Part shown: piece after piece, positions 1-64,000 of the stretch
Numbering within the stretch: position 1 is the stretch's first letter
How the letters are laid out: each line of letters starts with the position of its first letter
Notes under the pieces: generated by a model
Told to the model about the DNA's origin: nothing
Seen by the model: only the letters and a program-made list of their open reading frames with translations
Databases searched by the model: none
Program-made: the position numbers and the translations under genes
Assembly: GCF_002286935.1 (NCBI RefSeq)
Contig: NZ_MVOH01000017.1
Span: forward strand, 124,001 to 188,000
Direction of reading: 5' to 3'
Length of the DNA stretch: 64,000 nt
From: Bifidobacterium criceti
GTDB lineage: Bacteria; Actinomycetota; Actinomycetes; Actinomycetales; Bifidobacteriaceae

Positions 1-626
1 ACAACACAGCACTGATCATCGTTGATGTACAACCGACGTTCATGGAGGGCGGCGAACTCGCCGTGGTGGGCGGCAATGCGGTCGCCGAACGCATCCGTGG
101 TTTTGTCGAGCGGAACCGCGGCCGGTACGCGCTCATCGCGACGACGCAGGACTGGCATATCGAACCCGGCAGCCACTGGTCGGACAATCCCGATTTCGTG
201 GACACATGGCCGGTGCACGGCGCAGCCGGCACGCCGAACGCGCTCCTGCACCCGGCGATTGAGTCGCTCCATGTGCCGCACCACATCAAGAAGGGGCAGT
301 ACAGTGCCGCATACTCCGGGTTTGAAGGAGTCGAAGACAACGGCAGCGCCATCCCCACGCGCGACGATATGGCCGAGGCGCTCGCCGCGGGCCGCACACT
401 TGATGCGCTGCTCGCCGCCGAGGGCGTGTCGCGCGTGGACATCGTGGGCATCGCGCTGTCGCATTGTGTGCGTGACACCGCGCTCGATGCGGCGGCGCGC
501 GGCTACGAGGTGCGCGTGTACGAAGACCTGAGCGTGCCGGTGAGCGAGGAGTTGGGCAAGGCGGCCGTCGAACAGATGCGGCAGGCTGGGATCACGATCA
601 TCGAGGGGGACGAGTATGTCGATTAG
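1..626 (+). CDS. pncA: Nicotinamidase (isochorismatase-like hydrolase), 5' truncated by window edge
   Basis: Cytoplasmic cysteine hydrolase that converts nicotinamide to nicotinate and ammonia for NAD salvage. The frame is open from the first bases of the window, and residues before the first internal ATG (base 42) already read IIVDVQPTF, which carries the catalytic Asp, so the true start lies upstream of the window. Further family marks are the metal-site stretch QDWHIEPGSHW, a Lys in IKKGQYSAAYSGFEG and the nucleophile Cys in GIALSHCVRDTALDA. The stop codon overlaps the start of the DUF262 gene by 11 bases, which predicts translational coupling. Only a few N-terminal residues should be missing. 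Other isochorismatase-family amidases are possible, but the metal site and Cys context fit PncA best. Confidence 0.88.
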   Translation, partial: NTALIIVDVQPTFMEGGELAVVGGNAVAERIRGFVERNRGRYALIATTQDWHIEPGSHWSDNPDFVDTWPVHGAAGTPNALLHPAIESLHVPHHIKKGQYSAAYSGFEGVEDNGSAIPTRDDMAEALAAGRTLDALLAAEGVSRVDIVGIALSHCVRDTALDAAARGYEVRVYEDLSVPVSEELGKAAVEQMRQAGITIIEGDEYVD

Positions 627-2691
627 TGCGAGCGAAAAGCCGCTGTCCAGGGTATTCACTTCCGACTACCGTTTTGCGATCCCGGCATTCCAACGCTCGT
701 ACAGTTGGCATGACGCGCAGATGAAGCAGCTCCTCGAAGACGTCATGGACGCATGCGCCGTGCACGACGGGCCGTATTTCCTGGGTTCGCTCATCCTCGT
801 GCACGACGAGCACGGTTTGCACCAGGTGATCGACGGGCAGCAGCGGCTTGTGTCGCTGTCGATCATCTTCGCGGTGCTGCTCACGCTCGAAGAGGATCCG
901 CAGCTGGGCGCGAGCCTCGCCGGCCTGCTCACCGAAGCAGGTGACAAACTGCGCGGCATCGAGACCGAGCCGCGCCTGAGGCTACGTGAGCAGGATGAGG
1001 AGTTCTTCCGCGAATACGTGCAGCACGGCGACCTCGAGGCGTTGTTCGACCTGCGCGACACGGACATCGCGACGCAGGCGCAACGCAACATCCAGATGAA
1101 CACGAAATGCGCGTACGACATGCTCGCGTCGATGGCCGACGACGAGCGACGGCAGTTCGCGGCGTATCTGGTCAACGACGTCATGTTCGTCATCGTCGCG
1201 ACGGACGACATTTCGGGCGCCTACCGCATATTCGACGTCATGAATATGCGCGGCATGCCGCTCACACCGTCCGACGTGTTCAAAGCGAAGGTCGTCTCGG
1301 GCATTTCGAGCGCCGCGCGCACGGTCTATGCGCGGTACTGGGACGACATCATGGAGCCGATGGGCGATGACAACGCGCGCATCGAACGGTTCTTCGCCGA
1401 CCTCGACCTCATCTTCACGCGTACGCCCCTATGCGAGTCGCTCATCGCCGATTTCACGGACCATGTGCTCGACGGGTACATCCGCAAAGGGCAGTGCATC
1501 GAATTCATCGATGACGTGCTGCGCCCATACGCGATCTGCGACGAGATCCTGCACCGGCCGAGCGAAAGCCTGCTGCCGCGCAAAGTCACCGACCTGCTTT
1601 CCGGATTCGACGACTACCCGTACGACGATTGGAAGCCGGTCGCGTTGTGGGCGCTCGTGCATTCGCTCAACAACCTCAACGATCCGGACACCGTCGTGTT
1701 CTCACGCAGCGGCCATGCAGGCGCCCACGTGACGGTGCACGACGGCGACCGTCTCGTGCAGGTCCTCGAGATGCTCGACCGCGTGACCGGCATCGATTGC
1801 CTCAACGGCAAGTCGGAGCTCGACCGGCGCACGCGCGCCGCGACAATCGTGCGCGACCTGAAGAAGGGACTGCCGCTACAGCGCATCGCCGGGTTCAGTG
1901 TCGGCGCCGACGAGCAGCGGATGGCAATGTTGCATTTGCGCGGCGAGCTTGCGATTGACGCCAACATGAGGCGGTTGCTGCTCATCCGCGCGAACGAACA
2001 ACTCGCCGGTGGGCGCATCACGCGTCCGCGCAGTCTCAACGCCGTGCCGATCATCCCCGAACGGGTGCCGCCGGGCTCGCAGTTCGCCACGTGGCCGGCG
2101 GGCGCATGCGACTACTGGGCGCAACGGATCGGCAACTTCGTGCTTACGCAGAAGGCGCCGCGGAATTTCAACGGCGTGGACGACTTCGGCGCACGGCGCG
2201 ACCTGATGGTGCGCGACGCCAGTTCGCGGCGGTTCCCGTTGACACGCGCGCTGCGCGATCTGGAGATGATCACCCCGCAATATCTGGAGTTGCGGCAGCG
2301 GCAGATCATCGACCTCATCGCGCAGGCCTGGCGCATCGATCGCGGTGATGTGGTGATCGCCGAACAGCAGGCCGCGGCCGCGGCGCACACGTCGGGCATC
2401 GCGCACCGGTCCAAGCGCACGTCGAAGCGCGTGGCGGTGGCCGAAGTGGTGCGCGCGGGGCTGCTCAAGCCGGGGGACCGGTTCGTGTGGAACCGGCCGC
2501 GCAAGCATGAGGCGTGGATTATCACCGTCACTGAAACCGGGTTCCAGGGAGAGGACGGCACCGAATACGCGACGCCGACGGCCGCGGCACGGCAGATCGG
2601 CGGGTCGACGGCGAGCCTCAACGTCTGGAAGCGGGAATCCGATGGGCGTGCGTTGAGCGACATCTGGAAGGCGTACCGCGCGATGATGTAG
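616..2691 (+). CDS. DUF262 domain protein with degenerate DUF1524 and C-terminal RAMA-like domain (GmrSD-type restriction relative)
   Basis: A 691-residue protein. The N-terminal DUF262 (ParB/sulfiredoxin-like NTPase fold) is shown by IPAFQRSYSW near residues 22-31 and DGQQR at 73-77. The middle carries a region like DUF1524, the HNH-type half of GmrSD enzymes, ending in FPLTRAL and IIDLIAQAW. Its usual HXXP motif reads PIIP near residue 477, so the His appears to be Pro. The last 90 or so residues (AGLLKPGDRFVWNR to LNVWKRESDGRALSDIWKAY) resemble RAMA, a domain linked to restriction and modification. DUF262-DUF1524 proteins include type IV restriction enzymes that cut modified DNA; whether this one cuts is doubtful without the His. 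The ATG lies inside the end of pncA. Domain calls are by eye. Confidence 0.72.
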   Translation: MSISASEKPLSRVFTSDYRFAIPAFQRSYSWHDAQMKQLLEDVMDACAVHDGPYFLGSLILVHDEHGLHQVIDGQQRLVSLSIIFAVLLTLEEDPQLGASLAGLLTEAGDKLRGIETEPRLRLREQDEEFFREYVQHGDLEALFDLRDTDIATQAQRNIQMNTKCAYDMLASMADDERRQFAAYLVNDVMFVIVATDDISGAYRIFDVMNMRGMPLTPSDVFKAKVVSGISSAARTVYARYWDDIMEPMGDDNARIERFFADLDLIFTRTPLCESLIADFTDHVLDGYIRKGQCIEFIDDVLRPYAICDEILHRPSESLLPRKVTDLLSGFDDYPYDDWKPVALWALVHSLNNLNDPDTVVFSRSGHAGAHVTVHDGDRLVQVLEMLDRVTGIDCLNGKSELDRRTRAATIVRDLKKGLPLQRIAGFSVGADEQRMAMLHLRGELAIDANMRRLLLIRANEQLAGGRITRPRSLNAVPIIPERVPPGSQFATWPAGACDYWAQRIGNFVLTQKAPRNFNGVDDFGARRDLMVRDASSRRFPLTRALRDLEMITPQYLELRQRQIIDLIAQAWRIDRGDVVIAEQQAAAAAHTSGIAHRSKRTSKRVAVAEVVRAGLLKPGDRFVWNRPRKHEAWIITVTETGFQGEDGTEYATPTAAARQIGGSTASLNVWKRESDGRALSDIWKAYRAMM

Positions 2692-2693
2692 CG

Positions 2694-2753
2694 CCTGCCA
2701 ATCCAAGGAGGGCGGCCACCGTGCACGGTGGCCGCCCTCCTTGGATTGGCAGG
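2694..2753. terminator. 60-bp perfect palindrome between convergent genes
   Basis: Both 30-base arms are exactly complementary around GTGCAC, with no unpaired loop in the DNA. It lies 2 bases after the DUF262 stop and 15 bases before the stop of the convergent permease gene, so it most likely ends transcription from both sides. No clear T-tract follows. Confidence 0.75.
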
Positions 2754-2768
2754 ATTGCGGACAGCGCC

Positions 2769-4070
2769 TTACGCCTCGGCGAGTTGGGTCGTGCCCGGGG
2801 CCGCCAGCTCGGGGCGCGAACGGCGTAGCTTCGAGAACGCGAGCCCAAGGCAGATGAACGCCACGCCGAAGAGCAGCACAATCGCGTTGTTGGCGAGCCA
2901 CAGCCCCGCATCGATATGGCCATCCATGCCGTTGACCGCGTCGATCGACTGGCAGAACCACCAGCCGGGCAGCAGTTTGCCGATGATGATCATCACATGC
3001 GGCATCATGTCGATCGGGAAGGCCATGCCTGAGGTGAACATGACGAGCAGGCCGAACACGTTCGCGATTGCGTTGACGGCGACGGAGTTCGCCGACAGCA
3101 TGCTGATCATGAAGCCGCTCGCCACGCCGACGAGCGCGTAGAGCACGAGCGAGGCGCCGGAGTAGAGGAGCGTCGGCATGGGTATGCCGTTGATCGGCAG
3201 TCCGGCGAGCGCGGGCAGCGCCATGGATATGCCCCAATACAGCAGGCTGACGATTGCGCCGAAGAGTGCGCATGCGGCGAATTCCTGCATGACCATGGCA
3301 CCGGTGTGCTGTGGCGAGGCATACAGCCTGCGGCGCACATTCACCGCGGAGAACGCGTTCATCGCGAGCGCCGTGCACACGAGCATCGCCGCGAGCAGCG
3401 GATAGACACCCATTTTGACGGTCATCACATAGGCGGTGCGCGCCGACTCCTGCTTGTCGCTCGCGGCGCCTGGATCGTCGGCCACGCTGATCTGTGGGTA
3501 GGCGCTCGCGTCGTCGGCGAGCGTGTCGATGACAGCGTCAGCCGCCGTGTTGAGCGCCGTGGGCGTCACAACCGCCCCTGTCTGCGTCTGCTGCGAGAGT
3601 GCTTCGATGCGCGTCAGGCGCAGGAAGTCGTCCACCTGGAGTTTCGCGAGCGAGCCGTAGGCGCCGGTGAAGCTGACGACCACGTCGAGTTTCGGCTCGT
3701 CGCCGTTGGTCGCGAGCGCATCGGCGAGGCGCTGCGTGTAGCCATCGGGGACGATCACGATCAGGTCCGCGTAGTTCGAGGCGGCGGCCGTCTGCAGGTC
3801 CTCGCCCGTCGTGCCGACGTCGACGAGATTGCAGTCTTTCGCGAGGAACTCGCGCATCGCACCGACCAGTTCGCCGCCGTGCGGGTCGCGGTTGACGACG
3901 GCCACGTCCGCTTTGGCGGATTCGTAGTGGACCGAGCTGTCGGATGCGGAGAGGTCGGTGATCAGTGTCCAACTCAGGCCGAACATCATCAGGCACAACC
4001 ACACCACATAGATGAGGATCATGAGTTTCTGGGCCAGCAGGACCTTCAGCGTCGTCTTAAAGGTGTGCAT
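2769..4070 (-). CDS. ABC-2 type transporter permease (second permease of the cluster)
   Basis: A 433-residue membrane protein: one N-terminal transmembrane helix (LMILIYVVWLCLMMFGLSW), a long extracytoplasmic domain to about residue 215, then five or so helices, as in ABC-2 (DrrB/YhgE/LnrM-N-like) permeases. Its start overlaps the end of the upstream permease gene by 14 bases, so the two are translated together. With the ATPase at 5356-6363 it should form one exporter with two different membrane subunits. The divergent two-component system makes an envelope-stress or antibiotic-efflux role likely, as for the Bacillus LnrLMN exporter. The substrate cannot be read from sequence. Confidence 0.82.
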   Translation of the reverse strand: MHTFKTTLKVLLAQKLMILIYVVWLCLMMFGLSWTLITDLSASDSSVHYESAKADVAVVNRDPHGGELVGAMREFLAKDCNLVDVGTTGEDLQTAAASNYADLIVIVPDGYTQRLADALATNGDEPKLDVVVSFTGAYGSLAKLQVDDFLRLTRIEALSQQTQTGAVVTPTALNTAADAVIDTLADDASAYPQISVADDPGAASDKQESARTAYVMTVKMGVYPLLAAMLVCTALAMNAFSAVNVRRRLYASPQHTGAMVMQEFAACALFGAIVSLLYWGISMALPALAGLPINGIPMPTLLYSGASLVLYALVGVASGFMISMLSANSVAVNAIANVFGLLVMFTSGMAFPIDMMPHVMIIIGKLLPGWWFCQSIDAVNGMDGHIDAGLWLANNAIVLLFGVAFICLGLAFSKLRRSRPELAAPGTTQLAEA

Positions 4071-5325
4071 AGCGTTGCCTCCTGAGGAACACGGTCGCCA
4101 ATGCGAGGGCGAGTACGGCCATCGTCAGCAGGATGCCGACGGTGCGGAAGAATGGGGCATATGAGTCGTAGTAGAGGATGTCGTAGAACAGGTTCGTCAC
4201 CTGCTGCGTGGGGTTGATCGTCGCGACAATCGGCGCGTTGCGCTGGATCCAGTCGCTCAGCGCCATCGCGCCGGAGCCGTACAGACCGCTCAGGAGCGAG
4301 AGTGCGCATGAGAGGGCGGTCGTCAGGCCGATTTTCGTGCCGGCGGACAGCCTTGGCAATGAGCCGAGCAGTGTGCCGAGTGCGTTCGCCGCAAACGAGG
4401 CGACGACGATCGCGAGCATGGTGGCCGCCCAACGGCCGCCGAACGATATGCGGCACACGAAGTGGATGTACAGCAGCGCCACGAGCAGCGAGCAGAACGT
4501 GCACAGCCAGCTGGCGAGAAACCCGCCCATGAGCTGGCGGAACCTCGAGAGCGGCGCGAGCGAACGGCGCATGCCGAGCGCGGAGAGGTTCGCCTGCGTC
4601 GAGCACACGGTCGTCACGGCGAACGTCATCGCCATCAGGGCGGTCATCGCGAGGAGCGCATAGTAGTACCGTGCGGATTCGTCCGGTTTGAAGTTCGTCA
4701 GACGCACCTGACGCGTGAAGTCCGGCGTCTCCTGCATGGCAGCCGCGAATCCGGCGTCGCGCAGCACGGCGGGGTCGGTGTCCGCGATCTGCGCCACGGT
4801 GAGCGCCTGCCGGTTGAACATGCCGATCGCGCCGTCGAGGATGCTCAACGAGATTGGCAGTCCGGGGGTGCTCATCGTGTCGTTCACGCTCGAGACGGTC
4901 GCGCGGCTGATCGTCATATGCAGCAGGCCGTCGCCGTCCACCGTCAGGAACCCACGCACATCGGTGTCGGTGTTGATCAGGTCGGTCGCCTCGGTGGCGC
5001 TGTCCACCGCCGTCACATCGAGTAGGTCGCGCAGGTCGGTGCCGCCCGAATCCACGTTCATCGCGGCGGGTGCCGTGCCGCATGCCTGCAGGGCGACCGG
5101 CGTGCGCTGCATCGCGGCGACTAGTTGCTGCGCGCCTTCGGACTTGCAGTAGTCGCCATTCGCCACCACGGCGAACCGCATCGTCGTGATCTCATAGGTC
5201 GCGCCGAGGTTGCCGAACATGCCCAGGAACATCGTCGAGAGCAGGATCGGAAAGCAGAACAGCCAGAACAGTGACGATTTTTCGCGCAGATTGATGCGCA
5301 ATGTGGTCAGGAACGTGCTCCACAT
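4057..5325 (-). CDS. ABC-2 type transporter permease (first permease of the cluster)
   Basis: A 422-residue paralogue of the following gene with the same plan: an N-terminal helix (SSLFWLFCFPILLSTMFLGM), a large outer domain, and a block of C-terminal helices. The start ATG at 5325 has AAGGAGAG about 7 bases upstream. It starts 30 bases after the ATPase stop and overlaps the next permease. The outer domain carries an Asp/Thr-rich patch near the stretch DLINTDTDVRGFL. Likely forms a heterodimeric channel with the second permease. Function is inferred from family and operon. Confidence 0.82.
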   Translation of the reverse strand: MWSTFLTTLRINLREKSSLFWLFCFPILLSTMFLGMFGNLGATYEITTMRFAVVANGDYCKSEGAQQLVAAMQRTPVALQACGTAPAAMNVDSGGTDLRDLLDVTAVDSATEATDLINTDTDVRGFLTVDGDGLLHMTISRATVSSVNDTMSTPGLPISLSILDGAIGMFNRQALTVAQIADTDPAVLRDAGFAAAMQETPDFTRQVRLTNFKPDESARYYYALLAMTALMAMTFAVTTVCSTQANLSALGMRRSLAPLSRFRQLMGGFLASWLCTFCSLLVALLYIHFVCRISFGGRWAATMLAIVVASFAANALGTLLGSLPRLSAGTKIGLTTALSCALSLLSGLYGSGAMALSDWIQRNAPIVATINPTQQVTNLFYDILYYDSYAPFFRTVGILLTMAVLALALATVFLRRQRYAHL

Positions 5326-5355
5326 CGTGGTCTCTCCTTTCGTATGCGCATGCGG

Positions 5356-6363
5356 TCAGTCGCGCAGGTCGGTGCCAGTCAGGGCAAGGAACACGTCGTT
5401 GAGCGTCGGCGTATGCGAGCTCACGTGGCCGACAGGCACATCCGCCTGCCGCAACGCCTGCAGCACGTCGATCAGATTGTGCGCGCCCTGTGCGCACGAG
5501 ATCGTGAGCGTGTCCTGCTCGAACGCCACGTCGTGCACCGCGGGCAGGGCGCGCAGGGCGGCGATGGTGCGTTCGCGCGCGTTCGCGTCCGCCGCGAGCG
5601 TCGGCGCTTCGATGCTGATGCGCTCACCCACGTCGATCATGCGCTTGAGTTCGTCGGCGGTGCCGAGGGCGATCTGCCGGCCGTGGTCGATGATCTGGAT
5701 GCGGTCGCAGATCTGCTCGACCTCTTCCATGTAGTGGCTCGTGTACACGATGGTGGAGCCCTGCGCGTTGAGCTGCTCGATGCCTTCGAGGATCGCGTTG
5801 CGGCTCTGCGGGTCGACGGCCACGGTCGGCTCGTCGAAGAAGATGAGCTCCGGCTTGTGCACGATGCCGCACGCGATGTTCAGTCGGCGCAGCAGGCCGC
5901 CGGAGAGTTTGCGCGGGCGGTATGTGCGGTAGTCGTTGAGCCCCACGAACGCGATCGCCTCGTCGACGAGCCCCTTGCGGCGCGCGCGGCCCGCCACGTA
6001 CAGCGAGCAGAAGTACGAGATGTTCTCCTCGACCGTCAGCTCGTTGAACACGGCTATGTCCTGCGGGATGATGCCGATGCGGCGTTTGAGGTCATAGCTC
6101 GTCGGGCCCATCGGCTTGCCGAAGATGCGGATCTCGCCCGAATCATAGGTGAGCAAGCCGAGGATGCAGTTGATCGCGGTCGTCTTGCCCGAGCCGTTCG
6201 GTCCGAGCAGGCCGTAGATCTCACCTCGGCGCACCTCCATGCTCAGGTAGTCGAGGGCCAGGTTGTCTCCATAATGCTTGACCAGTTCGGTCACCCGGAT
6301 GGCCGGGGTGGGCTGCGCAATGCGTTGTGCGGCGCTCGCCGGGGTCGGTGCTGTAGTGTTCAT
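5356..6363 (-). CDS. ABC transporter ATPase, drug-efflux type
   Basis: Energises the two permeases encoded downstream. Walker A is GPNGSGKTT, the signature is LSGGLLRRLNIACGI, and Walker B is LIFFDEPT, followed by the His switch in VYTSHYMEEV; the C-terminal tail is typical of DrrA/LnrL ATPases. I chose the ATG at 6363 (protein begins MNTTAPTPASA), giving 335 residues. An ATG at 6372 and a TTG at 6438 are in frame but extend back into the control region. No strong Shine-Dalgarno is visible, so the start is uncertain. First gene of a three-gene operon divergent from the sensor kinase. Confidence 0.85.
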   Translation of the reverse strand: MNTTAPTPASAAQRIAQPTPAIRVTELVKHYGDNLALDYLSMEVRRGEIYGLLGPNGSGKTTAINCILGLLTYDSGEIRIFGKPMGPTSYDLKRRIGIIPQDIAVFNELTVEENISYFCSLYVAGRARRKGLVDEAIAFVGLNDYRTYRPRKLSGGLLRRLNIACGIVHKPELIFFDEPTVAVDPQSRNAILEGIEQLNAQGSTIVYTSHYMEEVEQICDRIQIIDHGRQIALGTADELKRMIDVGERISIEAPTLAADANARERTIAALRALPAVHDVAFEQDTLTISCAQGAHNLIDVLQALRQADVPVGHVSSHTPTLNDVFLALTGTDLRD

Positions 6364-6521
6364 GCCAACCATTGTTCCAAGCGGGCGTGCGCCGACACCG
6401 TGCCTGCCATCACCAATTTCGTGAAACAGTGGTGACAAATGTCACGATACGCATTGCGGCAGGCACGGTGTGCCCGATAATGGAACCGGTACCACGCACA
6501 CGGCACGGAAAGGAGCGCAGC
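6364..6521. promoter_or_regulatory. Divergent control region with nested inverted repeats
   Basis: This spacer separates the ABC operon from the two-component genes. Two perfect 14-base inverted arms, ACACCGTGCCTGCC at 6395-6408 and its complement at 6458-6471, enclose an inner symmetric site GTGACAAATGTCAC at 6432-6445. The arrangement looks like operator DNA, with the neighbouring NarL-type regulator as the obvious candidate binder. A run of AAAGGAG at 6508-6514 serves the kinase gene. Binding is inferred only from symmetry and position. Confidence 0.5.
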
Positions 6522-7727
6522 ATGGCGGACATCGCAGTCCATGTGCTCATGGCCGTCATCTGCACGCTGCTCGCCCTGCTGGCCGGCTCCGACATCACCG
6601 TGGCCACCGTGGTGGGCCTGCTCGTGGCGGTCTGCCTGGCGGCGCTCGCCGCGCTCGTCGAGACGAAGGCATGGCTCGCCTTGAGCATGGCATTCTGCGT
6701 GGCGGCGGTCGCCATTCCCACATGGGCCATGTTCCTGCCGCTCGTGGCGTGCGATCTGGCCTATCAACTCGTGTTCTGCGCCACGCCACGCACACGCCAT
6801 GCCAAATATGCACTCACGGCGGCACCATGTACGGCGGCTTGCGTGGTGACGGGCATGGCGCTGATGCGCATCGGCGGCGTGTGGCCGCACGACGCGCGTG
6901 CGCTCGCCTGCATGCTGTTGGTGCCGCTCACCGTGCTGACCGCCGTGGCGGGTTGGCTGCGTGCCGATGGCCTGCGCTCGCAGATGCGCTACCGTGCGCT
7001 CGCCGATGCACGGCGTGAACGGCTGCGCCTGTCGCATGCGCGCATCGCCGATGTCGAGGCGCAGCGCACCGCCGACATGCGGCAGGCCCGGCTCAACGAA
7101 CGCACGCGCATCGCCCGTGAGATCCACGACAACGTGGGCCACGTCCTCACACGCGCGATCATGATGACGCAGGCCGACCACGTGGTGGCCATAACGGTGG
7201 GCGACGCCGAGCACGCCGCGCAGTTCGGCCAGATCGGCGCCACGCTCGACGAGGCGATGACGCTGATCCGCGCGTCGGTGCACGACCTGAAAGACGAGGG
7301 CACCGATTTCCACAGCATGGTCGAAGACGCCGCAATGGTCGACGAGGGTGTTCCGCTGACGGTGCATCTGGCCGACGGCATCGGGTACGCCCCGGCCGCG
7401 GTCGCGCGCTGTTTCGCTGCGGTCATCCGCGAGGCGCTCACCAATGCGGTGCGGCATGGCACGGCGAACGAGGCCACGGTGAAGCTCATCGACCTGCCGG
7501 GCCTGTGGCAGCTCATCGTGCAGGACAACGGCGGCAAGCCCGCGCGCACGGCAGGTGCTTGGCAGGCGGGCATCGGACTTGCCGACATCGAGGAGCGCGC
7601 GCGTGCGCTCGGCGGCAACGCGACGTGCGGGCCATACGGCACCGGATGGCGTGTGTTCGTCTCGGTGCCGAAACCTGCGGACGGTCGGGACGGGCGCGCG
7701 GACGGCAGCGGGAGGAAGGTGGCGTGA
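6522..7727 (+). CDS. Sensor histidine kinase, NarL/DesK (HisKA_3) type
   Basis: A membrane sensor of 401 residues. About five hydrophobic helices fill the first 150 residues (VLMAVICTLLALLAG onward) with almost no outer domain, as in intramembrane-sensing kinases. A linker leads to the dimerisation/phosphoacceptor helix NERTRIAREIHDNVGHVL, where His is the phosphorylation site, then an HATPase_c domain with the N-box REALTNAVRHG and G-box GIGLADIEERARALGG. The ATG at 6522 follows AAAGGAG at 7 bases; an upstream in-frame extension has no ribosome site. It lies just before a NarL-type regulator and faces the ABC exporter it probably controls. Confidence 0.87.
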   Translation: MADIAVHVLMAVICTLLALLAGSDITVATVVGLLVAVCLAALAALVETKAWLALSMAFCVAAVAIPTWAMFLPLVACDLAYQLVFCATPRTRHAKYALTAAPCTAACVVTGMALMRIGGVWPHDARALACMLLVPLTVLTAVAGWLRADGLRSQMRYRALADARRERLRLSHARIADVEAQRTADMRQARLNERTRIAREIHDNVGHVLTRAIMMTQADHVVAITVGDAEHAAQFGQIGATLDEAMTLIRASVHDLKDEGTDFHSMVEDAAMVDEGVPLTVHLADGIGYAPAAVARCFAAVIREALTNAVRHGTANEATVKLIDLPGLWQLIVQDNGGKPARTAGAWQAGIGLADIEERARALGGNATCGPYGTGWRVFVSVPKPADGRDGRADGSGRKVA

Positions 7728-7791
7728 TGATCGCGTATGCATATGACGAAGGAAACCAAACATGGAGCACGCGGATGACGGGAGGAACACA

Positions 7792-8442
7792 ATGATTTCG
7801 GTTGCGATAGTCGATGACGATCCAATCGTCTGCTCGTCAATCGGGACGATCCTGACGGCGACGCACACGGCGGCGGTGCTGTGGACGGCGCACGACGGCG
7901 CGACGGCCATCCGTGAATACGGGCGGCACGTGCCCGACGTGTTGCTCATCGACGTGCAGATGCCGGACATGGACGGCCTCGACGCGTCCGCGCGGATCCT
8001 TGACGCGCATCCGGACGCGAGGATCCTCATCCTGACGACGTTCGCCGATGCCGACTACATCCGGCGCGCCGTGCAGCTGCATACGAAGGGGTACCTCATC
8101 AAACAGGACGTCTCGTCGGTCATCCCGGCCGTGCAGGCCGTCATGGCGGGGCAGGTCGTGCTCGGTGCGGAAGTGCTCGGGCAGCTCGCCATGCCCGCGA
8201 GCGCGGCGGATGACGGTACCACGGATGGTGTGCCGCTCGCCGAGGACGAACGCTTCGCGCGGCTCACCGAACGTGAACGCGACGTCGCCATGCTCGTCGC
8301 GGAAGGCTGCGACAACCGGCAGATCGCGGCGCAGCTGCATCTGAGCGAAGGCACGGTGCGCAACCGGATAAGCGACATCCTCGCGAAGACGAACATCCCC
8401 AACCGCACGAAACTCGCCGTCGAATGGCTCAGCTGCCACTGA
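7792..8442 (+). CDS. NarL/FixJ family response regulator
   Basis: A 216-residue DNA-binding regulator. The receiver domain begins MISVAIVDDDP, with acidic residues 8-10 and phosphoacceptor Asp54 in LLIDVQMPDMDG; the C-terminal LuxR helix-turn-helix reads LTERERDVAMLVAEGCDNRQ then IAAQLHLSEGTVRNRISDIL. The ATG at 7792 has GGAGG at 7781-7785, so it is preferred over an ATG 30 bases upstream. The kinase gene ends 64 bases before. It is expected to act on the divergent ABC promoter region. Confidence 0.9.
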   Translation: MISVAIVDDDPIVCSSIGTILTATHTAAVLWTAHDGATAIREYGRHVPDVLLIDVQMPDMDGLDASARILDAHPDARILILTTFADADYIRRAVQLHTKGYLIKQDVSSVIPAVQAVMAGQVVLGAEVLGQLAMPASAADDGTTDGVPLAEDERFARLTERERDVAMLVAEGCDNRQIAAQLHLSEGTVRNRISDILAKTNIPNRTKLAVEWLSCH

Positions 8443-8750
8443 CGGCGTTGGTGGCAGCGGCAGGTCTGCTGCAGTCGGCTGTGTATGTCGGCACCGCCGC
8501 ACGGTGCAGCCATGTGTGCGCAGCAAATAGTTGTGCGCTGCGTCGCCGCCGCACTCCACGTCCATCTGTGTGCTGCATACGGCTGTCGGTTGCGGCACCG
8601 CCGCACGGTGCGTCCGCGCGTTATCTGACGAAGTCGTCTACAGCAACAATGGAGACACTGTCCATATCGGTGTTGCAAATGTTGTCATACTGAAAAATTT
8701 GCAGAAACTACGATTTCTGTTTTCAATACTGCATAGGTTATCATTTCGAT
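8443..8750. promoter_or_regulatory. Repeat-bearing spacer and A/T-rich promoter of the kinase/nucleotidyltransferase pair
   Basis: A 308-base gap with two different parts. The first 200 bases are GC-rich and carry two copies of CGGCACCGCCGCACGGTGC (around 8489-8507 and 8593-8611), each able to fold into a 6-bp hairpin. The last 110 bases are abruptly A/T-rich and hold two inverted repeats: TGCAAAT at 8674-8680 with ATTTGCA at 8697-8703, and CAGAAA/TTTCTG at 8702-8719. A -10-like TATCAT at 8739-8744 ends 6 bases before the next ATG. No convincing gene was seen inside. Confidence 0.55.
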
Positions 8751-9389
8751 ATGGATACCACGAACGATACGCGGACACAGGCGGACGCCGTGCACACGAT
8801 GAGCGTCAACGGCACGTCGTATGACGTCGTCCGTCTGCTCGGCAAAGGCAAAGGCGGCTATTCGTACCTCGTGCGGGATGCGGACGGCGCCCATTATGTG
8901 CTCAAGCAGATCCACCACGAACCCTGTGCCTACTACCAATTCGGCGACAAGCTCGCATCCGAGCTCAACGATTACCGTACGCTCAAGTCGATCGGCGTCA
9001 ATGTGCCCGAGATGGTCGACGTGGACGAGGACGCCGAACGCATCCTCAAGCAGTACATCGAAGGTCCCACGATCTACGACCTCGTCGCCGCCGGCGCCGT
9101 GCGGCCATGGCATGTCGAGTGGATGCGCGCGACGTGCCGCATGCTGTACGCGGCGCATACGAACATCGACTATTTCCCGACGAATTTCGTCGTGCACGAT
9201 GACGACATCTTCTATATCGACTACGAGTGCAACGCGTACATGGAGGAGTGGGATTTCGAGCACTGGGGCATCAAGTATTGGAACCGCACGCCGGAGTACC
9301 TCGCGTACGTCGCCGAACACACGAACGACGATGGCGGCGACGGCGATACCACACACCATGGGACCGATGACATCAAGGAGACAACATGA
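8751..9389 (+). CDS. Small protein-kinase-fold protein (YrzF-like), atypical catalytic loop
   Basis: A 212-residue single-domain protein kinase-like protein. Visible parts are a glycine loop LLGKGKGGYSYLV near residue 24, the ATP-binding Lys in YVLKQIHHEP, a catalytic-loop equivalent IDYFPTNFVV (replacing HRDxxxxN with D-x-x-P-x-N) and a metal-site equivalent IFYIDYE replacing DFG. This pattern occurs in small Firmicutes kinases such as YrzF and in lipopolysaccharide/RIO-like kinases. The C-terminus is an Asp/Thr/His-rich tail. No Shine-Dalgarno precedes the ATG, but TATCAT lies 6 bases before it, so the mRNA may be leaderless. It overlaps the next gene by 4 bases. The substrate is unknown; small-molecule phosphorylation is equally possible. 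Confidence 0.7.
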   Translation: MDTTNDTRTQADAVHTMSVNGTSYDVVRLLGKGKGGYSYLVRDADGAHYVLKQIHHEPCAYYQFGDKLASELNDYRTLKSIGVNVPEMVDVDEDAERILKQYIEGPTIYDLVAAGAVRPWHVEWMRATCRMLYAAHTNIDYFPTNFVVHDDDIFYIDYECNAYMEEWDFEHWGIKYWNRTPEYLAYVAEHTNDDGGDGDTTHHGTDDIKETT

Positions 9390-10222
9390 ACGTCCGAGGG
9401 GAGAAGAAAGAGACGATGGAACCGTTCGAGGCATTGTGGCGCGCGTTCGCACAGCTGCCCGAAGTGACGGCGGTCGCGCTCGGCGGATCGCGCGCGGGCG
9501 GCGCATACGACGAGACGAGCGACTACGACCTGTACATCTACTGCGACGCGCTGCCGAGCGAAACGAAACGCGCCGCGATCATCGGCGAACACTGCCGGTA
9601 CGCCGAGATAGGCAACGCGTTCTGGGAACTTGAGGATGACTGCACGCTCAACGACGGCGTCGACATCGACATCCTCTACCGCAGCCTCAACGATTTCGCG
9701 CGCGGCATCGCGGCCGTCGTCGACGAGGGAGAGGCGTCGGACGGCTACACGACGTGCATGTGGCACAACCTGCTCGGCTGCCGCATCCTCTTCGACCGCG
9801 ACGGGCGCCTCGAAGCGCTGCGCGCACGGTACGACGTCGGATATCCGGATGCGCTGCGCGCGAACATCATCGATACGAACATGCGGCTGCTGAGCGGACA
9901 GCTGCCGTCATACGACCATCAGATCGCGAAGGCGGCCGCACGTGGCGACCTTGTGAGCGTCAACCACCGCGCGGCCGCGTACCTCGCATCGTATTTCGAC
10001 GCGTTGTTCGCGCTCAATCGGCTCACGCATCCGGGGGAGAAGCGCATGGCACGCTACGCGCGCGACCATGCCACGCTGCTGCCCGCGCATTTCGACGAGG
10101 ACCTCGACGCGCTGTTCGCGTCGATGTTCACCGACGTCGACGCGACGGGACGCACGCTCGCACGGATGACCGGCGAACTCAAGCGCCTCGTCGATATGAC
10201 GGCGTGCGGTGCGCCGCGGTGA
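9386..10222 (+). CDS. Nucleotidyltransferase with DUF4037-like C-terminal domain
   Basis: A 278-residue protein of the polymerase-beta superfamily. The active-site motif reads LGGSRAGGAYDETSDYDLYI, with the paired Asp residues that bind metal, and a third acidic position lies in GVDIDILY. The helical C-terminal half (from about residue 125, TCMWHNLLGCRILFD) resembles DUF4037, often found after such domains. The ATG at 9386 overlaps the kinase stop (ATGA) and follows AAGGAG, so both genes are co-translated. Families of this kind adenylylate proteins, antibiotics or tRNA. Pairing with a kinase fold recalls aminoglycoside-modifying enzymes, but neither protein shows a clear aminoglycoside signature. 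Function unknown. Confidence 0.72.
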   Translation: MNVRGEKKETMEPFEALWRAFAQLPEVTAVALGGSRAGGAYDETSDYDLYIYCDALPSETKRAAIIGEHCRYAEIGNAFWELEDDCTLNDGVDIDILYRSLNDFARGIAAVVDEGEASDGYTTCMWHNLLGCRILFDRDGRLEALRARYDVGYPDALRANIIDTNMRLLSGQLPSYDHQIAKAAARGDLVSVNHRAAAYLASYFDALFALNRLTHPGEKRMARYARDHATLLPAHFDEDLDALFASMFTDVDATGRTLARMTGELKRLVDMTACGAPR

Positions 10223-10635
10223 TCGTTGCCGACGGTCGCATCGTGCGTCGGCGCCGCACAGTGCGTCCATTGGCGACCTGTGCGTGGCAGTCGGTGGCGG
10301 CGCTGCCACCTAGTACGTCCATCCGTACGCCGCGGACGGCTGTGCGGTGCGCCGCCGCCGCGGTGTACAACCGTTGGTGTCGGGGACGCAGCCGCCGCCG
10401 CTCCATTCGTCGTCGCGGCGGCGTGCCGCTATGCCGTACTGACGCGTCATGCCGCCGTGTAGCGCGTATGCTTGCGGCATAAACGCGCGGAATACCACGG
10501 CTTTGCCGGCTGTTGTGGAGATAGTGCGAATCTTCGGCCGCCGCATGGCGTGTTCCCAGCGTATTTCCAGACGGGAGACGGTGGCGACGGTAGAATGGAG
10601 CCAATCGAAGGCAAGGCAACCTACAAGGAGAACGA
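10223..10635. other. 413-base GC-rich spacer with diverged repeats; promoter of the next gene
   Basis: No convincing gene is present. The sequence 10315-10343 matches 8558-8586, on the other side of the two-gene island, at 23 of 29 positions in the same orientation. A variant of the 8489/8593 hairpin unit occurs near 10249-10268. The final part holds a -10-like TAGAAT at 10600-10605 and AAGGAG at 10625-10630 for the Bax-inhibitor gene. Confidence 0.5.
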
Positions 10636-11469
10636 ATGACATACGGTCAGCAGCCGGGCGGCCGCCGCCCGAACGGCCAGGAGCCATACGGCATGGCGCC
10701 GCAGTATGGCATGTATGGCGCCCCGCAGAACGGCGCGGGGACGATGTACAACGGCGCGGGCGGCGCGTACAATGTGCAGCCGACCTATGTGACCGAACGC
10801 GCGGAGCATGTCTCGATGACGCGCGCGTACGGCGAGATGACGATCGCGCTCGTCCTCACCGGCCTCGTGGCGATCGTCACGCAGATGACACACCTCTATG
10901 AGCGCTTTATCGAGGCGACGGGCATGCTCGGCGTGTGGCTGCCGATGATCGTCGAGGTCGGCATCGCGATCTACCTCGGCATGCGTGTCATGAACATGAA
11001 ATCGTCGACGGCACGTGTGTGGTTCTACGTGTACGCGGCGCTCATGGGCTTCTCGTTGAGCGTCATCTTCAGCGCGTACAGCATCACGACGATCGGCTAC
11101 GCGTTCCTCATCAGCGCCGTGTTCTACCTCGCGCTCACGATGTTCGGCCTGACGACGAAGGCGAACATGCTCAAAGCGGGCCCGGTCCTCGTCATCGGCC
11201 TCATCGTGCTCATCGTCACGCAGGTCGTGCTCATGTTCGTCGCCCCGTCGAACACGATGCTCAAGGTCGTCGCCGCGATAGGCATCGTGTTGTTCGCCGG
11301 CATGACGATCTACGACGCGCAGTTCACGAAGCGCGTCTTCGCGCAGTACGCGTCGCAGGGCCCCGAGATGATCAAGCGTGTCTCGATCCTGTGCGCGCTC
11401 AACCTCTACCTCGATTTCGTCAACATGTTCCTCTACATCCTGCAGCTGTTGGGATTGAGCAGGGACTGA
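10636..11469 (+). CDS. Bax inhibitor-1/YccA family membrane protein
   Basis: A 277-residue protein. The first 55 residues are rich in Gly, Asn, Gln, Pro and Tyr and likely disordered. Seven transmembrane helices follow, ending in the family hallmark of a short helix with charged residues (MTIYDAQF, then NLYLDFVNMFLYILQLLG). Bacterial members of this family (YetJ/YbhL-like) act as pH-sensitive calcium leak channels or modulate membrane proteases; the role here is unknown. The start has a good ribosome site (AAGGAG, 5 bases). Transcribed alone, with a large hairpin after the stop. Confidence 0.85.
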   Translation: MTYGQQPGGRRPNGQEPYGMAPQYGMYGAPQNGAGTMYNGAGGAYNVQPTYVTERAEHVSMTRAYGEMTIALVLTGLVAIVTQMTHLYERFIEATGMLGVWLPMIVEVGIAIYLGMRVMNMKSSTARVWFYVYAALMGFSLSVIFSAYSITTIGYAFLISAVFYLALTMFGLTTKANMLKAGPVLVIGLIVLIVTQVVLMFVAPSNTMLKVVAAIGIVLFAGMTIYDAQFTKRVFAQYASQGPEMIKRVSILCALNLYLDFVNMFLYILQLLGLSRD

Positions 11470-11493
11470 CGCCAACCGGCGCACACGTATGCA

Positions 11494-11562
11494 CATACGC
11501 ATATGGGCGGTGCGTCACGCGTCTCCTCACGGAGCGCGTGACGCACCGCCCATATGCGTATG
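11494..11562. terminator. Large hairpin between convergent genes
   Basis: Perfect 28-base arms at 11494-11521 and 11535-11562, and the 13-base loop itself pairs (CTCC with GGAG), making an almost continuous stem. It lies 24 bases after the Bax-inhibitor gene and 38 bases before the stop of the alarmone synthetase gene on the other strand. Confidence 0.75.
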
Positions 11563-11600
11563 GATGACGCCGCACGCATGCGCGGGTGCACGTGGCGCCG

Positions 11601-12386
11601 TCAGCTGATGCGCTGCGGGTGCAGCGACGTCTCCGGCGCCTGCGTGCCTTGCGGTGCGCCGTTGATGTCCCGGTGGATCGACTGCATCTGTGTTTCGACG
11701 TTCTGCAGCGAACGCGCGCAATCGAGGAGAGTCTGCGAATGCTCGTTCAGTTTCGCGTCGGGAAGGTCGGTCTTGTACCGCAGCGCATGTTCGAGGCTCG
11801 CCCAATAATCCATCGCGATCGTGCGGAACTGTACCTCGACGGGCGTGTAATGCGCGCCCGATGACAGGAACACGGGCACCGCGTAGATGACATGGAGCGA
11901 ACGGTACCCGTTCTGCTTGGGGTTGAGGATGTAGTCCTTGACGCGAAGCACCTGGATGTCCGATTGTGCGGACAGGTAGTTCGCGACCGAATACACATCG
12001 TCGCGGTAGTTGCAGATGACGCGGATGCCGGCGACGTCGAATAGGTTGTCGCGCATCGACTGCACGGTGAGCGGCAGGTTCTTGCGCCGCATTTTCTCGA
12101 TGATCGAATCGATCGATTTGAGCCGGCGTTCCATATGGTGGATCGGGTCGTGTGAGAAATGCACTTGGAATTCGGAATCGAGGATCTCGAGTTTCGTGCT
12201 GATCTCGTACATCGCGCCCTCGTACACCTGCAACTGGTCGATGAACTCGGTCACGGTGTCCACTTCCGACGCCGCGAACGACGCGGTGCCGTCGGGGGAG
12301 CCGATCTCGCCGAGTTCGTCGACGATCGCGCTCAGCCGTGCGCGGAGTTCGTTCGTGTTCACACGGTTCTGTCGGTCAAGTATCAC
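11601..12386 (-). CDS. Small alarmone synthetase, RelA/SpoT-domain (p)ppGpp synthase
   Basis: A single-domain (p)ppGpp synthetase of about 261 residues with no HD hydrolase, TGS or ACT domain, so it is distinct from the long Rel at 57904. Synthetase motifs are GIRVICNYRDDVYSVANYL, NPKQNGYRSLHVIYAV and VEVQFRTIAMDYWASLEH. The helical N-terminus and C-terminal tail fit the RelP/RelQ group. I chose GTG at 12386: TACAAT at 12395-12400 (minus strand) lies 8 bases before it and no Shine-Dalgarno is present, which suggests a leaderless mRNA. A GTG at 12362 is the alternative. Divergent from miaB across a gap of about 96 bases. Confidence 0.82.
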   Translation of the reverse strand: MILDRQNRVNTNELRARLSAIVDELGEIGSPDGTASFAASEVDTVTEFIDQLQVYEGAMYEISTKLEILDSEFQVHFSHDPIHHMERRLKSIDSIIEKMRRKNLPLTVQSMRDNLFDVAGIRVICNYRDDVYSVANYLSAQSDIQVLRVKDYILNPKQNGYRSLHVIYAVPVFLSSGAHYTPVEVQFRTIAMDYWASLEHALRYKTDLPDAKLNEHSQTLLDCARSLQNVETQMQSIHRDINGAPQGTQAPETSLHPQRIS

Positions 12387-12482
12387 AGTCGGCCATTGTA
12401 GCGAACGTCCCTGCCGGAACGCTGAAAGACACGTGGGCGCCGCGGCGCGCCACTGTGCCCGCCCTCCGTTAGCATGTGCGGT

Positions 12483-13925
12483 ATGAACGAAGAGATGATG
12501 ACCGAAGAGGAACGCGCGCTCGCGCCCGCGGACACGCAGGGCGCTCGCGGCAAAGGCGTGTTCAGCGTGCACACGCTTGGCTGCCAGATGAACGTGCACG
12601 ATTCCGAACGCATCGCAGGCGTGCTTGAATCGGCGGGCTATGTGCGCGCGAGCGAGGAGCAGGAACAGGCGCACGACCTCGACCTCATCGTCATGAACAC
12701 ATGTGCGGTGCGCGAGAACGCCGCCGAACGCATGTACGGGACGATCGGACTGTGGGCGAAGATGAAACGGGAACGTCCCGGCATGCAGATCGCGATCGGT
12801 GGTTGCATGGCGCAGCTCGACCGCGACAGGATCGCGGCGCGCACACCGTGGGTCGACGCCGTGTTCGGCACACGGAACATCGAGGACCTGCCCTCGCTCC
12901 TCGATCGGGCGAAGGTGACGGGCAAGGCGCAGACGAAGGTCGCCGAACGGCTTGAGACGTTCCCGAGCGACCTGCCTGTGCACCGTGCGTCGAAGACGTC
13001 GGCGTGGGTCGCGATATCGGTCGGCTGCAACAATACGTGCACGTTCTGCATCGTGCCGACGACGCGAGGCAGGGAACGCGACAGGCGCCCCGGCGACGTG
13101 CTCGACGAGATCCGCGCCGTCGTCGCCGACGGCGCGAAGGAAGTCACGTTGCTCGGGCAGAACGTGAACTCGTATGGATATGGCATCGGCGATCGTTACG
13201 CGTTCTCGAAACTGCTGCGCGCATGCGGCGGCATCGAGGGCCTCGAACGTGTGCGGTTCACGTCGCCGCATCCGGCGGCGTTCACCGACGATGTCATCGC
13301 CGCGATGGCCGAGACGCCGAACATCATGCACCAGCTGCATTTTCCGCTCCAATCGGGCTCCGACCGCATTCTGCGCGCGATGCGGCGTTCGTACCGTTCG
13401 GACAGGTTCCTTGCGATCCTCGGCAAGATCCGCGAGGCGATGCCCGACGCGCAGATCTCGACCGACATCATCGTCGGCTTCCCCGGGGAGACCGAGGAGG
13501 ACTTCCAGCAGACGCTGCGTGTCGTCGAACAGGCGCGGTTCTCGTCGGCGTTCACGTTCATCTATTCGCCGCGTCCGGGCACGCCGGCGGCCGCGATGGA
13601 ACAGGTGCCCTATGAGGTCTCTCGTGAGCGCATCGAACGCCTCCTCGTGGTGCAGGAACGCATCACGGCTGAGAACCTCAAGGGGTTCGAGGGGCGTGAC
13701 GTCGAGGTCATGGTGACCGGGCACGCCGGCAAGAAGGACGGCGAAACGCATCGTGTGACCGGCCGCGAACGCACGGGTGTGCTCGTGCATGTCGGCGTGC
13801 CGGACGGCGAGCCGATGCCCGGGGTCGGTGACTTCGTGACGGCGACCGTGACCCACGCGGGTGTGCACAACCTCATCGCCGATCCGGACGTCGCGGCCGG
13901 ACAGACGTACCGCGTGCGGCATTGA
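12483..13925 (+). CDS. miaB: tRNA-2-methylthio-N6-dimethylallyladenosine synthase
   Basis: Radical-SAM methylthiotransferase that adds the 2-methylthio group to i6A37 of tRNAs. About 480 residues: the N-terminal UPF0004 domain has its cluster cysteines in [22 protein letters not shown] and GGCMAQ; the radical-SAM cluster is CNNTCTFC; a C-terminal TRAM domain (from about residue 405) follows. The ATG at 12483 is preferred because a -10-like TAGCAT at 12470-12475 ends 7 bases before it, predicting a leaderless mRNA; an ATG at 12474 is possible. miaA, which makes its substrate, starts 69 bases after the stop. Confidence 0.93.
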
Positions 13926-13957
13926 CCGGCAGTGAACACCATCACAACATATTTAAT

Positions 13958-13983
13958 ATCTCAATATCAAATCTCAATATCAA
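13958..13983 (+). repeat. Tandem 13-base repeat in the A/T-rich miaB-miaA gap
   Basis: Two adjacent copies of ATCTCAATATCAA (13958-13970 and 13971-13983) within an A/T-rich patch from 13931 to 13990, very unlike the GC-rich flanks. The copies end just before the miaA ribosome site AAGGA. Confidence 0.8.
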
Positions 13984-13994
13984 GGAATCGGTGG

Positions 13995-15041
13995 ATGGAC
14001 AGCGCACAGGACGGGGAACGGGTGACGGGCGCGGACACGATCGTGGACGGGCCGCTCGTCGCGCCACGCCTCGTGTCAATCGTCGGACCGACGGCGTCGG
14101 GCAAGACCGGGCTCGGCATCGCGATCGCGCAGCGGCTCGCCGCGCGCGGCGAACGCGCCGAGATCGTCAACGCGGACGCGTACCAGATGTACAAGGGCAT
14201 GGACATCGGCACGGCGAAGGCGGACGCGCGCGAGCGCGCCGCCGTGCCGCACCTTCTGCTCGATGTCATCGAACCGGACGAGACGATGTCGGTCGCGCGG
14301 TTCCAGCACATGGCGCGTGCATGCATCGCCGACCTGCAGGCGCGGGGCATCCGCCCGATCCTCGTGGGCGGATCGGGATTGTACGCGCGCGCGGCGATCG
14401 ACGACATCACATTCCCGGGAACCGACCCCGACGTGCGCGCGGAACTCGAACGGCGCGCCGAACGCGAAGGGCCAGGCGTGCTGTTCGAGGAGCTCAAACG
14501 CCTTGACCCCGAGGCGGCGACGCGTATGGACCCCCACAACCCACGGCGTACGATACGCGCGCTCGAAGTGATCGCGGTCACCGGCAAACCATATTCGGCG
14601 TCGCTGCCGCGGTACCGTTACGTCATCCCGTCGGTCCAACTCGGCCTCGACATGCCGCGCGAGGACCTCGACAGGCGCATCGACATGCGCACGGACGCGA
14701 TGTTCGACGCAGGATTCGTAGACGAGGTCAGGCGTGTGCGTACGCATCTCGGCGTCACCGCGGCGCGTGCGCTCGGCTACCAGCAGGTCATCGATTACCT
14801 TGACGGGCTCGCCGACCTCGACGAGACGCGGTTCCTCGTCGCGCAGAAGACGAAGCGCCTCGCACGCAAGCAGATGGGGTGGTTCGGCCGCGACCCGCGC
14901 ATCCATTGGCTCCAGGCGCTCAATCCTGAGCTCGTCGACGTCGCGATGCGGATCATCGATGTGGCCGACGAGGGCGGCTATGATGCGATCGACATGCATG
15001 CGGACGACTACGTGCAGCACCATCTCGGCGACCTCGCGTGA
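13995..15041 (+). CDS. miaA: tRNA dimethylallyltransferase
   Basis: Transfers a dimethylallyl group to A37 of tRNAs reading UNN codons; the product is the substrate of MiaB. About 348 residues. The P-loop is [11 protein letters not shown], with the family motifs [17 protein letters not shown] and [12 protein letters not shown], and a C-terminal [14 protein letters not shown] stretch. The ATG at 13995 has AAGGA about 8 bases upstream and gives a normal N-terminus; an in-frame GTG at 13932 would place the A/T-rich repeat inside the protein and is rejected. Probably an operon with miaB. A Gly-rich acidic lead of about 27 residues precedes the P-loop. Confidence 0.92.
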
Positions 15042-15075
15042 CCGACGCGGCCCCGCGGTAGAATCAAGGACTGTT

Positions 15076-17925
15076 ATGGCACGATCGACATCCTCGAATG
15101 CAAGCAAACAACCGCGCAAGGCGAGCTCGGGAGGCCCGTCCGGCGGTACGTCCGCGAAGCGCGCGCAGCCGGCGACGGCGGACGAGCCCGGTTGGAAGAA
15201 GGCGCTCCTCGCGATACCACGTGCGTTCGGCGCGGCCGTACGCAAGGTGAGCGTCGGCGACTACGACCCGGCGTACCGGCGCGACGGGTTGTGCTTCGTG
15301 CTCATCGTGTTCGCCGTGTTCTTCATCGGATCCGAATGGTTCCGTGTGGATGGTCCGCTCGGCCGTGGCCTGCATGCGTTCGCGTCCGGGCTGTTCGGCG
15401 TCATGAGCGTCGTCGTGCCGGTCCTGCTTGTGCTCGTGTCGATCCGCCTCATCCGCAATTCGGGGAAGGGCTCGGGTAACACGAGCGTCCTCGTCGGTTG
15501 GGCGATGCTGCTGTGGTCGGTGTGCTCGATCATCGATGTCGTCATCGCCGCCGACACGAAGGAGTTCTCCTGGGCGAACCTGCAACGTGCGGGCGGCCTG
15601 TTTGGCTTCCTTGTCGGCTCTCCGCTCGCATGGGGGCTTTCGCAGTCTTTCGCGATCATCGTGTTCGTTGTCTCCGCATTGTTCTCGATTCTGCTCATCA
15701 CCCGCACACATGTCACCGACGTGCCGGACAAGGTGCGCGCGCTGCTCGGCAAACCGGAGCATGCGAACGACATGGACGGTGAGGTGCGCGACGATGCGCA
15801 GTTCCCGAACGAAGTGCGCGTCGGCGATGACACGATGCGCTTCGCCGAAGGCGTGCCGTCACATGACGGTGAGGATGAAGGCGATGACCATGACGGGCCG
15901 AAACGCAAGGGCGGCTTCCTGCGCCGTCTGTTCCGCCGCCACCGCAACGAGGGTGTGGACCGCTCGCTCGACGAATACGCGGGCGACGAGGCGTTCGTCA
16001 ACGCCGTGAGCCGGCACGGCGACACCGCCGAGACGCGAGTCGTCGGCGGCCCGCGCACCGTGAGCAGCGGCGGCGCCTACAACGACGACGCGACGCGGAG
16101 CATCGACTCGAACACATGGGCGGCGCAGCAGCCCGAGCCGAGGACGACGCCGCTGCCGTCGGGGTCGATGCCGGCCGTCGCGGCCGCCGACCCGTGGGGC
16201 GCGCTTGATGACGGCGCCCCGACGCTTCTCGTTTCCCCTGAGACGGGGGAGGTGCTCGACACCCATACGGACACCCACATGGATGCACGGCGACCCGAAG
16301 CGGCCACGGCGCCGCATGCGCACGAAGCGGGCGCCGGGGCCGCGCCGGCACCACCATCCACGGCCGGCGGCGACGCGGCCGCGGGCGCCGAGCTCGTCCC
16401 GTACCGGTTGCCCGACCCGAACCTGCTCATGAAAGGCAAGCCGCACGCGGCGCACACGCAGGCGAACGACAACGTCATCCGTGCGCTCAACAATACGTTC
16501 GAGCAGTTCAAGGTCGACGCGAAGGTCGTCGGCTTCCTGCGTGGCCCCTCCGTCACCCAGTACGAGGTCGAGGTCGCGCCCGGCGTCAAGGTCGAGAAGG
16601 TGACGAACCTCGACAAGAACATCGCCTACGCCGTCGCGAGCTCGGATGTGCGCATCCTCTCGCCGATCCCGGGCAAGAGCGCGATCGGCATCGAGATCCC
16701 GAACGTCGACCGCGAGATCGTGCATCTCGGCGACGTGCTGCGCTCCGACAAGGCCGTCAACGACCCCAATCCGATGCTCGCAGGCGTCGGCAAGGACGTC
16801 GAGGGCCATTTCGTGACCGCGGACCTGACGAAGATGCCACATCTGCTTGTCGCGGGCGCGACCGGATCGGGCAAATCGAGCTTCATCAATTCGATGCTCA
16901 CGTCGATCATCATGCGCGCGACGCCCGAGCAGGTGCGCATGATCATGGTCGACCCCAAGCGCGTCGAACTGTCCGCGTATGCGGGCATCCCCCATCTGCT
17001 CACGCCGATCATCACCGATCCGAAGAAGGCCGCGCAGGCGCTCGAATGGGTCGTCAAGGAGATGGACGCGCGCTACAGCGACCTCGAGTTCTTCGGATTC
17101 CGCCATGTCAAGGACTTCAACGAGGCGGTGCGCGCCGGCAAGGTGCATGCGCCCGCCGGTTCGAACAGGAAGGTCGCGCCGTATCCGTACCTGCTCGTCG
17201 TCGTCGACGAGATGGCGGATCTGATGATGGTCGCGAAGAACGACGTCGAAAGCTCGATCCAGCGCATCACCCAGCTCGCGCGCGCCGCGGGTGTGCATCT
17301 TGTGCTCGCGACGCAGCGTCCGTCGGTCGACGTCGTCACCGGCCTCATCAAGGCGAACATCCCGTCGAGGCTCGCGTTCGCGACATCGTCGGCGACCGAT
17401 TCGCGCGTCATCCTCGACGCGACGGGAGCCGAGACGCTCATCGGGCAGGGTGACGCACTGTTCATGCCGATGGGCATGGCCAAGCCGATCCGTGTGCAGG
17501 GCGCGTGGGTCAACGAGTCGGAGATCCGCAAGGCCGTCGACTTCGTGCGCCAGCAGCGCAAGCCGCACTACCGTCAGGACATCGAGCAGATGGCCGCCGA
17601 AGCGGAGAAATCGAAACTCGACCCGACCGAGGACATCGGCGGCGACATGGACGAATTGCTCCAGGCCGCGGAGCTCGTCGTCAGTTCGCAATTCGGCTCG
17701 ACGTCGATGCTGCAGCGCAAGCTGCGCGTCGGCTTCGCGAAGGCGGGGCGCCTCATGGACCTGCTCGAGTCGCGTGGCGTCGTCGGGCCATCGGAAGGCT
17801 CGAAGGCGCGCGAGGTGCTCGTGCAGCCGAACGACCTGCCGCAGGTACTCGCGTTCATCCGGGGTGAGACGACGTCGCTCACGGGCGGTGCGGACGCGCA
17901 GCCGGCGGCGGCCCCCGAATCCTGA
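15076..17925 (+). CDS. ftsK: DNA translocase FtsK/SpoIIIE
   Basis: Septum-located ATPase that pumps chromosomal DNA and resolves dimers at division. 949 residues: a Ser/Gly/Lys-rich cytoplasmic start, four transmembrane helices between about residues 75 and 215, a charged Asp/Ala-rich linker to about 435, the alpha-beta motor with Walker A GATGSGKS and Walker [12 protein letters not shown], and a C-terminal gamma winged helix ([19 protein letters not shown]). The ATG at 15076 follows AAGGA by 6 bases. A -10-like TAGAAT at 15058-15063 suggests its own promoter just after miaA. A longer open frame running back into miaA is not a real extension. Confidence 0.93.
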
Positions 17926-17956
17926 CTGTCAGAGGGCGTGGAGTAATCTGAGCGTC

Positions 17957-18661
17957 ATGGAAAAGCGAAGCAGCAATCGTTCGTCATTGTGGGACGGGTG
18001 GAACACGCCGCCGAATCTCGTCACGTTCTCCCGCATCATCCTCGTTGTCGTGTTCCTCGGCCTGTACATCGGCGCCGGGCAATGGGGGTCGCGCAACATC
18101 GGCATGCGTTGGGCGGCCGCGGTCATCTTCATCATCGCTGCGTCGACTGATAAGATCGACGGGTGGATGGCACGCAAATACCATCAGGTGACCGAGCTCG
18201 GCAAGCTCATGGACCCGATCGCCGACAAACTGCTCACGCTCGGTACGCTCATCGTCGCCGCATGCCTCAACGAATTCGGCATCACGTGGCTCGGTTGGGT
18301 CGTCACGGCGCTTTTCCTCATCCGTGAGATCGGCATCACCGTCATGCGGTTCTCCGTCATCGACCACGACGGCCATGTCATCGCCGCGTCGCAGCTCGGC
18401 AAATACAAAACGCTCACGCAGTGCCTCGGCCTTGGGTTGCTGCTTCTGCCGGTGTGGTCGTTCGTGCCGGCCGGCGCACATCCGTTGTGGCTCACGGTCT
18501 ATTTCGTCATCACCTATACGCTCATCTACTTCTCACTCATTCTGTGTCTGTATTCCGGATGGCAATATGTGAGCGCCGTGCTCAACGCATCGAAATCCAA
18601 GAAGGGTGCCGCATCGCGCCAACAGGATGGTGATGCCATGGCCCCGCACGGCGGACGGTGA
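17957..18661 (+). CDS. pgsA: CDP-diacylglycerol-glycerol-3-phosphate 3-phosphatidyltransferase
   Basis: Membrane enzyme for the committed step to phosphatidylglycerol. 234 residues with about five helices and the CDP-alcohol phosphotransferase motif DKIDGWMARKYHQVTELG followed by MDPIADK (D-x2-DG-x2-AR-x8-G-x3-D-x3-D). The ATG at 17957 is preceded by TAATCT at 17944-17949, 7 bases away, and no Shine-Dalgarno, so the message is probably leaderless. The gene order ftsK-pgsA-cinA-clgR-recA is conserved in actinobacteria. The Lys/Ala/Gln-rich tail after the last helix is likely cytoplasmic. Confidence 0.9.
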   Translation: MEKRSSNRSSLWDGWNTPPNLVTFSRIILVVVFLGLYIGAGQWGSRNIGMRWAAAVIFIIAASTDKIDGWMARKYHQVTELGKLMDPIADKLLTLGTLIVAACLNEFGITWLGWVVTALFLIREIGITVMRFSVIDHDGHVIAASQLGKYKTLTQCLGLGLLLLPVWSFVPAGAHPLWLTVYFVITYTLIYFSLILCLYSGWQYVSAVLNASKSKKGAASRQQDGDAMAPHGGR

Positions 18662-18708
18662 AAAAGCACACGCCGTGCCATACATGCGCGACGCCGCCTT
18701 CCTTCCCA

Positions 18709-18757
18709 CGACGCCGGCACCCGCCCCATCCATATGGTGTTGCGGATGCCGGCGTCG
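18709..18757 (+). terminator. Hairpin in the pgsA-cinA gap
   Basis: Arms CGACGCCGGCA (18709-18719) and its complement (18747-18757) surround a 27-base loop. It lies 48 bases after pgsA and 55 before cinA. No T-tract follows, so termination is possible but not certain. Confidence 0.45.
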
Positions 18758-18811
18758 CCATATGCAGCCGCAATCCACATGACACGCGAAGCCCCACGAA
18801 AAGAGTGAACC

Positions 18812-19402
18812 ATGGCACAGTCCGATATCGAATCCGCCAATCCCCGCGACCTGCATGACGCAGACGATCTGCGCCGCTATTGCGACGCGAAGGCGTCGTC
18901 GATCCTGCCATGGTGCGCGGCGCGCGGCATGAAGATCGCATGCGCTGAATCGCTTACCGGGGGGCTCCTCGCGGATGCCTTCGTCAGGATCCCGGGGGCG
19001 TCGCGTGTGTTCCTCGGCTCGGCCGTGACCTATGACATCCGGGCGAAGGCGAAGGTGCTCGGCGTGGACGCGGAATTATTACGGTCTCATGGCGCCGTGG
19101 ACCCCGAAGTCGCCAGACAGATGGCGACGCTCACGGCTCAACTCTTCAGCCAACCGGAATATCGCTCAGGGGTAATCGGGCTGTCGACGACGGGCGTCGC
19201 GGGACCCGGGCCCGATGGCGACAAACCGGCCGGCCTAGTCTATATCGGCGTGTCGCTTCCTCAAAATACATATTTCCCCACACAATCTTCACATTATGCA
19301 CTACAGTTGGATTTGCAAGGTTCCAGAGACATTATTAGACAGCAAACAGTGGGCTGTGTTCTGGAAAACCTGAGCCAACTCACAGGTTCTTCACAGGAAT
19401 AA
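18812..19402 (+). CDS. cinA: CinA-family nicotinamide-nucleotide amidohydrolase (PncC-like)
   Basis: Corresponds to the C-terminal CinA domain, which deamidates NMN to nicotinate mononucleotide in NAD recycling; the N-terminal MocF-like domain of long CinA is absent. 196 residues. Marks are ACAESLTGGLLADAF, then FLGSAVTYD and GLSTTGVAGPGPDG. The ATG follows AGAGTG with a weak ribosome site. It precedes clgR, as in other actinobacteria. The last 50 codons (from about 19256) are strikingly A/T-rich with codons not used elsewhere in the gene, although the frame stays open to the normal family length. Confidence 0.88.
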   Translation: MAQSDIESANPRDLHDADDLRRYCDAKASSILPWCAARGMKIACAESLTGGLLADAFVRIPGASRVFLGSAVTYDIRAKAKVLGVDAELLRSHGAVDPEVARQMATLTAQLFSQPEYRSGVIGLSTTGVAGPGPDGDKPAGLVYIGVSLPQNTYFPTQSSHYALQLDLQGSRDIIRQQTVGCVLENLSQLTGSSQE

Positions 19403-19456
19403 TTCCTGATACTGGAATCGACGAACACTGTCGAAAAGGAAAGGAGTGTGATTGCC

Positions 19457-19978
19457 ATGGATATGGATATGATGACTTTCACCGAAGGACAGACCGAGGT
19501 CAAGAAGGTCGAGGCGTCCACTCCGTCTCGCACCGGAACGGCACGCATGCGGGAGCTGACGCCGGCACAGCGCCGCGCCGTCATGTTCGCGCAGCAGCAG
19601 GTGCTTCGTGCACGTGCGGCCAAGAGGGCCAAGGATGAGCGCCAGGCGGCGCTCGTACGCATGTGGCAGGAGGAAGACGCCGAAACCGCGAAGCCACGTG
19701 CCGTCATCCGCAAGCGTGAGACGATGGGAGAGGTCAAGGAGGTGTCCTTGCGCGAGGCCATCGGCCATGTGCTGCGCGACCTGCGCACGCATGACCACAA
19801 GACCCTGCGCGAGGTCAGCGAGAAGGCCGGTGTTTCCCTTGGATACCTATCCGAGGTGGAGCGCGGCCAGAAGGAGGCGAGCTCCGAGCTGCTCGCGTCC
19901 ATTTCCGAGTCGCTCGGCCTGAGCACATCCCAGATGCTGCGCATGGTCGCCGACTACCTTGACTCCGTGGATGCCTGA
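19457..19978 (+). CDS. clgR: XRE-family transcriptional activator, ClgR type
   Basis: A 173-residue regulator with a C-terminal helix-turn-helix: [20 protein letters not shown] then [20 protein letters not shown]. ClgR in actinobacteria activates clp protease and stress genes and is itself degraded by Clp; the assignment rests on this domain and its place between cinA and recA. The first 90 residues, rich in Arg, Ala and Gln (including [20 protein letters not shown]), are longer than in many ClgR proteins. Several ATG codons cluster at the start; 19457 has AAGGAG 10 bases upstream. Confidence 0.8.
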
Positions 19979-20156
19979 ACCGACATATACGACGCGATGC
20001 CCATGGGATGGGCCGCAAGCGTCCGACCACGAATGGGGGCGCCCGTTGAGGGCGTCCCCATTCTCATTGTTGGGGCCGTATGCGCGAAGTGCCGTGCTGC
20101 GGCTTGGCATGGAGCATGCGGCTTCGGCGAGATGCGAAGGTGTAGAGTGACACGGT

Positions 20157-20396
20157 ATGCGTGAACGTGAATTCTGGGAACTGCTCGAGGAAGTGTTCGG
20201 GCGCAGCTACGGCCGTGCGCTCGCCCACGATCAGCAACTGACGAAACTCGGCGGCCGCACCGTCGTCGAGGCGCTCGGCGACGGTGCGGAGCCTCGCGTC
20301 GTATGGAACGTGCTGTGCGACCAGATGGAGGTGCCGGACACGCGGCGGTGGGGGAAGGACCATGTCGCTCCGCCACTTCCGGTCGACTTCCATTGA
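20157..20396 (+). CDS. DUF3046 family small protein
   Basis: A 79-residue protein beginning MREREFWELLEEVFG and containing LARDQ-like LAHDQQLTKLGGRT and VWNVLCDQMEVPDTRRWG, which matches DUF3046. The family is actinobacterial and is found just before recA; its function is not known. TAGAGT at 20143-20148 ends 8 bases before the ATG and no Shine-Dalgarno is present, so the mRNA is probably leaderless. Confidence 0.82.
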   Translation: MREREFWELLEEVFGRSYGRALAHDQQLTKLGGRTVVEALGDGAEPRVVWNVLCDQMEVPDTRRWGKDHVAPPLPVDFH

Positions 20397-20444
20397 CCGT
20401 ATGACCGTATGCGCCGGAGTGAGCCGCCGACACGCCGTCGTCAT

Positions 20445-20475
20445 TCGAACAAATGTTCGCATCATCGGGTATGAT
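20445..20475 (+). promoter_or_regulatory. SOS box and -10 element of recA
   Basis: TCGAACAAATGTTCGC at 20445-20460 fits the actinobacterial LexA site (GAAC-N4-GTTC) exactly. A -10-like TATGAT at 20470-20475 follows, so LexA bound there would cover the promoter. The predicted recA leader is about 185 bases long. Confidence 0.85.
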
Positions 20476-20513
20476 GGTCATTCAGTACGGCGGGCGCGGG
20501 ATGTGCGCGCTCG

Positions 20514-20547
20514 GCGAAATGTGGATAACGGTACCGTCCGTACACAT
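20514..20547 (+). repeat. Copy 1 of a 34-base element with a perfect DnaA box
   Basis: Bases 20520-20547 are identical to 33485-33512, and the match extends to 20514/33479 with one mismatch. The element starts with TGTGGATAAC (a DnaA box on the minus strand) and continues through the 10-base palindrome ACGGTACCGT to GTCCGTACACAT. It lies in the predicted recA leader, 119 bases before the start codon. Confidence 0.8.
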
Positions 20548-20594
20548 GGGCTGGCCCGGCTTGGCGCCGGGCCGCGATGCCGGATACCGTGGAG

Positions 20595-20625
20595 GTCAGC
20601 CATGCGGCACACGCCGCAGGCTGAC
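20595..20625 (+). promoter_or_regulatory. Stable hairpin in the recA leader
   Basis: Outer arms GTCAGCC (20595-20601) and GGCTGAC (20619-20625) plus inner arms TGCGGC/GCCGCA give a 13-bp stem with only an ACAC loop and a single unpaired base. It ends 25 bases before the recA ribosome site. An ATG at 20602 with GGAGG upstream opens a 34-codon frame that overlaps the recA start out of frame. Confidence 0.5.
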
Positions 20626-20666
20626 GAAGGCACCGTAGGAAACGTCAAGACACAAGGAGGGCTGCG

Positions 20667-21812
20667 ATGGCAGCGGCGAAGGCCAAGGAACCCGAACAGG
20701 ACATGAGCTTCGGACCGAATGTGGACCCGAGGCGTCAGGAAGCGCTCAAGAACGCGCTCAAACAGGTCGAGAAGAGCTTCGGCAAAGGGTCGGCGATGCG
20801 TTTGGGGGACAAGCCCGAACAGGATGTCGAGGTCATCCCGACCGGCTCGCTCGCGCTCGATATGGCGCTCGGCATCGGCGGATTGCCGCGTGGACGCATC
20901 GTCGAGATCTATGGACCGGAATCGTCCGGCAAGACGACGCTCGCGCTCCATGTCGTCGCGAACGCGCAGAAGAACGGTGGCGTGGCGGCGTTCATCGACG
21001 CCGAGCATGCGCTCGACCCGGTCTATGCGCGCAATCTGGGCGTCGACACCGATTCGCTCATCGTCTCGCAGCCCGACAACGGCGAACAGGCGCTTGAGAT
21101 CGCCGATATGCTCATCCGCTCCGGCGCGCTCGACGTCATCGTCATCGACTCCGTCGCGGCGCTCGTGCCGAAAGCGGAGATCGAAGGCGATATGGGCGAC
21201 AGCCATGTCGGCCTGCAGGCGAGGCTTATGAGTCAGGCGCTGCGCAAGATGACGGGCGCGCTCGCGCAGGCGAACACGACGGCGATCTTCATCAACCAGC
21301 TGCGTGAGAAGATCGGTGTTTTCTTCGGCAGCCCCGAGACGACGACGGGCGGCAAGGCGCTCAAGTTCTATTCATCGGTGCGCATGGACATCCGCCGCAT
21401 CCAGACACTCAAGAATGGCGATGACGCGGTCGGCAACCGCACGAAGGTCAAGGTCGTCAAGAACAAGATGGCGCCGCCGTTCAAATCGGCGGAGTTCGAC
21501 GTCCTCTATGGCGAGGGTATCTCGCGCGAAGGCTCCGTGCTCGACATGGCGCTCCAGACGGACATCGTCAAGAAATCCGGTTCGTGGTTCACCTATGAGG
21601 GCGACCAGCTCGGGCAGGGGCGTGAGAACGTGCGCAGGTTCCTCAAAGACAACCCGCAGATCGTCGATGAGATCGAGAACAAGGTCAAGGTCGCCTATGG
21701 TCTCATCGACGCGCCTGAGGACACGTTCGCACAAGGGGAGGAGGTCGAGTCGACGATCGAATCCGAGGACATCGCCGCGACCGAGACCCCGAATGGGAAG
21801 AACGGCCAATGA
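20667..21812 (+). CDS. recA: Recombinase RecA
   Basis: Strand-exchange ATPase and co-protease for LexA. 381 residues: Walker [10 protein letters not shown], Walker [13 protein letters not shown], the L2 loop region [20 protein letters not shown], and an acidic C-terminal tail ([16 protein letters not shown]). The ATG at 20667 has AAGGAGGG 6 bases upstream. An SOS box and -10 element lie about 200 bases upstream with a long structured leader. The stop overlaps the recX start (ATGA). Confidence 0.98.
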
Positions 21813-22546
21813 TCTCCGCCGAGGATTTCCTCGCCGCGCATCCGGCGTCCCCCGTACGCGATGACGGGGCGCCGGATGCCGTGGATGCCGACGGTACGAC
21901 ACGGGGCCCGCGTCAATCCGTCGGCGCGTTCGGCGCATCCCGTGATGGCGACGTCGTGCGCTTCGCGCGTGGCGCACGGCGTGCCGGGAAGCGCCGGAAC
22001 GGCCTGGGGCCGGGCAAGCGTGCCTCTGGAGGCTTCGCCTATACGCCTGCGGAGGACCCCCGCGACGGGGAGGCGTGCAAGGAGGCGGCGCTGCGGCTGC
22101 TCGACGCGGCGCCGCGCTCCTCGGGCGGCCTACGCGGCAAACTCGCCGAACGCGGGTATGCCGACGACGTCATCGGAGCCGTCATCGACCGTCTCGTCGA
22201 ATTGCGGCTCCTTGACGACGAGGAATACGCCAGGTCGGTCGTGCGCGCGTGCGTGAACCGCATGATGGGCAAGCGTGGCGCGATCCTCGAGATGACGCGC
22301 AAAGGCGTCGACGACGCACTTGCGCGGCGCATCGCGGACGAAGCGGCGGTCGAAGGAGTCTTCGACGATGCCGCATGGGAACTCGGGCGCCATGTCGCGA
22401 GCCGGACACGTGGCAAGGATCCGCAGACGGCGAAACGACGGTTCTGGAGCGCAGGAGGACGCAAAGGTCATGATCCGGCGGTGTTGCGCGATGTCAGCGA
22501 TGTGTTGTTCCAACGGCATGGCACCGAGGGGGAAGAAGGAAAGTGA
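21809..22546 (+). CDS. recX: Regulatory protein RecX
   Basis: Inhibits RecA filament growth. 245 residues: an unusually long, low-complexity N-terminus of about 80 residues rich in Asp, Gly, Arg and Pro, then the three-helix RecX repeats ([40 protein letters not shown]). It overlaps the recA stop by 4 bases, so expression is coupled. Its stop codon touches the 3' end of rnpB on the opposite strand. Confidence 0.9.
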
Positions 22547-22900
22547 GACCCCTTATACCCCGGGTTCTGTCGTGCCCAATGGGCACGGATGGCCATCCAT
22601 CTCGACCTGACGTCGCCGTCAGGCTCCAGCAGCCTACCCGAAGGCATTGGACGAGCAGCCCTCAAACGCCTTCTGCTTGGCCTTGCTCCCGATGAGGCTT
22701 GCCATGCGGCCGGCTGTTGCCAGCGGCCCGGTGGTCTCTTACACCGCCGTTTCACCCTTACCTGTCCGAAGACGGGCGGTCTGTTTTCTGCTGCGCTATC
22801 TCTCAGGTCACCCTGGGCGGACGTTATCCGCCATCGTGCTCTGCGGAGCCCGGAAGTTCCTCAACCAACGAATGTGGTCGCGGCCATCAAGAGGTCTCAA
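22546..22900 (-). ncRNA. rnpB: RNase P RNA, bacterial type A
   Basis: Catalytic RNA that matures tRNA 5' ends. On the minus strand the conserved start reads GAGGAACTTCCGGGCTCC, and the 3' region has ACAGAACCCGG with GGGTATAAGG. The 5' strand GAGACCUCUU pairs with the 3' strand AAGGGGUCUC to close helix P1, which sets the ends near 22900 and 22546. A -10-like TAGAAT (minus strand, plus coordinates 22908-22913) lies 7 bases upstream of the 5' end. The GGTAAGGGTG-type P10/11 core is also visible (CAGGTAAGGGTGAAACGG). Ends are accurate to a few bases only. Confidence 0.93.
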
Positions 22901-23008
22901 CCGTAGTATTCTAACACCGTGTCCGACAATCGGCCGCATCGTGTGGGCGTCGCATGGAAAAAAGAATTAAACCAGCAGCGTTACCGCATTTTCCCGCATG
23001 TCGTCGGT

Positions 23009-23093
23009 TACAATGAGTGATATCCGGACGGCGGCATCGCCGTCTCGGTCCGTATATAGCGGCGAACAGCCGCTTGAGTCTAGGGAGGTCCAC
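23009..23093 (+). promoter_or_regulatory. hpf promoter and structured leader
   Basis: A -10-like TACAAT lies at 23009-23014. The leader of about 75 bases carries two hairpins, GACGGCG-GCAT-CGCCGTC (23027-23044) and AGCGGC-GAACA-GCCGCT (23058-23074), and then the ribosome site AGGGAGG. Confidence 0.5.
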
Positions 23094-23780
23094 ATGGATA
23101 TCGTGATTACCGGCCGTCACATTCAGATCAAGCAGAAGTTCCGTGACGTCGTCGAAAGCAAGATGAATCGTGTGACCGCAATCGCCCCTGATGCGCAGCG
23201 CGTCCAGGTCGTGCTGTCGCATGAGGGTAATCCGCGTATGCACGACACCGCGATGCGTGTCGAGCTCACCGTCATCGCCGGAGCGACCGTCATCCGCGCC
23301 GAGGCTTCGAGCCTCGACGAGATCAGCGCGCTCGACCTGGCGCTCGACAAGCTCACGCTGCGTCTGCGTCGTGCACGTGATCGCCGCAAGGATCACCGCA
23401 AGAACTACACGCCGCTCCCGGTCGATGCGGGTGAGTTCGTCCCGCCGTCCGAGGAGGAAGAGGATATCATGGGCGACGCCGCGGACGCCAACAGCCCGGC
23501 CGCCGCCGTCGCGTCCGACCTCGGCCCGGGCGAGGCGATCGAGGTGCATGTCGGCGATACGCCGATCGTCATCCGCCGCAAGCTGCACGTCGCCGAACCG
23601 ATGAGCATCGATGAGGCACTCTATGAGATGGAGCTCATCGGCCACGACTTCTTCCTGTTCGTCAACAAGGACACGATGCGCCCGTCGGTCGTCTACCACC
23701 GCCATGGCTGGAGCTACGGCGTCTTCGAGATCGACACCCCGGAGAACATCAAGAAGGCCGAGGAAGCGAAGAAGGCCTGA
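23094..23780 (+). CDS. hpf: Ribosome hibernation promoting factor, long form
   Basis: Binds the 30S subunit and promotes 100S dimers during slow growth. 228 residues: the N-terminal ribosome-binding domain (MDIVITGRHIQIKQKFRDVV to about 105), an acidic/Ala-rich linker, then the C-terminal dimerisation domain (HVAEPMSIDEALYEMELIGH, DFFLFVN, VVYHRHGWSYGVFEI). AGGGAGG precedes the ATG at 23094 by 5 bases. Next to secA, as in other actinobacteria. Confidence 0.93.
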   Translation: MDIVITGRHIQIKQKFRDVVESKMNRVTAIAPDAQRVQVVLSHEGNPRMHDTAMRVELTVIAGATVIRAEASSLDEISALDLALDKLTLRLRRARDRRKDHRKNYTPLPVDAGEFVPPSEEEEDIMGDAADANSPAAAVASDLGPGEAIEVHVGDTPIVIRRKLHVAEPMSIDEALYEMELIGHDFFLFVNKDTMRPSVVYHRHGWSYGVFEIDTPENIKKAEEAKKA

Positions 23781-23827
23781 GCGCCCAGTTTCGCGATAGG
23801 GGACGGCGGTTGTCCGACCGCCATATG

Positions 23828-23870
23828 GCCGAGGGGCCGGTTAGCCGATGGAGGCGGCCGGCCCCTCGGC
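23828..23870 (+). terminator. Hairpin after hpf
   Basis: Arms of 13 bases (GCCGAGGGGCCGG at 23828-23840 and its complement at 23858-23870) around a 17-base loop, then TTT. It lies 47 bases after the hpf stop. Confidence 0.75.
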
Positions 23871-24041
23871 TTTGCCGTGCCCAGTCGTGGCGCGGAGTAT
23901 CTTGCGGTGTAGGTTTGTGGATGTCTTGTAGCGGAATATGAGAAAATTACGTAATTAGGTCGAAAAACGAGGAACAAAATCGCGTCGACCGCTATTGTTG
24001 AAGATGTTATCGCACGGAACCATCTCACCAAGGGAGTGACA
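23871..24041 (+). promoter_or_regulatory. Upstream region of secA
   Basis: A/T-rich for this genome between about 23910 and 24010. TTGTGG and TATGAG are 16 bases apart (near 23914-23941) and could form a promoter; the assignment is weak. The ribosome site AAGGGAG sits 5 bases before the TTG start. Confidence 0.35.
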
Positions 24042-26975
24042 TTGGTAGACATTGTAGGCAAAGCGCTTCGCATGGGCGAAGGCCGCCAAATCAAGCGTCT
24101 CGAGAACGTGGCCAAGGAAGTCAACGCACTCGAGGACCAGATCTCGGCGCTGAGCGACGAGGAGCTCAAAGGTCAGACCGCGAAGTTCAAGGAGAAGCTC
24201 GCGAACGGTGCGACGCTCGACGACATCATGGCGGAAGCGTTCGCCACGGTGCGCGAGGTCTCGAAGCGCACGCTCGGCCAGCGCCATTTCGACGTCCAGC
24301 TCATGGGCGGCGCGGCGCTGCATTGGGGCAACATCGCCGAAATGAAGACCGGTGAAGGCAAGACGCTCGTCGCGACGCTGCCGAGCTACCTCAACGCGCT
24401 CGAAGGCAAGGGCGTGCACGTCATCACCGTCAACGACTACCTCGCGAGCTACCAGAGCGAGCTCATGGGCCGCATCTACCGTTTCCTCGGCATGAGCGTC
24501 GGCTGCATCGTCACCGGACAGAAGCCGCCGGAGCGCCGCAAGCAGTACAACGCGGACATCACCTACGGCACGAACAACGAGTTCGGCTTCGATTACCTGC
24601 GTGACAACATGGCGTGGGAGAAGAACGAGCTCGTGCAGCGCGGCCACCATTACGCGATCGTCGACGAGGTCGACTCGATCCTCATTGATGAGGCGCGTAC
24701 GCCGCTCATCATCTCGGGCCCCGCCGAAGGCGACGTGACGCGTTGGTACCGCCAATTCGCGAAGCTCGTGCTCAAACTCGTGCGCGACGAGGACTATGAG
24801 GTCGACGAGAAGAAGAAGACCGTCGGCATCCTCGACCCCGGCATCACGAAGATCGAGGACTACCTCGGCATCGACAACCTCTATGAGCCGAGCAACACCG
24901 CGCTCATCGGCTACCTCAACAACGCGATCAAGGCGAAGGAACTGTTCCTGCGCGACCGCGACTACGTCGTCACCGGCGGTGAGGTCCTCATCGTCGACGA
25001 GCACACCGGCCGCATCCTGCCGGGCCGCCGGTACAACGAAGGCCTGCACCAGGCGATCGAGGCGAAGGAGAATGTCGAGGTCAAGGCCGAGAACCAGACC
25101 TTCGCGACGATCACGCTGCAGAACTACTTCCGCATGTACGACAAGCTCGCGGGCATGACCGGTACCGCCGAGACCGAGGCGGCCGAGTTCATGGGCACCT
25201 ACAAGCTCGGTGTGCTGCCGATCCCGACGAACCGCCCGATGATCCGCCAGGACAAGGACGATCTGATCTTCCGCACGAAGAAGGAGAAGCTCGCCGCGAT
25301 TGTCAAGGACGTCTCGGAACGCCATAAGAAGGGACAGCCGGTCCTGCTCGGCACCGCGTCCGTCGAGGCGTCGGAAGTCGTCTCCTCGCTGCTCGATGTC
25401 GTCGAGATCCCGCACAAGGTGCTCAACGCGAAGCAGCATGAGAAGGAAGCGGCCGTCGTCGCCGTCGCGGGCCGCAAGGGCGCCGTGACCGTCGCGACGA
25501 ACATGGCCGGACGAGGCACCGACATCATGCTCGGCGGCAACGTCGAGTTCCTCGCCGACGCGAAGCTCAAGGAGGAAGGCTATTCGCCGGAAGACACGCC
25601 GGAGGAGTACGAGAAGCTGTGGCCGGAGACGCTCAAGCAGATCAAGGAGCAGGTCAAGGACGAGCATGAGGAAGTCGTCGAACTCGGCGGCCTGTACGTG
25701 CTCGGCACCGAACGCCACGAATCGCGCCGTATCGACAACCAGCTGCGCGGCCGTTCCGGCCGTCAGGGCGATCCGGGTGAATCGCGCTTCTATCTGAGCC
25801 TCGAGGACGACCTTATGCGCCTGTTCAACACGCAGCTCGTTGCCCGTGTCATGGCGAAGGGCATGCCCGAAGGCGAGCCAATCGAATCGAAGGCCGTCTC
25901 GAAGGGCGTGCGCAACGCGCAGAAGGCCGTCGAATCGCGCAACTTCGAGATCCGCAAGAACGTCCTCAAGTACGACGATGTGATGAACAAGCAGCGTACC
26001 GTCATCTACTCCGAGCGCCAGGCGGTGCTCAAGGGCGAGGACATCCACGAGGACATCGAACGCTTCATCAAGGACACCGTCACGAGCTATGTGACCGGCG
26101 CGAAGCGTGGCTCCGACAAGCCGAAGGACTGGGATTGGGACGGCATGTTCAAGGCCATGCGCGAGCTCTTCCCGACGAAGGTGACCGAGGACGAGGCCAA
26201 GGAAGCGGCCGAAGGCCTCAAGGGCGAGAAGGCCGTCGACGCCGTCGTCGACCTCTTCGTCAACGACGCGCAGGACCAGTACGCGAAGTTCGAGGACAAG
26301 CTCGGCGCCGAAGGCCTGCGCACCCTCGAACGCCGTGTCGTGCTCGCCGTGCTCGACCGCAAGTGGCGCGAGCATCTCTATGAGATGGATTACCTCAAGG
26401 ACGGCATCGGTCTGCGTGGCATGGGTCAGCGTGACCCGCTCGTCGAATACCAGCGCGAAGGCTACCAGATGTACAACTCGATGATCGAGGCGATCAAGGA
26501 GGAGTCCATCCAGCTGCTGTTCCATGTCGACGTCGATTCGGTCGCGCAGACGCAGGACCATGAGGACATGGCGCAGGACGTCGTCGACGACCAGGTCGTC
26601 GACGAGGCCGAGAACGCGATGGGCGAGGACGTCGACGTCGACGAGCGTGACGCCGATGCGGTGCGCATCGTCGAGCCCGAGGAACCGTCGAAGTACGACG
26701 ACACCGCCGATGAGACCGCGGTCGCGCTCGGCGACGAGGTCAAGGAGGAGGTCGAGGAGATCGACGATGCCGACGACGAGACGCACGGCATCGTCGGACC
26801 TGCGCCGATCTCGCACGCCGAGGGTAAGGTCCCGGCGAACAAGCGCCCGAAGAACGAGGAGCTCAAGACGCCGTGGGCCGACGGACGCACATTCCCGGGC
26901 ACGCCGAGGAACGCGCAGTGCCCGTGCGGTTCGGGGCGCAAGTACAAGGTCTGCCACGGACAGAACGAGCGGTGA
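24042..26975 (+). CDS. secA: Protein translocase ATPase SecA
   Basis: Motor of the Sec export pathway. About 977 residues: nucleotide-binding fold 1 with Walker A MKTGEGKT and the DEAD motif in [17 protein letters not shown]; the preprotein cross-linking domain; fold 2 with [14 protein letters not shown] and [11 protein letters not shown]; a helical scaffold; a long acidic linker (rich in Asp, Glu and Val); and the zinc-binding SEC-C tail [15 protein letters not shown] chose TTG at 24042 ([14 protein letters not shown]) because AAGGGAG lies 5 bases upstream; a GTG at 24036 overlaps that site. A perfect hairpin follows the stop. Confidence 0.96.
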
Positions 26976-27002
26976 CGGCAACCGCCATCGACTGGTCGGG
27001 AC

Positions 27003-27059
27003 ATGACAACGGCGGGGGCGCCGCGACGACAACGGTCGCGGCGCCCCCGCCGTTGTCAT
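27003..27059. terminator. Large hairpin after secA
   Basis: Perfect 25-base arms (27003-27027 and 27035-27059) with a 7-base loop. It begins 27 bases after secA and ends on the stop codon of the broken minus-strand gene, so it probably serves both directions. Confidence 0.78.
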
Positions 27060-27267
27060 CACCGTGGCCGCACGCTGATGCCGTGGCCTTCATCGCTCCA
27101 GCGGATGACATGAAGCGCGCTGAAGTCGTCACGGTCGCTGATGAAATACAATGGATGGCCGCTGCACCGCCGAGCGCGGCGGTGAGTTCGGCGGCGGACA
27201 TCGGGAAACGGACGGTCACCCCATCGAAGACGGCGGCGTCATCGGACAACAGGATCGTGCGCGGCAT
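27059..27267 (-). pseudogene. Small gene with an apparent frameshift, about 70 codons
   Basis: On the minus strand an ATG at 27267 with a strong ribosome site (GGAGGGG) opens a natural-looking frame (MPRTILLSDDAAVFDG to MSAAELTAALGG). After about 35 codons the reading becomes Ala/Ser/Thr-rich and runs unstopped into secA antisense, whereas the frame two bases later continues convincingly as HPLYFISDRDDFSALHVIRW and stops at 27059-27061, right on the terminator hairpin. One lost or two gained bases near 27155-27175 would explain this. I do not recognise the protein. It could be a pseudogene, a sequencing error or, less likely, programmed frameshifting. Confidence 0.6.
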
Positions 27268-27423
27268 GGCCCCTCCATCGGTCGTGTCGGCAATGCGTCG
27301 CCCCGATTGTGTGTGTGGGCAATCCCCGAAGGCGGGTGCCCATGATGCGGGAATCGAAACAGGTTCGTTGCACGCCCTTCCTAGACTGGTCGGTGCATTG
27401 CACGATACCGATGAGGAGAGGTC

Positions 27424-28473
27424 ATGGCCGACATCACATGGAAAACGATCCTGACGAAGCTCGTGAAGGGCGAGCATCTGACCGCGGAGGAATCCGAATG
27501 GTTCGTCGACGACCTCATGCAGGGCAACGCCGAACCGGCCGCCGTCGGCGCCGTGCTCGCGACGCAGCAGCAGCTGGGATTGACGGCCGGCGAGGTCGCC
27601 GGCGCCGCGAAGGCGATGGTCTCGCATGCCGTGCCGCTGCGCGTCGCGCGTGAATGCACCGACATCGTCGGCACGGGCGGCGACGGCGCGCACACCGTCA
27701 ACCTGTCGACGATGGGTGCCGTGATCGCCGCCGCCGCGGGCGTCATGATCGCGAAGCACGGCAACCGTGCCGCAAGCTCGAAATGCGGCGCCGCGGACTG
27801 CCTTGAGGCGCTTGGGCTGCCGCTCGACCTCACGCCGGAGGCGGTCGCCGAGATCGGCGACGAAGTGGGTATCACGTTCGCGTTCGCGCGCACGTTCCAT
27901 CCGGCGATGCGCTTCGTCGGCCCCGTGCGCGCCGCACTCGGCGTGCCGTGCGTGTTCAATGTCCTCGGTCCGCTCACGAACCCGGCGAATCCGAAGCATG
28001 TCGCGATCGGCTGTGCGAACCGCGCGATGAGTCCGGTCATGGCCGCCGTCTACGCGGCGAACGGACAGAGCGGCATGGTCTACACGTCGAAGGAGGGGCT
28101 TGACGAGATGGCGCCGACCGGACCCATCTCGATCTGGGAGTTCAAGGACGGCGACGTCGTCGAGACGACGTTCGACCCGATTGAGGAACTTGGCCTTGCG
28201 AAGGTCACGCTCGACGACCTGCGTGGCGGCGAACCCGACTACAACGCGCAGGCCGCGCGCGACCTGTTCGCCGGCAAGGATGTGCCGTTCCGCACGACGG
28301 CGCTCCTCAACGCCGCGTCGGCGATCGTCGCGGACGGCTCGCTTATCGATGCCGACGCGCCATTCGCCGAACGGTTCCGTGAGGCGTACGCAATCGCCGA
28401 ACGTACCGTCGATGAAGGCAAGGCGCAGGCGCTTCTTGACGAATGGATCGCCGTCGCGAAGAGCAACGCCTGA
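27424..28473 (+). CDS. trpD: Anthranilate phosphoribosyltransferase
   Basis: Joins anthranilate to phosphoribosyl pyrophosphate in tryptophan synthesis. 349 residues: an N-terminal helical domain (LTAEESEWFVDDLMQG) and the catalytic domain with the PRPP loop GTGGDGAHTVNLST, KHGNRAASSKCGAADCLEAL, and GPVRAALGVPCVFNVLGPLT. GAGGAGAGG precedes the ATG. It stands alone, not within a trp operon, as is common in bifidobacteria. Confidence 0.95.
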   Translation: MADITWKTILTKLVKGEHLTAEESEWFVDDLMQGNAEPAAVGAVLATQQQLGLTAGEVAGAAKAMVSHAVPLRVARECTDIVGTGGDGAHTVNLSTMGAVIAAAAGVMIAKHGNRAASSKCGAADCLEALGLPLDLTPEAVAEIGDEVGITFAFARTFHPAMRFVGPVRAALGVPCVFNVLGPLTNPANPKHVAIGCANRAMSPVMAAVYAANGQSGMVYTSKEGLDEMAPTGPISIWEFKDGDVVETTFDPIEELGLAKVTLDDLRGGEPDYNAQAARDLFAGKDVPFRTTALLNAASAIVADGSLIDADAPFAERFREAYAIAERTVDEGKAQALLDEWIAVAKSNA

Positions 28474-28475
28474 AC

Positions 28476-28518
28476 ACGATGCCGGGGCGGCGGGAACCTT
28501 CCGCCGCCCCGGCATCGT
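28476..28518. terminator. Hairpin between convergent genes
   Basis: Perfect 18-base arms (28476-28493 and 28501-28518) with a 7-base loop. It begins 2 bases after trpD and touches the stop codon of the opposing membrane protein gene. Confidence 0.78.
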
Positions 28519-29054
28519 CAGACACGTGCGCCGTTGTCCGAATCGTCGTCGTGGATGACATCGCGTCCCTCATGCTGCGCGATGAGTCCGCCGGCGCCGA
28601 TGAGGACACACAACGCGCCGAGCAGGCCGATGACGCCGACGATGCGCGGGAAGCACGCTGCGACGATGATGGCCGCGACACCGAGCGTGAGGATCGCGGC
28701 GCATATGAGCTTCGATGTGCGGATGCCGCGTAAGGACGGGTTCGGCGCGTGGAAGCCGCTGCCGTCACGGTCGAGCACATCGTCGGTGTCGAGCCAGCTG
28801 CTCCTGTAGTCGCGCGGCCCCCGCCCGGCGTTTGTGAACGCCTCGGCGGACAGGTCGTCGACGGTGAGCACCGTCTTCTTCTCCTCACGTTTGGCATGGC
28901 GGTCGAACTTCTTCGCCGTGCGCGAGCGCGCGACATCCCCGAGATCGTCCGCATGGTCGTCGAGGAACCGCTGCCAATCATCCGCATGCGGTTCACCCTG
29001 TGCGCCCGCATGGCGCGCGTCGCCGTCGTTGCTGCTATTGTTGAGGTCGGTCAT
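28518..29054 (-). CDS. Small membrane protein with acidic N-terminus
   Basis: A 178-residue protein I do not recognise. The first 110 residues are hydrophilic and acidic, with DDWQRFLDDHADDLGDVA and FDRHAKREEKKTV; two transmembrane helices follow (LICAAILTLGVAAIIVAAC and IVGVIGLLGALCVLIGAGG), then a short acidic tail. The start at 29054 has no Shine-Dalgarno, but TACAGT (minus strand, plus coordinates 29062-29067) lies 7 bases before it, so the message is probably leaderless. Divergent from plsC by 48 bases. Confidence 0.7.
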   Translation of the reverse strand: MTDLNNSSNDGDARHAGAQGEPHADDWQRFLDDHADDLGDVARSRTAKKFDRHAKREEKKTVLTVDDLSAEAFTNAGRGPRDYRSSWLDTDDVLDRDGSGFHAPNPSLRGIRTSKLICAAILTLGVAAIIVAACFPRIVGVIGLLGALCVLIGAGGLIAQHEGRDVIHDDDSDNGARV

Positions 29055-29102
29055 GGTCACTACTGTAGCAAGCGGAATGTGAAGCGCGTAAGGAGACTTC
29101 GG

Positions 29103-29822
29103 ATGCTGTACCGGTTTTTCGTCAAGACACTCGGGCCGATCGCACGGCACCGCTTCCATCCGACGGCCGAGGGCCTCGAGCACATCCCGCATGAAGGCGG
29201 CGCGATCATCGCCGCGAACCACCTTGCCGTCATCGACGACGCATTGCTGCCGCTCACATGCCCGCGCATGATCCATTTCATGGGCAAGGCCGAATACTTC
29301 GAAGGCAAAGGCATCAAAGGCCGGTTCAAGAAATGGTGGTTCACATCAGTGGGTGTGTTCCCGGTCGACCGTTCAGGAGGTTCGAAGTCGCTCGGAGCGC
29401 TTGAACATGCGCGTGAGATCATCGAGGACGGCGAGCTGTTCGGCATCCACATCGAAGGCACGCGCAGCCCGGACGGACGCCTCTACAAGGGCCATACCGG
29501 TGCCGCGCGCCTCGCGTTCGAGACCGGTTGCCCGATCGTGCCGGCCGCGATCATAGGTTCGCGCGAATTGCAGAAGCCGGGACAGGTCGTCCCGGGCAAA
29601 GGAGTGAGCAAGGTCATCTACGGCGAGCCGATCAACGTCGCGAAGACGCCTGCCGACAAGGTCACACATGAGATGCTGCGCGCGCTCACCGACGAGGTCA
29701 CACGCCGCATCGAAGAGATGAGCGGACAGGAATATGTGCCCGAATACGCGCAGGTCGTCAAGAAGCAGATGCAGCAAGAGCAGGCGGCGATTGAGGCGGT
29801 GCAGGGCATCGACCACGAGTAG
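29103..29822 (+). CDS. plsC: 1-acyl-sn-glycerol-3-phosphate acyltransferase family protein
   Basis: Acylates lysophosphatidate to phosphatidate at the membrane. 239 residues with the catalytic motif NHLAVIDD (NHx4D), FPVDRSGGSKSLG, the EGTR motif in IEGTRSPDGRLYKGHTG, and a final PIVPAAI block. AAGGAG precedes the ATG at 29103 by 7 bases. A longer frame upstream overlaps the divergent gene and is not used. Other acyl acceptors are possible within the family. Confidence 0.88.
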   Translation: MLYRFFVKTLGPIARHRFHPTAEGLEHIPHEGGAIIAANHLAVIDDALLPLTCPRMIHFMGKAEYFEGKGIKGRFKKWWFTSVGVFPVDRSGGSKSLGALEHAREIIEDGELFGIHIEGTRSPDGRLYKGHTGAARLAFETGCPIVPAAIIGSRELQKPGQVVPGKGVSKVIYGEPINVAKTPADKVTHEMLRALTDEVTRRIEEMSGQEYVPEYAQVVKKQMQQEQAAIEAVQGIDHE

Positions 29823-29858
29823 CGGTCTGTGGCGGCTGCCAGGAGACCGGTATGGAAT

Positions 29859-29894
29859 GAGCCGGGGGCGCCCATGATCGGCCGCCCCCGGCTC
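29859..29894. terminator. Hairpin between plsC and the PASTA kinase gene
   Basis: Arms GAGCCGGGGGCG (29859-29870) and its complement (29883-29894), loop of 12 bases. It lies in the gap between convergent stops and is followed by TTCC on the plus strand. Confidence 0.7.
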
Positions 29895-29926
29895 CTTCCA
29901 TATGCGCTGATGTCGCTTCGCCGTAT

Positions 29927-32206
29927 TCAGAGTACCTGGATCGTGACCGTTGTCGGATCGCCATCCTTCGTGCGCTTCGGCACGTCGGAGCCTGCCTTCG
30001 GATCCTGGCTATACACGCGATTCAAGCGGATTGGATTCTGAGGGAAGATCTTCTCAACTTTGACCTTAAGACCAAGTGCCTCAATTGCCTTCTGCGCGTC
30101 TTCGGGTGATTTATCAACGACGTCCGGCATCTTCACGGTCTCAGGACCCTTTGAGAGCGTCACGGTGACCGCGTCGCCCCAATGCAGCGTCGAGCCTGCG
30201 TCCTGGGATGTGTACAGGACATGGCCCGCGGCGACGCTGTCGCTGAACTCCTCGTTGAACGTGACTTCGAGCTTGTCGTCTTCGAGCGTCTTCTTCGCGT
30301 AGTCCTCCGTCTGTCCGATCAGGTCGGGCATCTGCACCGGCATTGGGCCCTTCGACAGCACGACGTCGACGGTCTCGTTGTGCGCGATTGTCGCGCCCGG
30401 ATCCGGCGTGATGCTGATGACCATGCCCTGCGGCACGTCGAGCGACCATTCGTCGGTGTCATCGGAGTGCTCGATGTGTTCGATGCCCGCCTGTTTGAGC
30501 GCGGCGAGCGGATCGTCCGACGACTTGATGTCCTCGGGGATCGTCACGTGGCGCACGCCGAGCGAGACGACGACTTTGACCCGCTGTTCGCCGCGTTTGC
30601 TCACATGCGCGTCGACATACGCCGGGTCGGTCGAGATGACGTCGCCTTCCGCGACATCATCGCTGTACGCCTTGCTCACCGCATATTTGATGTTCGAGAC
30701 GTTGAGTGCACTTTCATATGATTTCCATGGGACGCCGGTGATCTTACACGGCGCGTTCTGCTCGCATGTGAGCCCTTCCGGCTTCGGCATCGTGTTGTAG
30801 CTGCCGGGCCCAGCGTAGTACCACCATGCGGCGGTGCCGCCACCTGCGGCGAGTATGGCGACGAACGCGATGATGCCGATGATGAGGCCGGTATGGCGCC
30901 GCTTCTTCGGTTGCATCGCCGTCGGCGCATCGTCGCCGGCGAACGGCATGCCGTCCGTGGGGTGCCCACCGTATGTCATCGGACGCGCAAGCATGTTCGT
31001 CGGCTCGTCATTGCCGCGCGGGGCCGATCCGGATTGTGAGCGCGGCACCGTCCCCGAGGTCGTCATGTCCGGCTGCGGCTGCCGGCCGGATATGGACGAC
31101 GAGGAGGGGCCGTCCGGCGATGCGGGTGTGTTGCCTTGGACGCGCGCGATGTCCGCGGCCGCGTGCGTCGGCGGCACGGATGGCTGTCCGCCGTCGTCCT
31201 GTGCGGCGTGTGCGCCGGTGGGTTGTGCATTATTGGCGGGTTGGGTGTCGGGGTGTTGCGTGGCCGCGGCGTTCGCGGCGACGGCCGCCATCGGCATCGC
31301 CGTCGTCGCCGTGGGCTGTGCCGACGGGTCGTACCGGTAGCGCAGCGATTCGGGCGGCAACGTGCGCATGAGCTCCTGCAGCCGGTCGAGCGCGACCGAC
31401 GCGTCCGCCGGGCGGTCGGCGATGTCCCGGTTTGTCAGGCTCGTGATGAAGCGCGCGACGCGCGGGTCGATGCCGGTGCATACGGTCGCGACCGACGGCA
31501 CGTTCTCATTGACGTGTTTGAAGACCATCGTCACCGGGTTGTCCGTCTGGAACGGCACACGTCCCGTGAGCATCTCCCATGCCATGATGCCGACCGAATA
31601 GCAGTCGCCTTGTGGCAGCGCCTCATTGTCGCTGATCATCTCGGGGGCCAGGTACGCCGCCGTGCCGAGGAGCATGCCCGTCGACGAGAGCGTCGCCTGC
31701 GAGATCGCCTTCGCGAGGCCGAAATCGGTGATCTGCACGCGTCCACGGTTGTTAATGAGGATGTTCTCCGGTTTGATGTCGCGGTGCACGACCTGCGCGG
31801 CATGCGCCGCGGCGAGGCCGCTGAGCGTCTCGGACACGACGCGCAGCGTCTCGCGCACGCTGAATGTGCGCTTGTGCTGCATTTCGGCGCGCAGGTTGAC
31901 GCCTTTGACGTATTCCATGACGAGGTAGTCGAGGCCGTCATGCTCGCCCGTGTCGTAGACCTGCACGATGTAGGGGCTCGCGATTGACGCGGCCGCGTTC
32001 GCCTCGCGGTGGAACCTCGCGATGAACTGGTCGCGGTAGGGGCCCTGCGCGAGCTGCTGGTGCATGATCTTGATCGCGACGTCGCGGCCGAGCCTGACAT
32101 CGACCGCCTGGTAAACGGTCGCCATGCCGCCGTCCGCGATTTTGCGCACGATGCGGTACCGACCATCGACGAGCCTGTCCTGTGGCATATCCTGCGCTTC
32201 ACTCAT
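29927..32206 (-). CDS. Membrane Ser/Thr protein kinase with PASTA domains (PknB-like)
   Basis: A 759-residue receptor kinase. The cytoplasmic kinase domain (about residues 17-280) has the glycine loop IADGGMATVY, Lys in DVAIKIM, catalytic HRDIKPENIL and DFG in ITDFGLAKA. A Gln/Pro/Thr-rich linker runs to about 435, a transmembrane helix IIGIIAFVAILAAGGGTAAWW follows, and the outside portion carries four PASTA-like repeats (the first degenerate; PMPVQMPDLIGQTEDYAKKT and ETVKMPDVVDKSPEDAQKAI are the clearest). PASTA domains bind peptidoglycan fragments or lipid II. It is not in a pbpA/rodA/fhaA cluster here. Candidate substrates in this window are the FHA-ABC protein and division proteins. Confidence 0.92.
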   Translation of the reverse strand: MSEAQDMPQDRLVDGRYRIVRKIADGGMATVYQAVDVRLGRDVAIKIMHQQLAQGPYRDQFIARFHREANAAASIASPYIVQVYDTGEHDGLDYLVMEYVKGVNLRAEMQHKRTFSVRETLRVVSETLSGLAAAHAAQVVHRDIKPENILINNRGRVQITDFGLAKAISQATLSSTGMLLGTAAYLAPEMISDNEALPQGDCYSVGIMAWEMLTGRVPFQTDNPVTMVFKHVNENVPSVATVCTGIDPRVARFITSLTNRDIADRPADASVALDRLQELMRTLPPESLRYRYDPSAQPTATTAMPMAAVAANAAATQHPDTQPANNAQPTGAHAAQDDGGQPSVPPTHAAADIARVQGNTPASPDGPSSSSISGRQPQPDMTTSGTVPRSQSGSAPRGNDEPTNMLARPMTYGGHPTDGMPFAGDDAPTAMQPKKRRHTGLIIGIIAFVAILAAGGGTAAWWYYAGPGSYNTMPKPEGLTCEQNAPCKITGVPWKSYESALNVSNIKYAVSKAYSDDVAEGDVISTDPAYVDAHVSKRGEQRVKVVVSLGVRHVTIPEDIKSSDDPLAALKQAGIEHIEHSDDTDEWSLDVPQGMVISITPDPGATIAHNETVDVVLSKGPMPVQMPDLIGQTEDYAKKTLEDDKLEVTFNEEFSDSVAAGHVLYTSQDAGSTLHWGDAVTVTLSKGPETVKMPDVVDKSPEDAQKAIEALGLKVKVEKIFPQNPIRLNRVYSQDPKAGSDVPKRTKDGDPTTVTIQVL

Positions 32207-32294
32207 GCTTGATCCGTCGTGTTCCTTACCCGAAATGATGATGTGCGGCCAGACGCGGCCGGCGACGAGGTCATTTTACATGGTGGTGTGCTGC

Positions 32295-33392
32295 TCATGC
32301 GCGCGCCGCTTGAGGGATGAAACGCGCGCATATCGCGCGCAGGCGCGCTTCCGCGTCCGCATCGAGGCCCATCGCGCCGATCGCGTCCGTCGTGCGGTCC
32401 CACATCTCGCTGATACGCGCATACGAACGGTCGATCGCGCCCGTCGAACGGAAGAGCGCCGTCACGCGCGCGATGTCCGAGGCCCCGCGTTTGCGCTTCG
32501 CATAGATGCGCGCGAGTTCGCGTTCCTCCTTCGGCGACGCCGCGCGCAACGCATCCGAGAGCAGCACGGTGCGTTTGCCTTCGCGAATGTCGCCGCCGAC
32601 CGGTTTGCCGGTCGTCTTCGATGTGCCGATGACGTCGATGAGGTCGTCGGCGAGCTGGAACGCGACGCCGAGCGGCCAGCCGATCGCGACGGCATGATGC
32701 GCGGCGGTGTCCGTGTCCATGCCGGACGCGAGGAACGCAAGTTCGAGCGGCGCGATCGTCGTATAGCTCGCGGTCTTCCACCGGAACACCTCGTAGGACG
32801 CTTTGCCGAGCCTGTCCGGATTGTTCAGCGGCATGCGTTCGATCGCGAGGTCGAGGACCTGGCCGATCTCCACTTCATGGTGCATCGTGATGAACGTGCG
32901 CCGCAGGTTGCGTGACTGGGGGATGTCGAGCCTCTGGCTTGCGTCGTCCATGATCGCCGTGCATGCCGTCGCGAGCAGGTCGCCGAGCATGACGCCGAGA
33001 CCCCGGCCGATCGTCTCGCTGTGCGTCGCGCGCTCGAGCGCGCGGTGGGCCGAGGGTTTGCCGCGCCGTAGGTCGGCATCGTCGATGATGTCGTCATGGA
33101 CGAGCGCCGCCGTCTGGAACACCTCGATCGCGCACGCGATGTCGAGCATCGCGTCGCGTTGCGCCTCGTCCGCGTCCGGCGAGAGCAGTGCATAGGCCTC
33201 AAGGGCGAGCAATGCGCGCAGACGTTTGCCTCCTTCGCTTGAGACGACGGCCTGTTCGATCGTCGTGTCGAGCGTGTGGTCGAGCTCCGGTGGAATGTCG
33301 ACCTGCCGGGCGATCCCCGCATATTCGCGCACAAGCGCGCCGATTCGCGATTCGATCTGCTGCAGAGGTGTCGAGGGACTCATAGCTGCCAT
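32295..33392 (-). CDS. Polyprenyl diphosphate synthase (geranylgeranyl type)
   Basis: Condenses isopentenyl diphosphate with an allylic diphosphate. 365 residues with the first Asp-rich motif VHDDIIDDADLRRGKPS, the second FQLADDLIDVIG, and GGKRLRALLALEAY near the N-terminus. Chain length cannot be fixed by eye; the family supplies precursors for undecaprenyl carriers or quinones. The ATG at 33392 (or 33383) lacks a clear ribosome site. Transcribed alone, upstream of the PASTA kinase on the same strand with an 88-base gap. Confidence 0.85.
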   Translation of the reverse strand: MAAMSPSTPLQQIESRIGALVREYAGIARQVDIPPELDHTLDTTIEQAVVSSEGGKRLRALLALEAYALLSPDADEAQRDAMLDIACAIEVFQTAALVHDDIIDDADLRRGKPSAHRALERATHSETIGRGLGVMLGDLLATACTAIMDDASQRLDIPQSRNLRRTFITMHHEVEIGQVLDLAIERMPLNNPDRLGKASYEVFRWKTASYTTIAPLELAFLASGMDTDTAAHHAVAIGWPLGVAFQLADDLIDVIGTSKTTGKPVGGDIREGKRTVLLSDALRAASPKEERELARIYAKRKRGASDIARVTALFRSTGAIDRSYARISEMWDRTTDAIGAMGLDADAEARLRAICARFIPQAARA

Positions 33393-33478
33393 TCATCCAC
33401 AGTGTTGCGACAATCACGATGTTCGAATGACGTCGGCCGCGATTCGTTCGGCGGCCCATACCAGGCGTTCCACCGTGC

Positions 33479-33512
33479 GCGAATTGTGGATAACGGTACC
33501 GTCCGTACACAT
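33479..33512 (+). repeat. Copy 2 of the 34-base element with a perfect DnaA box
   Basis: Bases 33485-33512 equal 20520-20547 exactly. Here the element lies 114 bases before the DUF4192 start codon, in the gap from the divergent polyprenyl synthase gene. A near DnaA box (TCATCCACA) also occurs at 33393-33401, and GTTCGAATGACG at 33424-33435 resembles, in reverse, the left half of the recA SOS box region. Confidence 0.8.
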
Positions 33513-33626
33513 ACCCCAGTCCGGCTGGACGTGGACGGAACGGACGCGCGACAGTGGAAGGACATCCGGACAGACGGACCGGATGTGAGCAATGTCCAGA
33601 AACAATGAACGGAAAGCGAGGAATGG

Positions 33627-34346
33627 ATGATGGAGGACATGACCGGGCACGGGGACGCCGTGCAGACGCGGACGGAACATTCCGGGGCGCCGATGTTCAT
33701 CCCCGTCGACGGATTCGACGACGCCGAGGACAGGGTCATCGACGAGCGAGACGTCGTGCGGTGCGACGAGATACATGAGCGGTACATGCGCGCATGCCGT
33801 GAGGAGGGGCCCGCCCAGGCGACGCACGACGCCTTCGCGAGCGTATGCGCCGCTTGGCTCGCATGGCTTGACGACGACGATTTCGACCCCTTCGATTGCG
33901 ACGCGGAGGGGTTGTGCGCGCTCGCCGTGCTGATGACCGATTCGCTGTCGTCGCGTGACGCGTTCATCATGACGCTCGTCGGGGCGCCGGGACGATCCAC
34001 ACCCGATGATTACGAGGGGTTCGCCGTGCATCCGCACGAGCGCGGCAACGCCTCGGCGATGGAACATGAGCTCAACGCGGCGTTCAAGGCGGACGCGAGA
34101 CCCGACGTCGAGCGCATCATGCGGGGCATCGAGATATGCGAACGCGCCGCGCAGATCGTGCCCGACCGGTATGCGGCGCATCCGCTCGCCGTCGCCGCCT
34201 ACGGGATGTGGTGGGTAGGCGACGCCCGCGCGGTCGAGACGGCCGTGCGGTCGATCACGTTCGACGGGGGGATGCGCCTCGCCGGCATCGTCCTCACGGC
34301 GCTCATGCACGGCGTCGTGCCGCAGTGGATCGCGGTGCGCTCATGA
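33627..34346 (+). CDS. DUF4192 family protein
   Basis: A 239-residue actinobacterial protein of unknown function, placed in DUF4192 by AVLMTDSLSSRDAFIM, ERGNASAMEHELNAAFKADA (shortened form of the family core) and HPLAVAAYGMWWVGDARAVE. The family commonly sits next to the primary sigma factor gene, as here (rpoD starts 163 bases downstream). Two ATGs in tandem follow GAGGA. The 34-base element shared with recA lies upstream. Confidence 0.75.
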   Translation: MMEDMTGHGDAVQTRTEHSGAPMFIPVDGFDDAEDRVIDERDVVRCDEIHERYMRACREEGPAQATHDAFASVCAAWLAWLDDDDFDPFDCDAEGLCALAVLMTDSLSSRDAFIMTLVGAPGRSTPDDYEGFAVHPHERGNASAMEHELNAAFKADARPDVERIMRGIEICERAAQIVPDRYAAHPLAVAAYGMWWVGDARAVETAVRSITFDGGMRLAGIVLTALMHGVVPQWIAVRS

Positions 34347-34440
34347 CGGCGGCCCGTGGCATGCATCCGCGGCCGATGGCGTGGAATAATCGTCCCCGCG
34401 ACATGGTTAACTCACTTAGTGCGCGACTTGCCTTTGCCAG

Positions 34441-34465
34441 TACTATGCCCTTGCACTCCAAGGGC
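34441..34465 (+). promoter_or_regulatory. Possible rpoD promoter and leader hairpin
   Basis: A -10-like TACTAT at 34441-34446 is followed at once by the hairpin GCCCTTG-CACTC-CAAGGGC (34447-34465), which would form the very 5' end of the rpoD message. No good -35 was found at the right spacing. Confidence 0.4.
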
Positions 34466-34509
34466 GTACGGGACAGGTCGCATGACCATGAGCGAGCAGG
34501 AGGAACAGT

Positions 34510-35952
34510 TTGGCCACGAAGCGAACGGCGAACACTACGGACAAGTCGGAAGACAACGGCACCTCCAGCGTCGATGACGCCACCACGAAAGGCACCGCGA
34601 AGCGTACGCGCAAAAGCACGACCGCCCAATCGGGCGGCCGCAAGCGCACGACGAAGCAGACCGCGTCCGAACAGACCGAGGCCACGAAACAGCCGCGCAG
34701 GCACGCGGCGAAGAAGAAGGCCGCGAAGGACACGGAGCCACAGCAGACACACGCCGAGGATGATGAGGACGTCATGCTCGACGAGGACGACGAACAGATC
34801 GACGAGGACACGTTGAACCTCGACGACGACGACCTTGACGACGTCGACAACGACGATGTCGACGAGGACGACGATGAGGAATCGGAATCGGAACCCGAAG
34901 AGGACGACGAGGACGAAGAGGAGTCGAAGCCCGAGGCGCCCAAGGAGAAGGGCGCGTTCGTCGTGCGCGACGACGACGACGACGAGACGCTCGCGCCGAC
35001 GGGCACGAACCCGAAGCGCCGCGTCGTCACGACGGGCGCGACCGCCGACCCGGTCAAGGACTACCTCAAGCAGATCGGACGCGTCTCGCTCCTCAACGCG
35101 GAACAGGAGGTCGACCTCTCCGAACGCATCGAGGCGGGCCTGTACGCGCAGCACCTGCTCGACACCGAAGGCGACAAACTCGACTTCAAACGTCGTCGTG
35201 AGCTCAAATGGGCCGCGGCGGACGGCAAGAAGGCGAAGGACCACCTGCTCGAAGCGAACCTGAGGCTCGTCGTCTCGCTCGCGAAGCGGTACACGGGCCG
35301 CGGCATGCTCTTCCTCGACCTCATCCAGGAAGGCAACCTCGGCCTCATCCGCGCCGTCGAGAAGTTCGACTGGAAGAAAGGCTTCAAGTTCTCGACATAC
35401 GCGACATGGTGGATCCGCCAGGCGATCACGCGCGCGATGGCCGACCAGGCGCGCACGATCCGTGTGCCCGTGCACATGGTCGAGGTCATCAACAAGCTTT
35501 CGCGCGTCCAGCGCCAGATGCTGCAGGACCTCGGCCGCGAACCGACGCCGGACGAGCTTGCACGTGAGCTCGACATGCCGGTCGAGAAGGTCCAGGAGGT
35601 GCAGAAGTACGGACGCGAGCCGATTTCGCTGCACACGCCGCTTGGCGAGGACGGCGATTCGGAGTTCGGGGACCTCATCGAGGACACCGACGCGATCGCG
35701 CCGTCCGACGCCGTCGCGTTCTCGCTCCTCCAGGAGCAGTTCCGCCAGGTGCTCGAGACGCTCTCGCCACGCGAGGCAGGCGTCATCAAGATGCGCTACG
35801 GGCTCGAGGACGGCCAGCCGAAGACGCTCGACGACATCGGCCGCGTCTACGGCGTGACACGTGAACGCATCCGCCAGATCGAATCGAAGACGATGTCGAA
35901 GCTGCGCCACCCCTCGCGTTCGCAGACGCTGCGCGACTTCCTCGACCAGTGA
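34510..35952 (+). CDS. rpoD: Primary RNA polymerase sigma factor (RpoD/SigA)
   Basis: Directs core RNA polymerase to housekeeping promoters. 480 residues. The first 160 are Lys/Thr/Ala-rich and then strongly acidic (long runs of Asp and Glu), replacing region 1.1. Conserved region 1.2 begins [16 protein letters not shown]; 2.1-2.4 includes [20 protein letters not shown] and [16 protein letters not shown]; region 4.2 ends [21 protein letters not shown] chose TTG at 34510, with AGGAGG 6 bases upstream. A good terminator follows the stop. Confidence 0.96.
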
Positions 35953-36004
35953 CGGCGCGGTCGAGCACGGACAACGACGCCGCCCGGGAACGGGCGGCAG
36001 CGGC

Positions 36005-36039
36005 AGAGAGCGTGAGCCCCGCGGCTCCGCTCTCTTTTG
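36005..36039 (+). terminator. Rho-independent terminator after rpoD
   Basis: Arms AGAGAGCG (36005-36012) and its complement (36028-36035) with a 15-base loop, followed by TTTT. It lies 53 bases after the rpoD stop. Confidence 0.8.
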
Positions 36040-36099
36040 CATGACAGCACGGTGAACGGCCTGCACGGCCGGACGGATTTCCAGGAAGACGGCATACAG

Positions 36100-38424
36100 A
36101 TGGCGAAGAAAGACTACGGCGCCGACTCGTTGACGGTCCTCGAAGGACTCGACGCGGTGCGCAAACGCCCGGGCATGTACATCGGCACGACCGACACCCA
36201 AGGTCTCATGCACTGCCTGTGGGAGATCATCGACAACGCCGTCGACGAGGCGCTCGCCGGCGCGTGCACGCATATCACCGTCACGTTGCACAAGGACGGC
36301 TCGGTCGAAGTCGCCGACAACGGGCGCGGCATCCCGGTCGACGTCGAACCGAAGACGAAACTCACCGGCGTCGAGGTCGTCCTGACGAAACTGCATGCGG
36401 GCGCGAAGTTCGGCAACGCATCATACAACGCGGCGGGCGGCCTGCACGGCGTCGGCTCGTCGGTCGTCAACGCGTTGAGTTCACGGCTCGACGTCGAGGT
36501 CGACCGCAACGGCAACACCTACCATATGGCGTTCCATCAAGGGCATCCGGGCGTCTACACCGACGCCGACCCCGCGCATCCGTCACCGGACGCACCGTTC
36601 AAGAAGACGCGTAAGAACCGGCCGACCGAACTCGACATCATCGGCCACGTCAAGCCGAAGACGACCGGCACACGCATCCGCTACTGGGCGGATCCCGAGA
36701 TCTTCAACGACACGGCGCGCTTCGACTACGACAAGCTCATCGACCGTGTACGGCAGACGAGCTTCCTTGTGCCGGGCCTCAAGATCACCGTCGTCGACGA
36801 GCACATCGAGGAAACGGGCGACGCATCGGCCGACGAACTGCGCGAAACGGACGTGGCCACCGCGCAAAGCGCACAGGTCGAAACCGACGACGATGCGGCG
36901 GCGGCATCCGAGGACGCGGCCGCGGACGCAATCGTGCGCACACAGGCCGAGAACGCGCAGCAGGAGGCAGCGTCGGGCGTGCAGACGACGCTTGAGGCGC
37001 AGATCGCGCCGCAGCGGCAGCACGCGACGCCCGGCCACCGCAGGGTCGAGGAGTTCTGCCATACGGGAGGCGTCGTCGACTTCGTCGACTTCCTGTCGAA
37101 CGGCGAACCCGTCTCGAACATCTGGAGGATCGAGGGGCAGGGCACGTACCATGAGGAGACGCAGGCCGTCGACGACCATGGCGACCTGCATGCGCAGGAC
37201 ATCACGCGCACATGCGACGTCGACATCGCGATGCGGTGGGTCAACGGATACGACACGACGGTCCGCAGCTTCGTCAACGTCGTCGCGACGCCCGGTGGCG
37301 GCATGCACGTCGACGGCTTCCTCAACGCCATCACGAGGCAGGTGCGCAAGGCCGTCGAGGACAACGCGCGCAAGCTCAAGGTCAATCTCAAGGACGCGAA
37401 GATGAAGGTCGAACGAGACGACATCCTCGCGGGCCTCGTCGCTGTCGTCACCGTGCGTATCGCCGAACCGCAGTTCCAGGGGCAGACGAAGGACGTGCTC
37501 GGCACCGCGCCCGTCAAACCGGTCGTCACGCGCATAACCGACAAACAGTTCGCCGAGATGATCACCGGTGCGAAACGTGGGTACAAGGAGCAGTCGGCAC
37601 GCGTGCTCGAGAAGATCGTCGGAGAGATGCACGCGCGCATCCAGGCGCGCAAGACGAAGGAGGTCGCGCGCCGCAAGACCGCGCTCGAATCGGCGTCGAT
37701 GCCGCCGAAGCTTTCGGATTGCCAGCCGGGCAACGACGACATCGCCGAACTGTTCATCGTCGAGGGCGATTCGGCGCTCGGCACCGCGAAGGCGGCGCGC
37801 AACTCGGCGTTCCAGGCATTGCTGCCGATCCGTGGCAAGATCCTCAACGTGCAGAAGGCGTCGCTTGCGCAAATGCTGTCGAACAAGGAATGCGCGGCGA
37901 TCATCCAAGTGGTCGGCGCGGGGTCGGGCGCGTCGTTCGACCTTGAGCAGGCACGGTACAACAAGGTCATCATGATGACCGACGCCGACGTCGACGGCGC
38001 GCACATCCGCACGTTGCTGCTCACGTTGTTCTATAGGTACATGCGTCCGCTCATCGAGGCAGGGCACGTGTACGCCGCCGTGCCGCCGCTGCACAGGATC
38101 GCGCTCACGGGCGCGCGCAAAGGCGAATACATCTACACCTATTCCGACGATGAGCTCGCCGGCAGGCTCGCCCAGCTCGACCGTGACCACATCGGATACG
38201 CCGACGACATCCAACGCTACAAGGGCCTTGGCGAGATGGACGCGAACCAGCTCGCCGACACGACGATGGACCCGCGCACGAGGCTGCTGCGCCGCATCCG
38301 CATGGAGGACGCCGAGCGTGCGAGCGGCGTCTTCAGTCTGCTCATGGGGGACGAGGTGCCGCCGCGCCGCCAGTTCATCGTCGACAACGCCGACGATTTC
38401 GACCGTTCGAAGATCGACACATGA
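36100..38424 (+). CDS. parE: DNA topoisomerase IV subunit B (GyrB/ParE type IIA)
   Basis: ATPase subunit of a type IIA topoisomerase. 774 residues: GHKL ATPase with EIIDNAVDEALAG and GGLHGVGSSVVNALS; transducer; TOPRIM domain with ELFIVEGDSALGTAK and MTDADVDGAHIRTLL; C-terminal RYKGLGEMDANQL. I call it ParE rather than GyrB because it lies beside rpoD, apart from any gyr/dnaA block, and its partner is at 48426. An Ala/Gln/Asp/Glu-rich insertion of about 80 residues (about 233-312) interrupts the transducer. The ATG at 36100 is chosen by family N-terminus; GAAG lies 12 bases upstream. Confidence 0.92.
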   Translation: MAKKDYGADSLTVLEGLDAVRKRPGMYIGTTDTQGLMHCLWEIIDNAVDEALAGACTHITVTLHKDGSVEVADNGRGIPVDVEPKTKLTGVEVVLTKLHAGAKFGNASYNAAGGLHGVGSSVVNALSSRLDVEVDRNGNTYHMAFHQGHPGVYTDADPAHPSPDAPFKKTRKNRPTELDIIGHVKPKTTGTRIRYWADPEIFNDTARFDYDKLIDRVRQTSFLVPGLKITVVDEHIEETGDASADELRETDVATAQSAQVETDDDAAAASEDAAADAIVRTQAENAQQEAASGVQTTLEAQIAPQRQHATPGHRRVEEFCHTGGVVDFVDFLSNGEPVSNIWRIEGQGTYHEETQAVDDHGDLHAQDITRTCDVDIAMRWVNGYDTTVRSFVNVVATPGGGMHVDGFLNAITRQVRKAVEDNARKLKVNLKDAKMKVERDDILAGLVAVVTVRIAEPQFQGQTKDVLGTAPVKPVVTRITDKQFAEMITGAKRGYKEQSARVLEKIVGEMHARIQARKTKEVARRKTALESASMPPKLSDCQPGNDDIAELFIVEGDSALGTAKAARNSAFQALLPIRGKILNVQKASLAQMLSNKECAAIIQVVGAGSGASFDLEQARYNKVIMMTDADVDGAHIRTLLLTLFYRYMRPLIEAGHVYAAVPPLHRIALTGARKGEYIYTYSDDELAGRLAQLDRDHIGYADDIQRYKGLGEMDANQLADTTMDPRTRLLRRIRMEDAERASGVFSLLMGDEVPPRRQFIVDNADDFDRSKIDT

Positions 38425-38437
38425 CCGGGGGAAGGCG

Positions 38438-39583
38438 TCAGCGGTTGCGGTCCGCGATCGCGCGCCTGTAGACGTCCTCGACCTCGTCGGCGACCGTCCG
38501 CACATCATAGCGTCCGAGGAGCGCACGTTCGCGCATATGCAGCGCGTGCGCCCATGCCTTGTCCGTGAGCGCACGGTGGATGCGTTCGGCGAGTGCGCGC
38601 GCATGGTCGGTGCCGACGTCGAAGAGCGCGTCCCCATCGCCGAGGAGCGTCGAACGGTAGCCGGGATTGTCGCCGGCGAGCGTCACACCGGACCCGGATG
38701 CGATCGCCTCAAGCAGCACGATGCCGAAGGATTCGCCGCCCGTCGCGGGGAACACAGCGATGTCGGCGGCCGCAAGCAGCGCCGGCTTGTCCTCCTCCTC
38801 GACGAAGCCGAGGAACTCGACCGGTGTGCGCAGCGTCTCGGCACGCCGGCGGCATGCGTCAAGGAGCGGCCCCTTGCCGGCGAATGCGACATGGAACCCT
38901 TCGGGGAACAGGCCGTGCGCCTCGCCGTATGCGATCGCGTCAAGCAGCAGTTCGGCGCCTTTGCGCGGCACGAAGCGGCCGAGGAACACCACGAGGGGGC
39001 CGTCGCGCCGTGTACGGGCGCAGACGGGGCCCGGCTCATCCGCGAACCGTGCGACATCGACCGGGTTCGGGATGACGACGCCGCGCACGTGCGCGGTCGA
39101 TGCGGCATACTGCGCGGCGACCTGAGAGACGGCGATGACCTCATCGACGCGCCTGTGCGTCGGCGCGTTGACAAGGCCGAGCGCGCGTCCCCCGATGCGT
39201 GACAGCATGTCCGCGGACGCGATATGGTACGTCGCGACGATGCCTGTGGACGGCGCGGCGAGCGAGAGCACCTGCCCGGCCATGAATGGGCTGTACGGGG
39301 CCTGCACATGCAGGATGTCGAAATCATGGTCGGCGAGTGTCTCGCGGATGCGCGCACGGTTCGCCGGAAGCGGGATGCGCATTCGGTTGCCGTTGAAGCG
39401 CACCATGACGTTCCTGGAGAGCGGATGCGTGTTCGGCACCGGGGAATCATGCGTCTCACCGACGAGGTAATGCACGTCATGGCCACGGCGGCTCAGCTCA
39501 CGGCCGAGCGTGACGATATGCTGCTGCACGCCGTCAAGCACGTCAAGCGTGTCATCGAAGACGAATCCAATGGTCAAAGGCAT
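38438..39583 (-). CDS. GT4-family glycosyltransferase
   Basis: A retaining glycosyltransferase of 381 residues with two Rossmann halves: GVQQHIVTLGRELSRRGHDV at the N-terminus, VVIPNPVDVARF, VVFLGRFVPRKGAELLLDAI, and the donor-site FPATGGESFGIVLLEA (EX7E). It resembles PimA/PimB-like mannosyltransferases of actinobacteria, but the acceptor is not readable. The start at 39583 is preferred: TAGACT (minus strand, plus coordinates 39591-39596) lies 7 bases upstream with no Shine-Dalgarno. Only 13 bases separate its stop from the parE stop, with no hairpin. Confidence 0.83.
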   Translation of the reverse strand: MPLTIGFVFDDTLDVLDGVQQHIVTLGRELSRRGHDVHYLVGETHDSPVPNTHPLSRNVMVRFNGNRMRIPLPANRARIRETLADHDFDILHVQAPYSPFMAGQVLSLAAPSTGIVATYHIASADMLSRIGGRALGLVNAPTHRRVDEVIAVSQVAAQYAASTAHVRGVVIPNPVDVARFADEPGPVCARTRRDGPLVVFLGRFVPRKGAELLLDAIAYGEAHGLFPEGFHVAFAGKGPLLDACRRRAETLRTPVEFLGFVEEEDKPALLAAADIAVFPATGGESFGIVLLEAIASGSGVTLAGDNPGYRSTLLGDGDALFDVGTDHARALAERIHRALTDKAWAHALHMRERALLGRYDVRTVADEVEDVYRRAIADRNR

Positions 39584-39732
39584 AGCCGCCAGTCTATCGC
39601 CGCAAAACGACGGGACCACGGTCCGGGTCCGGCGTGTCACCGCCGGTATTTTCTTGCGTAGGGAATAAAATTGCGCCGTACGTCGCCGCCGACGACGCCA
39701 AAACCCTCACGACGTGATGCCAAGGAGACGCC

Positions 39733-40971
39733 ATGGCCAATCTGCTCCTCGCGATCATCTATCTCGCGTTCATCTCGCTTGGACTGCCCGATGGGCTGCT
39801 CGGCGCCGCATGGCCGACGATGAGCGGCGAACTCGGCGCGCCGCTGTCATGGGCCGGCGGCATCTCGATGGTCATCAGCGCAGGCACGATCGTCTCCGCG
39901 CTACTGAGCGACCGGCTCACGTTGCGGTTCGGCGCGGGGCGTGTGACCGCCGTGTCGGTCGGGTTGACGGCGCTCGCGTTGTTCGGCTTCGCCTACGCGC
40001 CGAACTACTGGATGCTCATCGTCATGGCCGTGCCGTATGGGCTCGGCGCCGGTGGCGTCGACGCGGCGCTCAACAACTATGTCGCCGTCCATTACGCGAG
40101 CCGCCATATGAGCTGGCTGCATTGCATGTGGGGGCTCGGTGCCCTCTTCGGGCCGTATATGATGGGTTTCGCGCTTGCGCACCAATACGGATGGCAATGG
40201 GGATACCGTTCGGTCGGCGCGCTGCAGATCGTGCTGACGGCCATCCTTGTGCTGAGCCTGCCATTGTGGAGGAGGCGCACGGACGCGCCCCGGAACGCAT
40301 CACAGGCGCCCGGCGAGGCCGACGATCCCGCGCAGACGGTCGCCGCGGCGGGGGAGCAACAGCGCAAACCGCTTGGCCTCGCCGGCGTGCTGCGTATCCG
40401 CGGCGCCGCGCAGATTCTCATCATGTTCTTCTGCTACTGCTCGATCGAGCAGACGACGATCCTGTGGGCGAGCAGCTACATGGCCGGCGTCGACCATGTG
40501 GACCTGCAGGCGGCCGCGAACTACGCGAGCCTCGTCTTCATCGGTATCACCGTCGGACGCTTCGTCAGCGGCTTCGCGACGATGCGGCTCAGCGACGCGC
40601 AGATGATCCGGCTCGGCGCCGCGATCATCGTCGCCGGCGTCGTGCTGCTGGCGCTGCCGGTGCCGGGCGTGTGGAACTCGGTCGCCGGTTTCGTCGTCAT
40701 CGGCCTTGGCTGCGCGCCGGTCTACCCGTGCATCATCCATTCGACGCCGGCGTATTTCGGCGCCGACCGGTCGCAGGCGATCGTCGGCGTGCAGATGGCG
40801 AGCGCCTACGTCGGCACGATGCTGATGCCGCCGCTGTTCGGCCTGCTCGCGCAGCATACGACGCTCAGGCTGCTGCCGTGGTACCTGCTCGTGTTCACCG
40901 CGGGGCTGATCGCCATGCACGAATGGCTGCGCGCCAAGACCCGCACCAAAGCGGACTTCACCGCACATTGA
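39733..40971 (+). CDS. MFS transporter (first of a tandem pair)
   Basis: A 412-residue carrier with about 12 transmembrane helices. It begins directly in helix 1 (LLLAIIYLAFISLGLPDGLL) and has a charged central loop near residues 177-215. The signatures GLPDGLLGAAWPTM and IEQTTILWASSYM also occur in the next protein. AAGGAG sits 6 bases before the ATG. The substrate is unknown; distant likeness to fucose/sugar-type MFS proteins is possible. Confidence 0.82.
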   Translation: MANLLLAIIYLAFISLGLPDGLLGAAWPTMSGELGAPLSWAGGISMVISAGTIVSALLSDRLTLRFGAGRVTAVSVGLTALALFGFAYAPNYWMLIVMAVPYGLGAGGVDAALNNYVAVHYASRHMSWLHCMWGLGALFGPYMMGFALAHQYGWQWGYRSVGALQIVLTAILVLSLPLWRRRTDAPRNASQAPGEADDPAQTVAAAGEQQRKPLGLAGVLRIRGAAQILIMFFCYCSIEQTTILWASSYMAGVDHVDLQAAANYASLVFIGITVGRFVSGFATMRLSDAQMIRLGAAIIVAGVVLLALPVPGVWNSVAGFVVIGLGCAPVYPCIIHSTPAYFGADRSQAIVGVQMASAYVGTMLMPPLFGLLAQHTTLRLLPWYLLVFTAGLIAMHEWLRAKTRTKADFTAH

Positions 40972-41043
40972 ACCGGGTTGCGCGCCGTTCGCACTGGGCG
41001 TGCGTGGGTGGGCAAACCCGCGCCGCCGCTTACGATGGGCACC

Positions 41044-42303
41044 ATGGCACACGAACAGACACACGCGGGCGTGCTGCGCGCTGGCACGCCCGCCGCAACG
41101 CCACAGGTCATCCTCGGTTTTCTGGCCATCGGCCTGCCCGAGGCGCTGCTCGGCGCCTCATGGCCGGCCATGGGCGCGGGGGTGGGCGCGCCACTCGTGG
41201 CCGTGGTCGGCATCGCCGCGGTCATCGCCGCAGGTTGCGCCGCGGCGGCGATATACGCGGAGCCGGTGGTGCGCCGGGTCGGTTCCGGGCGCACGGTCGA
41301 CATGGGCGTGGCCCTCACCGTGCTTGCGCTGTCGGGGTTCTCATTCGCGCCGCATTATTGGGCGCTGCTTGTATTCGCGCTGCCGTATGGCATTGGATCG
41401 GGCATGCTTGTGGTGGCGTTGAACGCGTATGTGGCCGTGCGTTCGGCGAACGCGCACATCACCTGGCTGCATGCGACGAGCGCGTTCGGCGCGCTCGTGG
41501 GTCACACGGTGCTCGGCTGGATCATCGCGAACGGTGCCGACTGGCGCTGGGCGTACCGCACGATCGGCCTTGTGCAACTTGCGCTCGCCATGGTGCTTGC
41601 GGCAGGCACACGGCGATGGCATGACCGCCTGAGTCCGGCCCAGATCGCCCGTTTGGGTGAAACGCCGTACGCACAGGGGGACTGGCGGCACGACATGCGC
41701 CGGCCACATGCGGTGCATGCGCTCATGGCGATGCCTGCGGCGGTGGCTGTGCTCGTCTTGTTGTTCGCCGCCACATCGGTGGAGCAGACGACGATGCTGT
41801 GGGCCAGCAGTTACATGGTGCACGCCGGCGGCATGTCCATCCATACGGCGGGCGTCTACGCCAATCTGTTCTTTGTGGGTCTCGTCGCCGGCTCTGTTGT
41901 GGCGGGCGTTGTGGCGCTCAGGGTGCGCGATGTATGGATGGTCGCTGGTGGCATCGCCGTGCTGATCGGCGGGGTTGCGCTGATGGTGGTGCCGGTTGCG
42001 GGCCTGTGGCGCGCGCTGACCGCGCCGGTGCTGCTGGGGGTGGGCTGTGCGCCAATCGCGCCGGCCGTCGTGCATGCCATTCCGCGCTTGTTTGGCGCGG
42101 CGAGCACACCGGCGATGATCGGGGTGCAGACCGCCGCGGTCTCGATGGCCACGTTGGTCAGCCCCGTGCTGTTCGCCTGGGTGGAACGCGCGGCGGGGTC
42201 GATGCATGCGCTGCCGTGGTATCTGCTGGTGTTCACGGTGATTGCGCTCGCGGCATATGCGTGCGTTCTGCGCGTGGTGCGCTTGCATGCACTCGGCGAG
42301 TGA
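41044..42303 (+). CDS. MFS transporter (second of a tandem pair)
   Basis: A 419-residue paralogue of the preceding carrier, sharing GLPEALLGASWPAM, TWLHATSAFGALVGH, VEQTTMLWASSYM and LPWYLLVFT at matching positions. It has about 12 helices and a short hydrophilic N-terminus. It uses GTG for Val and CTG for Leu more freely than its neighbours. TACGAT at 41031-41036 ends 7 bases before the ATG and no Shine-Dalgarno is seen, so it probably has its own leaderless mRNA. Substrate unknown. Confidence 0.82.
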   Translation: MAHEQTHAGVLRAGTPAATPQVILGFLAIGLPEALLGASWPAMGAGVGAPLVAVVGIAAVIAAGCAAAAIYAEPVVRRVGSGRTVDMGVALTVLALSGFSFAPHYWALLVFALPYGIGSGMLVVALNAYVAVRSANAHITWLHATSAFGALVGHTVLGWIIANGADWRWAYRTIGLVQLALAMVLAAGTRRWHDRLSPAQIARLGETPYAQGDWRHDMRRPHAVHALMAMPAAVAVLVLLFAATSVEQTTMLWASSYMVHAGGMSIHTAGVYANLFFVGLVAGSVVAGVVALRVRDVWMVAGGIAVLIGGVALMVVPVAGLWRALTAPVLLGVGCAPIAPAVVHAIPRLFGAASTPAMIGVQTAAVSMATLVSPVLFAWVERAAGSMHALPWYLLVFTVIALAAYACVLRVVRLHALGE

Positions 42304-42311
42304 CGGATAAT
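42283..42311 (+). promoter_or_regulatory. Promoter of the Lhr-type helicase gene
   Basis: TTGCAT at 42283-42288, a 17-base spacer, and GATAAT at 42306-42311 make the best -35/-10 pair in the window. It lies across the 3' end of the MFS gene. The -10 ends 7 bases before the ATG, so transcription should begin at or near the start codon. Confidence 0.75.
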
Positions 42312-42318
42312 CGAACAT

Positions 42319-45300
42319 ATGTGCGAATGTTTGGAGAGTTTCTCCGCCCCCACCCGGGCATGGTTCGAGCGCAGCTTCGGTGGACCCACAGAGGCGCAGC
42401 GTCTGGCGTGGCCGGCGATCCATCATGGCGAGAACGTGCTCGTCATCGCGCCCACGGGTTCAGGCAAAACGCTTTCGGCGTTCCTTGCGGCGATCGACGG
42501 CATCATCGACCGCAACGCGCGTGCGGACAGCGCCGAGGAAGGTCGCAAACGGCGGCGCAACGGGGTGCGTGTGCTTTACATCTCCCCGCTCAAGGCATTG
42601 GGCGTGGATGTCGCGAAGAACCTCGAAACGCCGCTCAACGGCATTCGTGAGGAATATGCGCGCATGGGACTGTCCGTGCCTGAGGTCTCGGTCGCCATGC
42701 GCAGCGGTGATTCGACGCCGCAGGAACGGCGTGCGATCGTCAGCAGGCCGCCGGACATCCTGGTGACGACGCCGGAATCGCTGTACCTGATGCTCACATC
42801 GAAGGCGCGCACCGTGCTCGACACCGTGCAGACGGTGATCCTCGACGAAGTGCATGCCGTGGCCGGCACCAAGCGGGGGGCCCACCTCGCGTTGAGTCTG
42901 GAACGGCTCGACGACCGGCTGGAGACTCCACCACAGCGCATCGGACTTTCCGCCACCGTGAACCCTGTGGATGAAGCCGCGGCGTTCCTCGGCGGCAGCA
43001 GGCCCGTCACCATCGCCCAAGCGAGCGGCAGGGCGGCACTCGACCTCAAGGTCGTGGAGCCCGCAAGCCGCATGGGTGACGGCGGCGACAGGACGGACAC
43101 CACAAAATCCCATGCACCGCAGTCTTCCAACTCAATCACCGGCGTCACGCCGGCAATGCGGCGGCTGGCGGAACGCAAGGCCCGTGAAGACGGTCGGGCG
43201 CCAACCGCAGCGCCGTCGTCTGCCGCCCATCGAGATGGGATCACGGATCGAGCTGGCAGCGAGGCGCCGGTGCCGGTCGCCGCAAACGCCGGCCCCACCG
43301 CGTCGGTCTGGCCACTGATCCAACGCAGTGTGCTCGACGAAGTGCTCGCACACCGCACGACGCTCGTCTTCGTGAACTCGCGTGGACTCGCCGAACGGTT
43401 CACGGCCCAGCTCAACGACCTCTACTGGGAGCGGCAGGGCAAAAGCCCCGACCTGTCGAACGAACCGGCGCATTACGGGTCGCTCATCGGATCGACGACG
43501 AAACTCGTCGGTCCCGTGGCACCGCAGGACGCCATCGCGATGGCGCATCACGGCTCCGTGTCGAAAGACCGGCGCAAGCAGATCGAAGAGCAGCTCAAAG
43601 CGGGCAAGCTCAAATGCGTTGTGGCCACGAGCAGCCTCGAATTGGGCATCGATATGGGGTCGGTCGATCTGGTCATCCAATTGGCGCCACCGCTGTCGGT
43701 GTCGTCCGGCCTGCAACGTGTGGGACGAGCCGACCACCGCGTGGGCGGTGTGTCGCATGCACTCATCTACCCGGTGACGCGCGAACAGATCATCGGCGCC
43801 GCCGCGAGCGTCGAAAGCATGCTCGCCGGCGCCATCGAGCCGCTGCGTGTGCCCAACAGCCCACTCGACGTGCTCGCACAGCAGACGGTGGCCGCCGCGA
43901 GCCTCGAGCCGATCAGCGCCGATGCATGGTTCCGCACCGTGCGCCGCGCCGCCCCGTACCGCACGCTGCAGCGCGACATGTTCGACGCCGTGGTGGGCAT
44001 GGTCACCGGCGCCTATAACGGTGAGGAGTTCTCCGCGTTCCGGCCCCCACTCGTGTTCGAGGAGGAATCCGGCATGCTCGCCGCCCGCCAAGGGGCGCAG
44101 CGCCTCGCGGTGACCAGTGGCGGCACGATCCCCGACCGCGGTCTCTACACGGTGGTGCTTCCCGAAGGGGAGGCCGGTACGGGCCCGCGGCGCGTCGGCG
44201 AACTCGACGAGGAGATGGTGTATGAATCGCGCGTCGGTGACATCATCACCTTGGGCACCACATCCTGGCAGATTCAGGAGATCACCAACGACCGCGTGAT
44301 CGTACTGCCGGCCCCCGGGCGCAGCGCGCGCCTGCCGTTCTGGCATGGCGACGGCGACGGCCGCGATTACCGTTTCGGTCTGGCGCAAGGCCAATGGGTG
44401 CACGACGTGGCGCAGGGGCTTGTGGGCGCCGGCCAGACGCACCCCGATGCCCCGCACGCCCACGGCCCGCGCTTCACGAATGCCGTGCAGGCCCGCCTTG
44501 TCCAAGATGGCCTCGACGCGAACGCCATCGACAACCTGGCACGGCTGCTGTCCGAGCAGCGCGCCGCCACCGGCGTGGTGCCCGACGCCACGCATGTGGT
44601 GATCGAACGCTGCCGCGACGAGGAAGGCGACTGGCGCATCGTCGTGCACACGCCATTCGGCAGGCGCGTGCACGAGCCATGGGCGCTCGCGATCAACGCC
44701 CGGCTGTTGCAGCGCTATGCCGTTGACGGCCAGATCTATGCGGCTGACGACGGCATCCTCATCCGTCTGCCCGACGGCGACGGCCGCATCGACATCGCGT
44801 CGCTCATCGCGTTCGACCCGGACGACATCCAACGCATCGTCGAGGCGCAGGTCTCGGGCAGCGTGCTGTTCGCCGCGCGGTTCCGCGAATGCGCGGCGCG
44901 CGCGTTGTTCATGCCGCGCACCGACCCGGGCAAGCGGGTCCCACTATGGCAGCAGCGCCTGAGGGCTGCCCAGTTGCTCACGGCGGCGCGGACGCACAAG
45001 AACTTCCCCCTGCTGCTGGAGACCGCGCGTGAATGCCTGCAGGACGTCTACGACGTGCCCGCCCTTCGTGAGGTGCTGACACGCATGCAGGCGGGGCTGA
45101 TCGACGTGCACAGCGCGGAGACGTCGACGCCGTCGCCGATGGCCGAACAACTGCTGTTCGGCTTCATCGGCTCGGTCATGTACCAATACGACGTGCCGCA
45201 GGCGGAGCGCGACGCGCGGCTGCTGTCGATGGATCCGGAGGTGCTCGAACGGCTGCTCGGCTCCGACGATCTCGCCTCAGTGCTCGACGACGCCGTCATC

Positions 45301-47040
45301 GACGAGGTCGCCGCCACGCTCGCGAAGCGGACGTTCTGGAACGCGCTCGCCGACGGCGACGTGCGCGGCCGCGTGCATCGCTATCTGTCGACGCACGGGC
45401 CGTTCACGGCCGACATGATGATCGCCGACCTGCGGTTGCCGGCCGAGGCCTGCGTCGACGAGCTCAACGCGCTGCGGGCCGCCGGCGAGGCGCTCACCGG
45501 ACGCTTCGATGACCGTCTGCCCGCCGACGTGCCGCAATGGGTGGCGCGCGACGTGCTCAAACGCATCCGCTCACGCTCGCTCGCCAAGGCGCGCAAGGCC
45601 GTCAAGCCGGTCGCCGCCGCCGACTTCCAGCGTTTCGTGCTCGAACGGCAGGGCGTCAGCTCGGCCGGCGGCCAGCGTTTCGATGGCGTCGACGGCGTCA
45701 TGAGGGTCATCGAGCAGCTCGAGGGTGTCGCATTGCCGATCGACGTGTGGGAGCGGGCCGTGTTCCCGGCGCGCGTGCGCGACTATGCGCCGTCGATGCT
45801 CGACGAGCTCGTCGCCGCCGGCGAGGTCCTCTGGGTTAGCGCGGCAGGCGCATCGTCCTCGTCCGCCTCATCCTCGGCGGACGGACTCGGGGCGGTCATG
45901 CTGTTCCCCTTCGATTCGGCGCAGCTCGGGGGACGATGCGCATCCGACGCCGCGCAGGGCGACCGCTCGGCGCCGGCGGACGGCGACATGGGAACGCTTG
46001 GCGTCGGCGACGCGATCGTCGCCGCGCTCGGGGACGGCGGCGCCTACGGGCCGCTGCCGCTCGAGGAACGCGCCCGCGCATGCTGGGAGCACGCGTCGGC
46101 GGCCCGCGGCCTCGAACCGTCCGTCGACGAGACGACCGGCGAGGTCGTCGCCGCGGCATGGAGCCATCAGGGCTTCGAGGACGCATTGTGGGCGCTCGCC
46201 CGGCGCGGACGCGTCACGAACTCGTCGTTCCCGGTGGCGCGCGCGGCGGCGACGCGGGGCGCGGCGCACGCGCCCGCACGCCCCGTGCGCCGGCGCCGCA
46301 TGCGCGCGCACATGGCACGGCCGGCCATGAACGGCGGCCTGTGGTCGCTTGTGCGCGCGGCCGGCGAACCGTGCACGCCGGAGGAACGCGTCATCGACCT
46401 GATCGACGTGCTGCTCGATCGCTACGGCGTGATCACGCAGCCGGTCGTCGACCATGAGGGCGTCCCCGGCGGCTTCTCGGGCCTGTACCCGGTGCTGCGG
46501 CGCATGGAGGAGCAGGGCGCGCTAATGCGCGGCATGTTCGTCGACGGCTTCGGGGCGGCGCAGTTCGCGCGGCGCGAGACCGTCGACATGATGCGCGACC
46601 TGATCGGGCGGTCGCCGGCCACGGTCGCTCTCGACGCGGTCGATCCGGCCGTCCTCTACGGCATGGCGATCCGCTGGCCCGAGCCGATGCGGATGGCCGG
46701 GACGCAGGACGCGGACGGTGCCGACGACGCGGACGATGCGGCGCGTACGGGCGGCGTCAAGCCGACGCGTCGCGCCGGGTCGCTCGTCGTGCTGCGCGGC
46801 GGCGACGCGCTGCTGTACGCGACGCCACGCTCGGGACGCCTCGTCATGTTCGACGAACCGATGAGCCTCGCCGAACGCGCATGCACGGCGCTCGCCGATA
46901 TGCTGCGGCGCCTGCCGGGAGGGTCGGTCACGTTCCGCGACTGCAACGGCGTGCCGCTCACGGCGCGCCTGCCGGTCACACCGGCGTTGCGCGCCGCCGG
47001 ATTCGCGCCGTCCCCGCAGGGCATGAAGCTCTACCGGTGA
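42319..47040 (+). CDS. lhr: Large ATP-dependent helicase, Lhr type
   Basis: A 1573-residue superfamily 2 DNA helicase, of the size of actinobacterial Lhr, which translocates 3' to 5' and is induced by DNA damage in mycobacteria. Motifs: Q-motif region PTEAQRLAWPAI, Walker A APTGSGKT, motif Ib TPESLYLML, DEVH in VILDEVHAVAGTKRG, motif III GLSATVNP, motif IV LVFVNSRGLAERFTAQL, motif V TSSLELGIDMGSVDLVIQL and VI QRVGRADHRVGG. A winged helix/Lhr core follows, then a long C-terminal region. A poorly conserved Ser/Thr/Ala-rich insertion lies near residues 245-330. The message is probably leaderless. Confidence 0.9.
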   Translation: MCECLESFSAPTRAWFERSFGGPTEAQRLAWPAIHHGENVLVIAPTGSGKTLSAFLAAIDGIIDRNARADSAEEGRKRRRNGVRVLYISPLKALGVDVAKNLETPLNGIREEYARMGLSVPEVSVAMRSGDSTPQERRAIVSRPPDILVTTPESLYLMLTSKARTVLDTVQTVILDEVHAVAGTKRGAHLALSLERLDDRLETPPQRIGLSATVNPVDEAAAFLGGSRPVTIAQASGRAALDLKVVEPASRMGDGGDRTDTTKSHAPQSSNSITGVTPAMRRLAERKAREDGRAPTAAPSSAAHRDGITDRAGSEAPVPVAANAGPTASVWPLIQRSVLDEVLAHRTTLVFVNSRGLAERFTAQLNDLYWERQGKSPDLSNEPAHYGSLIGSTTKLVGPVAPQDAIAMAHHGSVSKDRRKQIEEQLKAGKLKCVVATSSLELGIDMGSVDLVIQLAPPLSVSSGLQRVGRADHRVGGVSHALIYPVTREQIIGAAASVESMLAGAIEPLRVPNSPLDVLAQQTVAAASLEPISADAWFRTVRRAAPYRTLQRDMFDAVVGMVTGAYNGEEFSAFRPPLVFEEESGMLAARQGAQRLAVTSGGTIPDRGLYTVVLPEGEAGTGPRRVGELDEEMVYESRVGDIITLGTTSWQIQEITNDRVIVLPAPGRSARLPFWHGDGDGRDYRFGLAQGQWVHDVAQGLVGAGQTHPDAPHAHGPRFTNAVQARLVQDGLDANAIDNLARLLSEQRAATGVVPDATHVVIERCRDEEGDWRIVVHTPFGRRVHEPWALAINARLLQRYAVDGQIYAADDGILIRLPDGDGRIDIASLIAFDPDDIQRIVEAQVSGSVLFAARFRECAARALFMPRTDPGKRVPLWQQRLRAAQLLTAARTHKNFPLLLETARECLQDVYDVPALREVLTRMQAGLIDVHSAETSTPSPMAEQLLFGFIGSVMYQYDVPQAERDARLLSMDPEVLERLLGSDDLASVLDDAVIDEVAATLAKRTFWNALADGDVRGRVHRYLSTHGPFTADMMIADLRLPAEACVDELNALRAAGEALTGRFDDRLPADVPQWVARDVLKRIRSRSLAKARKAVKPVAAADFQRFVLERQGVSSAGGQRFDGVDGVMRVIEQLEGVALPIDVWERAVFPARVRDYAPSMLDELVAAGEVLWVSAAGASSSSASSSADGLGAVMLFPFDSAQLGGRCASDAAQGDRSAPADGDMGTLGVGDAIVAALGDGGAYGPLPLEERARACWEHASAARGLEPSVDETTGEVVAAAWSHQGFEDALWALARRGRVTNSSFPVARAAATRGAAHAPARPVRRRRMRAHMARPAMNGGLWSLVRAAGEPCTPEERVIDLIDVLLDRYGVITQPVVDHEGVPGGFSGLYPVLRRMEEQGALMRGMFVDGFGAAQFARRETVDMMRDLIGRSPATVALDAVDPAVLYGMAIRWPEPMRMAGTQDADGADDADDAARTGGVKPTRRAGSLVVLRGGDALLYATPRSGRLVMFDEPMSLAERACTALADMLRRLPGGSVTFRDCNGVPLTARLPVTPALRAAGFAPSPQGMKLYR

Positions 47041-47115
47041 GCGCGCGGCGTACGGATAGGACGCGATATCGACGCTATGAGCAAAAGACGGCCACGTCCC
47101 GCCGCATGACGGGCA

Positions 47116-47121
47116 TAGAAT
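47116..47121 (+). promoter_or_regulatory. -10-like element upstream of the GRP transporter gene
   Basis: TAGAAT at 47116-47121 lies in the 207-base gap after lhr, predicting a leader of about 120 bases before the start at 47248. Confidence 0.4.
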
Positions 47122-47247
47122 GACTGACGTCGTGCCGCCGTTCGTCCCGATATACGGCGGACGGCGCCCCCGCGCGCCGCCGTGGCGTTCGTGGATTCGC
47201 GACAACGGACACTCGCACACGGAGAGGCAAGGGAGGGCGTCTTTCGC

Positions 47248-48207
47248 ATGGACATGCTCATCGCGCTGCTGCCGGCGCTGTTCCTCGGATCGAACAGCAT
47301 CATCACCGCGAAGATCGACGGCAAGCCGAGTCAGGGGACATTGGGCACGACGATCGGCGCCGTCATATTCGCCGTGCTCGTCTCGGTGTTCTACACGGTG
47401 CCGAACGCCGGACTGGCCTTCGCGTTCAACCCCAGGATCTGGCTCGTAGGCCTGTGCTCGGGCGTCTTCTGGACGATCGGCTCCTTCGGCCAGTTCTCCG
47501 CGCTCAAGCCGTTGGGCGTCTCGATGGCGATGCCGATCTCCACGGCCGGCCAGATCGTCGGCAACGCGCTGCTCGCCGCGATCGTGCTCGGTCAGTGGCG
47601 CACGCTCAACGTCTGGGTCATCGGCGTCATCGCGATCGTCCTCGTCACATCCGGCGCCCTGTTGTGCTCGGCGAAGGACACCGCCGCCGACGCGCGCAGG
47701 ATCAGCGCGAAGGACATGCGTTTCGGTATGGGCGCGCTGCTGTGCTCGACGATCGGCTTCATGCTGTACTTCATCTTCCCGAATCTGCTGCACCATACCG
47801 GATTCATCTCCGACGCCATCTACGATGCGCCGAGTGGCAACGGACTCTATTACATGGCCGCCGTCATCCTGCCGCAGTCGATCGGGCAGATCCTCGCGGC
47901 ACTCGCGATCGTCAACTTCGTCGAACGCGACCGCACGCTCATCGTGCACCGCAAGACGGCGCTCAACATCATCACCGGCCTGCTGTGGGCGGTCGGCAAC
48001 ATGCTCATCTTCGTGTCCGCGGCGAACCCGCACGTCGGGCAGGCGATCGCGACGACGTTCTCGCAGCTCGGCGTCATCGTCTCCACCTACGGCGGCATCG
48101 TCGTGCTGCACGAACACAAGACGAAACGCCAGATGGTCGGGATCCTGTTCGGCACGCTGCTCATCGTCGCCGGCGCCGTGCTGATGGGGCTGTACACGAC
48201 GACCTGA
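47248..48207 (+). CDS. GRP-family sugar transporter (GlcU/RbsU-like)
   Basis: A 319-residue protein with ten transmembrane helices in the drug/metabolite superfamily. ALLPALFLGSNSIITAKIDG, GVFWTIGSFGQFSALKPLGV and AMPISTAGQIVGNALLAAIV match the glucose/ribose porter family. It probably imports glucose or a similar sugar by proton symport. AGGGAGGG precedes the ATG at 47248 by 11 bases; upstream in-frame extension is not supported. Transcribed alone; three hairpins follow. Confidence 0.85.
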   Translation: MDMLIALLPALFLGSNSIITAKIDGKPSQGTLGTTIGAVIFAVLVSVFYTVPNAGLAFAFNPRIWLVGLCSGVFWTIGSFGQFSALKPLGVSMAMPISTAGQIVGNALLAAIVLGQWRTLNVWVIGVIAIVLVTSGALLCSAKDTAADARRISAKDMRFGMGALLCSTIGFMLYFIFPNLLHHTGFISDAIYDAPSGNGLYYMAAVILPQSIGQILAALAIVNFVERDRTLIVHRKTALNIITGLLWAVGNMLIFVSAANPHVGQAIATTFSQLGVIVSTYGGIVVLHEHKTKRQMVGILFGTLLIVAGAVLMGLYTTT

Positions 48208-48270
48208 GGACGCCCGTTCGCCGACGCGCGCCGCGGGGGAGGCCGCGGGCGACCATGGAGCGCGCATCCG

Positions 48271-48423
48271 GCACCCGGGATGTTCGTGCAGGCCTCCGTT
48301 TGCGAACGTCCCAGGTGCGTCCCCGGACCGATGAGTTCGCGGGGGCGCCCGTTCGCGAACATGACGCGCGCGGTGTGCACCCGGGACGTTCGCGACGACG
48401 ATCGTTTGCGAACGTCCCGGGTG
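48271..48423. repeat. Cluster of three related hairpins (bidirectional terminator region)
   Basis: Hairpin A: 48271-48286 with 48303-48318 (16-base arms, two mismatches). Hairpin C: GTTCGCG at 48335-48341 with CGCGAAC at 48354-48360. Hairpin B: 48378-48393 with 48408-48423 (perfect 16-base arms, CACCCGGGACGTTCGC). A and B are variants of one unit, and all share GTTCGC/GCGAAC. B ends 2 bases from the parC stop; A lies 64 bases after the sugar transporter stop. Confidence 0.7.
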
Positions 48424-48425
48424 TC

Positions 48426-51098
48426 CTATGCGACGTAACCGATCGCGGAGGACAGTTCGCTGCCGGAACCGTCACGGCGCATGTCCGGGGCCGGCAGCGC
48501 GACGATATGCCCCGACTCGGTGTACGCGACGAGCGGCCAAGCGCCCACATACGCGCGGATCAGCGTGTTCTGCCCCTTGAGGAAACGTTGCGAGCGCACA
48601 CCGCCCGTGCCGCGGCCCTTCGTCGGGTAGAGCTCGAGCGGTGAGACCTTCGCCGATCCGGTGTCAGTGCCGAGCAGCGACGCGCCGTCGCCGGCCACCG
48701 TGAGCACGACCGCGCCGTGCGCGGGCGACGTCGAGCCGTCCTCCCGCTCCTCGGCGTCCGTCCACTCCAGTTCGTCCTCGTGCACGACGGCGAAGGCGAG
48801 CGCCTCGCAGCCGTCGGCGAGACGGATGCCCGCCATGCCCGCCGCGGTGCGCCCCTGCGGGCGCACATGCTTCGCGTCGAATATGAGCAATGACGAATCG
48901 GTCGAGACGAACACGAGCCGGCTGCCGTCGGGCGCCTCGCGCGCCGCGAGCAGCTCGTCGCCGTCCTTGAGATCGATGATGCCCCACGAATCCATCGTCG
49001 TCGGCGACTCCCTGTTCCATCGTTTGACGACACCGTTCCGTGTGCCGAGCGCGAGTGGCGCGGCTTGCGCATCCTTGTCCTTCGGCAATGCGACGACGGC
49101 GATGACACGTTCGCCGTCGACCGGTTCGGTGTGCTGCGTCGCCGCGACGAGTTCGCGCGCGTCGATGCCGGCGGACAGGTCGAGCGGAGCGTCCGCGGCG
49201 ACATGGGGCAGCTCGACGGCGTGCGCGAGCACGAAGCGTCCCGCCGACGTGACGATGCCGTAGTCGGCGCGCGTGCTCGTTTCGATCATCGACGTGATGC
49301 AGCCGTCGCCGCCGGCCGTCGTCTCCGGCGTGCGAGCCGCCCAGACCCCGGCCGCCGACGGATCGAGGCGCGCGATCCGTCCGGCCGCGCTCAGCGCGAC
49401 GACGCACGGCTCGTCCTCGATCTGCAGCGCGCTCGCCGCATCGGCGCTCGCGGCGCCCTTGCGCGCGGCCGCCACGTCCGCCGCGGCCTCGGAGACCTGT
49501 TCGACGTGGCGCGCCGCGTTGAGCGCGAACTCGTTGAGCGTGCCGTCGGCGCCGCGCGCCGTGACCGGCGTGAGCCTGCCGTCGGCGTCCGCGTCGAGCA
49601 GCACGGTGCGCCGCGGCGTGCCGTAGGCGGCGACGGTCTCGTCCATTTCGCGTTCGACGACCCCGTCGAGCGCCTCGTCGGATGCGAGGATCGCCTCAAG
49701 CGCGTCGATCGCGGCGCGCAGCTCGTCGCGTTCCGATTCGAGTTCGATGCGGCTCATCTTCGTGAGCCTGCGCAGCCGCAGGTCGAGGATGTACTGCGCC
49801 TGCACATCGTCGAGGTCGAAGACGGCGATGAGTTTCGTCTTCGCCGCATCCGCATCGTCGGATGAGCGGATGACCTGGATGACCTCGTCGATGTCGACGA
49901 GCGCGAGCAGGAGGCCTTCGACGAGGTGCAGCCGTTCGAGCGCCTTGCGGCGGCGGTATTCGCTGCGCCGGCGGATGACGCCACGCCGGTGGCCGATCCA
50001 CACGTCGAGCATCTCACGCAAGCCCATCGTATGCGGACGCCCGTCGACGAGCGCGACGTTGTTGATCGTGAAGTTCTCCTGGAGCGGCGTGTGCTTGAAC
50101 AGTTGGGACAGCACGGCGTCGGGGTCGAATCCGGTCTTGAGTTCGATGACGATGCGTGTGCCGTTGTGCCGGTCCGTCAGGTCGATCGCGTTCGAGATGC
50201 CCTCGAGCTTGTGGTTCTTGACGCCTTCCGAGATGCGTTCGAGCACGCGTTCGGGGCCGACCATGTACGGCAGTTCGGTGACGACGATCGCTTTCTTGCG
50301 TGCGGTGACGTTCTCTACATGCGTCGCCGAACGCGTCGTCAGCGATCCGCGGCCGCCCGCATACGCTTCGCGGATGCCTTCGCGGCCGATGATGATGCCG
50401 CCTCCCGGCCAGTCGGGGCCCGGCAGGTACGCCATCAGGTCGTCGAGCGTCGCGTCCGGGTGTCGCATGACATGCTTCGCGGCGGCGACGACCTCGCCAA
50501 GGTTGTGCGTCGCCATATTCGTCGCCATGCCGACGGCGATGCCCGAGGCGCCGTTGACGAGCAGGTTCGGGATCGCCGCGGGCAGCACTTCGGGTTCCTT
50601 GAGCTTGTTGTCGTAGTTCGGCGCGAAATCGACCGTGTCCTCGCCGATGTCCGCGTTCATGCCGAGCGCGGCCGGAGCGAGGCGCGCCTCGGTGTAGCGG
50701 GAGGCGGCGGGGCCGTCGTCGAGCGAGCCGAAGTTGCCGTGGCCGTCCACGAGCGGCAGGCGCATCGCGAACGGCTGCGCGAGGCGCACCATTGCCTCGT
50801 AGATCGCGGAGTCGCCGTGCGGATGCAGTTTGCCCATGACTTCGCCGACGACGCGCGCCGATTTCATGTACGGACGCGTCGGCAGCAGGTTCATCTCGCC
50901 CATCTGGTAGATGATGCGCCGTTGCACCGGCTTGAGTCCGTCACGTGCGTCGGGCAATGCGCGCGCGTAGATGACCGAATAGGCGTATTCGAGGAACGAT
51001 GTGCTCATCTCCTCGCCGAGCGGCGTCTCGACGATGTGTTCCTTGACCGTGCGCGGATCATAGGACGCTGCAGGCGACTTGCGACGCGAAACCATCAT
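48426..51098 (-). CDS. parC: DNA topoisomerase IV subunit A (GyrA/ParC type IIA)
   Basis: DNA-cleaving subunit, partner of the ParE at 36100. 890 residues: catalytic Tyr135 in [12 protein letters not shown], preceded by the quinolone-region stretch [20 protein letters not shown], a coiled coil near 440-480, and a C-terminal beta-pinwheel with degenerate repeats; the GyrA-box is not obvious, which favours topoisomerase IV over gyrase. Tandem ATG codons (51098/51095) follow GGGAG. Opposite in direction to the FHA-ABC gene. Confidence 0.9.
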
Positions 51099-51252
51099 TG
51101 ACTCCCTACATATGACTCAAGAACCGTACCATTCTAGCAAGTGGGTGGATGCACCGGCGGCATCGCCGGCTGCCGCTACACTGGCAACGAGGGGCGTGTG
51201 CCGTGTCGTGGGTGGGACATGTCCGAGGAGAGCACAAGAAGGAACACCGACG

Positions 51253-53280
51253 ATGACAGGTACCGTCATGCCGCCGCAAGGGCCCGGGGCCCCCAGGCGA
51301 GACCAGCAGACCAATCCGGCGCGATGGGCGAATCCGCCCCAGCCGTCGGCACCCCAGCGGGCGAATGCCTCGATGATGCCGCCGGCCCCGCGAACCGGCG
51401 CGTCCGTGCCGGCCGGGCAGGCACCGCAGCCAGTGCCACAGCCTTCCACCATGCGCATGCCACAGCGGCAGGCGGCTGCGCCCGCCACATCGCCGCAGAT
51501 GCCGGCCCCCTTGCAACAGCGCCCCGCATCGGACCAGACGCGCACGTTCTTCGGCGGTGTCCATTTCGGTCCCGAGACGGTCGTCGTCATCGAGGACGGC
51601 GACGCGAGCGTCTACCCGCTCGCCGGGCATGAGGTCTGGGCGCTCGGCCGCGCGATGAGCCAGGAACCGGGCGTGCCAACGCTGCGCGTGCGCTCAAGCA
51701 TCGTCAGCTCGCACCACGGGCGCTTCGTGCTCGACTCAGGACGCTGGTTCTACCAATCGCAGCACACGACGAACCCGACCTACATCAACGGCATGCAGCT
51801 GCAGCCCGACACACGTTACGCGCTCAACGACGGCGACCTCATCCGCATCGACGGCGCACTCGACAACCCCGACGCACAGGGCGTCATCATCGTCTTCACC
51901 GTCGACCAGAACCTCGGATTGTGGAAATCGTACCGTCTGCCGCGTCAGGAAGGACGCACGACATACATCGGACGCGCCGACGCGCCCGATACGATCGTGC
52001 AGAACGTCCCCTACGTCTCGCGTAGGCATGCGCGCATCGACTATATCCGCGGCCACTATGTGATACGCGACATCAGAAGCCGCATCGGCACCTATATCGA
52101 CGGACAGCCGTTGCGCGGCGCGCACACGTTGCGCGAGAAGGACGTCATCGCGATCGGCGACTGCCGGTTCTATTTCACGAAAGGCACGATCGTCTACGAC
52201 AAGCGCGTCGGCGCGGGCGCGATAGCGGCCGCGAAGCCGACGCCCGCACCGTCGATCGCGGTGCCGGCCGCGGTGCCCGCGCACGCGGTGCCGCTCGCAC
52301 CGCGCGTCACGACGACGCTCGGCAAAGCGGGCGCCGCACCAGTCGCGGGCATCTCGGTGCCCGTGCAGGCAGCGGCGGCGCAACCAATCATGCTCGATGT
52401 GCAGATCGACGACAAAACGGTCGGCGGACGGCACCCGAAGACGCTGCTCAAGGACATCCATTTCCAGATCCCACAGCACAGCCTCGTCGCGATCATCGGC
52501 ACGTCCGGCGCAGGCAAGACGCTGCTGCTCAACTGCCTGTCCGGCAAGGACACGCTCTACAACGGGCATACGCTCTACAAGAACCAGGAGGACCTGCGCG
52601 CGCATTACAAGAACCTCGGACCGATGATCGGCTATGTGCAGCAAAGCAACGTGTTCCTCCAGGAACTCACCGTGTTCGAGGAGATCTATTCGTCTGCGAA
52701 ACTGCGCATGGCCGAGGATTCGTCACGTGCGGAAATCAAGGAGCAGGTCGACTCGGTACTCCACAAGCTCGATATCTATGCGCTCAAGGATTCGCCGATC
52801 AAGAAACTTTCGGGCGGCCAGAAACGACGTGTGAGCGTCGCGCGGGAACTCGTCGGATACAAGCCCGTCCTGTGCCTCGACGAGCCCGACGCAGGTCTGA
52901 GCTACATCGACAAGGACAAACTCTTCACGAAACTGAGGGACATCGTCCACCCGCCATTCCCACAGGACGGCCGTGCCGGTGGTGACGGTTCGGAACGTGT
53001 GCTGTCGATCATCATGGTCATCCATGAAATCGACATGCTTGAGATGTTCGACGAAGTCATCGTCGTCGCCTCTCCGAAGGCGAAGGACCCCGGGATGCGC
53101 AACCCGGGGCGCCTCGCGTTCGCCGGTTCGCCGCACGACGCGCTCGCGCATTTCGGGGACGCGAAGGACTTCCGCGAGATGTTCAAGAACCTCAACGGAC
53201 AGATAAGCGACCCCGACCATATCACGTTCGAACCATACGAAGTGCCGGGGCTCGCGCCGCAGCGCGCGGTCGGCAAATGA
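51253..53280 (+). CDS. FHA-domain ABC transporter ATPase (Rv1747/ABCG-like)
   Basis: A 675-residue ATPase. The first 95 residues are Pro/Gln/Ala-rich. Two FHA domains follow, about 110-215 (LRVRSSIVSSHHGRFV) and 225-320 (TYIGRADAPDTIVQNVPYVS then RRHARIDY); FHA domains bind phosphothreonine. An Ala/Pro linker leads to an ABCG-type ATPase: Walker A IGTSGAGKT, signature LSGGQKRRVSVARELVG, Walker B VLCLDEPDAGL. The ATG at 51253 follows AAGGAA by about 7 bases; a -10-like TACACT lies at 51177-51182. Its permease follows after 28 bases. It is a likely target of the PASTA kinase, by analogy with PknF-Rv1747 in Mycobacterium. Confidence 0.88.
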   Translation: MTGTVMPPQGPGAPRRDQQTNPARWANPPQPSAPQRANASMMPPAPRTGASVPAGQAPQPVPQPSTMRMPQRQAAAPATSPQMPAPLQQRPASDQTRTFFGGVHFGPETVVVIEDGDASVYPLAGHEVWALGRAMSQEPGVPTLRVRSSIVSSHHGRFVLDSGRWFYQSQHTTNPTYINGMQLQPDTRYALNDGDLIRIDGALDNPDAQGVIIVFTVDQNLGLWKSYRLPRQEGRTTYIGRADAPDTIVQNVPYVSRRHARIDYIRGHYVIRDIRSRIGTYIDGQPLRGAHTLREKDVIAIGDCRFYFTKGTIVYDKRVGAGAIAAAKPTPAPSIAVPAAVPAHAVPLAPRVTTTLGKAGAAPVAGISVPVQAAAAQPIMLDVQIDDKTVGGRHPKTLLKDIHFQIPQHSLVAIIGTSGAGKTLLLNCLSGKDTLYNGHTLYKNQEDLRAHYKNLGPMIGYVQQSNVFLQELTVFEEIYSSAKLRMAEDSSRAEIKEQVDSVLHKLDIYALKDSPIKKLSGGQKRRVSVARELVGYKPVLCLDEPDAGLSYIDKDKLFTKLRDIVHPPFPQDGRAGGDGSERVLSIIMVIHEIDMLEMFDEVIVVASPKAKDPGMRNPGRLAFAGSPHDALAHFGDAKDFREMFKNLNGQISDPDHITFEPYEVPGLAPQRAVGK

Positions 53281-53308
53281 CCGAGGACAGGGAAGAGGGG
53301 AGAAGACG

Positions 53309-54469
53309 ATGAAGATGGTGCTCAGGCAGTTCGCGAACTGTTTGGACGTCGCGTGCAAACTGCTGTTCCGCGGAGGCAAAAGCCTCATCATCATGATGAT
53401 GTTCCCGATCGCGGGTGTCGCGATCGTCATCGCCGTTGCAGGAGACAACGTCTACCATCTGCAGACGGCGACGAAATCGGTCGCGTTCCTGCTCATGTGC
53501 ACATGCATATGGGGAGGTCTGTTCAACTCGGTGCAGGTCGTCGTCAAACAACGCACCGTCCTGCAGGCGGACCTCGCGGCGGGCCTCTACCCGTTCGCGT
53601 TCATGCTCGCGAACGCGATCGTGCAGTTTCTGTTGTGCGCGTTCCAAAGCGCCGTCCTATGCCTGTGTTTCCCCGGCATCGCGCTCGTCTACGATGCGCG
53701 GCCGCCATCCTCGGGCGCGCTCATCGGCGGCGCCGGCGGCGTGTACTGGGAGTACTACATCACATTCCTGCTGCTGTTCTACGCATCCGACGCGCTTGGC
53801 ATGGTCATCTCCACGCTGATGAAAAGCGCCGAGACGGCGACATCGGTCACACCGTACATCCTCATCGTCGAACTCGTGTTCTGCGGCATGCTCTTCGAAC
53901 TCAAAGGCATCCTCAACAAGATCTCGTACGGCATGATCAGCCGTTGGGGCATGGAGGCGCTCGGCACGACGAGCGACCTCAACTGCCTGCCGCTCAAGGA
54001 CCCGAAGGACGAGGACGCGAACTCGTCATCCGGTGGCGCGACGGGGGCGGGTGCGGACGCGTCACCGTCACCTTCCGCAGCCGAGGGTGCCGACGGTACA
54101 GAAGGTGCAGAAGGTACTGATGGAATCGATCGTGCCGATGTTCCTTCCACTGATGCCTCCATCGATCCGTCCGCCGACCCGTCCGCATTGGGTGACGCGA
54201 ACGCCGACGCCGCCGCAGGTGCCGCTGATCCTTCCGCGCTCGCGGCCGCGAAACCCGAACTGCCCGACGACCTGTCCTATTGCCCGTCCGGCATGAAGGA
54301 CGAGATGCTCGACGGCGGCGGCTTCAAATACAGCGACGATTACCTCTACAACGACTGGCATATCGCGAAGGCGTGGATCATCCTCGGCTGCACGGCGGTC
54401 GCGCTCTTCATCGTCGCCGACATACTCGTCCACCGCTTCAAGAACACGAACAACCTCGGCAGGGAGTGA
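53309..54469 (+). CDS. ABC-2/ABCG-type permease partner of the FHA-ABC ATPase
   Basis: A 386-residue membrane subunit with six transmembrane helices. Five lie in the first 215 residues (SLIIMMMFPIAGVAIVIAV, FLLLFYASDALGMVISTLM and others) and one near the C-terminus (AWIILGCTAVALFIVADILV). Between the fifth and the last is a low-complexity insertion of about 75 residues rich in Ala, Asp, Ser, Gly and Pro with imperfect copies of GTEGAEGTDGID; it is predicted to lie outside the cell. GAGGGGAG precedes the ATG. The start lies 28 bases after the ATPase stop. Confidence 0.82.
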   Translation: MKMVLRQFANCLDVACKLLFRGGKSLIIMMMFPIAGVAIVIAVAGDNVYHLQTATKSVAFLLMCTCIWGGLFNSVQVVVKQRTVLQADLAAGLYPFAFMLANAIVQFLLCAFQSAVLCLCFPGIALVYDARPPSSGALIGGAGGVYWEYYITFLLLFYASDALGMVISTLMKSAETATSVTPYILIVELVFCGMLFELKGILNKISYGMISRWGMEALGTTSDLNCLPLKDPKDEDANSSSGGATGAGADASPSPSAAEGADGTEGAEGTDGIDRADVPSTDASIDPSADPSALGDANADAAAGAADPSALAAAKPELPDDLSYCPSGMKDEMLDGGGFKYSDDYLYNDWHIAKAWIILGCTAVALFIVADILVHRFKNTNNLGRE

Positions 54470-54492
54470 TCGCCGACACATCCCCGCGTCCA

Positions 54493-54506
54493 TCAACCGC
54501 GGTTGA
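54493..54506. promoter_or_regulatory. 14-base perfect palindrome before the phosphodiesterase gene
   Basis: TCAACCGCGGTTGA sits directly before the ATG at 54507, in the 37-base gap after the permease gene. It could be an operator. Nothing in the sequence identifies a regulator. Confidence 0.4.
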
Positions 54507-55784
54507 ATGGAGGCCATGAGCTTGGATGTTCCGGATATCGCGACCCTGTTGCAATTCGTGCCGACCACGCAGTACGGGGACACGATCGACAACGCGCGCG
54601 CATGCGACGTGCCCGCGCCATTCACGCCGGCCGACACGGCGCCGCGCGGAGGGGCGCTCCACCTGTCGTCGGTGCTGCCCGCGTTGTCCGCGGCGATCGG
54701 CGCCCCTGTGACGACGGACGTCCACCGTGACCCATCGGCGCTCGCGACCGCGCTCGGCATACCGTCGGCGCGCGCGGCGATCGTCGTGCTCATCGACGGA
54801 TTGGGGTTCTGGAACCTCAAGATGAGCCTCGGACACGCGCCATACATGCGCGCACTGTTGCGCGACGGGACGAACGACCGTCCGATCTCGACATGCTCAC
54901 CGAGCACGACGACGGCCGCGATGGCGACGTTCGGCACCGGCACATGCCCAGGGCTGACGTCAATGACGGGCTACACGCAGCGCAACCCGCTGACCGACGA
55001 GATCTGCCAGCTCATCCAGTTCCGCGGCGCGCCGCATCCCGAGGACCTCCAACGCGTCCCGACGGTCTTCGAAACGCTCGCTGCACAAGGCCTGCGCGTC
55101 ACGAGCGTCGGCCTGACGCGCTTCATGGCGTCGCCGCTCACGCGCGCCGCGCTGCGTGGCGCGCAGTACATCGGCAAGGACAATCCGCTCGCACGCGTGC
55201 GCGCCGCAGCCGAAAGCGCGAAGGAACCAGGGCTCACGTACCTGTACATGCGCGACGTCGACAAGACCGGCCACGCCGAAGGATGGCGCTCCGAAGCGTG
55301 GACGACGACGCTCGAGAGGATCGACGGCCAGCTGGAGACGTTGCGCAGGCTCGCGCCGCACGGCACCGCGATCGTCATCGTCGCCGACCACGGCATGGTC
55401 GCTGCCGATCCCACACGACAGATCGACGTTGCGAAGGAAGCGCAGCTCATGCAGGACGTCACGATGATCGGCGGCGAGCCACGCTCGGTCATGGTGTACG
55501 CCGACGAAGGCTCCGACGTCGACGCGCTCGCGGCACGCTGGCGCACAAGGCTCGACGGCCTCGCATGGGTGCGCACGAAGGACGAGGCAATCGACGCGGG
55601 CCTCTATGGGCCGGTCAGTGACGACACACGTGACGTGCTCGGCGACCTCATCGTCGAGGCGGCGGACACGGTGACCCTCGTCGATTCGCGTACGCAGACC
55701 GAGGGGGCGATGGCGATGCCGGGCGTGCACGGTTCACAGACGATGCTCGAAATGGACATCCCATGCCTCATCGATCTCGTGTGA
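54507..55784 (+). CDS. Alkaline-phosphatase-superfamily nucleotide pyrophosphatase/phosphodiesterase
   Basis: A 425-residue protein of the type I phosphodiesterase/nucleotide pyrophosphatase family. Metal and nucleophile motifs are VVLIDGLGFWN (Asp), CSPSTTTAAMATFGTG (Thr nucleophile region), YMRDVDKTGHAEG (Asp, His), IVIVADHGMVAAD (DHG) and PGVHGSQTMLEMDIP (His). No signal peptide is visible, so it is probably cytoplasmic. It may start at 54507 or at 54516; GGAGG lies between them, too close to the second, so the first is kept. Lies after the FHA-ABC exporter genes, possibly co-transcribed. Confidence 0.82.
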   Translation: MEAMSLDVPDIATLLQFVPTTQYGDTIDNARACDVPAPFTPADTAPRGGALHLSSVLPALSAAIGAPVTTDVHRDPSALATALGIPSARAAIVVLIDGLGFWNLKMSLGHAPYMRALLRDGTNDRPISTCSPSTTTAAMATFGTGTCPGLTSMTGYTQRNPLTDEICQLIQFRGAPHPEDLQRVPTVFETLAAQGLRVTSVGLTRFMASPLTRAALRGAQYIGKDNPLARVRAAAESAKEPGLTYLYMRDVDKTGHAEGWRSEAWTTTLERIDGQLETLRRLAPHGTAIVIVADHGMVAADPTRQIDVAKEAQLMQDVTMIGGEPRSVMVYADEGSDVDALAARWRTRLDGLAWVRTKDEAIDAGLYGPVSDDTRDVLGDLIVEAADTVTLVDSRTQTEGAMAMPGVHGSQTMLEMDIPCLIDLV

Positions 55785-55807
55785 GGCGTCAGGAATCGGG
55801 GAGGCGG

Positions 55808-55871
55808 CGGTTCGGCTACGCCTTTGGCTTGCCGCAGTGCCGTCCGGTTCGGCTACGCCTTTGGCTTGCCG
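55808..55871. repeat. Partial tandem duplication at the 3' end of sepH
   Basis: A 27-base sequence at 55808-55834 is repeated exactly at 55845-55871, giving a 37-base period. The second copy contains the last codons and stop of sepH (encoding FGKPKA); the first lies just beyond the stop, in the gap to the phosphodiesterase gene. Confidence 0.85.
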
Positions 55872-56893
55872 AACATGATCTCGTCCCAGCTGGGCACCGG
55901 GGGACGGTGGCGGCTCGATTTGCGTGTGTCCTTGTCGGCATGCGCATGTGTCGGTTCGTGCTCTTGAGCGGTCGTGTCCGCGGCGGGTGCGGCCGCCGGC
56001 GCGGGGGTGGTGGCGTTCCCGGAGGCTTGCGACTGTGCCGTGCCCGACGGAGCGGGATTTGGCGCAGGCGTCGAGCCGCCCTCCGGTTGTGCGGGCTGCT
56101 GGGGTAGCGGCACATCGATCGGTGCCGGCTGCGATTTCCGTTGCGGCTTCGGCTGCTGCGCTGTCGGCGTACCGCCACGCTGCCCCCATGCGGCGACGGT
56201 CTGCTCGATGCGGGCGGAGCGTGCGGAATCGCCGGGCAACGTGATCGACGTCGGGATCGCATCGTCAAGGACATCGTCCTGTTCGCCCGCGGCGACCGCG
56301 GCGCTCGGGGACGTCTCGCCGATGAGTTTACGCGCCGCGTTGTTGATGCATACGACCGAATTGTCATGCATGTTCCACGACCATTCCGCATGGATCGGGT
56401 GCCCCGCGGATGTGAACGACGCGATGATGCGCCACGGTTCGAGGCCACGGCGCGTCGCCTTCCAGCTCACGTCGTCACGCCTGACGCGCGCAGCGGCGAA
56501 CGTGCGTTCGATGACGTCGCCGAGCGAGCGCATCCTCGACTCCTTCGGCGCGGGCACACGCAGGAACTGCTCGATCGCATAGCTTTTCTCCGATTCGACG
56601 GCCGACGAGAAGCGGCGCACGAGGATCGGGCTCAGGTCGTACCGTTCGGCGACCTGGTCGGGGTCCATGCCGGCGCGGATGAGCGCTTGGATCTGTGAGA
56701 TCGGCAATGTGCGCTGCTGTTGCGGCGCCTCCTCGACGTGCTGCTCCGACCGCAGCTGCTTGGCTTCGAGCATCGCGCGTTCGAGTGTCTCGTCGATGTT
56801 CACGGCGAACGGTGTGCCATCGACGGTGAACACGAGCGATCCGGTCTTCGTGACATGGTCGAACCGTGCAACCGGGTAGGAGTCACCTGCCAT
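55853..56893 (-). CDS. sepH: Septation protein SepH (DUF3071)
   Basis: Actinobacterial cell-division protein that stimulates FtsZ assembly. About 346 residues: the N-terminal DUF3071 domain with a helix-turn-helix (ISQIQALIRAGMDPDQVAER, YDLSPILVRRF), the WKATRRGLEPWRIIASF stretch, a long Pro/Gln/Ala-rich disordered linker, and the conserved tail PPVPSWDEIMFGKPKA. The ATG at 56893 follows GAGG by 9 bases; a TTG two codons upstream is possible. Lies next to DUF4193-dut-rel, as in related genomes. Confidence 0.92.
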   Translation of the reverse strand: MAGDSYPVARFDHVTKTGSLVFTVDGTPFAVNIDETLERAMLEAKQLRSEQHVEEAPQQQRTLPISQIQALIRAGMDPDQVAERYDLSPILVRRFSSAVESEKSYAIEQFLRVPAPKESRMRSLGDVIERTFAAARVRRDDVSWKATRRGLEPWRIIASFTSAGHPIHAEWSWNMHDNSVVCINNAARKLIGETSPSAAVAAGEQDDVLDDAIPTSITLPGDSARSARIEQTVAAWGQRGGTPTAQQPKPQRKSQPAPIDVPLPQQPAQPEGGSTPAPNPAPSGTAQSQASGNATTPAPAAAPAADTTAQEHEPTHAHADKDTRKSSRHRPPVPSWDEIMFGKPKA

Positions 56894-57054
56894 GAGCAAA
56901 CACCTCTTTCATCCAGAATGTGAGCAGTTTCCATTGTGCCCCACGTGTCGGATTTTACGTAACGGTTTCATCGTGTATCCTATGCGGGGAAAACCATGTA
57001 TTGTATGGTGCGTCGCAATGGATAAGCCGCCATCAATCGATGAAAGGAATCGCT

Positions 57055-57348
57055 ATGGCACAGGATTATGATTCCCCGCGCAACAAGGACGAGGACGAGG
57101 AGTCGCTGCAGGCGCTCGGCAAGAGCTCGCAGAACTCCGCGACCGACATGGACGACGACGAGAACGCGATCGCCGAGGACTACGAGCTCCCCGGCGCCGA
57201 CCTGAGCAACGAGGACGCGTCGGTGACCGTCATCCCGATGCAGGGCGACGAATTCATCTGCTCGGAATGCTTCCTTGTCAAGCACCGCAGCCAGCTCGCG
57301 TACACGACGCCTGACGGCCAGCCGGTGTGCAAGGAGTGTGCGGCCTGA
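57055..57348 (+). CDS. DUF4193 family protein
   Basis: A 97-residue acidic protein with a C-terminal zinc-ribbon-like pair of cysteine knuckles (FICSECFLVKHR and PVCKECAA). The N-terminal half is Asp/Glu/Ser-rich and likely disordered. DUF4193 is conserved in actinobacteria at this position; its function is unknown. AAAGGAA precedes the ATG. Its stop shares a base with the dut start (TGATG), so the two are coupled. Confidence 0.85.
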   Translation: MAQDYDSPRNKDEDEESLQALGKSSQNSATDMDDDENAIAEDYELPGADLSNEDASVTVIPMQGDEFICSECFLVKHRSQLAYTTPDGQPVCKECAA

Positions 57349-57818
57349 TGAGTTTCGACCCCGCCTACAACGAGCCGGAATCCACCGAGGTGCTCGTATG
57401 CCCGGTCGATCCGGACGCGCCGGTCGCCCTGCGGTATGCGCATGCGGGGGATGCGGGCGCCGACCTCATGACGACCGAGCATATCGAGCTCAAACCGTTC
57501 GAACGTGCACTCGTGCACACCGGTGTACGCATCGCGTTGCCCGCCGGCTACGTCGCGCTCGTGCATCCGCGTTCCGGACTCGCCGCGAAACGCGGCGTGA
57601 CGGTGCTCAACGCGCCCGGTACGGTCGATGCCGGCTACCGTGGCGAGGTCATGGTGCCGCTCATCAACCTCGACGCGCATGAGACGGCCGTCTTCGAACC
57701 CGGCGACCGAATCGCCCAGCTCGTCATCCAACGGTACGTCGAGGCGGTGTTCGTGCCCGCCACGTCGCTTCCCGGCTCGGACAGGGCCGAACGGGGGTTC
57801 GGGTCGACGGGCGTATGA
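57348..57818 (+). CDS. dut: dUTP diphosphatase
   Basis: Hydrolyses dUTP to dUMP, keeping uracil out of DNA. 156 residues with the trimeric dUTPase motifs: AHAGDAGADL (1), HPRSGLAAKRGVTVLNAPGT (2-3), VDAGYRGEVMVPLINL, GDRIAQLVIQ (4) and the Gly-rich RGFGSTG (5). It follows DUF4193 with overlapping stop and start. Confidence 0.93.
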   Translation: MSFDPAYNEPESTEVLVCPVDPDAPVALRYAHAGDAGADLMTTEHIELKPFERALVHTGVRIALPAGYVALVHPRSGLAAKRGVTVLNAPGTVDAGYRGEVMVPLINLDAHETAVFEPGDRIAQLVIQRYVEAVFVPATSLPGSDRAERGFGSTGV

Positions 57819-57903
57819 CGACGCGCCGTCGCACGGTGCGCCGTGCGTAGAATGAAATGACGCCATGCGACCGGCATGGCGCGCCCATGGGAGAGGAGAG
57901 TGG

Positions 57904-60249
57904 ATGATGGTGGATACGGACGACGAGATGCAGCCCGCCAACATGCTCGGCTGCGAGATCAGCGAGAACCCGTTGGATCCCCTTGCCCCGATCCTCTCGA
58001 TCTGCAGGCAGCACCATCCCGACGAGGACATGGAGATCCTCTCACGCGCCTACGAGCGCGCCGTCATCCAGCATTCCACGCAGCGCCGCAAATCGGGCGA
58101 GCCGTACATCATCCATCCGCTCGCCGTCGCGCAGATCCTCGCCGACCTCGGCATGGGTCCGCTCGTCGTCGCGGCGGGCCTGTTGCATGACACGGTCGAG
58201 GACACCGATTACACGCTCGACGAGTGCCGCGCGGAGTTCGGCGACACCGTCGCCGGTCTCGTCGACGGTGTCACGAAGCTCACGAAGATGGACTACGGCG
58301 ACTCCGCGCAGGCGGAGACGATCCGCAAGATGGTCGTCGCGATGAGCCGTGACGTGCGTGTGCTCGTCGTCAAACTCGCCGACCGTGTGCACAACGCGCG
58401 CACGTGGCGATACGTCAAGCCGTCGAGCGCGCAGAAAAAGGCGCGCGAGACGCTCGACGTCTATGCGCCGCTCGCGAACCGCCTCGGCATGAACGCGATC
58501 AAGACGGAACTCGAGGAGCTGAGTTTCAAGGTCCTCTATCCGAAGATCTACAACGAGATCGTCATGCTCGTCGCGCACCGCGCGGGACAGCGCGAAGTCT
58601 ACCTCAAGCAGATCATCGCCGAGATCAACGAGGATCTGGGCGACCTCGACATCCACGCGATGGTCACGGGACGGCCGAAGGACTATTTCTCGATCTACCA
58701 GAAAATGATCGTGCGCGGGCATGATTTCTCCGACATCTACGACCTCGTCGGCGTGCGCATCATCGTCGACACGATCCAGGACTGCTATGCCGTGCTCGGC
58801 GCCGTGCACGCGCGATGGAACCCGGTCCCCGGACGGTTCAAGGACTACATCGCGATGCCGAAGCTCAACATGTACCAGAGCCTGCACACGACCGTCGTCG
58901 GCCCCGGCGGCAAACCCGTCGAGATCCAGATCCGCACGTGGGACATGCACCGTCGCGCCGAATTCGGCATCGCCGCGCATTGGAAGTACAAGGCGAACGG
59001 CCAGGCGGGGCGCGCGCTGAGCACCCCCGATAAGAAGGACCGTGAGCGCGGCCGGCAGGAGCTTGAGGAAGGCGACAACCTCAAATGGATCCAGCAGCTC
59101 GCCGATTGGACGAGCGAGACGCCGGATTCGGATGAGTTCCTTGGTTCGCTCAAGGAGGACCTTGGTGCGGCCGAAGTGTATGTGTTCACGCCGAAAGGCA
59201 AGATCGTCTCGCTTCCCGCGGACGCCACGCCCGTCGATTTCGCGTACGCCGTGCATACCGAGGTCGGCCACCGCACGATGGGCGCACGTGTCAACGGCAG
59301 GCTTGTGCCGCTCGACACGACGCTTGAGAACGGCGACACGGTCGAGGTGCTCACGAGCAAGTCGGACACGGCCGGGCCGTCGCGTGATTGGCTGAGTTTC
59401 GTCAAGAGCCCGAAGGCGCGCAACAAGATCCGCCAATGGTTCAGCAAGGAACGGCGCACCGAGGCGATCGAGGAGGGGCGCGACGAGCTGACGCGCGCGA
59501 TCCGCAAACGCAATCTGCCCGTCAACACGTTGCTCACGCCCGAGGCGATGGTCGGCGTCGCCGACGACCTCAACCTGCCGAACGTCGAGGCCGTCTACGC
59601 GGCGATCGGCGAAGGCCAGGTCTCGACGCAGAACGTCATCTCCCATCTGGTCAAGGACGCCGGCAGCGACGAGGTGGCCGAGGAGGCGGAGGAGGAGGTC
59701 CTCCCGCTGCGCGTGCCGAAGCACCGCCACGGCGGCTCCGGGCCGGGCATCGCAGTCAAGGGCGTCACCGACATCTGGGTCAAGCTCGCCAAGTGCTGCA
59801 TGCCGGTGCCCGGCGACAGCATCGTCGGGTTCATCACGCGCAACGAGGGCGTCTCGGTGCACCGGGTCGACTGCCTCAACATGATCAACCTCAAGCGCCG
59901 CGAGCCCGAACGCGTCGTCGACGTGTCGTGGACGAACGACAAGGGCCTGTTCATGGTGCGCATCCAGGTGGAGGCGCTCGACCGGCCGCATCTGCTGTCC
60001 GACGTGACGCGCGTGCTGTCCGACCACGGCGTCAACATCCTCTCCGGCTCGATCGCGACCGGCTCGGACCGTGTGGCCACAAGCCAGTTCAGCTTCGAGA
60101 TGGCCGACCCGCAGCATCTGAACACGCTGCTGTCCGCGGTGCGCAAGATCGACGGCGTCTTCGACGTCTACCGCCTGACGGGGGCGAAGGATTCCGCGCA
60201 GCCGCGCATGCGGCGCATCCATGCGGGCCACGAACAGCAATCACACTGA
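57904..60249 (+). CDS. rel: Bifunctional (p)ppGpp synthetase/hydrolase Rel
   Basis: Stringent-response enzyme of 781 residues: HD hydrolase domain (HDTVEDTDYTLDECRAEFGD, KLADRVHNARTWRYV), RelA/SpoT synthetase (YDLVGVRIIVDTIQDCYAVL, MYQSLHTTVVGPGGKPVEIQ), TGS (EVYVFTPKGKIVSLPADATP), a helical/zinc-finger region (LAKCCMPVPGDSIVGFI) and a C-terminal ACT domain. GAGGAG lies 6 bases before tandem ATGs at 57904/57907. TAGAAT at 57849-57854 may be its -10. The hydrolase motif is intact, so it can both make and degrade (p)ppGpp, unlike the small synthetase at 11601. Confidence 0.95.
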   Translation: MMVDTDDEMQPANMLGCEISENPLDPLAPILSICRQHHPDEDMEILSRAYERAVIQHSTQRRKSGEPYIIHPLAVAQILADLGMGPLVVAAGLLHDTVEDTDYTLDECRAEFGDTVAGLVDGVTKLTKMDYGDSAQAETIRKMVVAMSRDVRVLVVKLADRVHNARTWRYVKPSSAQKKARETLDVYAPLANRLGMNAIKTELEELSFKVLYPKIYNEIVMLVAHRAGQREVYLKQIIAEINEDLGDLDIHAMVTGRPKDYFSIYQKMIVRGHDFSDIYDLVGVRIIVDTIQDCYAVLGAVHARWNPVPGRFKDYIAMPKLNMYQSLHTTVVGPGGKPVEIQIRTWDMHRRAEFGIAAHWKYKANGQAGRALSTPDKKDRERGRQELEEGDNLKWIQQLADWTSETPDSDEFLGSLKEDLGAAEVYVFTPKGKIVSLPADATPVDFAYAVHTEVGHRTMGARVNGRLVPLDTTLENGDTVEVLTSKSDTAGPSRDWLSFVKSPKARNKIRQWFSKERRTEAIEEGRDELTRAIRKRNLPVNTLLTPEAMVGVADDLNLPNVEAVYAAIGEGQVSTQNVISHLVKDAGSDEVAEEAEEEVLPLRVPKHRHGGSGPGIAVKGVTDIWVKLAKCCMPVPGDSIVGFITRNEGVSVHRVDCLNMINLKRREPERVVDVSWTNDKGLFMVRIQVEALDRPHLLSDVTRVLSDHGVNILSGSIATGSDRVATSQFSFEMADPQHLNTLLSAVRKIDGVFDVYRLTGAKDSAQPRMRRIHAGHEQQSH

Positions 60250-60269
60250 TCCGGATGGTGGTCAGGTCC

Positions 60270-60347
60270 CGCTTTTTCCTGATACGGCGCAGGGGGCGTC
60301 GCCATCGTACGATGGCGACGCCCCCTGCGCCGTATCAGGAAAAAGCG
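60270..60347. terminator. 78-bp perfect palindrome between rel and the cyclophilin gene
   Basis: Both 39-base arms match exactly around GTAC, with no loop in the DNA. The outer part is CGCTTTTTCC on one side and GGAAAAAGCG on the other, so a T-run is present in the RNA from either direction. It begins 20 bases after rel and ends 32 bases before the opposing stop. Confidence 0.8.
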
Positions 60348-60378
60348 CCTGTCAGGCCGCTCTTGGTTGGGACTTCGT

Positions 60379-60918
60379 TCAGCCCTTGATTTCGATCGAT
60401 TCGATCATGACCGGTTCGAGCGGGCAGTCGCGCGCGTCGGTCGCGACCGCGTCGATCTTGTCGACGACGGCCTTCGACGCCTCGTCGGCGACTTCGCCGA
60501 AGATCGTGTGGTGGCCGTCGAGCCACGGCGTCGGCACGGTCGTGATGAAGAACTGCGAGCCGTTCGTGCCGTGGGGCTTGCCATCGGCGCCGGGTGCGAG
60601 GCCCGCGTTCGCCATCGCGAGCAGGTAGGGGCGGTCGAACTTGAGCGTCGGGACGATCTCGTCATCGAAATCGTATCCGGGGCCGCCCGTGCCGGTGCCG
60701 AGCGGGCAGCCGCCCTGGATCATGAAATCCTTGATGACACGGTGGAACGTCAGTCCGTCGTAGAAGCGCTCATTCGACTGTTCGCCCGTGAACGGGTCGC
60801 GCCATGTGCGCTTGCCGCTCGCAAGCCCAAGGAAGTTGTCGACGGTCTTCGGCGTCTTGTCGTCGAAGAGGTTGATTGTGATATCACCTTCGGAGGTGTG
60901 CATGATAATAGTGGTCAT
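60379..60918 (-). CDS. Peptidyl-prolyl cis-trans isomerase, cyclophilin type
   Basis: A 179-residue cytoplasmic cyclophilin with [33 protein letters not shown] (catalytic Arg), [40 protein letters not shown] and FGEV. No signal peptide. The start is ATG at 60918, with a weak site (AAGG directly before it); a leaderless start with TACCGT 8 bases upstream is possible. Confidence 0.9.
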
Positions 60919-61006
60919 ACCTTGACACGGTAGCATACGGGCGTGCTCGCCGCGTGCGCCGATGCCCGCGTGGCGAACGCGGCGGCGCGGCCCACGCGTC
61001 ACCGGC

Positions 61007-61834
61007 TCACAGCACGCCGAAACGCCGCAGCGCGTGCGCGACGCCGTCGTCGTCGACGTCTTGCGTGACATAGTCGGCGGCGGCCTTCGCCTCGTCGGTG
61101 CCGTTGCCCATCGCGACGCCGACATGCGCGTACCGCAGCATGTCCACGTCGTTGCCGCCGTCGCCGAACGCCATCGACTCTTCGCGTGTGAGCCCCGCGT
61201 CGGCGAGGAGCGCCTCCATGCCGCGGTCCTTGCCGCCGGAGGCGGGGATGAGGTCGACGAACGCGGGATGCCAACGCACGCCGCGCACGGCCGGGCATGC
61301 GCCGACGATCTCACGTTCCCCGTCGACGTCCACATAGGGGCTGATCTGGTAGATGGGGTGGTCGTCGATGCGCGTGTGCGGGTCGACGAAGCGCACGCGC
61401 GGCGCCGTCTTGCCGAGCGACTTCCACATCGCGCGCATCTGTGCGGAATCATGGTTGGAATACGTCGTATCGCGCTCGGCGAACACAGCGGACACGTCGG
61501 GGTGCGCGTCGAGCCATGCGACGATGCGGCGCACATCACCCCAATCGATCGGCACATCGGATACGACGGTGCCGTCCGGCCTCCAGCACAACTGCCCGTT
61601 GACGCCGGCGACGCCATCGAACGACACAGGGATCGAGTCGAGGACGACCTTCATCTGCTCAGGCGAACGCCCTGTGCAGATGAAGGTCCTTATACCCTTG
61701 CCGCGCAGCGCGGCAAGCGCGTCGAGCGTCGAACGCGGCACGGCATGCGTCGCGAAGCTCGTCAGGGTGCCGTCGATGTCGAAGAACACGGCGCGTATGC
61801 GATGGCCATCCGGGAGGAGCGGTGAAGTCGTCAT
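61007..61834 (-). CDS. HAD-superfamily hydrolase, Cof type
   Basis: A 275-residue phosphatase of HAD subclass IIB. Motif I is [11 protein letters not shown] (nucleophile Asp), motif [13 protein letters not shown], and motif [25 protein letters not shown] with Lys-containing stretch before it. Substrates are typically sugar phosphates or nucleotides. TAGGAT (minus strand, plus coordinates 61842-61847) lies 7 bases before the ATG and no Shine-Dalgarno is present, predicting a leaderless mRNA. Confidence 0.87.
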
Positions 61835-62117
61835 GGTGGCAATCCTACCGTGGGTTCATCTCACGAAACGGACACGACGGCGGCGGCCTCGGCGGCGCAC
61901 GGCGGAACACGACGGTGGGGAAGGCCCGTCATCATGGCCCGCGAACACCGTCTATAAACGGAAACGATAACGAAAGGTGCGATCGAGGTCCTGAACGGTC
62001 GTATCCTTGAACACGTCGCACAACCGGACGTCCACAGCGGGCAGCGGGACGCCACGGCGTGCAGGACCACCACGATAGGGAAACGACAGACCAGTCACCA
62101 CAAACAACGGAGAGCAG
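61835..62117 (+). promoter_or_regulatory. Gap upstream of the methionine importer genes
   Basis: A 283-base gap between divergent genes. A TATAAA at 61951-61956 could be a -10 for metQ; GTGCGA (61977) and TCGCAC (62018) could pair in the leader. No SAM riboswitch (S-box or SAM-IV core) was recognised by eye. The metQ ribosome site is GGAGAG. Confidence 0.35.
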
Positions 62118-63149
62118 ATGAGCCAGAACAACACGAACGAACCGGGCAAGGCACCGGAGCTCAACACCGACGAACCGGTGCGCGTCAACCATACGGCGCG
62201 CAACATCATCATCGCGGTCCTCGTCGTCCTGCTCGTCGCGGCGGGCGCCTTCTTCGGCTTCCACCAGGCGAACAAAGGCAACGGCGGTGCGGCGGCAAGC
62301 GCCGAGACGAAGGGCACGAAGGACAACCCGGTCAAGATCGGCGTCGTCGGCGCGACCGATCCCCAGTGGGTCGAATTCAAGAAGCAGGCCGAAGCGAAGG
62401 ACCTGTACGTCGACATCGTCGACTTCCAGGACTACACGAGCGAGAACCCGGCGCTCGATGCGGGCGACCTCGACATGAACGAGTTCCAGCATCTGCTCTA
62501 CCTCGCGAACTACAACGTGCAGAACAACAAGAACCTGCAGCCGCTCGGCGGCGTCGCGATCTACCCCCTCGGCGTCTACTCGGCGTTCGGCAAGGACGGC
62601 AAGCCGAAGTACACCGACATCAAGGACCTGCCGGCGGGCTCGACCGTCGCGATCCCGAATGACGAGACGAACCAGGCGCGCGCGATCGGCGTGCTCAAGG
62701 CGGCCGGCGTCGTCACGCTCAAGGGCGACTGGACGGCGTTCACGATCCCGCAGGACATCGATGAATCGAAGTCGAAGATCAAGGTCGTGCCGATGAAGGC
62801 CGAACAGATCGCGAACACGCTCAAGGCGGGCGGCGACGACCTGTCCGCGGGCGTCATCAACAACGACTACGTCGCCGACGCGGGCCTCGACCCGACCGAC
62901 GCGATCTACCAGGACGACGCCGAATCCGAGGAGGCGCGCCCATACATCAACATCTTCGCCGTGCGCGCCGACGATGTGAACAACGACGTCTACAAGAAGG
63001 TCGTCGACATCTACCAGACGAAGCCCGTGCTCGACGCGCTCCAGGAGGAATCGGCCGGCACCGCCGTGTTCGCGGACAAGTTCACACAGGCCGAGCTCGC
63101 GACGTACCTCAACGACATCGAGGACGACATCCGCGCGCACAGCAAGTGA
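62118..63149 (+). CDS. metQ: Methionine ABC transporter substrate-binding protein (NlpA/MetQ family)
   Basis: A 343-residue binding protein. After a hydrophilic cytoplasmic lead of about 30 residues comes a single membrane helix NIIIAVLVVLLVAAGAFFGF, then the family domain (IGVVGATDPQWVEFKKQA, LDMNEFQHLLYLANYNVQNN, GVAIYPLGVYS, SAGVINNDYVADAGL). The lipobox Cys that anchors normal MetQ is absent, so the protein is probably held by an uncleaved signal anchor. GGAGAG precedes the ATG. The ATPase gene follows after 150 bases. Methionine is inferred from the family; other amino acids are possible. Confidence 0.85.
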   Translation: MSQNNTNEPGKAPELNTDEPVRVNHTARNIIIAVLVVLLVAAGAFFGFHQANKGNGGAAASAETKGTKDNPVKIGVVGATDPQWVEFKKQAEAKDLYVDIVDFQDYTSENPALDAGDLDMNEFQHLLYLANYNVQNNKNLQPLGGVAIYPLGVYSAFGKDGKPKYTDIKDLPAGSTVAIPNDETNQARAIGVLKAAGVVTLKGDWTAFTIPQDIDESKSKIKVVPMKAEQIANTLKAGGDDLSAGVINNDYVADAGLDPTDAIYQDDAESEEARPYINIFAVRADDVNNDVYKKVVDIYQTKPVLDALQEESAGTAVFADKFTQAELATYLNDIEDDIRAHSK

Positions 63150-63160
63150 GCGCCCGTCAC

Positions 63161-63230
63161 CGGTCACATATCCGTGCCGCCCATGCCGCTACAATGGCGG
63201 CGGGCGGCACGTCGCGTACACACGGCGCGC
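63161..63230 (+). other. Hairpin region between metQ and metN
   Basis: GTGCCGCCC at 63174-63182 pairs with GGGCGGCAC at about 63202-63210, with further pairing inside. TACAAT at 63190-63195 sits in the loop and could be a -10 element. This may partly terminate transcription and set the ratio of binding protein to ATPase. Confidence 0.4.
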
Positions 63231-63299
63231 ACCGCGGGACCCGCGGCACCGCGCGCCCACGCACAACGCAGGCAACGACAGAGGAGACAAGGCGGCACA

Positions 63300-64000
63300 A
63301 TGACGCAAGGCAACGAACCCATCATCGTCTTCGACCATGTGGTCAAGGAGTTCACGGTACGCGGCGCGAAGAAGACGATGCGCGCCGTCGACGACGTCTC
63401 GCTTTCAATCGACGAAGGCGACATCTTCGGCATCATCGGCTATTCGGGAGCCGGCAAATCGACGCTCGTGCGCATGATCAACGCGCTCGAACAGCCGACG
63501 AGCGGCACCGTGACCGTCATGGGCAACGACGTGTCGCATATGGGCGAAGGCCGGCTGCGCCCCGTGCGGCAGAAGATCGGCATGATCTTCCAACAGTTCA
63601 ACCTGTTCTCGCAGAAGACGGTCGCGCAGAACATCGCATACCCGCTCAAACTCGACCATTGGCGCAAGGACTACCAGGACAGGCGCGTCAAGGAGCTGCT
63701 CGAATTCGTCGGCCTCGCCGAACACGCGGACAAATACCCGTCGCAGCTGTCCGGTGGCCAGAAGCAGCGCGTCGGCATCGCGCGCGCATTGGCGACGAAT
63801 CCGAAGATCCTGCTCGCCGACGAGGCGACGAGCGCACTCGACCCGGAGACGACGACCGAGGTGCTCCAGCTGCTCGAACGCGTCAACAAACAGCTCGGCA
63901 TCACAATCGTGCTCATCACGCACCAGATGAACGTCGTGCAGCAGATCGCGAACCGCGTCGCCGTCATGAGCTCGGGCAAAGTCGTCGAACAGGGGAGTGT
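63300..64000 (+). CDS. metN: Methionine ABC transporter ATPase, 3' end beyond window
   Basis: The first 233 codons of an importer ATPase: Walker A GYSGAGKST, Q-loop in IGMIFQQFNLFSQKTVAQNI, signature LSGGQKQRVGIARAL, Walker B ILLADEATSALD and the switch His in ITHQMNVV. The characteristic MetN NLFSQKTVAQNIAYPL stretch and the preceding metQ support methionine transport. The ATG at 63300 is near AAGG and GAGGAG. The C-terminal NIL (methionine-sensing) domain would lie outside the window, so its presence cannot be checked. Confidence 0.9.
   Translation, partial: MTQGNEPIIVFDHVVKEFTVRGAKKTMRAVDDVSLSIDEGDIFGIIGYSGAGKSTLVRMINALEQPTSGTVTVMGNDVSHMGEGRLRPVRQKIGMIFQQFNLFSQKTVAQNIAYPLKLDHWRKDYQDRRVKELLEFVGLAEHADKYPSQLSGGQKQRVGIARALATNPKILLADEATSALDPETTTEVLQLLERVNKQLGITIVLITHQMNVVQQIANRVAVMSSGKVVEQGS

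Follow-up and report, generated by a model that had tools for sequence, protein, structure and literature searches.

The genome of Bifidobacterium criceti carries a small kinase-like gene that runs directly into a gene for a nucleotidyltransferase (NTase). This locus raises the question of whether the two enzymes form a functional unit, where they came from and what they would modify. We analysed it in a window of 64,000 nucleotides (contig NZ_MVOH01000017.1, positions 124,001 to 188,000 of the forward strand), and positions below are those of the window unless another locus is named. The region was found to be a conserved, acquired two-enzyme operon with translational coupling. Our best explanation, to which we give a probability of about one in three, is that the pair are optional enzymes covalently modifying a compound of the gut by phosphorylation and nucleotidylation.

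Organisation of the gene pair

The kinase gene (8751..9389, + strand) encodes a minimal protein-kinase-like protein of 212 aa, recognised from alignments, an AlphaFold model and a fold search. The NTase gene (9386..10222, + strand) encodes a protein of 278 aa with an NTP_transf_2 domain and a C-terminal DUF4037 helical domain, identified by Pfam and by its conserved catalytic residues. The two open reading frames share four bases, ATGA (9386-9389), as the first-pass annotation had reported with correct coordinates, and an AAGGAG Shine-Dalgarno site lies five bases 5' of the NTase ATG. This coupling segment (9375..9389, + strand), with both the overlap and AAGGAG, is kept in the two sister Bifidobacterium species (G055 and G068), so that the two-gene enzyme unit claimed earlier was borne out as two enzyme-fold proteins with conserved translational coupling.

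At the protein level, the kinase is about 73% identical to its counterparts in the two sister species, and the NTase 82-84%. Purifying selection acts on both genes, with a pN/pS of 0.43-0.54 in the kinase and of 0.24-0.40 in the NTase. Because the reading frames, ATGA and AAGGAG are conserved in the sisters and pN/pS is 0.24-0.54, the pair and its overlap are more than a product of chance.

The 90 bases 5' of the kinase have a GC content of 34% compared with 65% across the window. In the three-species DNA alignment of this AT-rich putative promoter region (8667..8750, + strand; GC 34%), the blocks TTGCAAATGTTGTCAT.CTG and TGTTTTCAA..CTGCATAGGTTATCAT are identical in all three species. A sigma-70 consensus scan of the region 5' of the kinase found no site. 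The conservation of the AT-rich blocks suggests a promoter or an operator.

The kinase family

The kinase had been described as lacking HRD and DFG, and the letters IDYFPTNFVV and YIDYE are indeed as given, but the catalytic residues D140, N145 and D157 are kept within these altered motifs. The motif N-I-D140-YFPT-N145 aligns to HRDxxxxN, with the catalytic Asp140 and Asn145 retained, and D157-Y-E aligns to DFG, with the Mg-binding Asp157 retained. Lys52 and Glu71 are also retained in alignments of 40 and 49 relatives. Since all five residues are present, the protein is not obviously dead, and it is probably active though atypical in its letters.

The AlphaFold model built with 40 relatives (pLDDT 85.4, pTM 0.80) matches the kinase folds YabT, RIO1, PRPK and MPS1 (Foldseek E 1e-7 to kinases; VIA-align), with a Z of about 13 to RIO1, PRPK and MPS1. 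Taken together, K52, E71, D140, N145, D157 and the modelled bilobal fold place the protein in the protein kinase superfamily. Two motifs characterise the family in alignments of the relatives: the invariant HHEPC-x-YY-x-FG, which directly follows the VAIK-type ATP-binding Lys strand and forms a lower-confidence loop of the model, and W-x-FE-x-WG-xx-YW, which is strongly invariant.

No Pfam, NCBIfam or PADLOC family was reached at its cut-off by the kinase. The canonical eukaryotic-type protein kinase family PF00069 scored 13.5 bits against a cut-off of 31.7, with NID and DYE replacing HRD and DFG, and the APH phosphotransferases (PF01636) scored 14.9 bits against 23.2, with Asn in place of the motif His. 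The RIO and Bud32 families also stayed under cut-off (PF01163, 11.6 against 22; TIGR03724, 28.9 against 125). The best profile matches, all weak, were to Bud32, RIO1, APH and Pkinase/PknB-type kinases, that to Bud32 having E values of 7e-7 in NCBIfam and 1.5e-6 in the PDB. With Bud32/PRPK and RIO kinases, which give its best profile matches, the protein shares a minimal fold of ~180-200 aa with little C-lobe after the DFG equivalent. It differs from them in falling below every family cut-off and in its own motifs HHEPC-x-YY-x-FG, NIDYFPTN and IDYECN, and no Kae1 or other KEOPS partner was found in the kinase neighbourhoods. Sequence and model thus point to an unnamed minimal protein-kinase-like family with a RIO/Bud32-like fold, and our literature search found no paper on it.

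Proteins are the substrates of RIO/Bud32 kinases and of GlnE- or MntA-type enzymes. It is conceivable that the pair is regulatory, the kinase phosphorylating and the NTase nucleotidylating one cellular protein or each other. This reading is doubtful in itself but nearly as likely as compound modification, because the kinase is more like RIO/Bud32 than like APH, with Bud32, RIO1 and PknB as the closest profiles and the fold matches to RIO1, PRPK and MPS1 pointing the same way. Moreover, the two invariant motifs suggest one specific substrate across phyla, and the sole NCBIfam match of the NTase is a protein-AMPylating family (MntA), far under cut-off. A conserved protein substrate would, however, be expected to bring a conserved neighbourhood, and none was found; the kinase is also very patchy, being present in about 9% of the genomes of one Clostridia family.

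Distribution and fusions of the kinase

At least 556 relatives of the kinase were confirmed in one genome scan, and 80 of them were taken for loci and taxonomy. These 80 belong mainly to Lachnospiraceae, Oscillospiraceae and other Clostridia, with a minority in Treponema, Mollicutes, Ruminobacter and Bifidobacterium. The kinase occurs in 26 of 298 genomes of the Clostridia family mentioned above; for an order centred on Oscillibacter the count is 13 of 394. Its distribution is patchy and mostly in the gut. On mobile elements, it was seen in three unverified faecal phage records, one viral contig and one Treponema plasmid; the plasmid homologues of the NTase are distant only, and both genes are absent from most phage and plasmid records.

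The neighbourhoods of the gathered loci held no conserved neighbours of the kinase or of the NTase. Among 70 close same-strand neighbours of the kinase, the commonest types were MATE efflux proteins and GNAT acetyltransferases (four each). Single open reading frames that join the kinase to GNAT domains of several unrelated Pfam types were found in Clostridia, as raw cases and not as a rate: PF12746 (L090), Acetyltransf_10 (L108) and Acetyltransf_3 (L109) stand before the kinase and Acetyltransf_1 (L107) after it, while L223, of which L224 is a related form, has GNATs on both sides. A fusion of the kinase to Maf (L065-L067) is one occurrence of its type, against the repeated GNAT fusions. The repeated GNAT fusions and their differing Pfam types suggest that the kinase is combined with transfer enzymes for small molecules or peptides.

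AAC(6')-APH(2'') is a bifunctional enzyme, and some kinase relatives are likewise single proteins joined to GNAT acetyltransferases. Unlike AAC(6')-APH(2''), the kinase is not an APH by the Pfam cut-off, and the GNAT types vary.

The nucleotidyltransferase

The claim of a nucleotidyltransferase-DUF4037 protein was confirmed, as PF01909 (NTP_transf_2; 26.2 bits against 21) and PF13228 (DUF4037; 26.5 bits against 22.1) were both above cut-off and the acidic residues are present. The active-site motif is GGSR..SDYD, with D46, D48 and D95 as the predicted catalytic residues; the GS...D-x-D residues (D46, D48) are invariant in 32 relatives, and the D95 position is mostly Asp or Glu. These residues and profiles show it to be a nucleotidyltransferase of the DNA-polymerase-beta type, catalytically equipped and followed by the DUF4037 helical domain. 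Its single-sequence AlphaFold model had a pLDDT of 37.

In profile comparison with solved structures, the NTase gave weak matches only, to MNT antitoxins, ANT(3'')(9) and Tue1. The solved ANT enzymes were matched at chance level (E 0.05 or worse), and the match of the DUF4037 region to Tue1 (PDB 9fpm) was weak (E 0.011). One of the 32 relatives matched the streptomycin adenylyltransferase Pfam family. The architecture is like that of aminoglycoside nucleotidyltransferases (ANT), in which a pol-beta nucleotidyltransferase carries a helical C-terminal domain, and DUF4037 has been classed with the C-terminal domain of these enzymes, which is inactive and of the HEPN type (PMC3710099). The difference from ANT lies in the lack of a significant profile match to the solved enzymes.

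The weak similarity to MntA (18.9 against a cut-off of 60 in NCBIfam), together with the small size of the coupled pair and its horizontal acquisition, raises the question of a toxin-antitoxin or phage-defence module, in which the kinase would be the toxin and the MNT-like NTase the antitoxin, as in HepT-MntA, or the reverse. The likeness to the type VII MntA-HepT system is that of an MNT-type NTase in a two-gene unit. Unlike MntA, it is a full-length NTase with DUF4037 and not a minimal MNT, and its adjacent gene encodes a kinase, with no HepT or other HEPN partner. Both genes are solitary in most genomes, unlike a true toxin-antitoxin pair, no good PADLOC family match was obtained (best E 0.002), and most phage and plasmid records lack the genes. 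We consider such a module improbable, and we rejected it as the leading reading because of the usually solitary genes and of PADLOC and NCBIfam scores far under cut-off. The earlier statement that no known resistance or toxin-antitoxin pair has this composition agreed with our comparison, as no exact known counterpart was found.

Acquisition of the gene pair

The kinases of the pair group with Clostridia, apart from the genus's own kinases (tree support 100/99), and the NTases of the pair nest inside a Clostridia cluster (95/85), while the main cluster of Bifidobacterium NTases lies apart from them (99/95). The insertion site is bordered by a LuxR-type response regulator gene on the left (7762..8442, + strand) and by a Bax1-I (BI-1-like) gene on the right (10636..11469, + strand), both assigned by Pfam, and 111 of 112 Bifidobacterium genomes have the BI-1 gene. 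The site is empty in three relatives, one of them Bifidobacterium pseudolongum, where a gap of 174 bp is all that separates the response regulator from the BI-1 gene. In another relative (G058), a DapB-like gene stands alone between the two.

The gene trees conflict with the species tree, and with the empty site this indicates a horizontally acquired cassette. Both genes entered from Clostridia. The empty sites and the DapB-like gene that G058 has in common with the sister species indicate a single insertion next to the response regulator in the common ancestor of the three sister species.

Both sister species carry the DapB/2,4-diaminopentanoate-dehydrogenase-like gene between the NTase and BI-1 genes (L036, about 5600-6641; L037:5829-6854), whereas the corresponding part of the window (10223-10635) holds repeats instead. 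Upstream, at 2769-8442, two ABC-2 permeases and a DrrA-like ATPase are divergent to a HisKA_3 kinase and the LuxR-type regulator, and this two-component gene set, which adjoins the pair, is also found in relatives without the pair. ABC exporter genes divergent to two-component genes are typical of drug-sensing exporters.

The first-pass annotation had also suggested acquisition, from the A/T-rich promoter and the repeat-bearing flanks. The acquisition itself is supported by the two trees and the empty sites, but not on those grounds, since the AT-rich stretch is the conserved putative promoter, the repeats are absent from the sisters and the GC3 of the pair is normal (0.82/0.85, against 0.83-0.92 in the neighbours). 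As the composition is fully adapted, the acquisition was not recent, and a recent acquisition judged by composition was discarded.

The repeats are degenerate units of about 52 bp, and they lie between the response regulator and the pair promoter (8464..8643, + strand) and 3' of the pair (10245..10361, + strand). They are GC-rich and intergenic, with a GGCACCGCCGCA..GTGC core, and form short arrays at several sites of the genome, including L231 and L233 (G000:C32:139009-139131). At the pair locus they were found only in the window's species and in neither sister. Because the sister species have the same insertion without them, the repeats are not a trace of the insertion, and integration scars were ruled out.

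Co-occurrence in other genomes

In about 110 kinase and 50 NTase places elsewhere, the two genes were never adjacent. This NTase is missing from all 80 kinase loci, taken with flanks of up to 8 kb; in one of them (L072) another NTP_transf_2 protein, of 110 aa, lies near the kinase. Among all gathered kinase and NTase loci, both genes were held only by the records of the three Bifidobacterium species. With adjacency confined to three sister species, the pair is neither an obligate nor a widespread two-gene system. Rare neighbourhood elsewhere was the outcome that the first-pass annotation had named as speaking against its own proposal, and this is largely what was observed.

At the level of whole genomes, the NTase was present in 18 of 76 kinase-bearing genomes, compared with 5 of 243 in a sample of the class. 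Of 298 genomes sampled from one family, 26 had the kinase, 15 the NTase and 4 both, against an expectation of 1.3 (p = 0.03), and in these four the genes were always on different contigs. In Bifidobacterium, eight of nine kinase genomes have the NTase, a count that is not independent evidence because the kinase genomes are closely related by their BI-1 proteins. As their separate co-occurrence is enriched, a loose functional link of kinase and NTase is possible; shared gut ecology may also be the cause.

These data bear on whether the pairing is a coincidence, that is, two unrelated accessory enzymes of Clostridia origin that share an operon but no target. Fixed partners are lacking for both genes, their adjacency is limited to one small clade and the neighbours elsewhere are diverse, all of which would fit. 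Against it, both genes came from Clostridia, the coupling and the promoter blocks are conserved in all three species, and the co-occurrence is enriched also within one family. We regard coincidence as a possible but somewhat unlikely explanation, close in probability to compound and to protein modification.

Possible function of the pair

Separate drug-modifying enzymes are known that add phosphate or nucleotide to drugs. Modification of a gut compound is our best guess because the NTase is built like drug-modifying enzymes and GNAT fusions of the kinase recur. It is favoured further by the patchy gut distribution, the absence of fixed neighbours, the recurrent MATE and GNAT neighbours and the NTase enrichment. 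The cassette derived from Clostridia settled between the response-regulator gene and the conserved BI-1 gene in the ancestor of the three species. In the proposed mechanism, the kinase would add a phosphate to a gut compound and the NTase a nucleotide to the same compound or compound class, and the translational coupling would keep the expression of the two optional partners, which usually act alone, in balance.

Several observations weaken this explanation. In profile comparisons the kinase lies nearer to Bud32, RIO and PknB-type protein kinases than to APH, and a size of ~180 aa leaves little space for a substrate domain of the APH kind. The chance-level matches of the NTase to ANT and the restriction of the pair to three sister species count against it as well.

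A broader proposal, which we hold to be rather unlikely, is that the kinase, minimal and highly conserved, is the core of a modular modification system of gut bacteria, in which one substrate would be given a phosphate together with either an acetyl or a nucleotidyl group. The partners, equally speculative, would be supplied by fusion or operon and would comprise several GNAT types, Maf and the DUF4037 nucleotidyltransferase. With the same low likelihood, the Bifidobacterium pair would then be the nucleotidyltransferase version.

The pair is local and the kinase family is widespread, and we consider the family itself, with its many relatives, invariant motifs, catalytic residues and repeated GNAT fusions, to be the more interesting lead. 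If its substrate is an antibiotic, dietary or host compound, the family would represent an overlooked route of modification in the gut; a protein substrate would make it a new family of regulatory kinases in bacteria. The operon of the three species, which are harmless bacteria, is a small and tractable unit.

The native kinase paralogue

The genus also has a native paralogue of the kinase, located beside trmB in seven genomes. This position resembles that of ccrZ, which encodes an APH-type kinase linked to trmB in Firmicutes; the H-x-D-x4-N (Brenner) motif, with an essential His157, is intact in CcrZ (PMC8387234). The present family has N-I-D in its place. A CcrZ-like role through the trmB linkage was rejected, as the motif differs and the window's kinase lies elsewhere, only the native paralogue being beside trmB.

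In the three pair-bearing species, the native paralogues (L008:1516-2100 in G000:C31, L033 and L034) have NIN for NID, by which the catalytic Asp is lost, and are without the HHEPC motif. These changes would fit the acquired kinase having taken over the active role from the native copy. The native copies of these species are under purifying selection, with a pN/pS of about 0.25-0.29.
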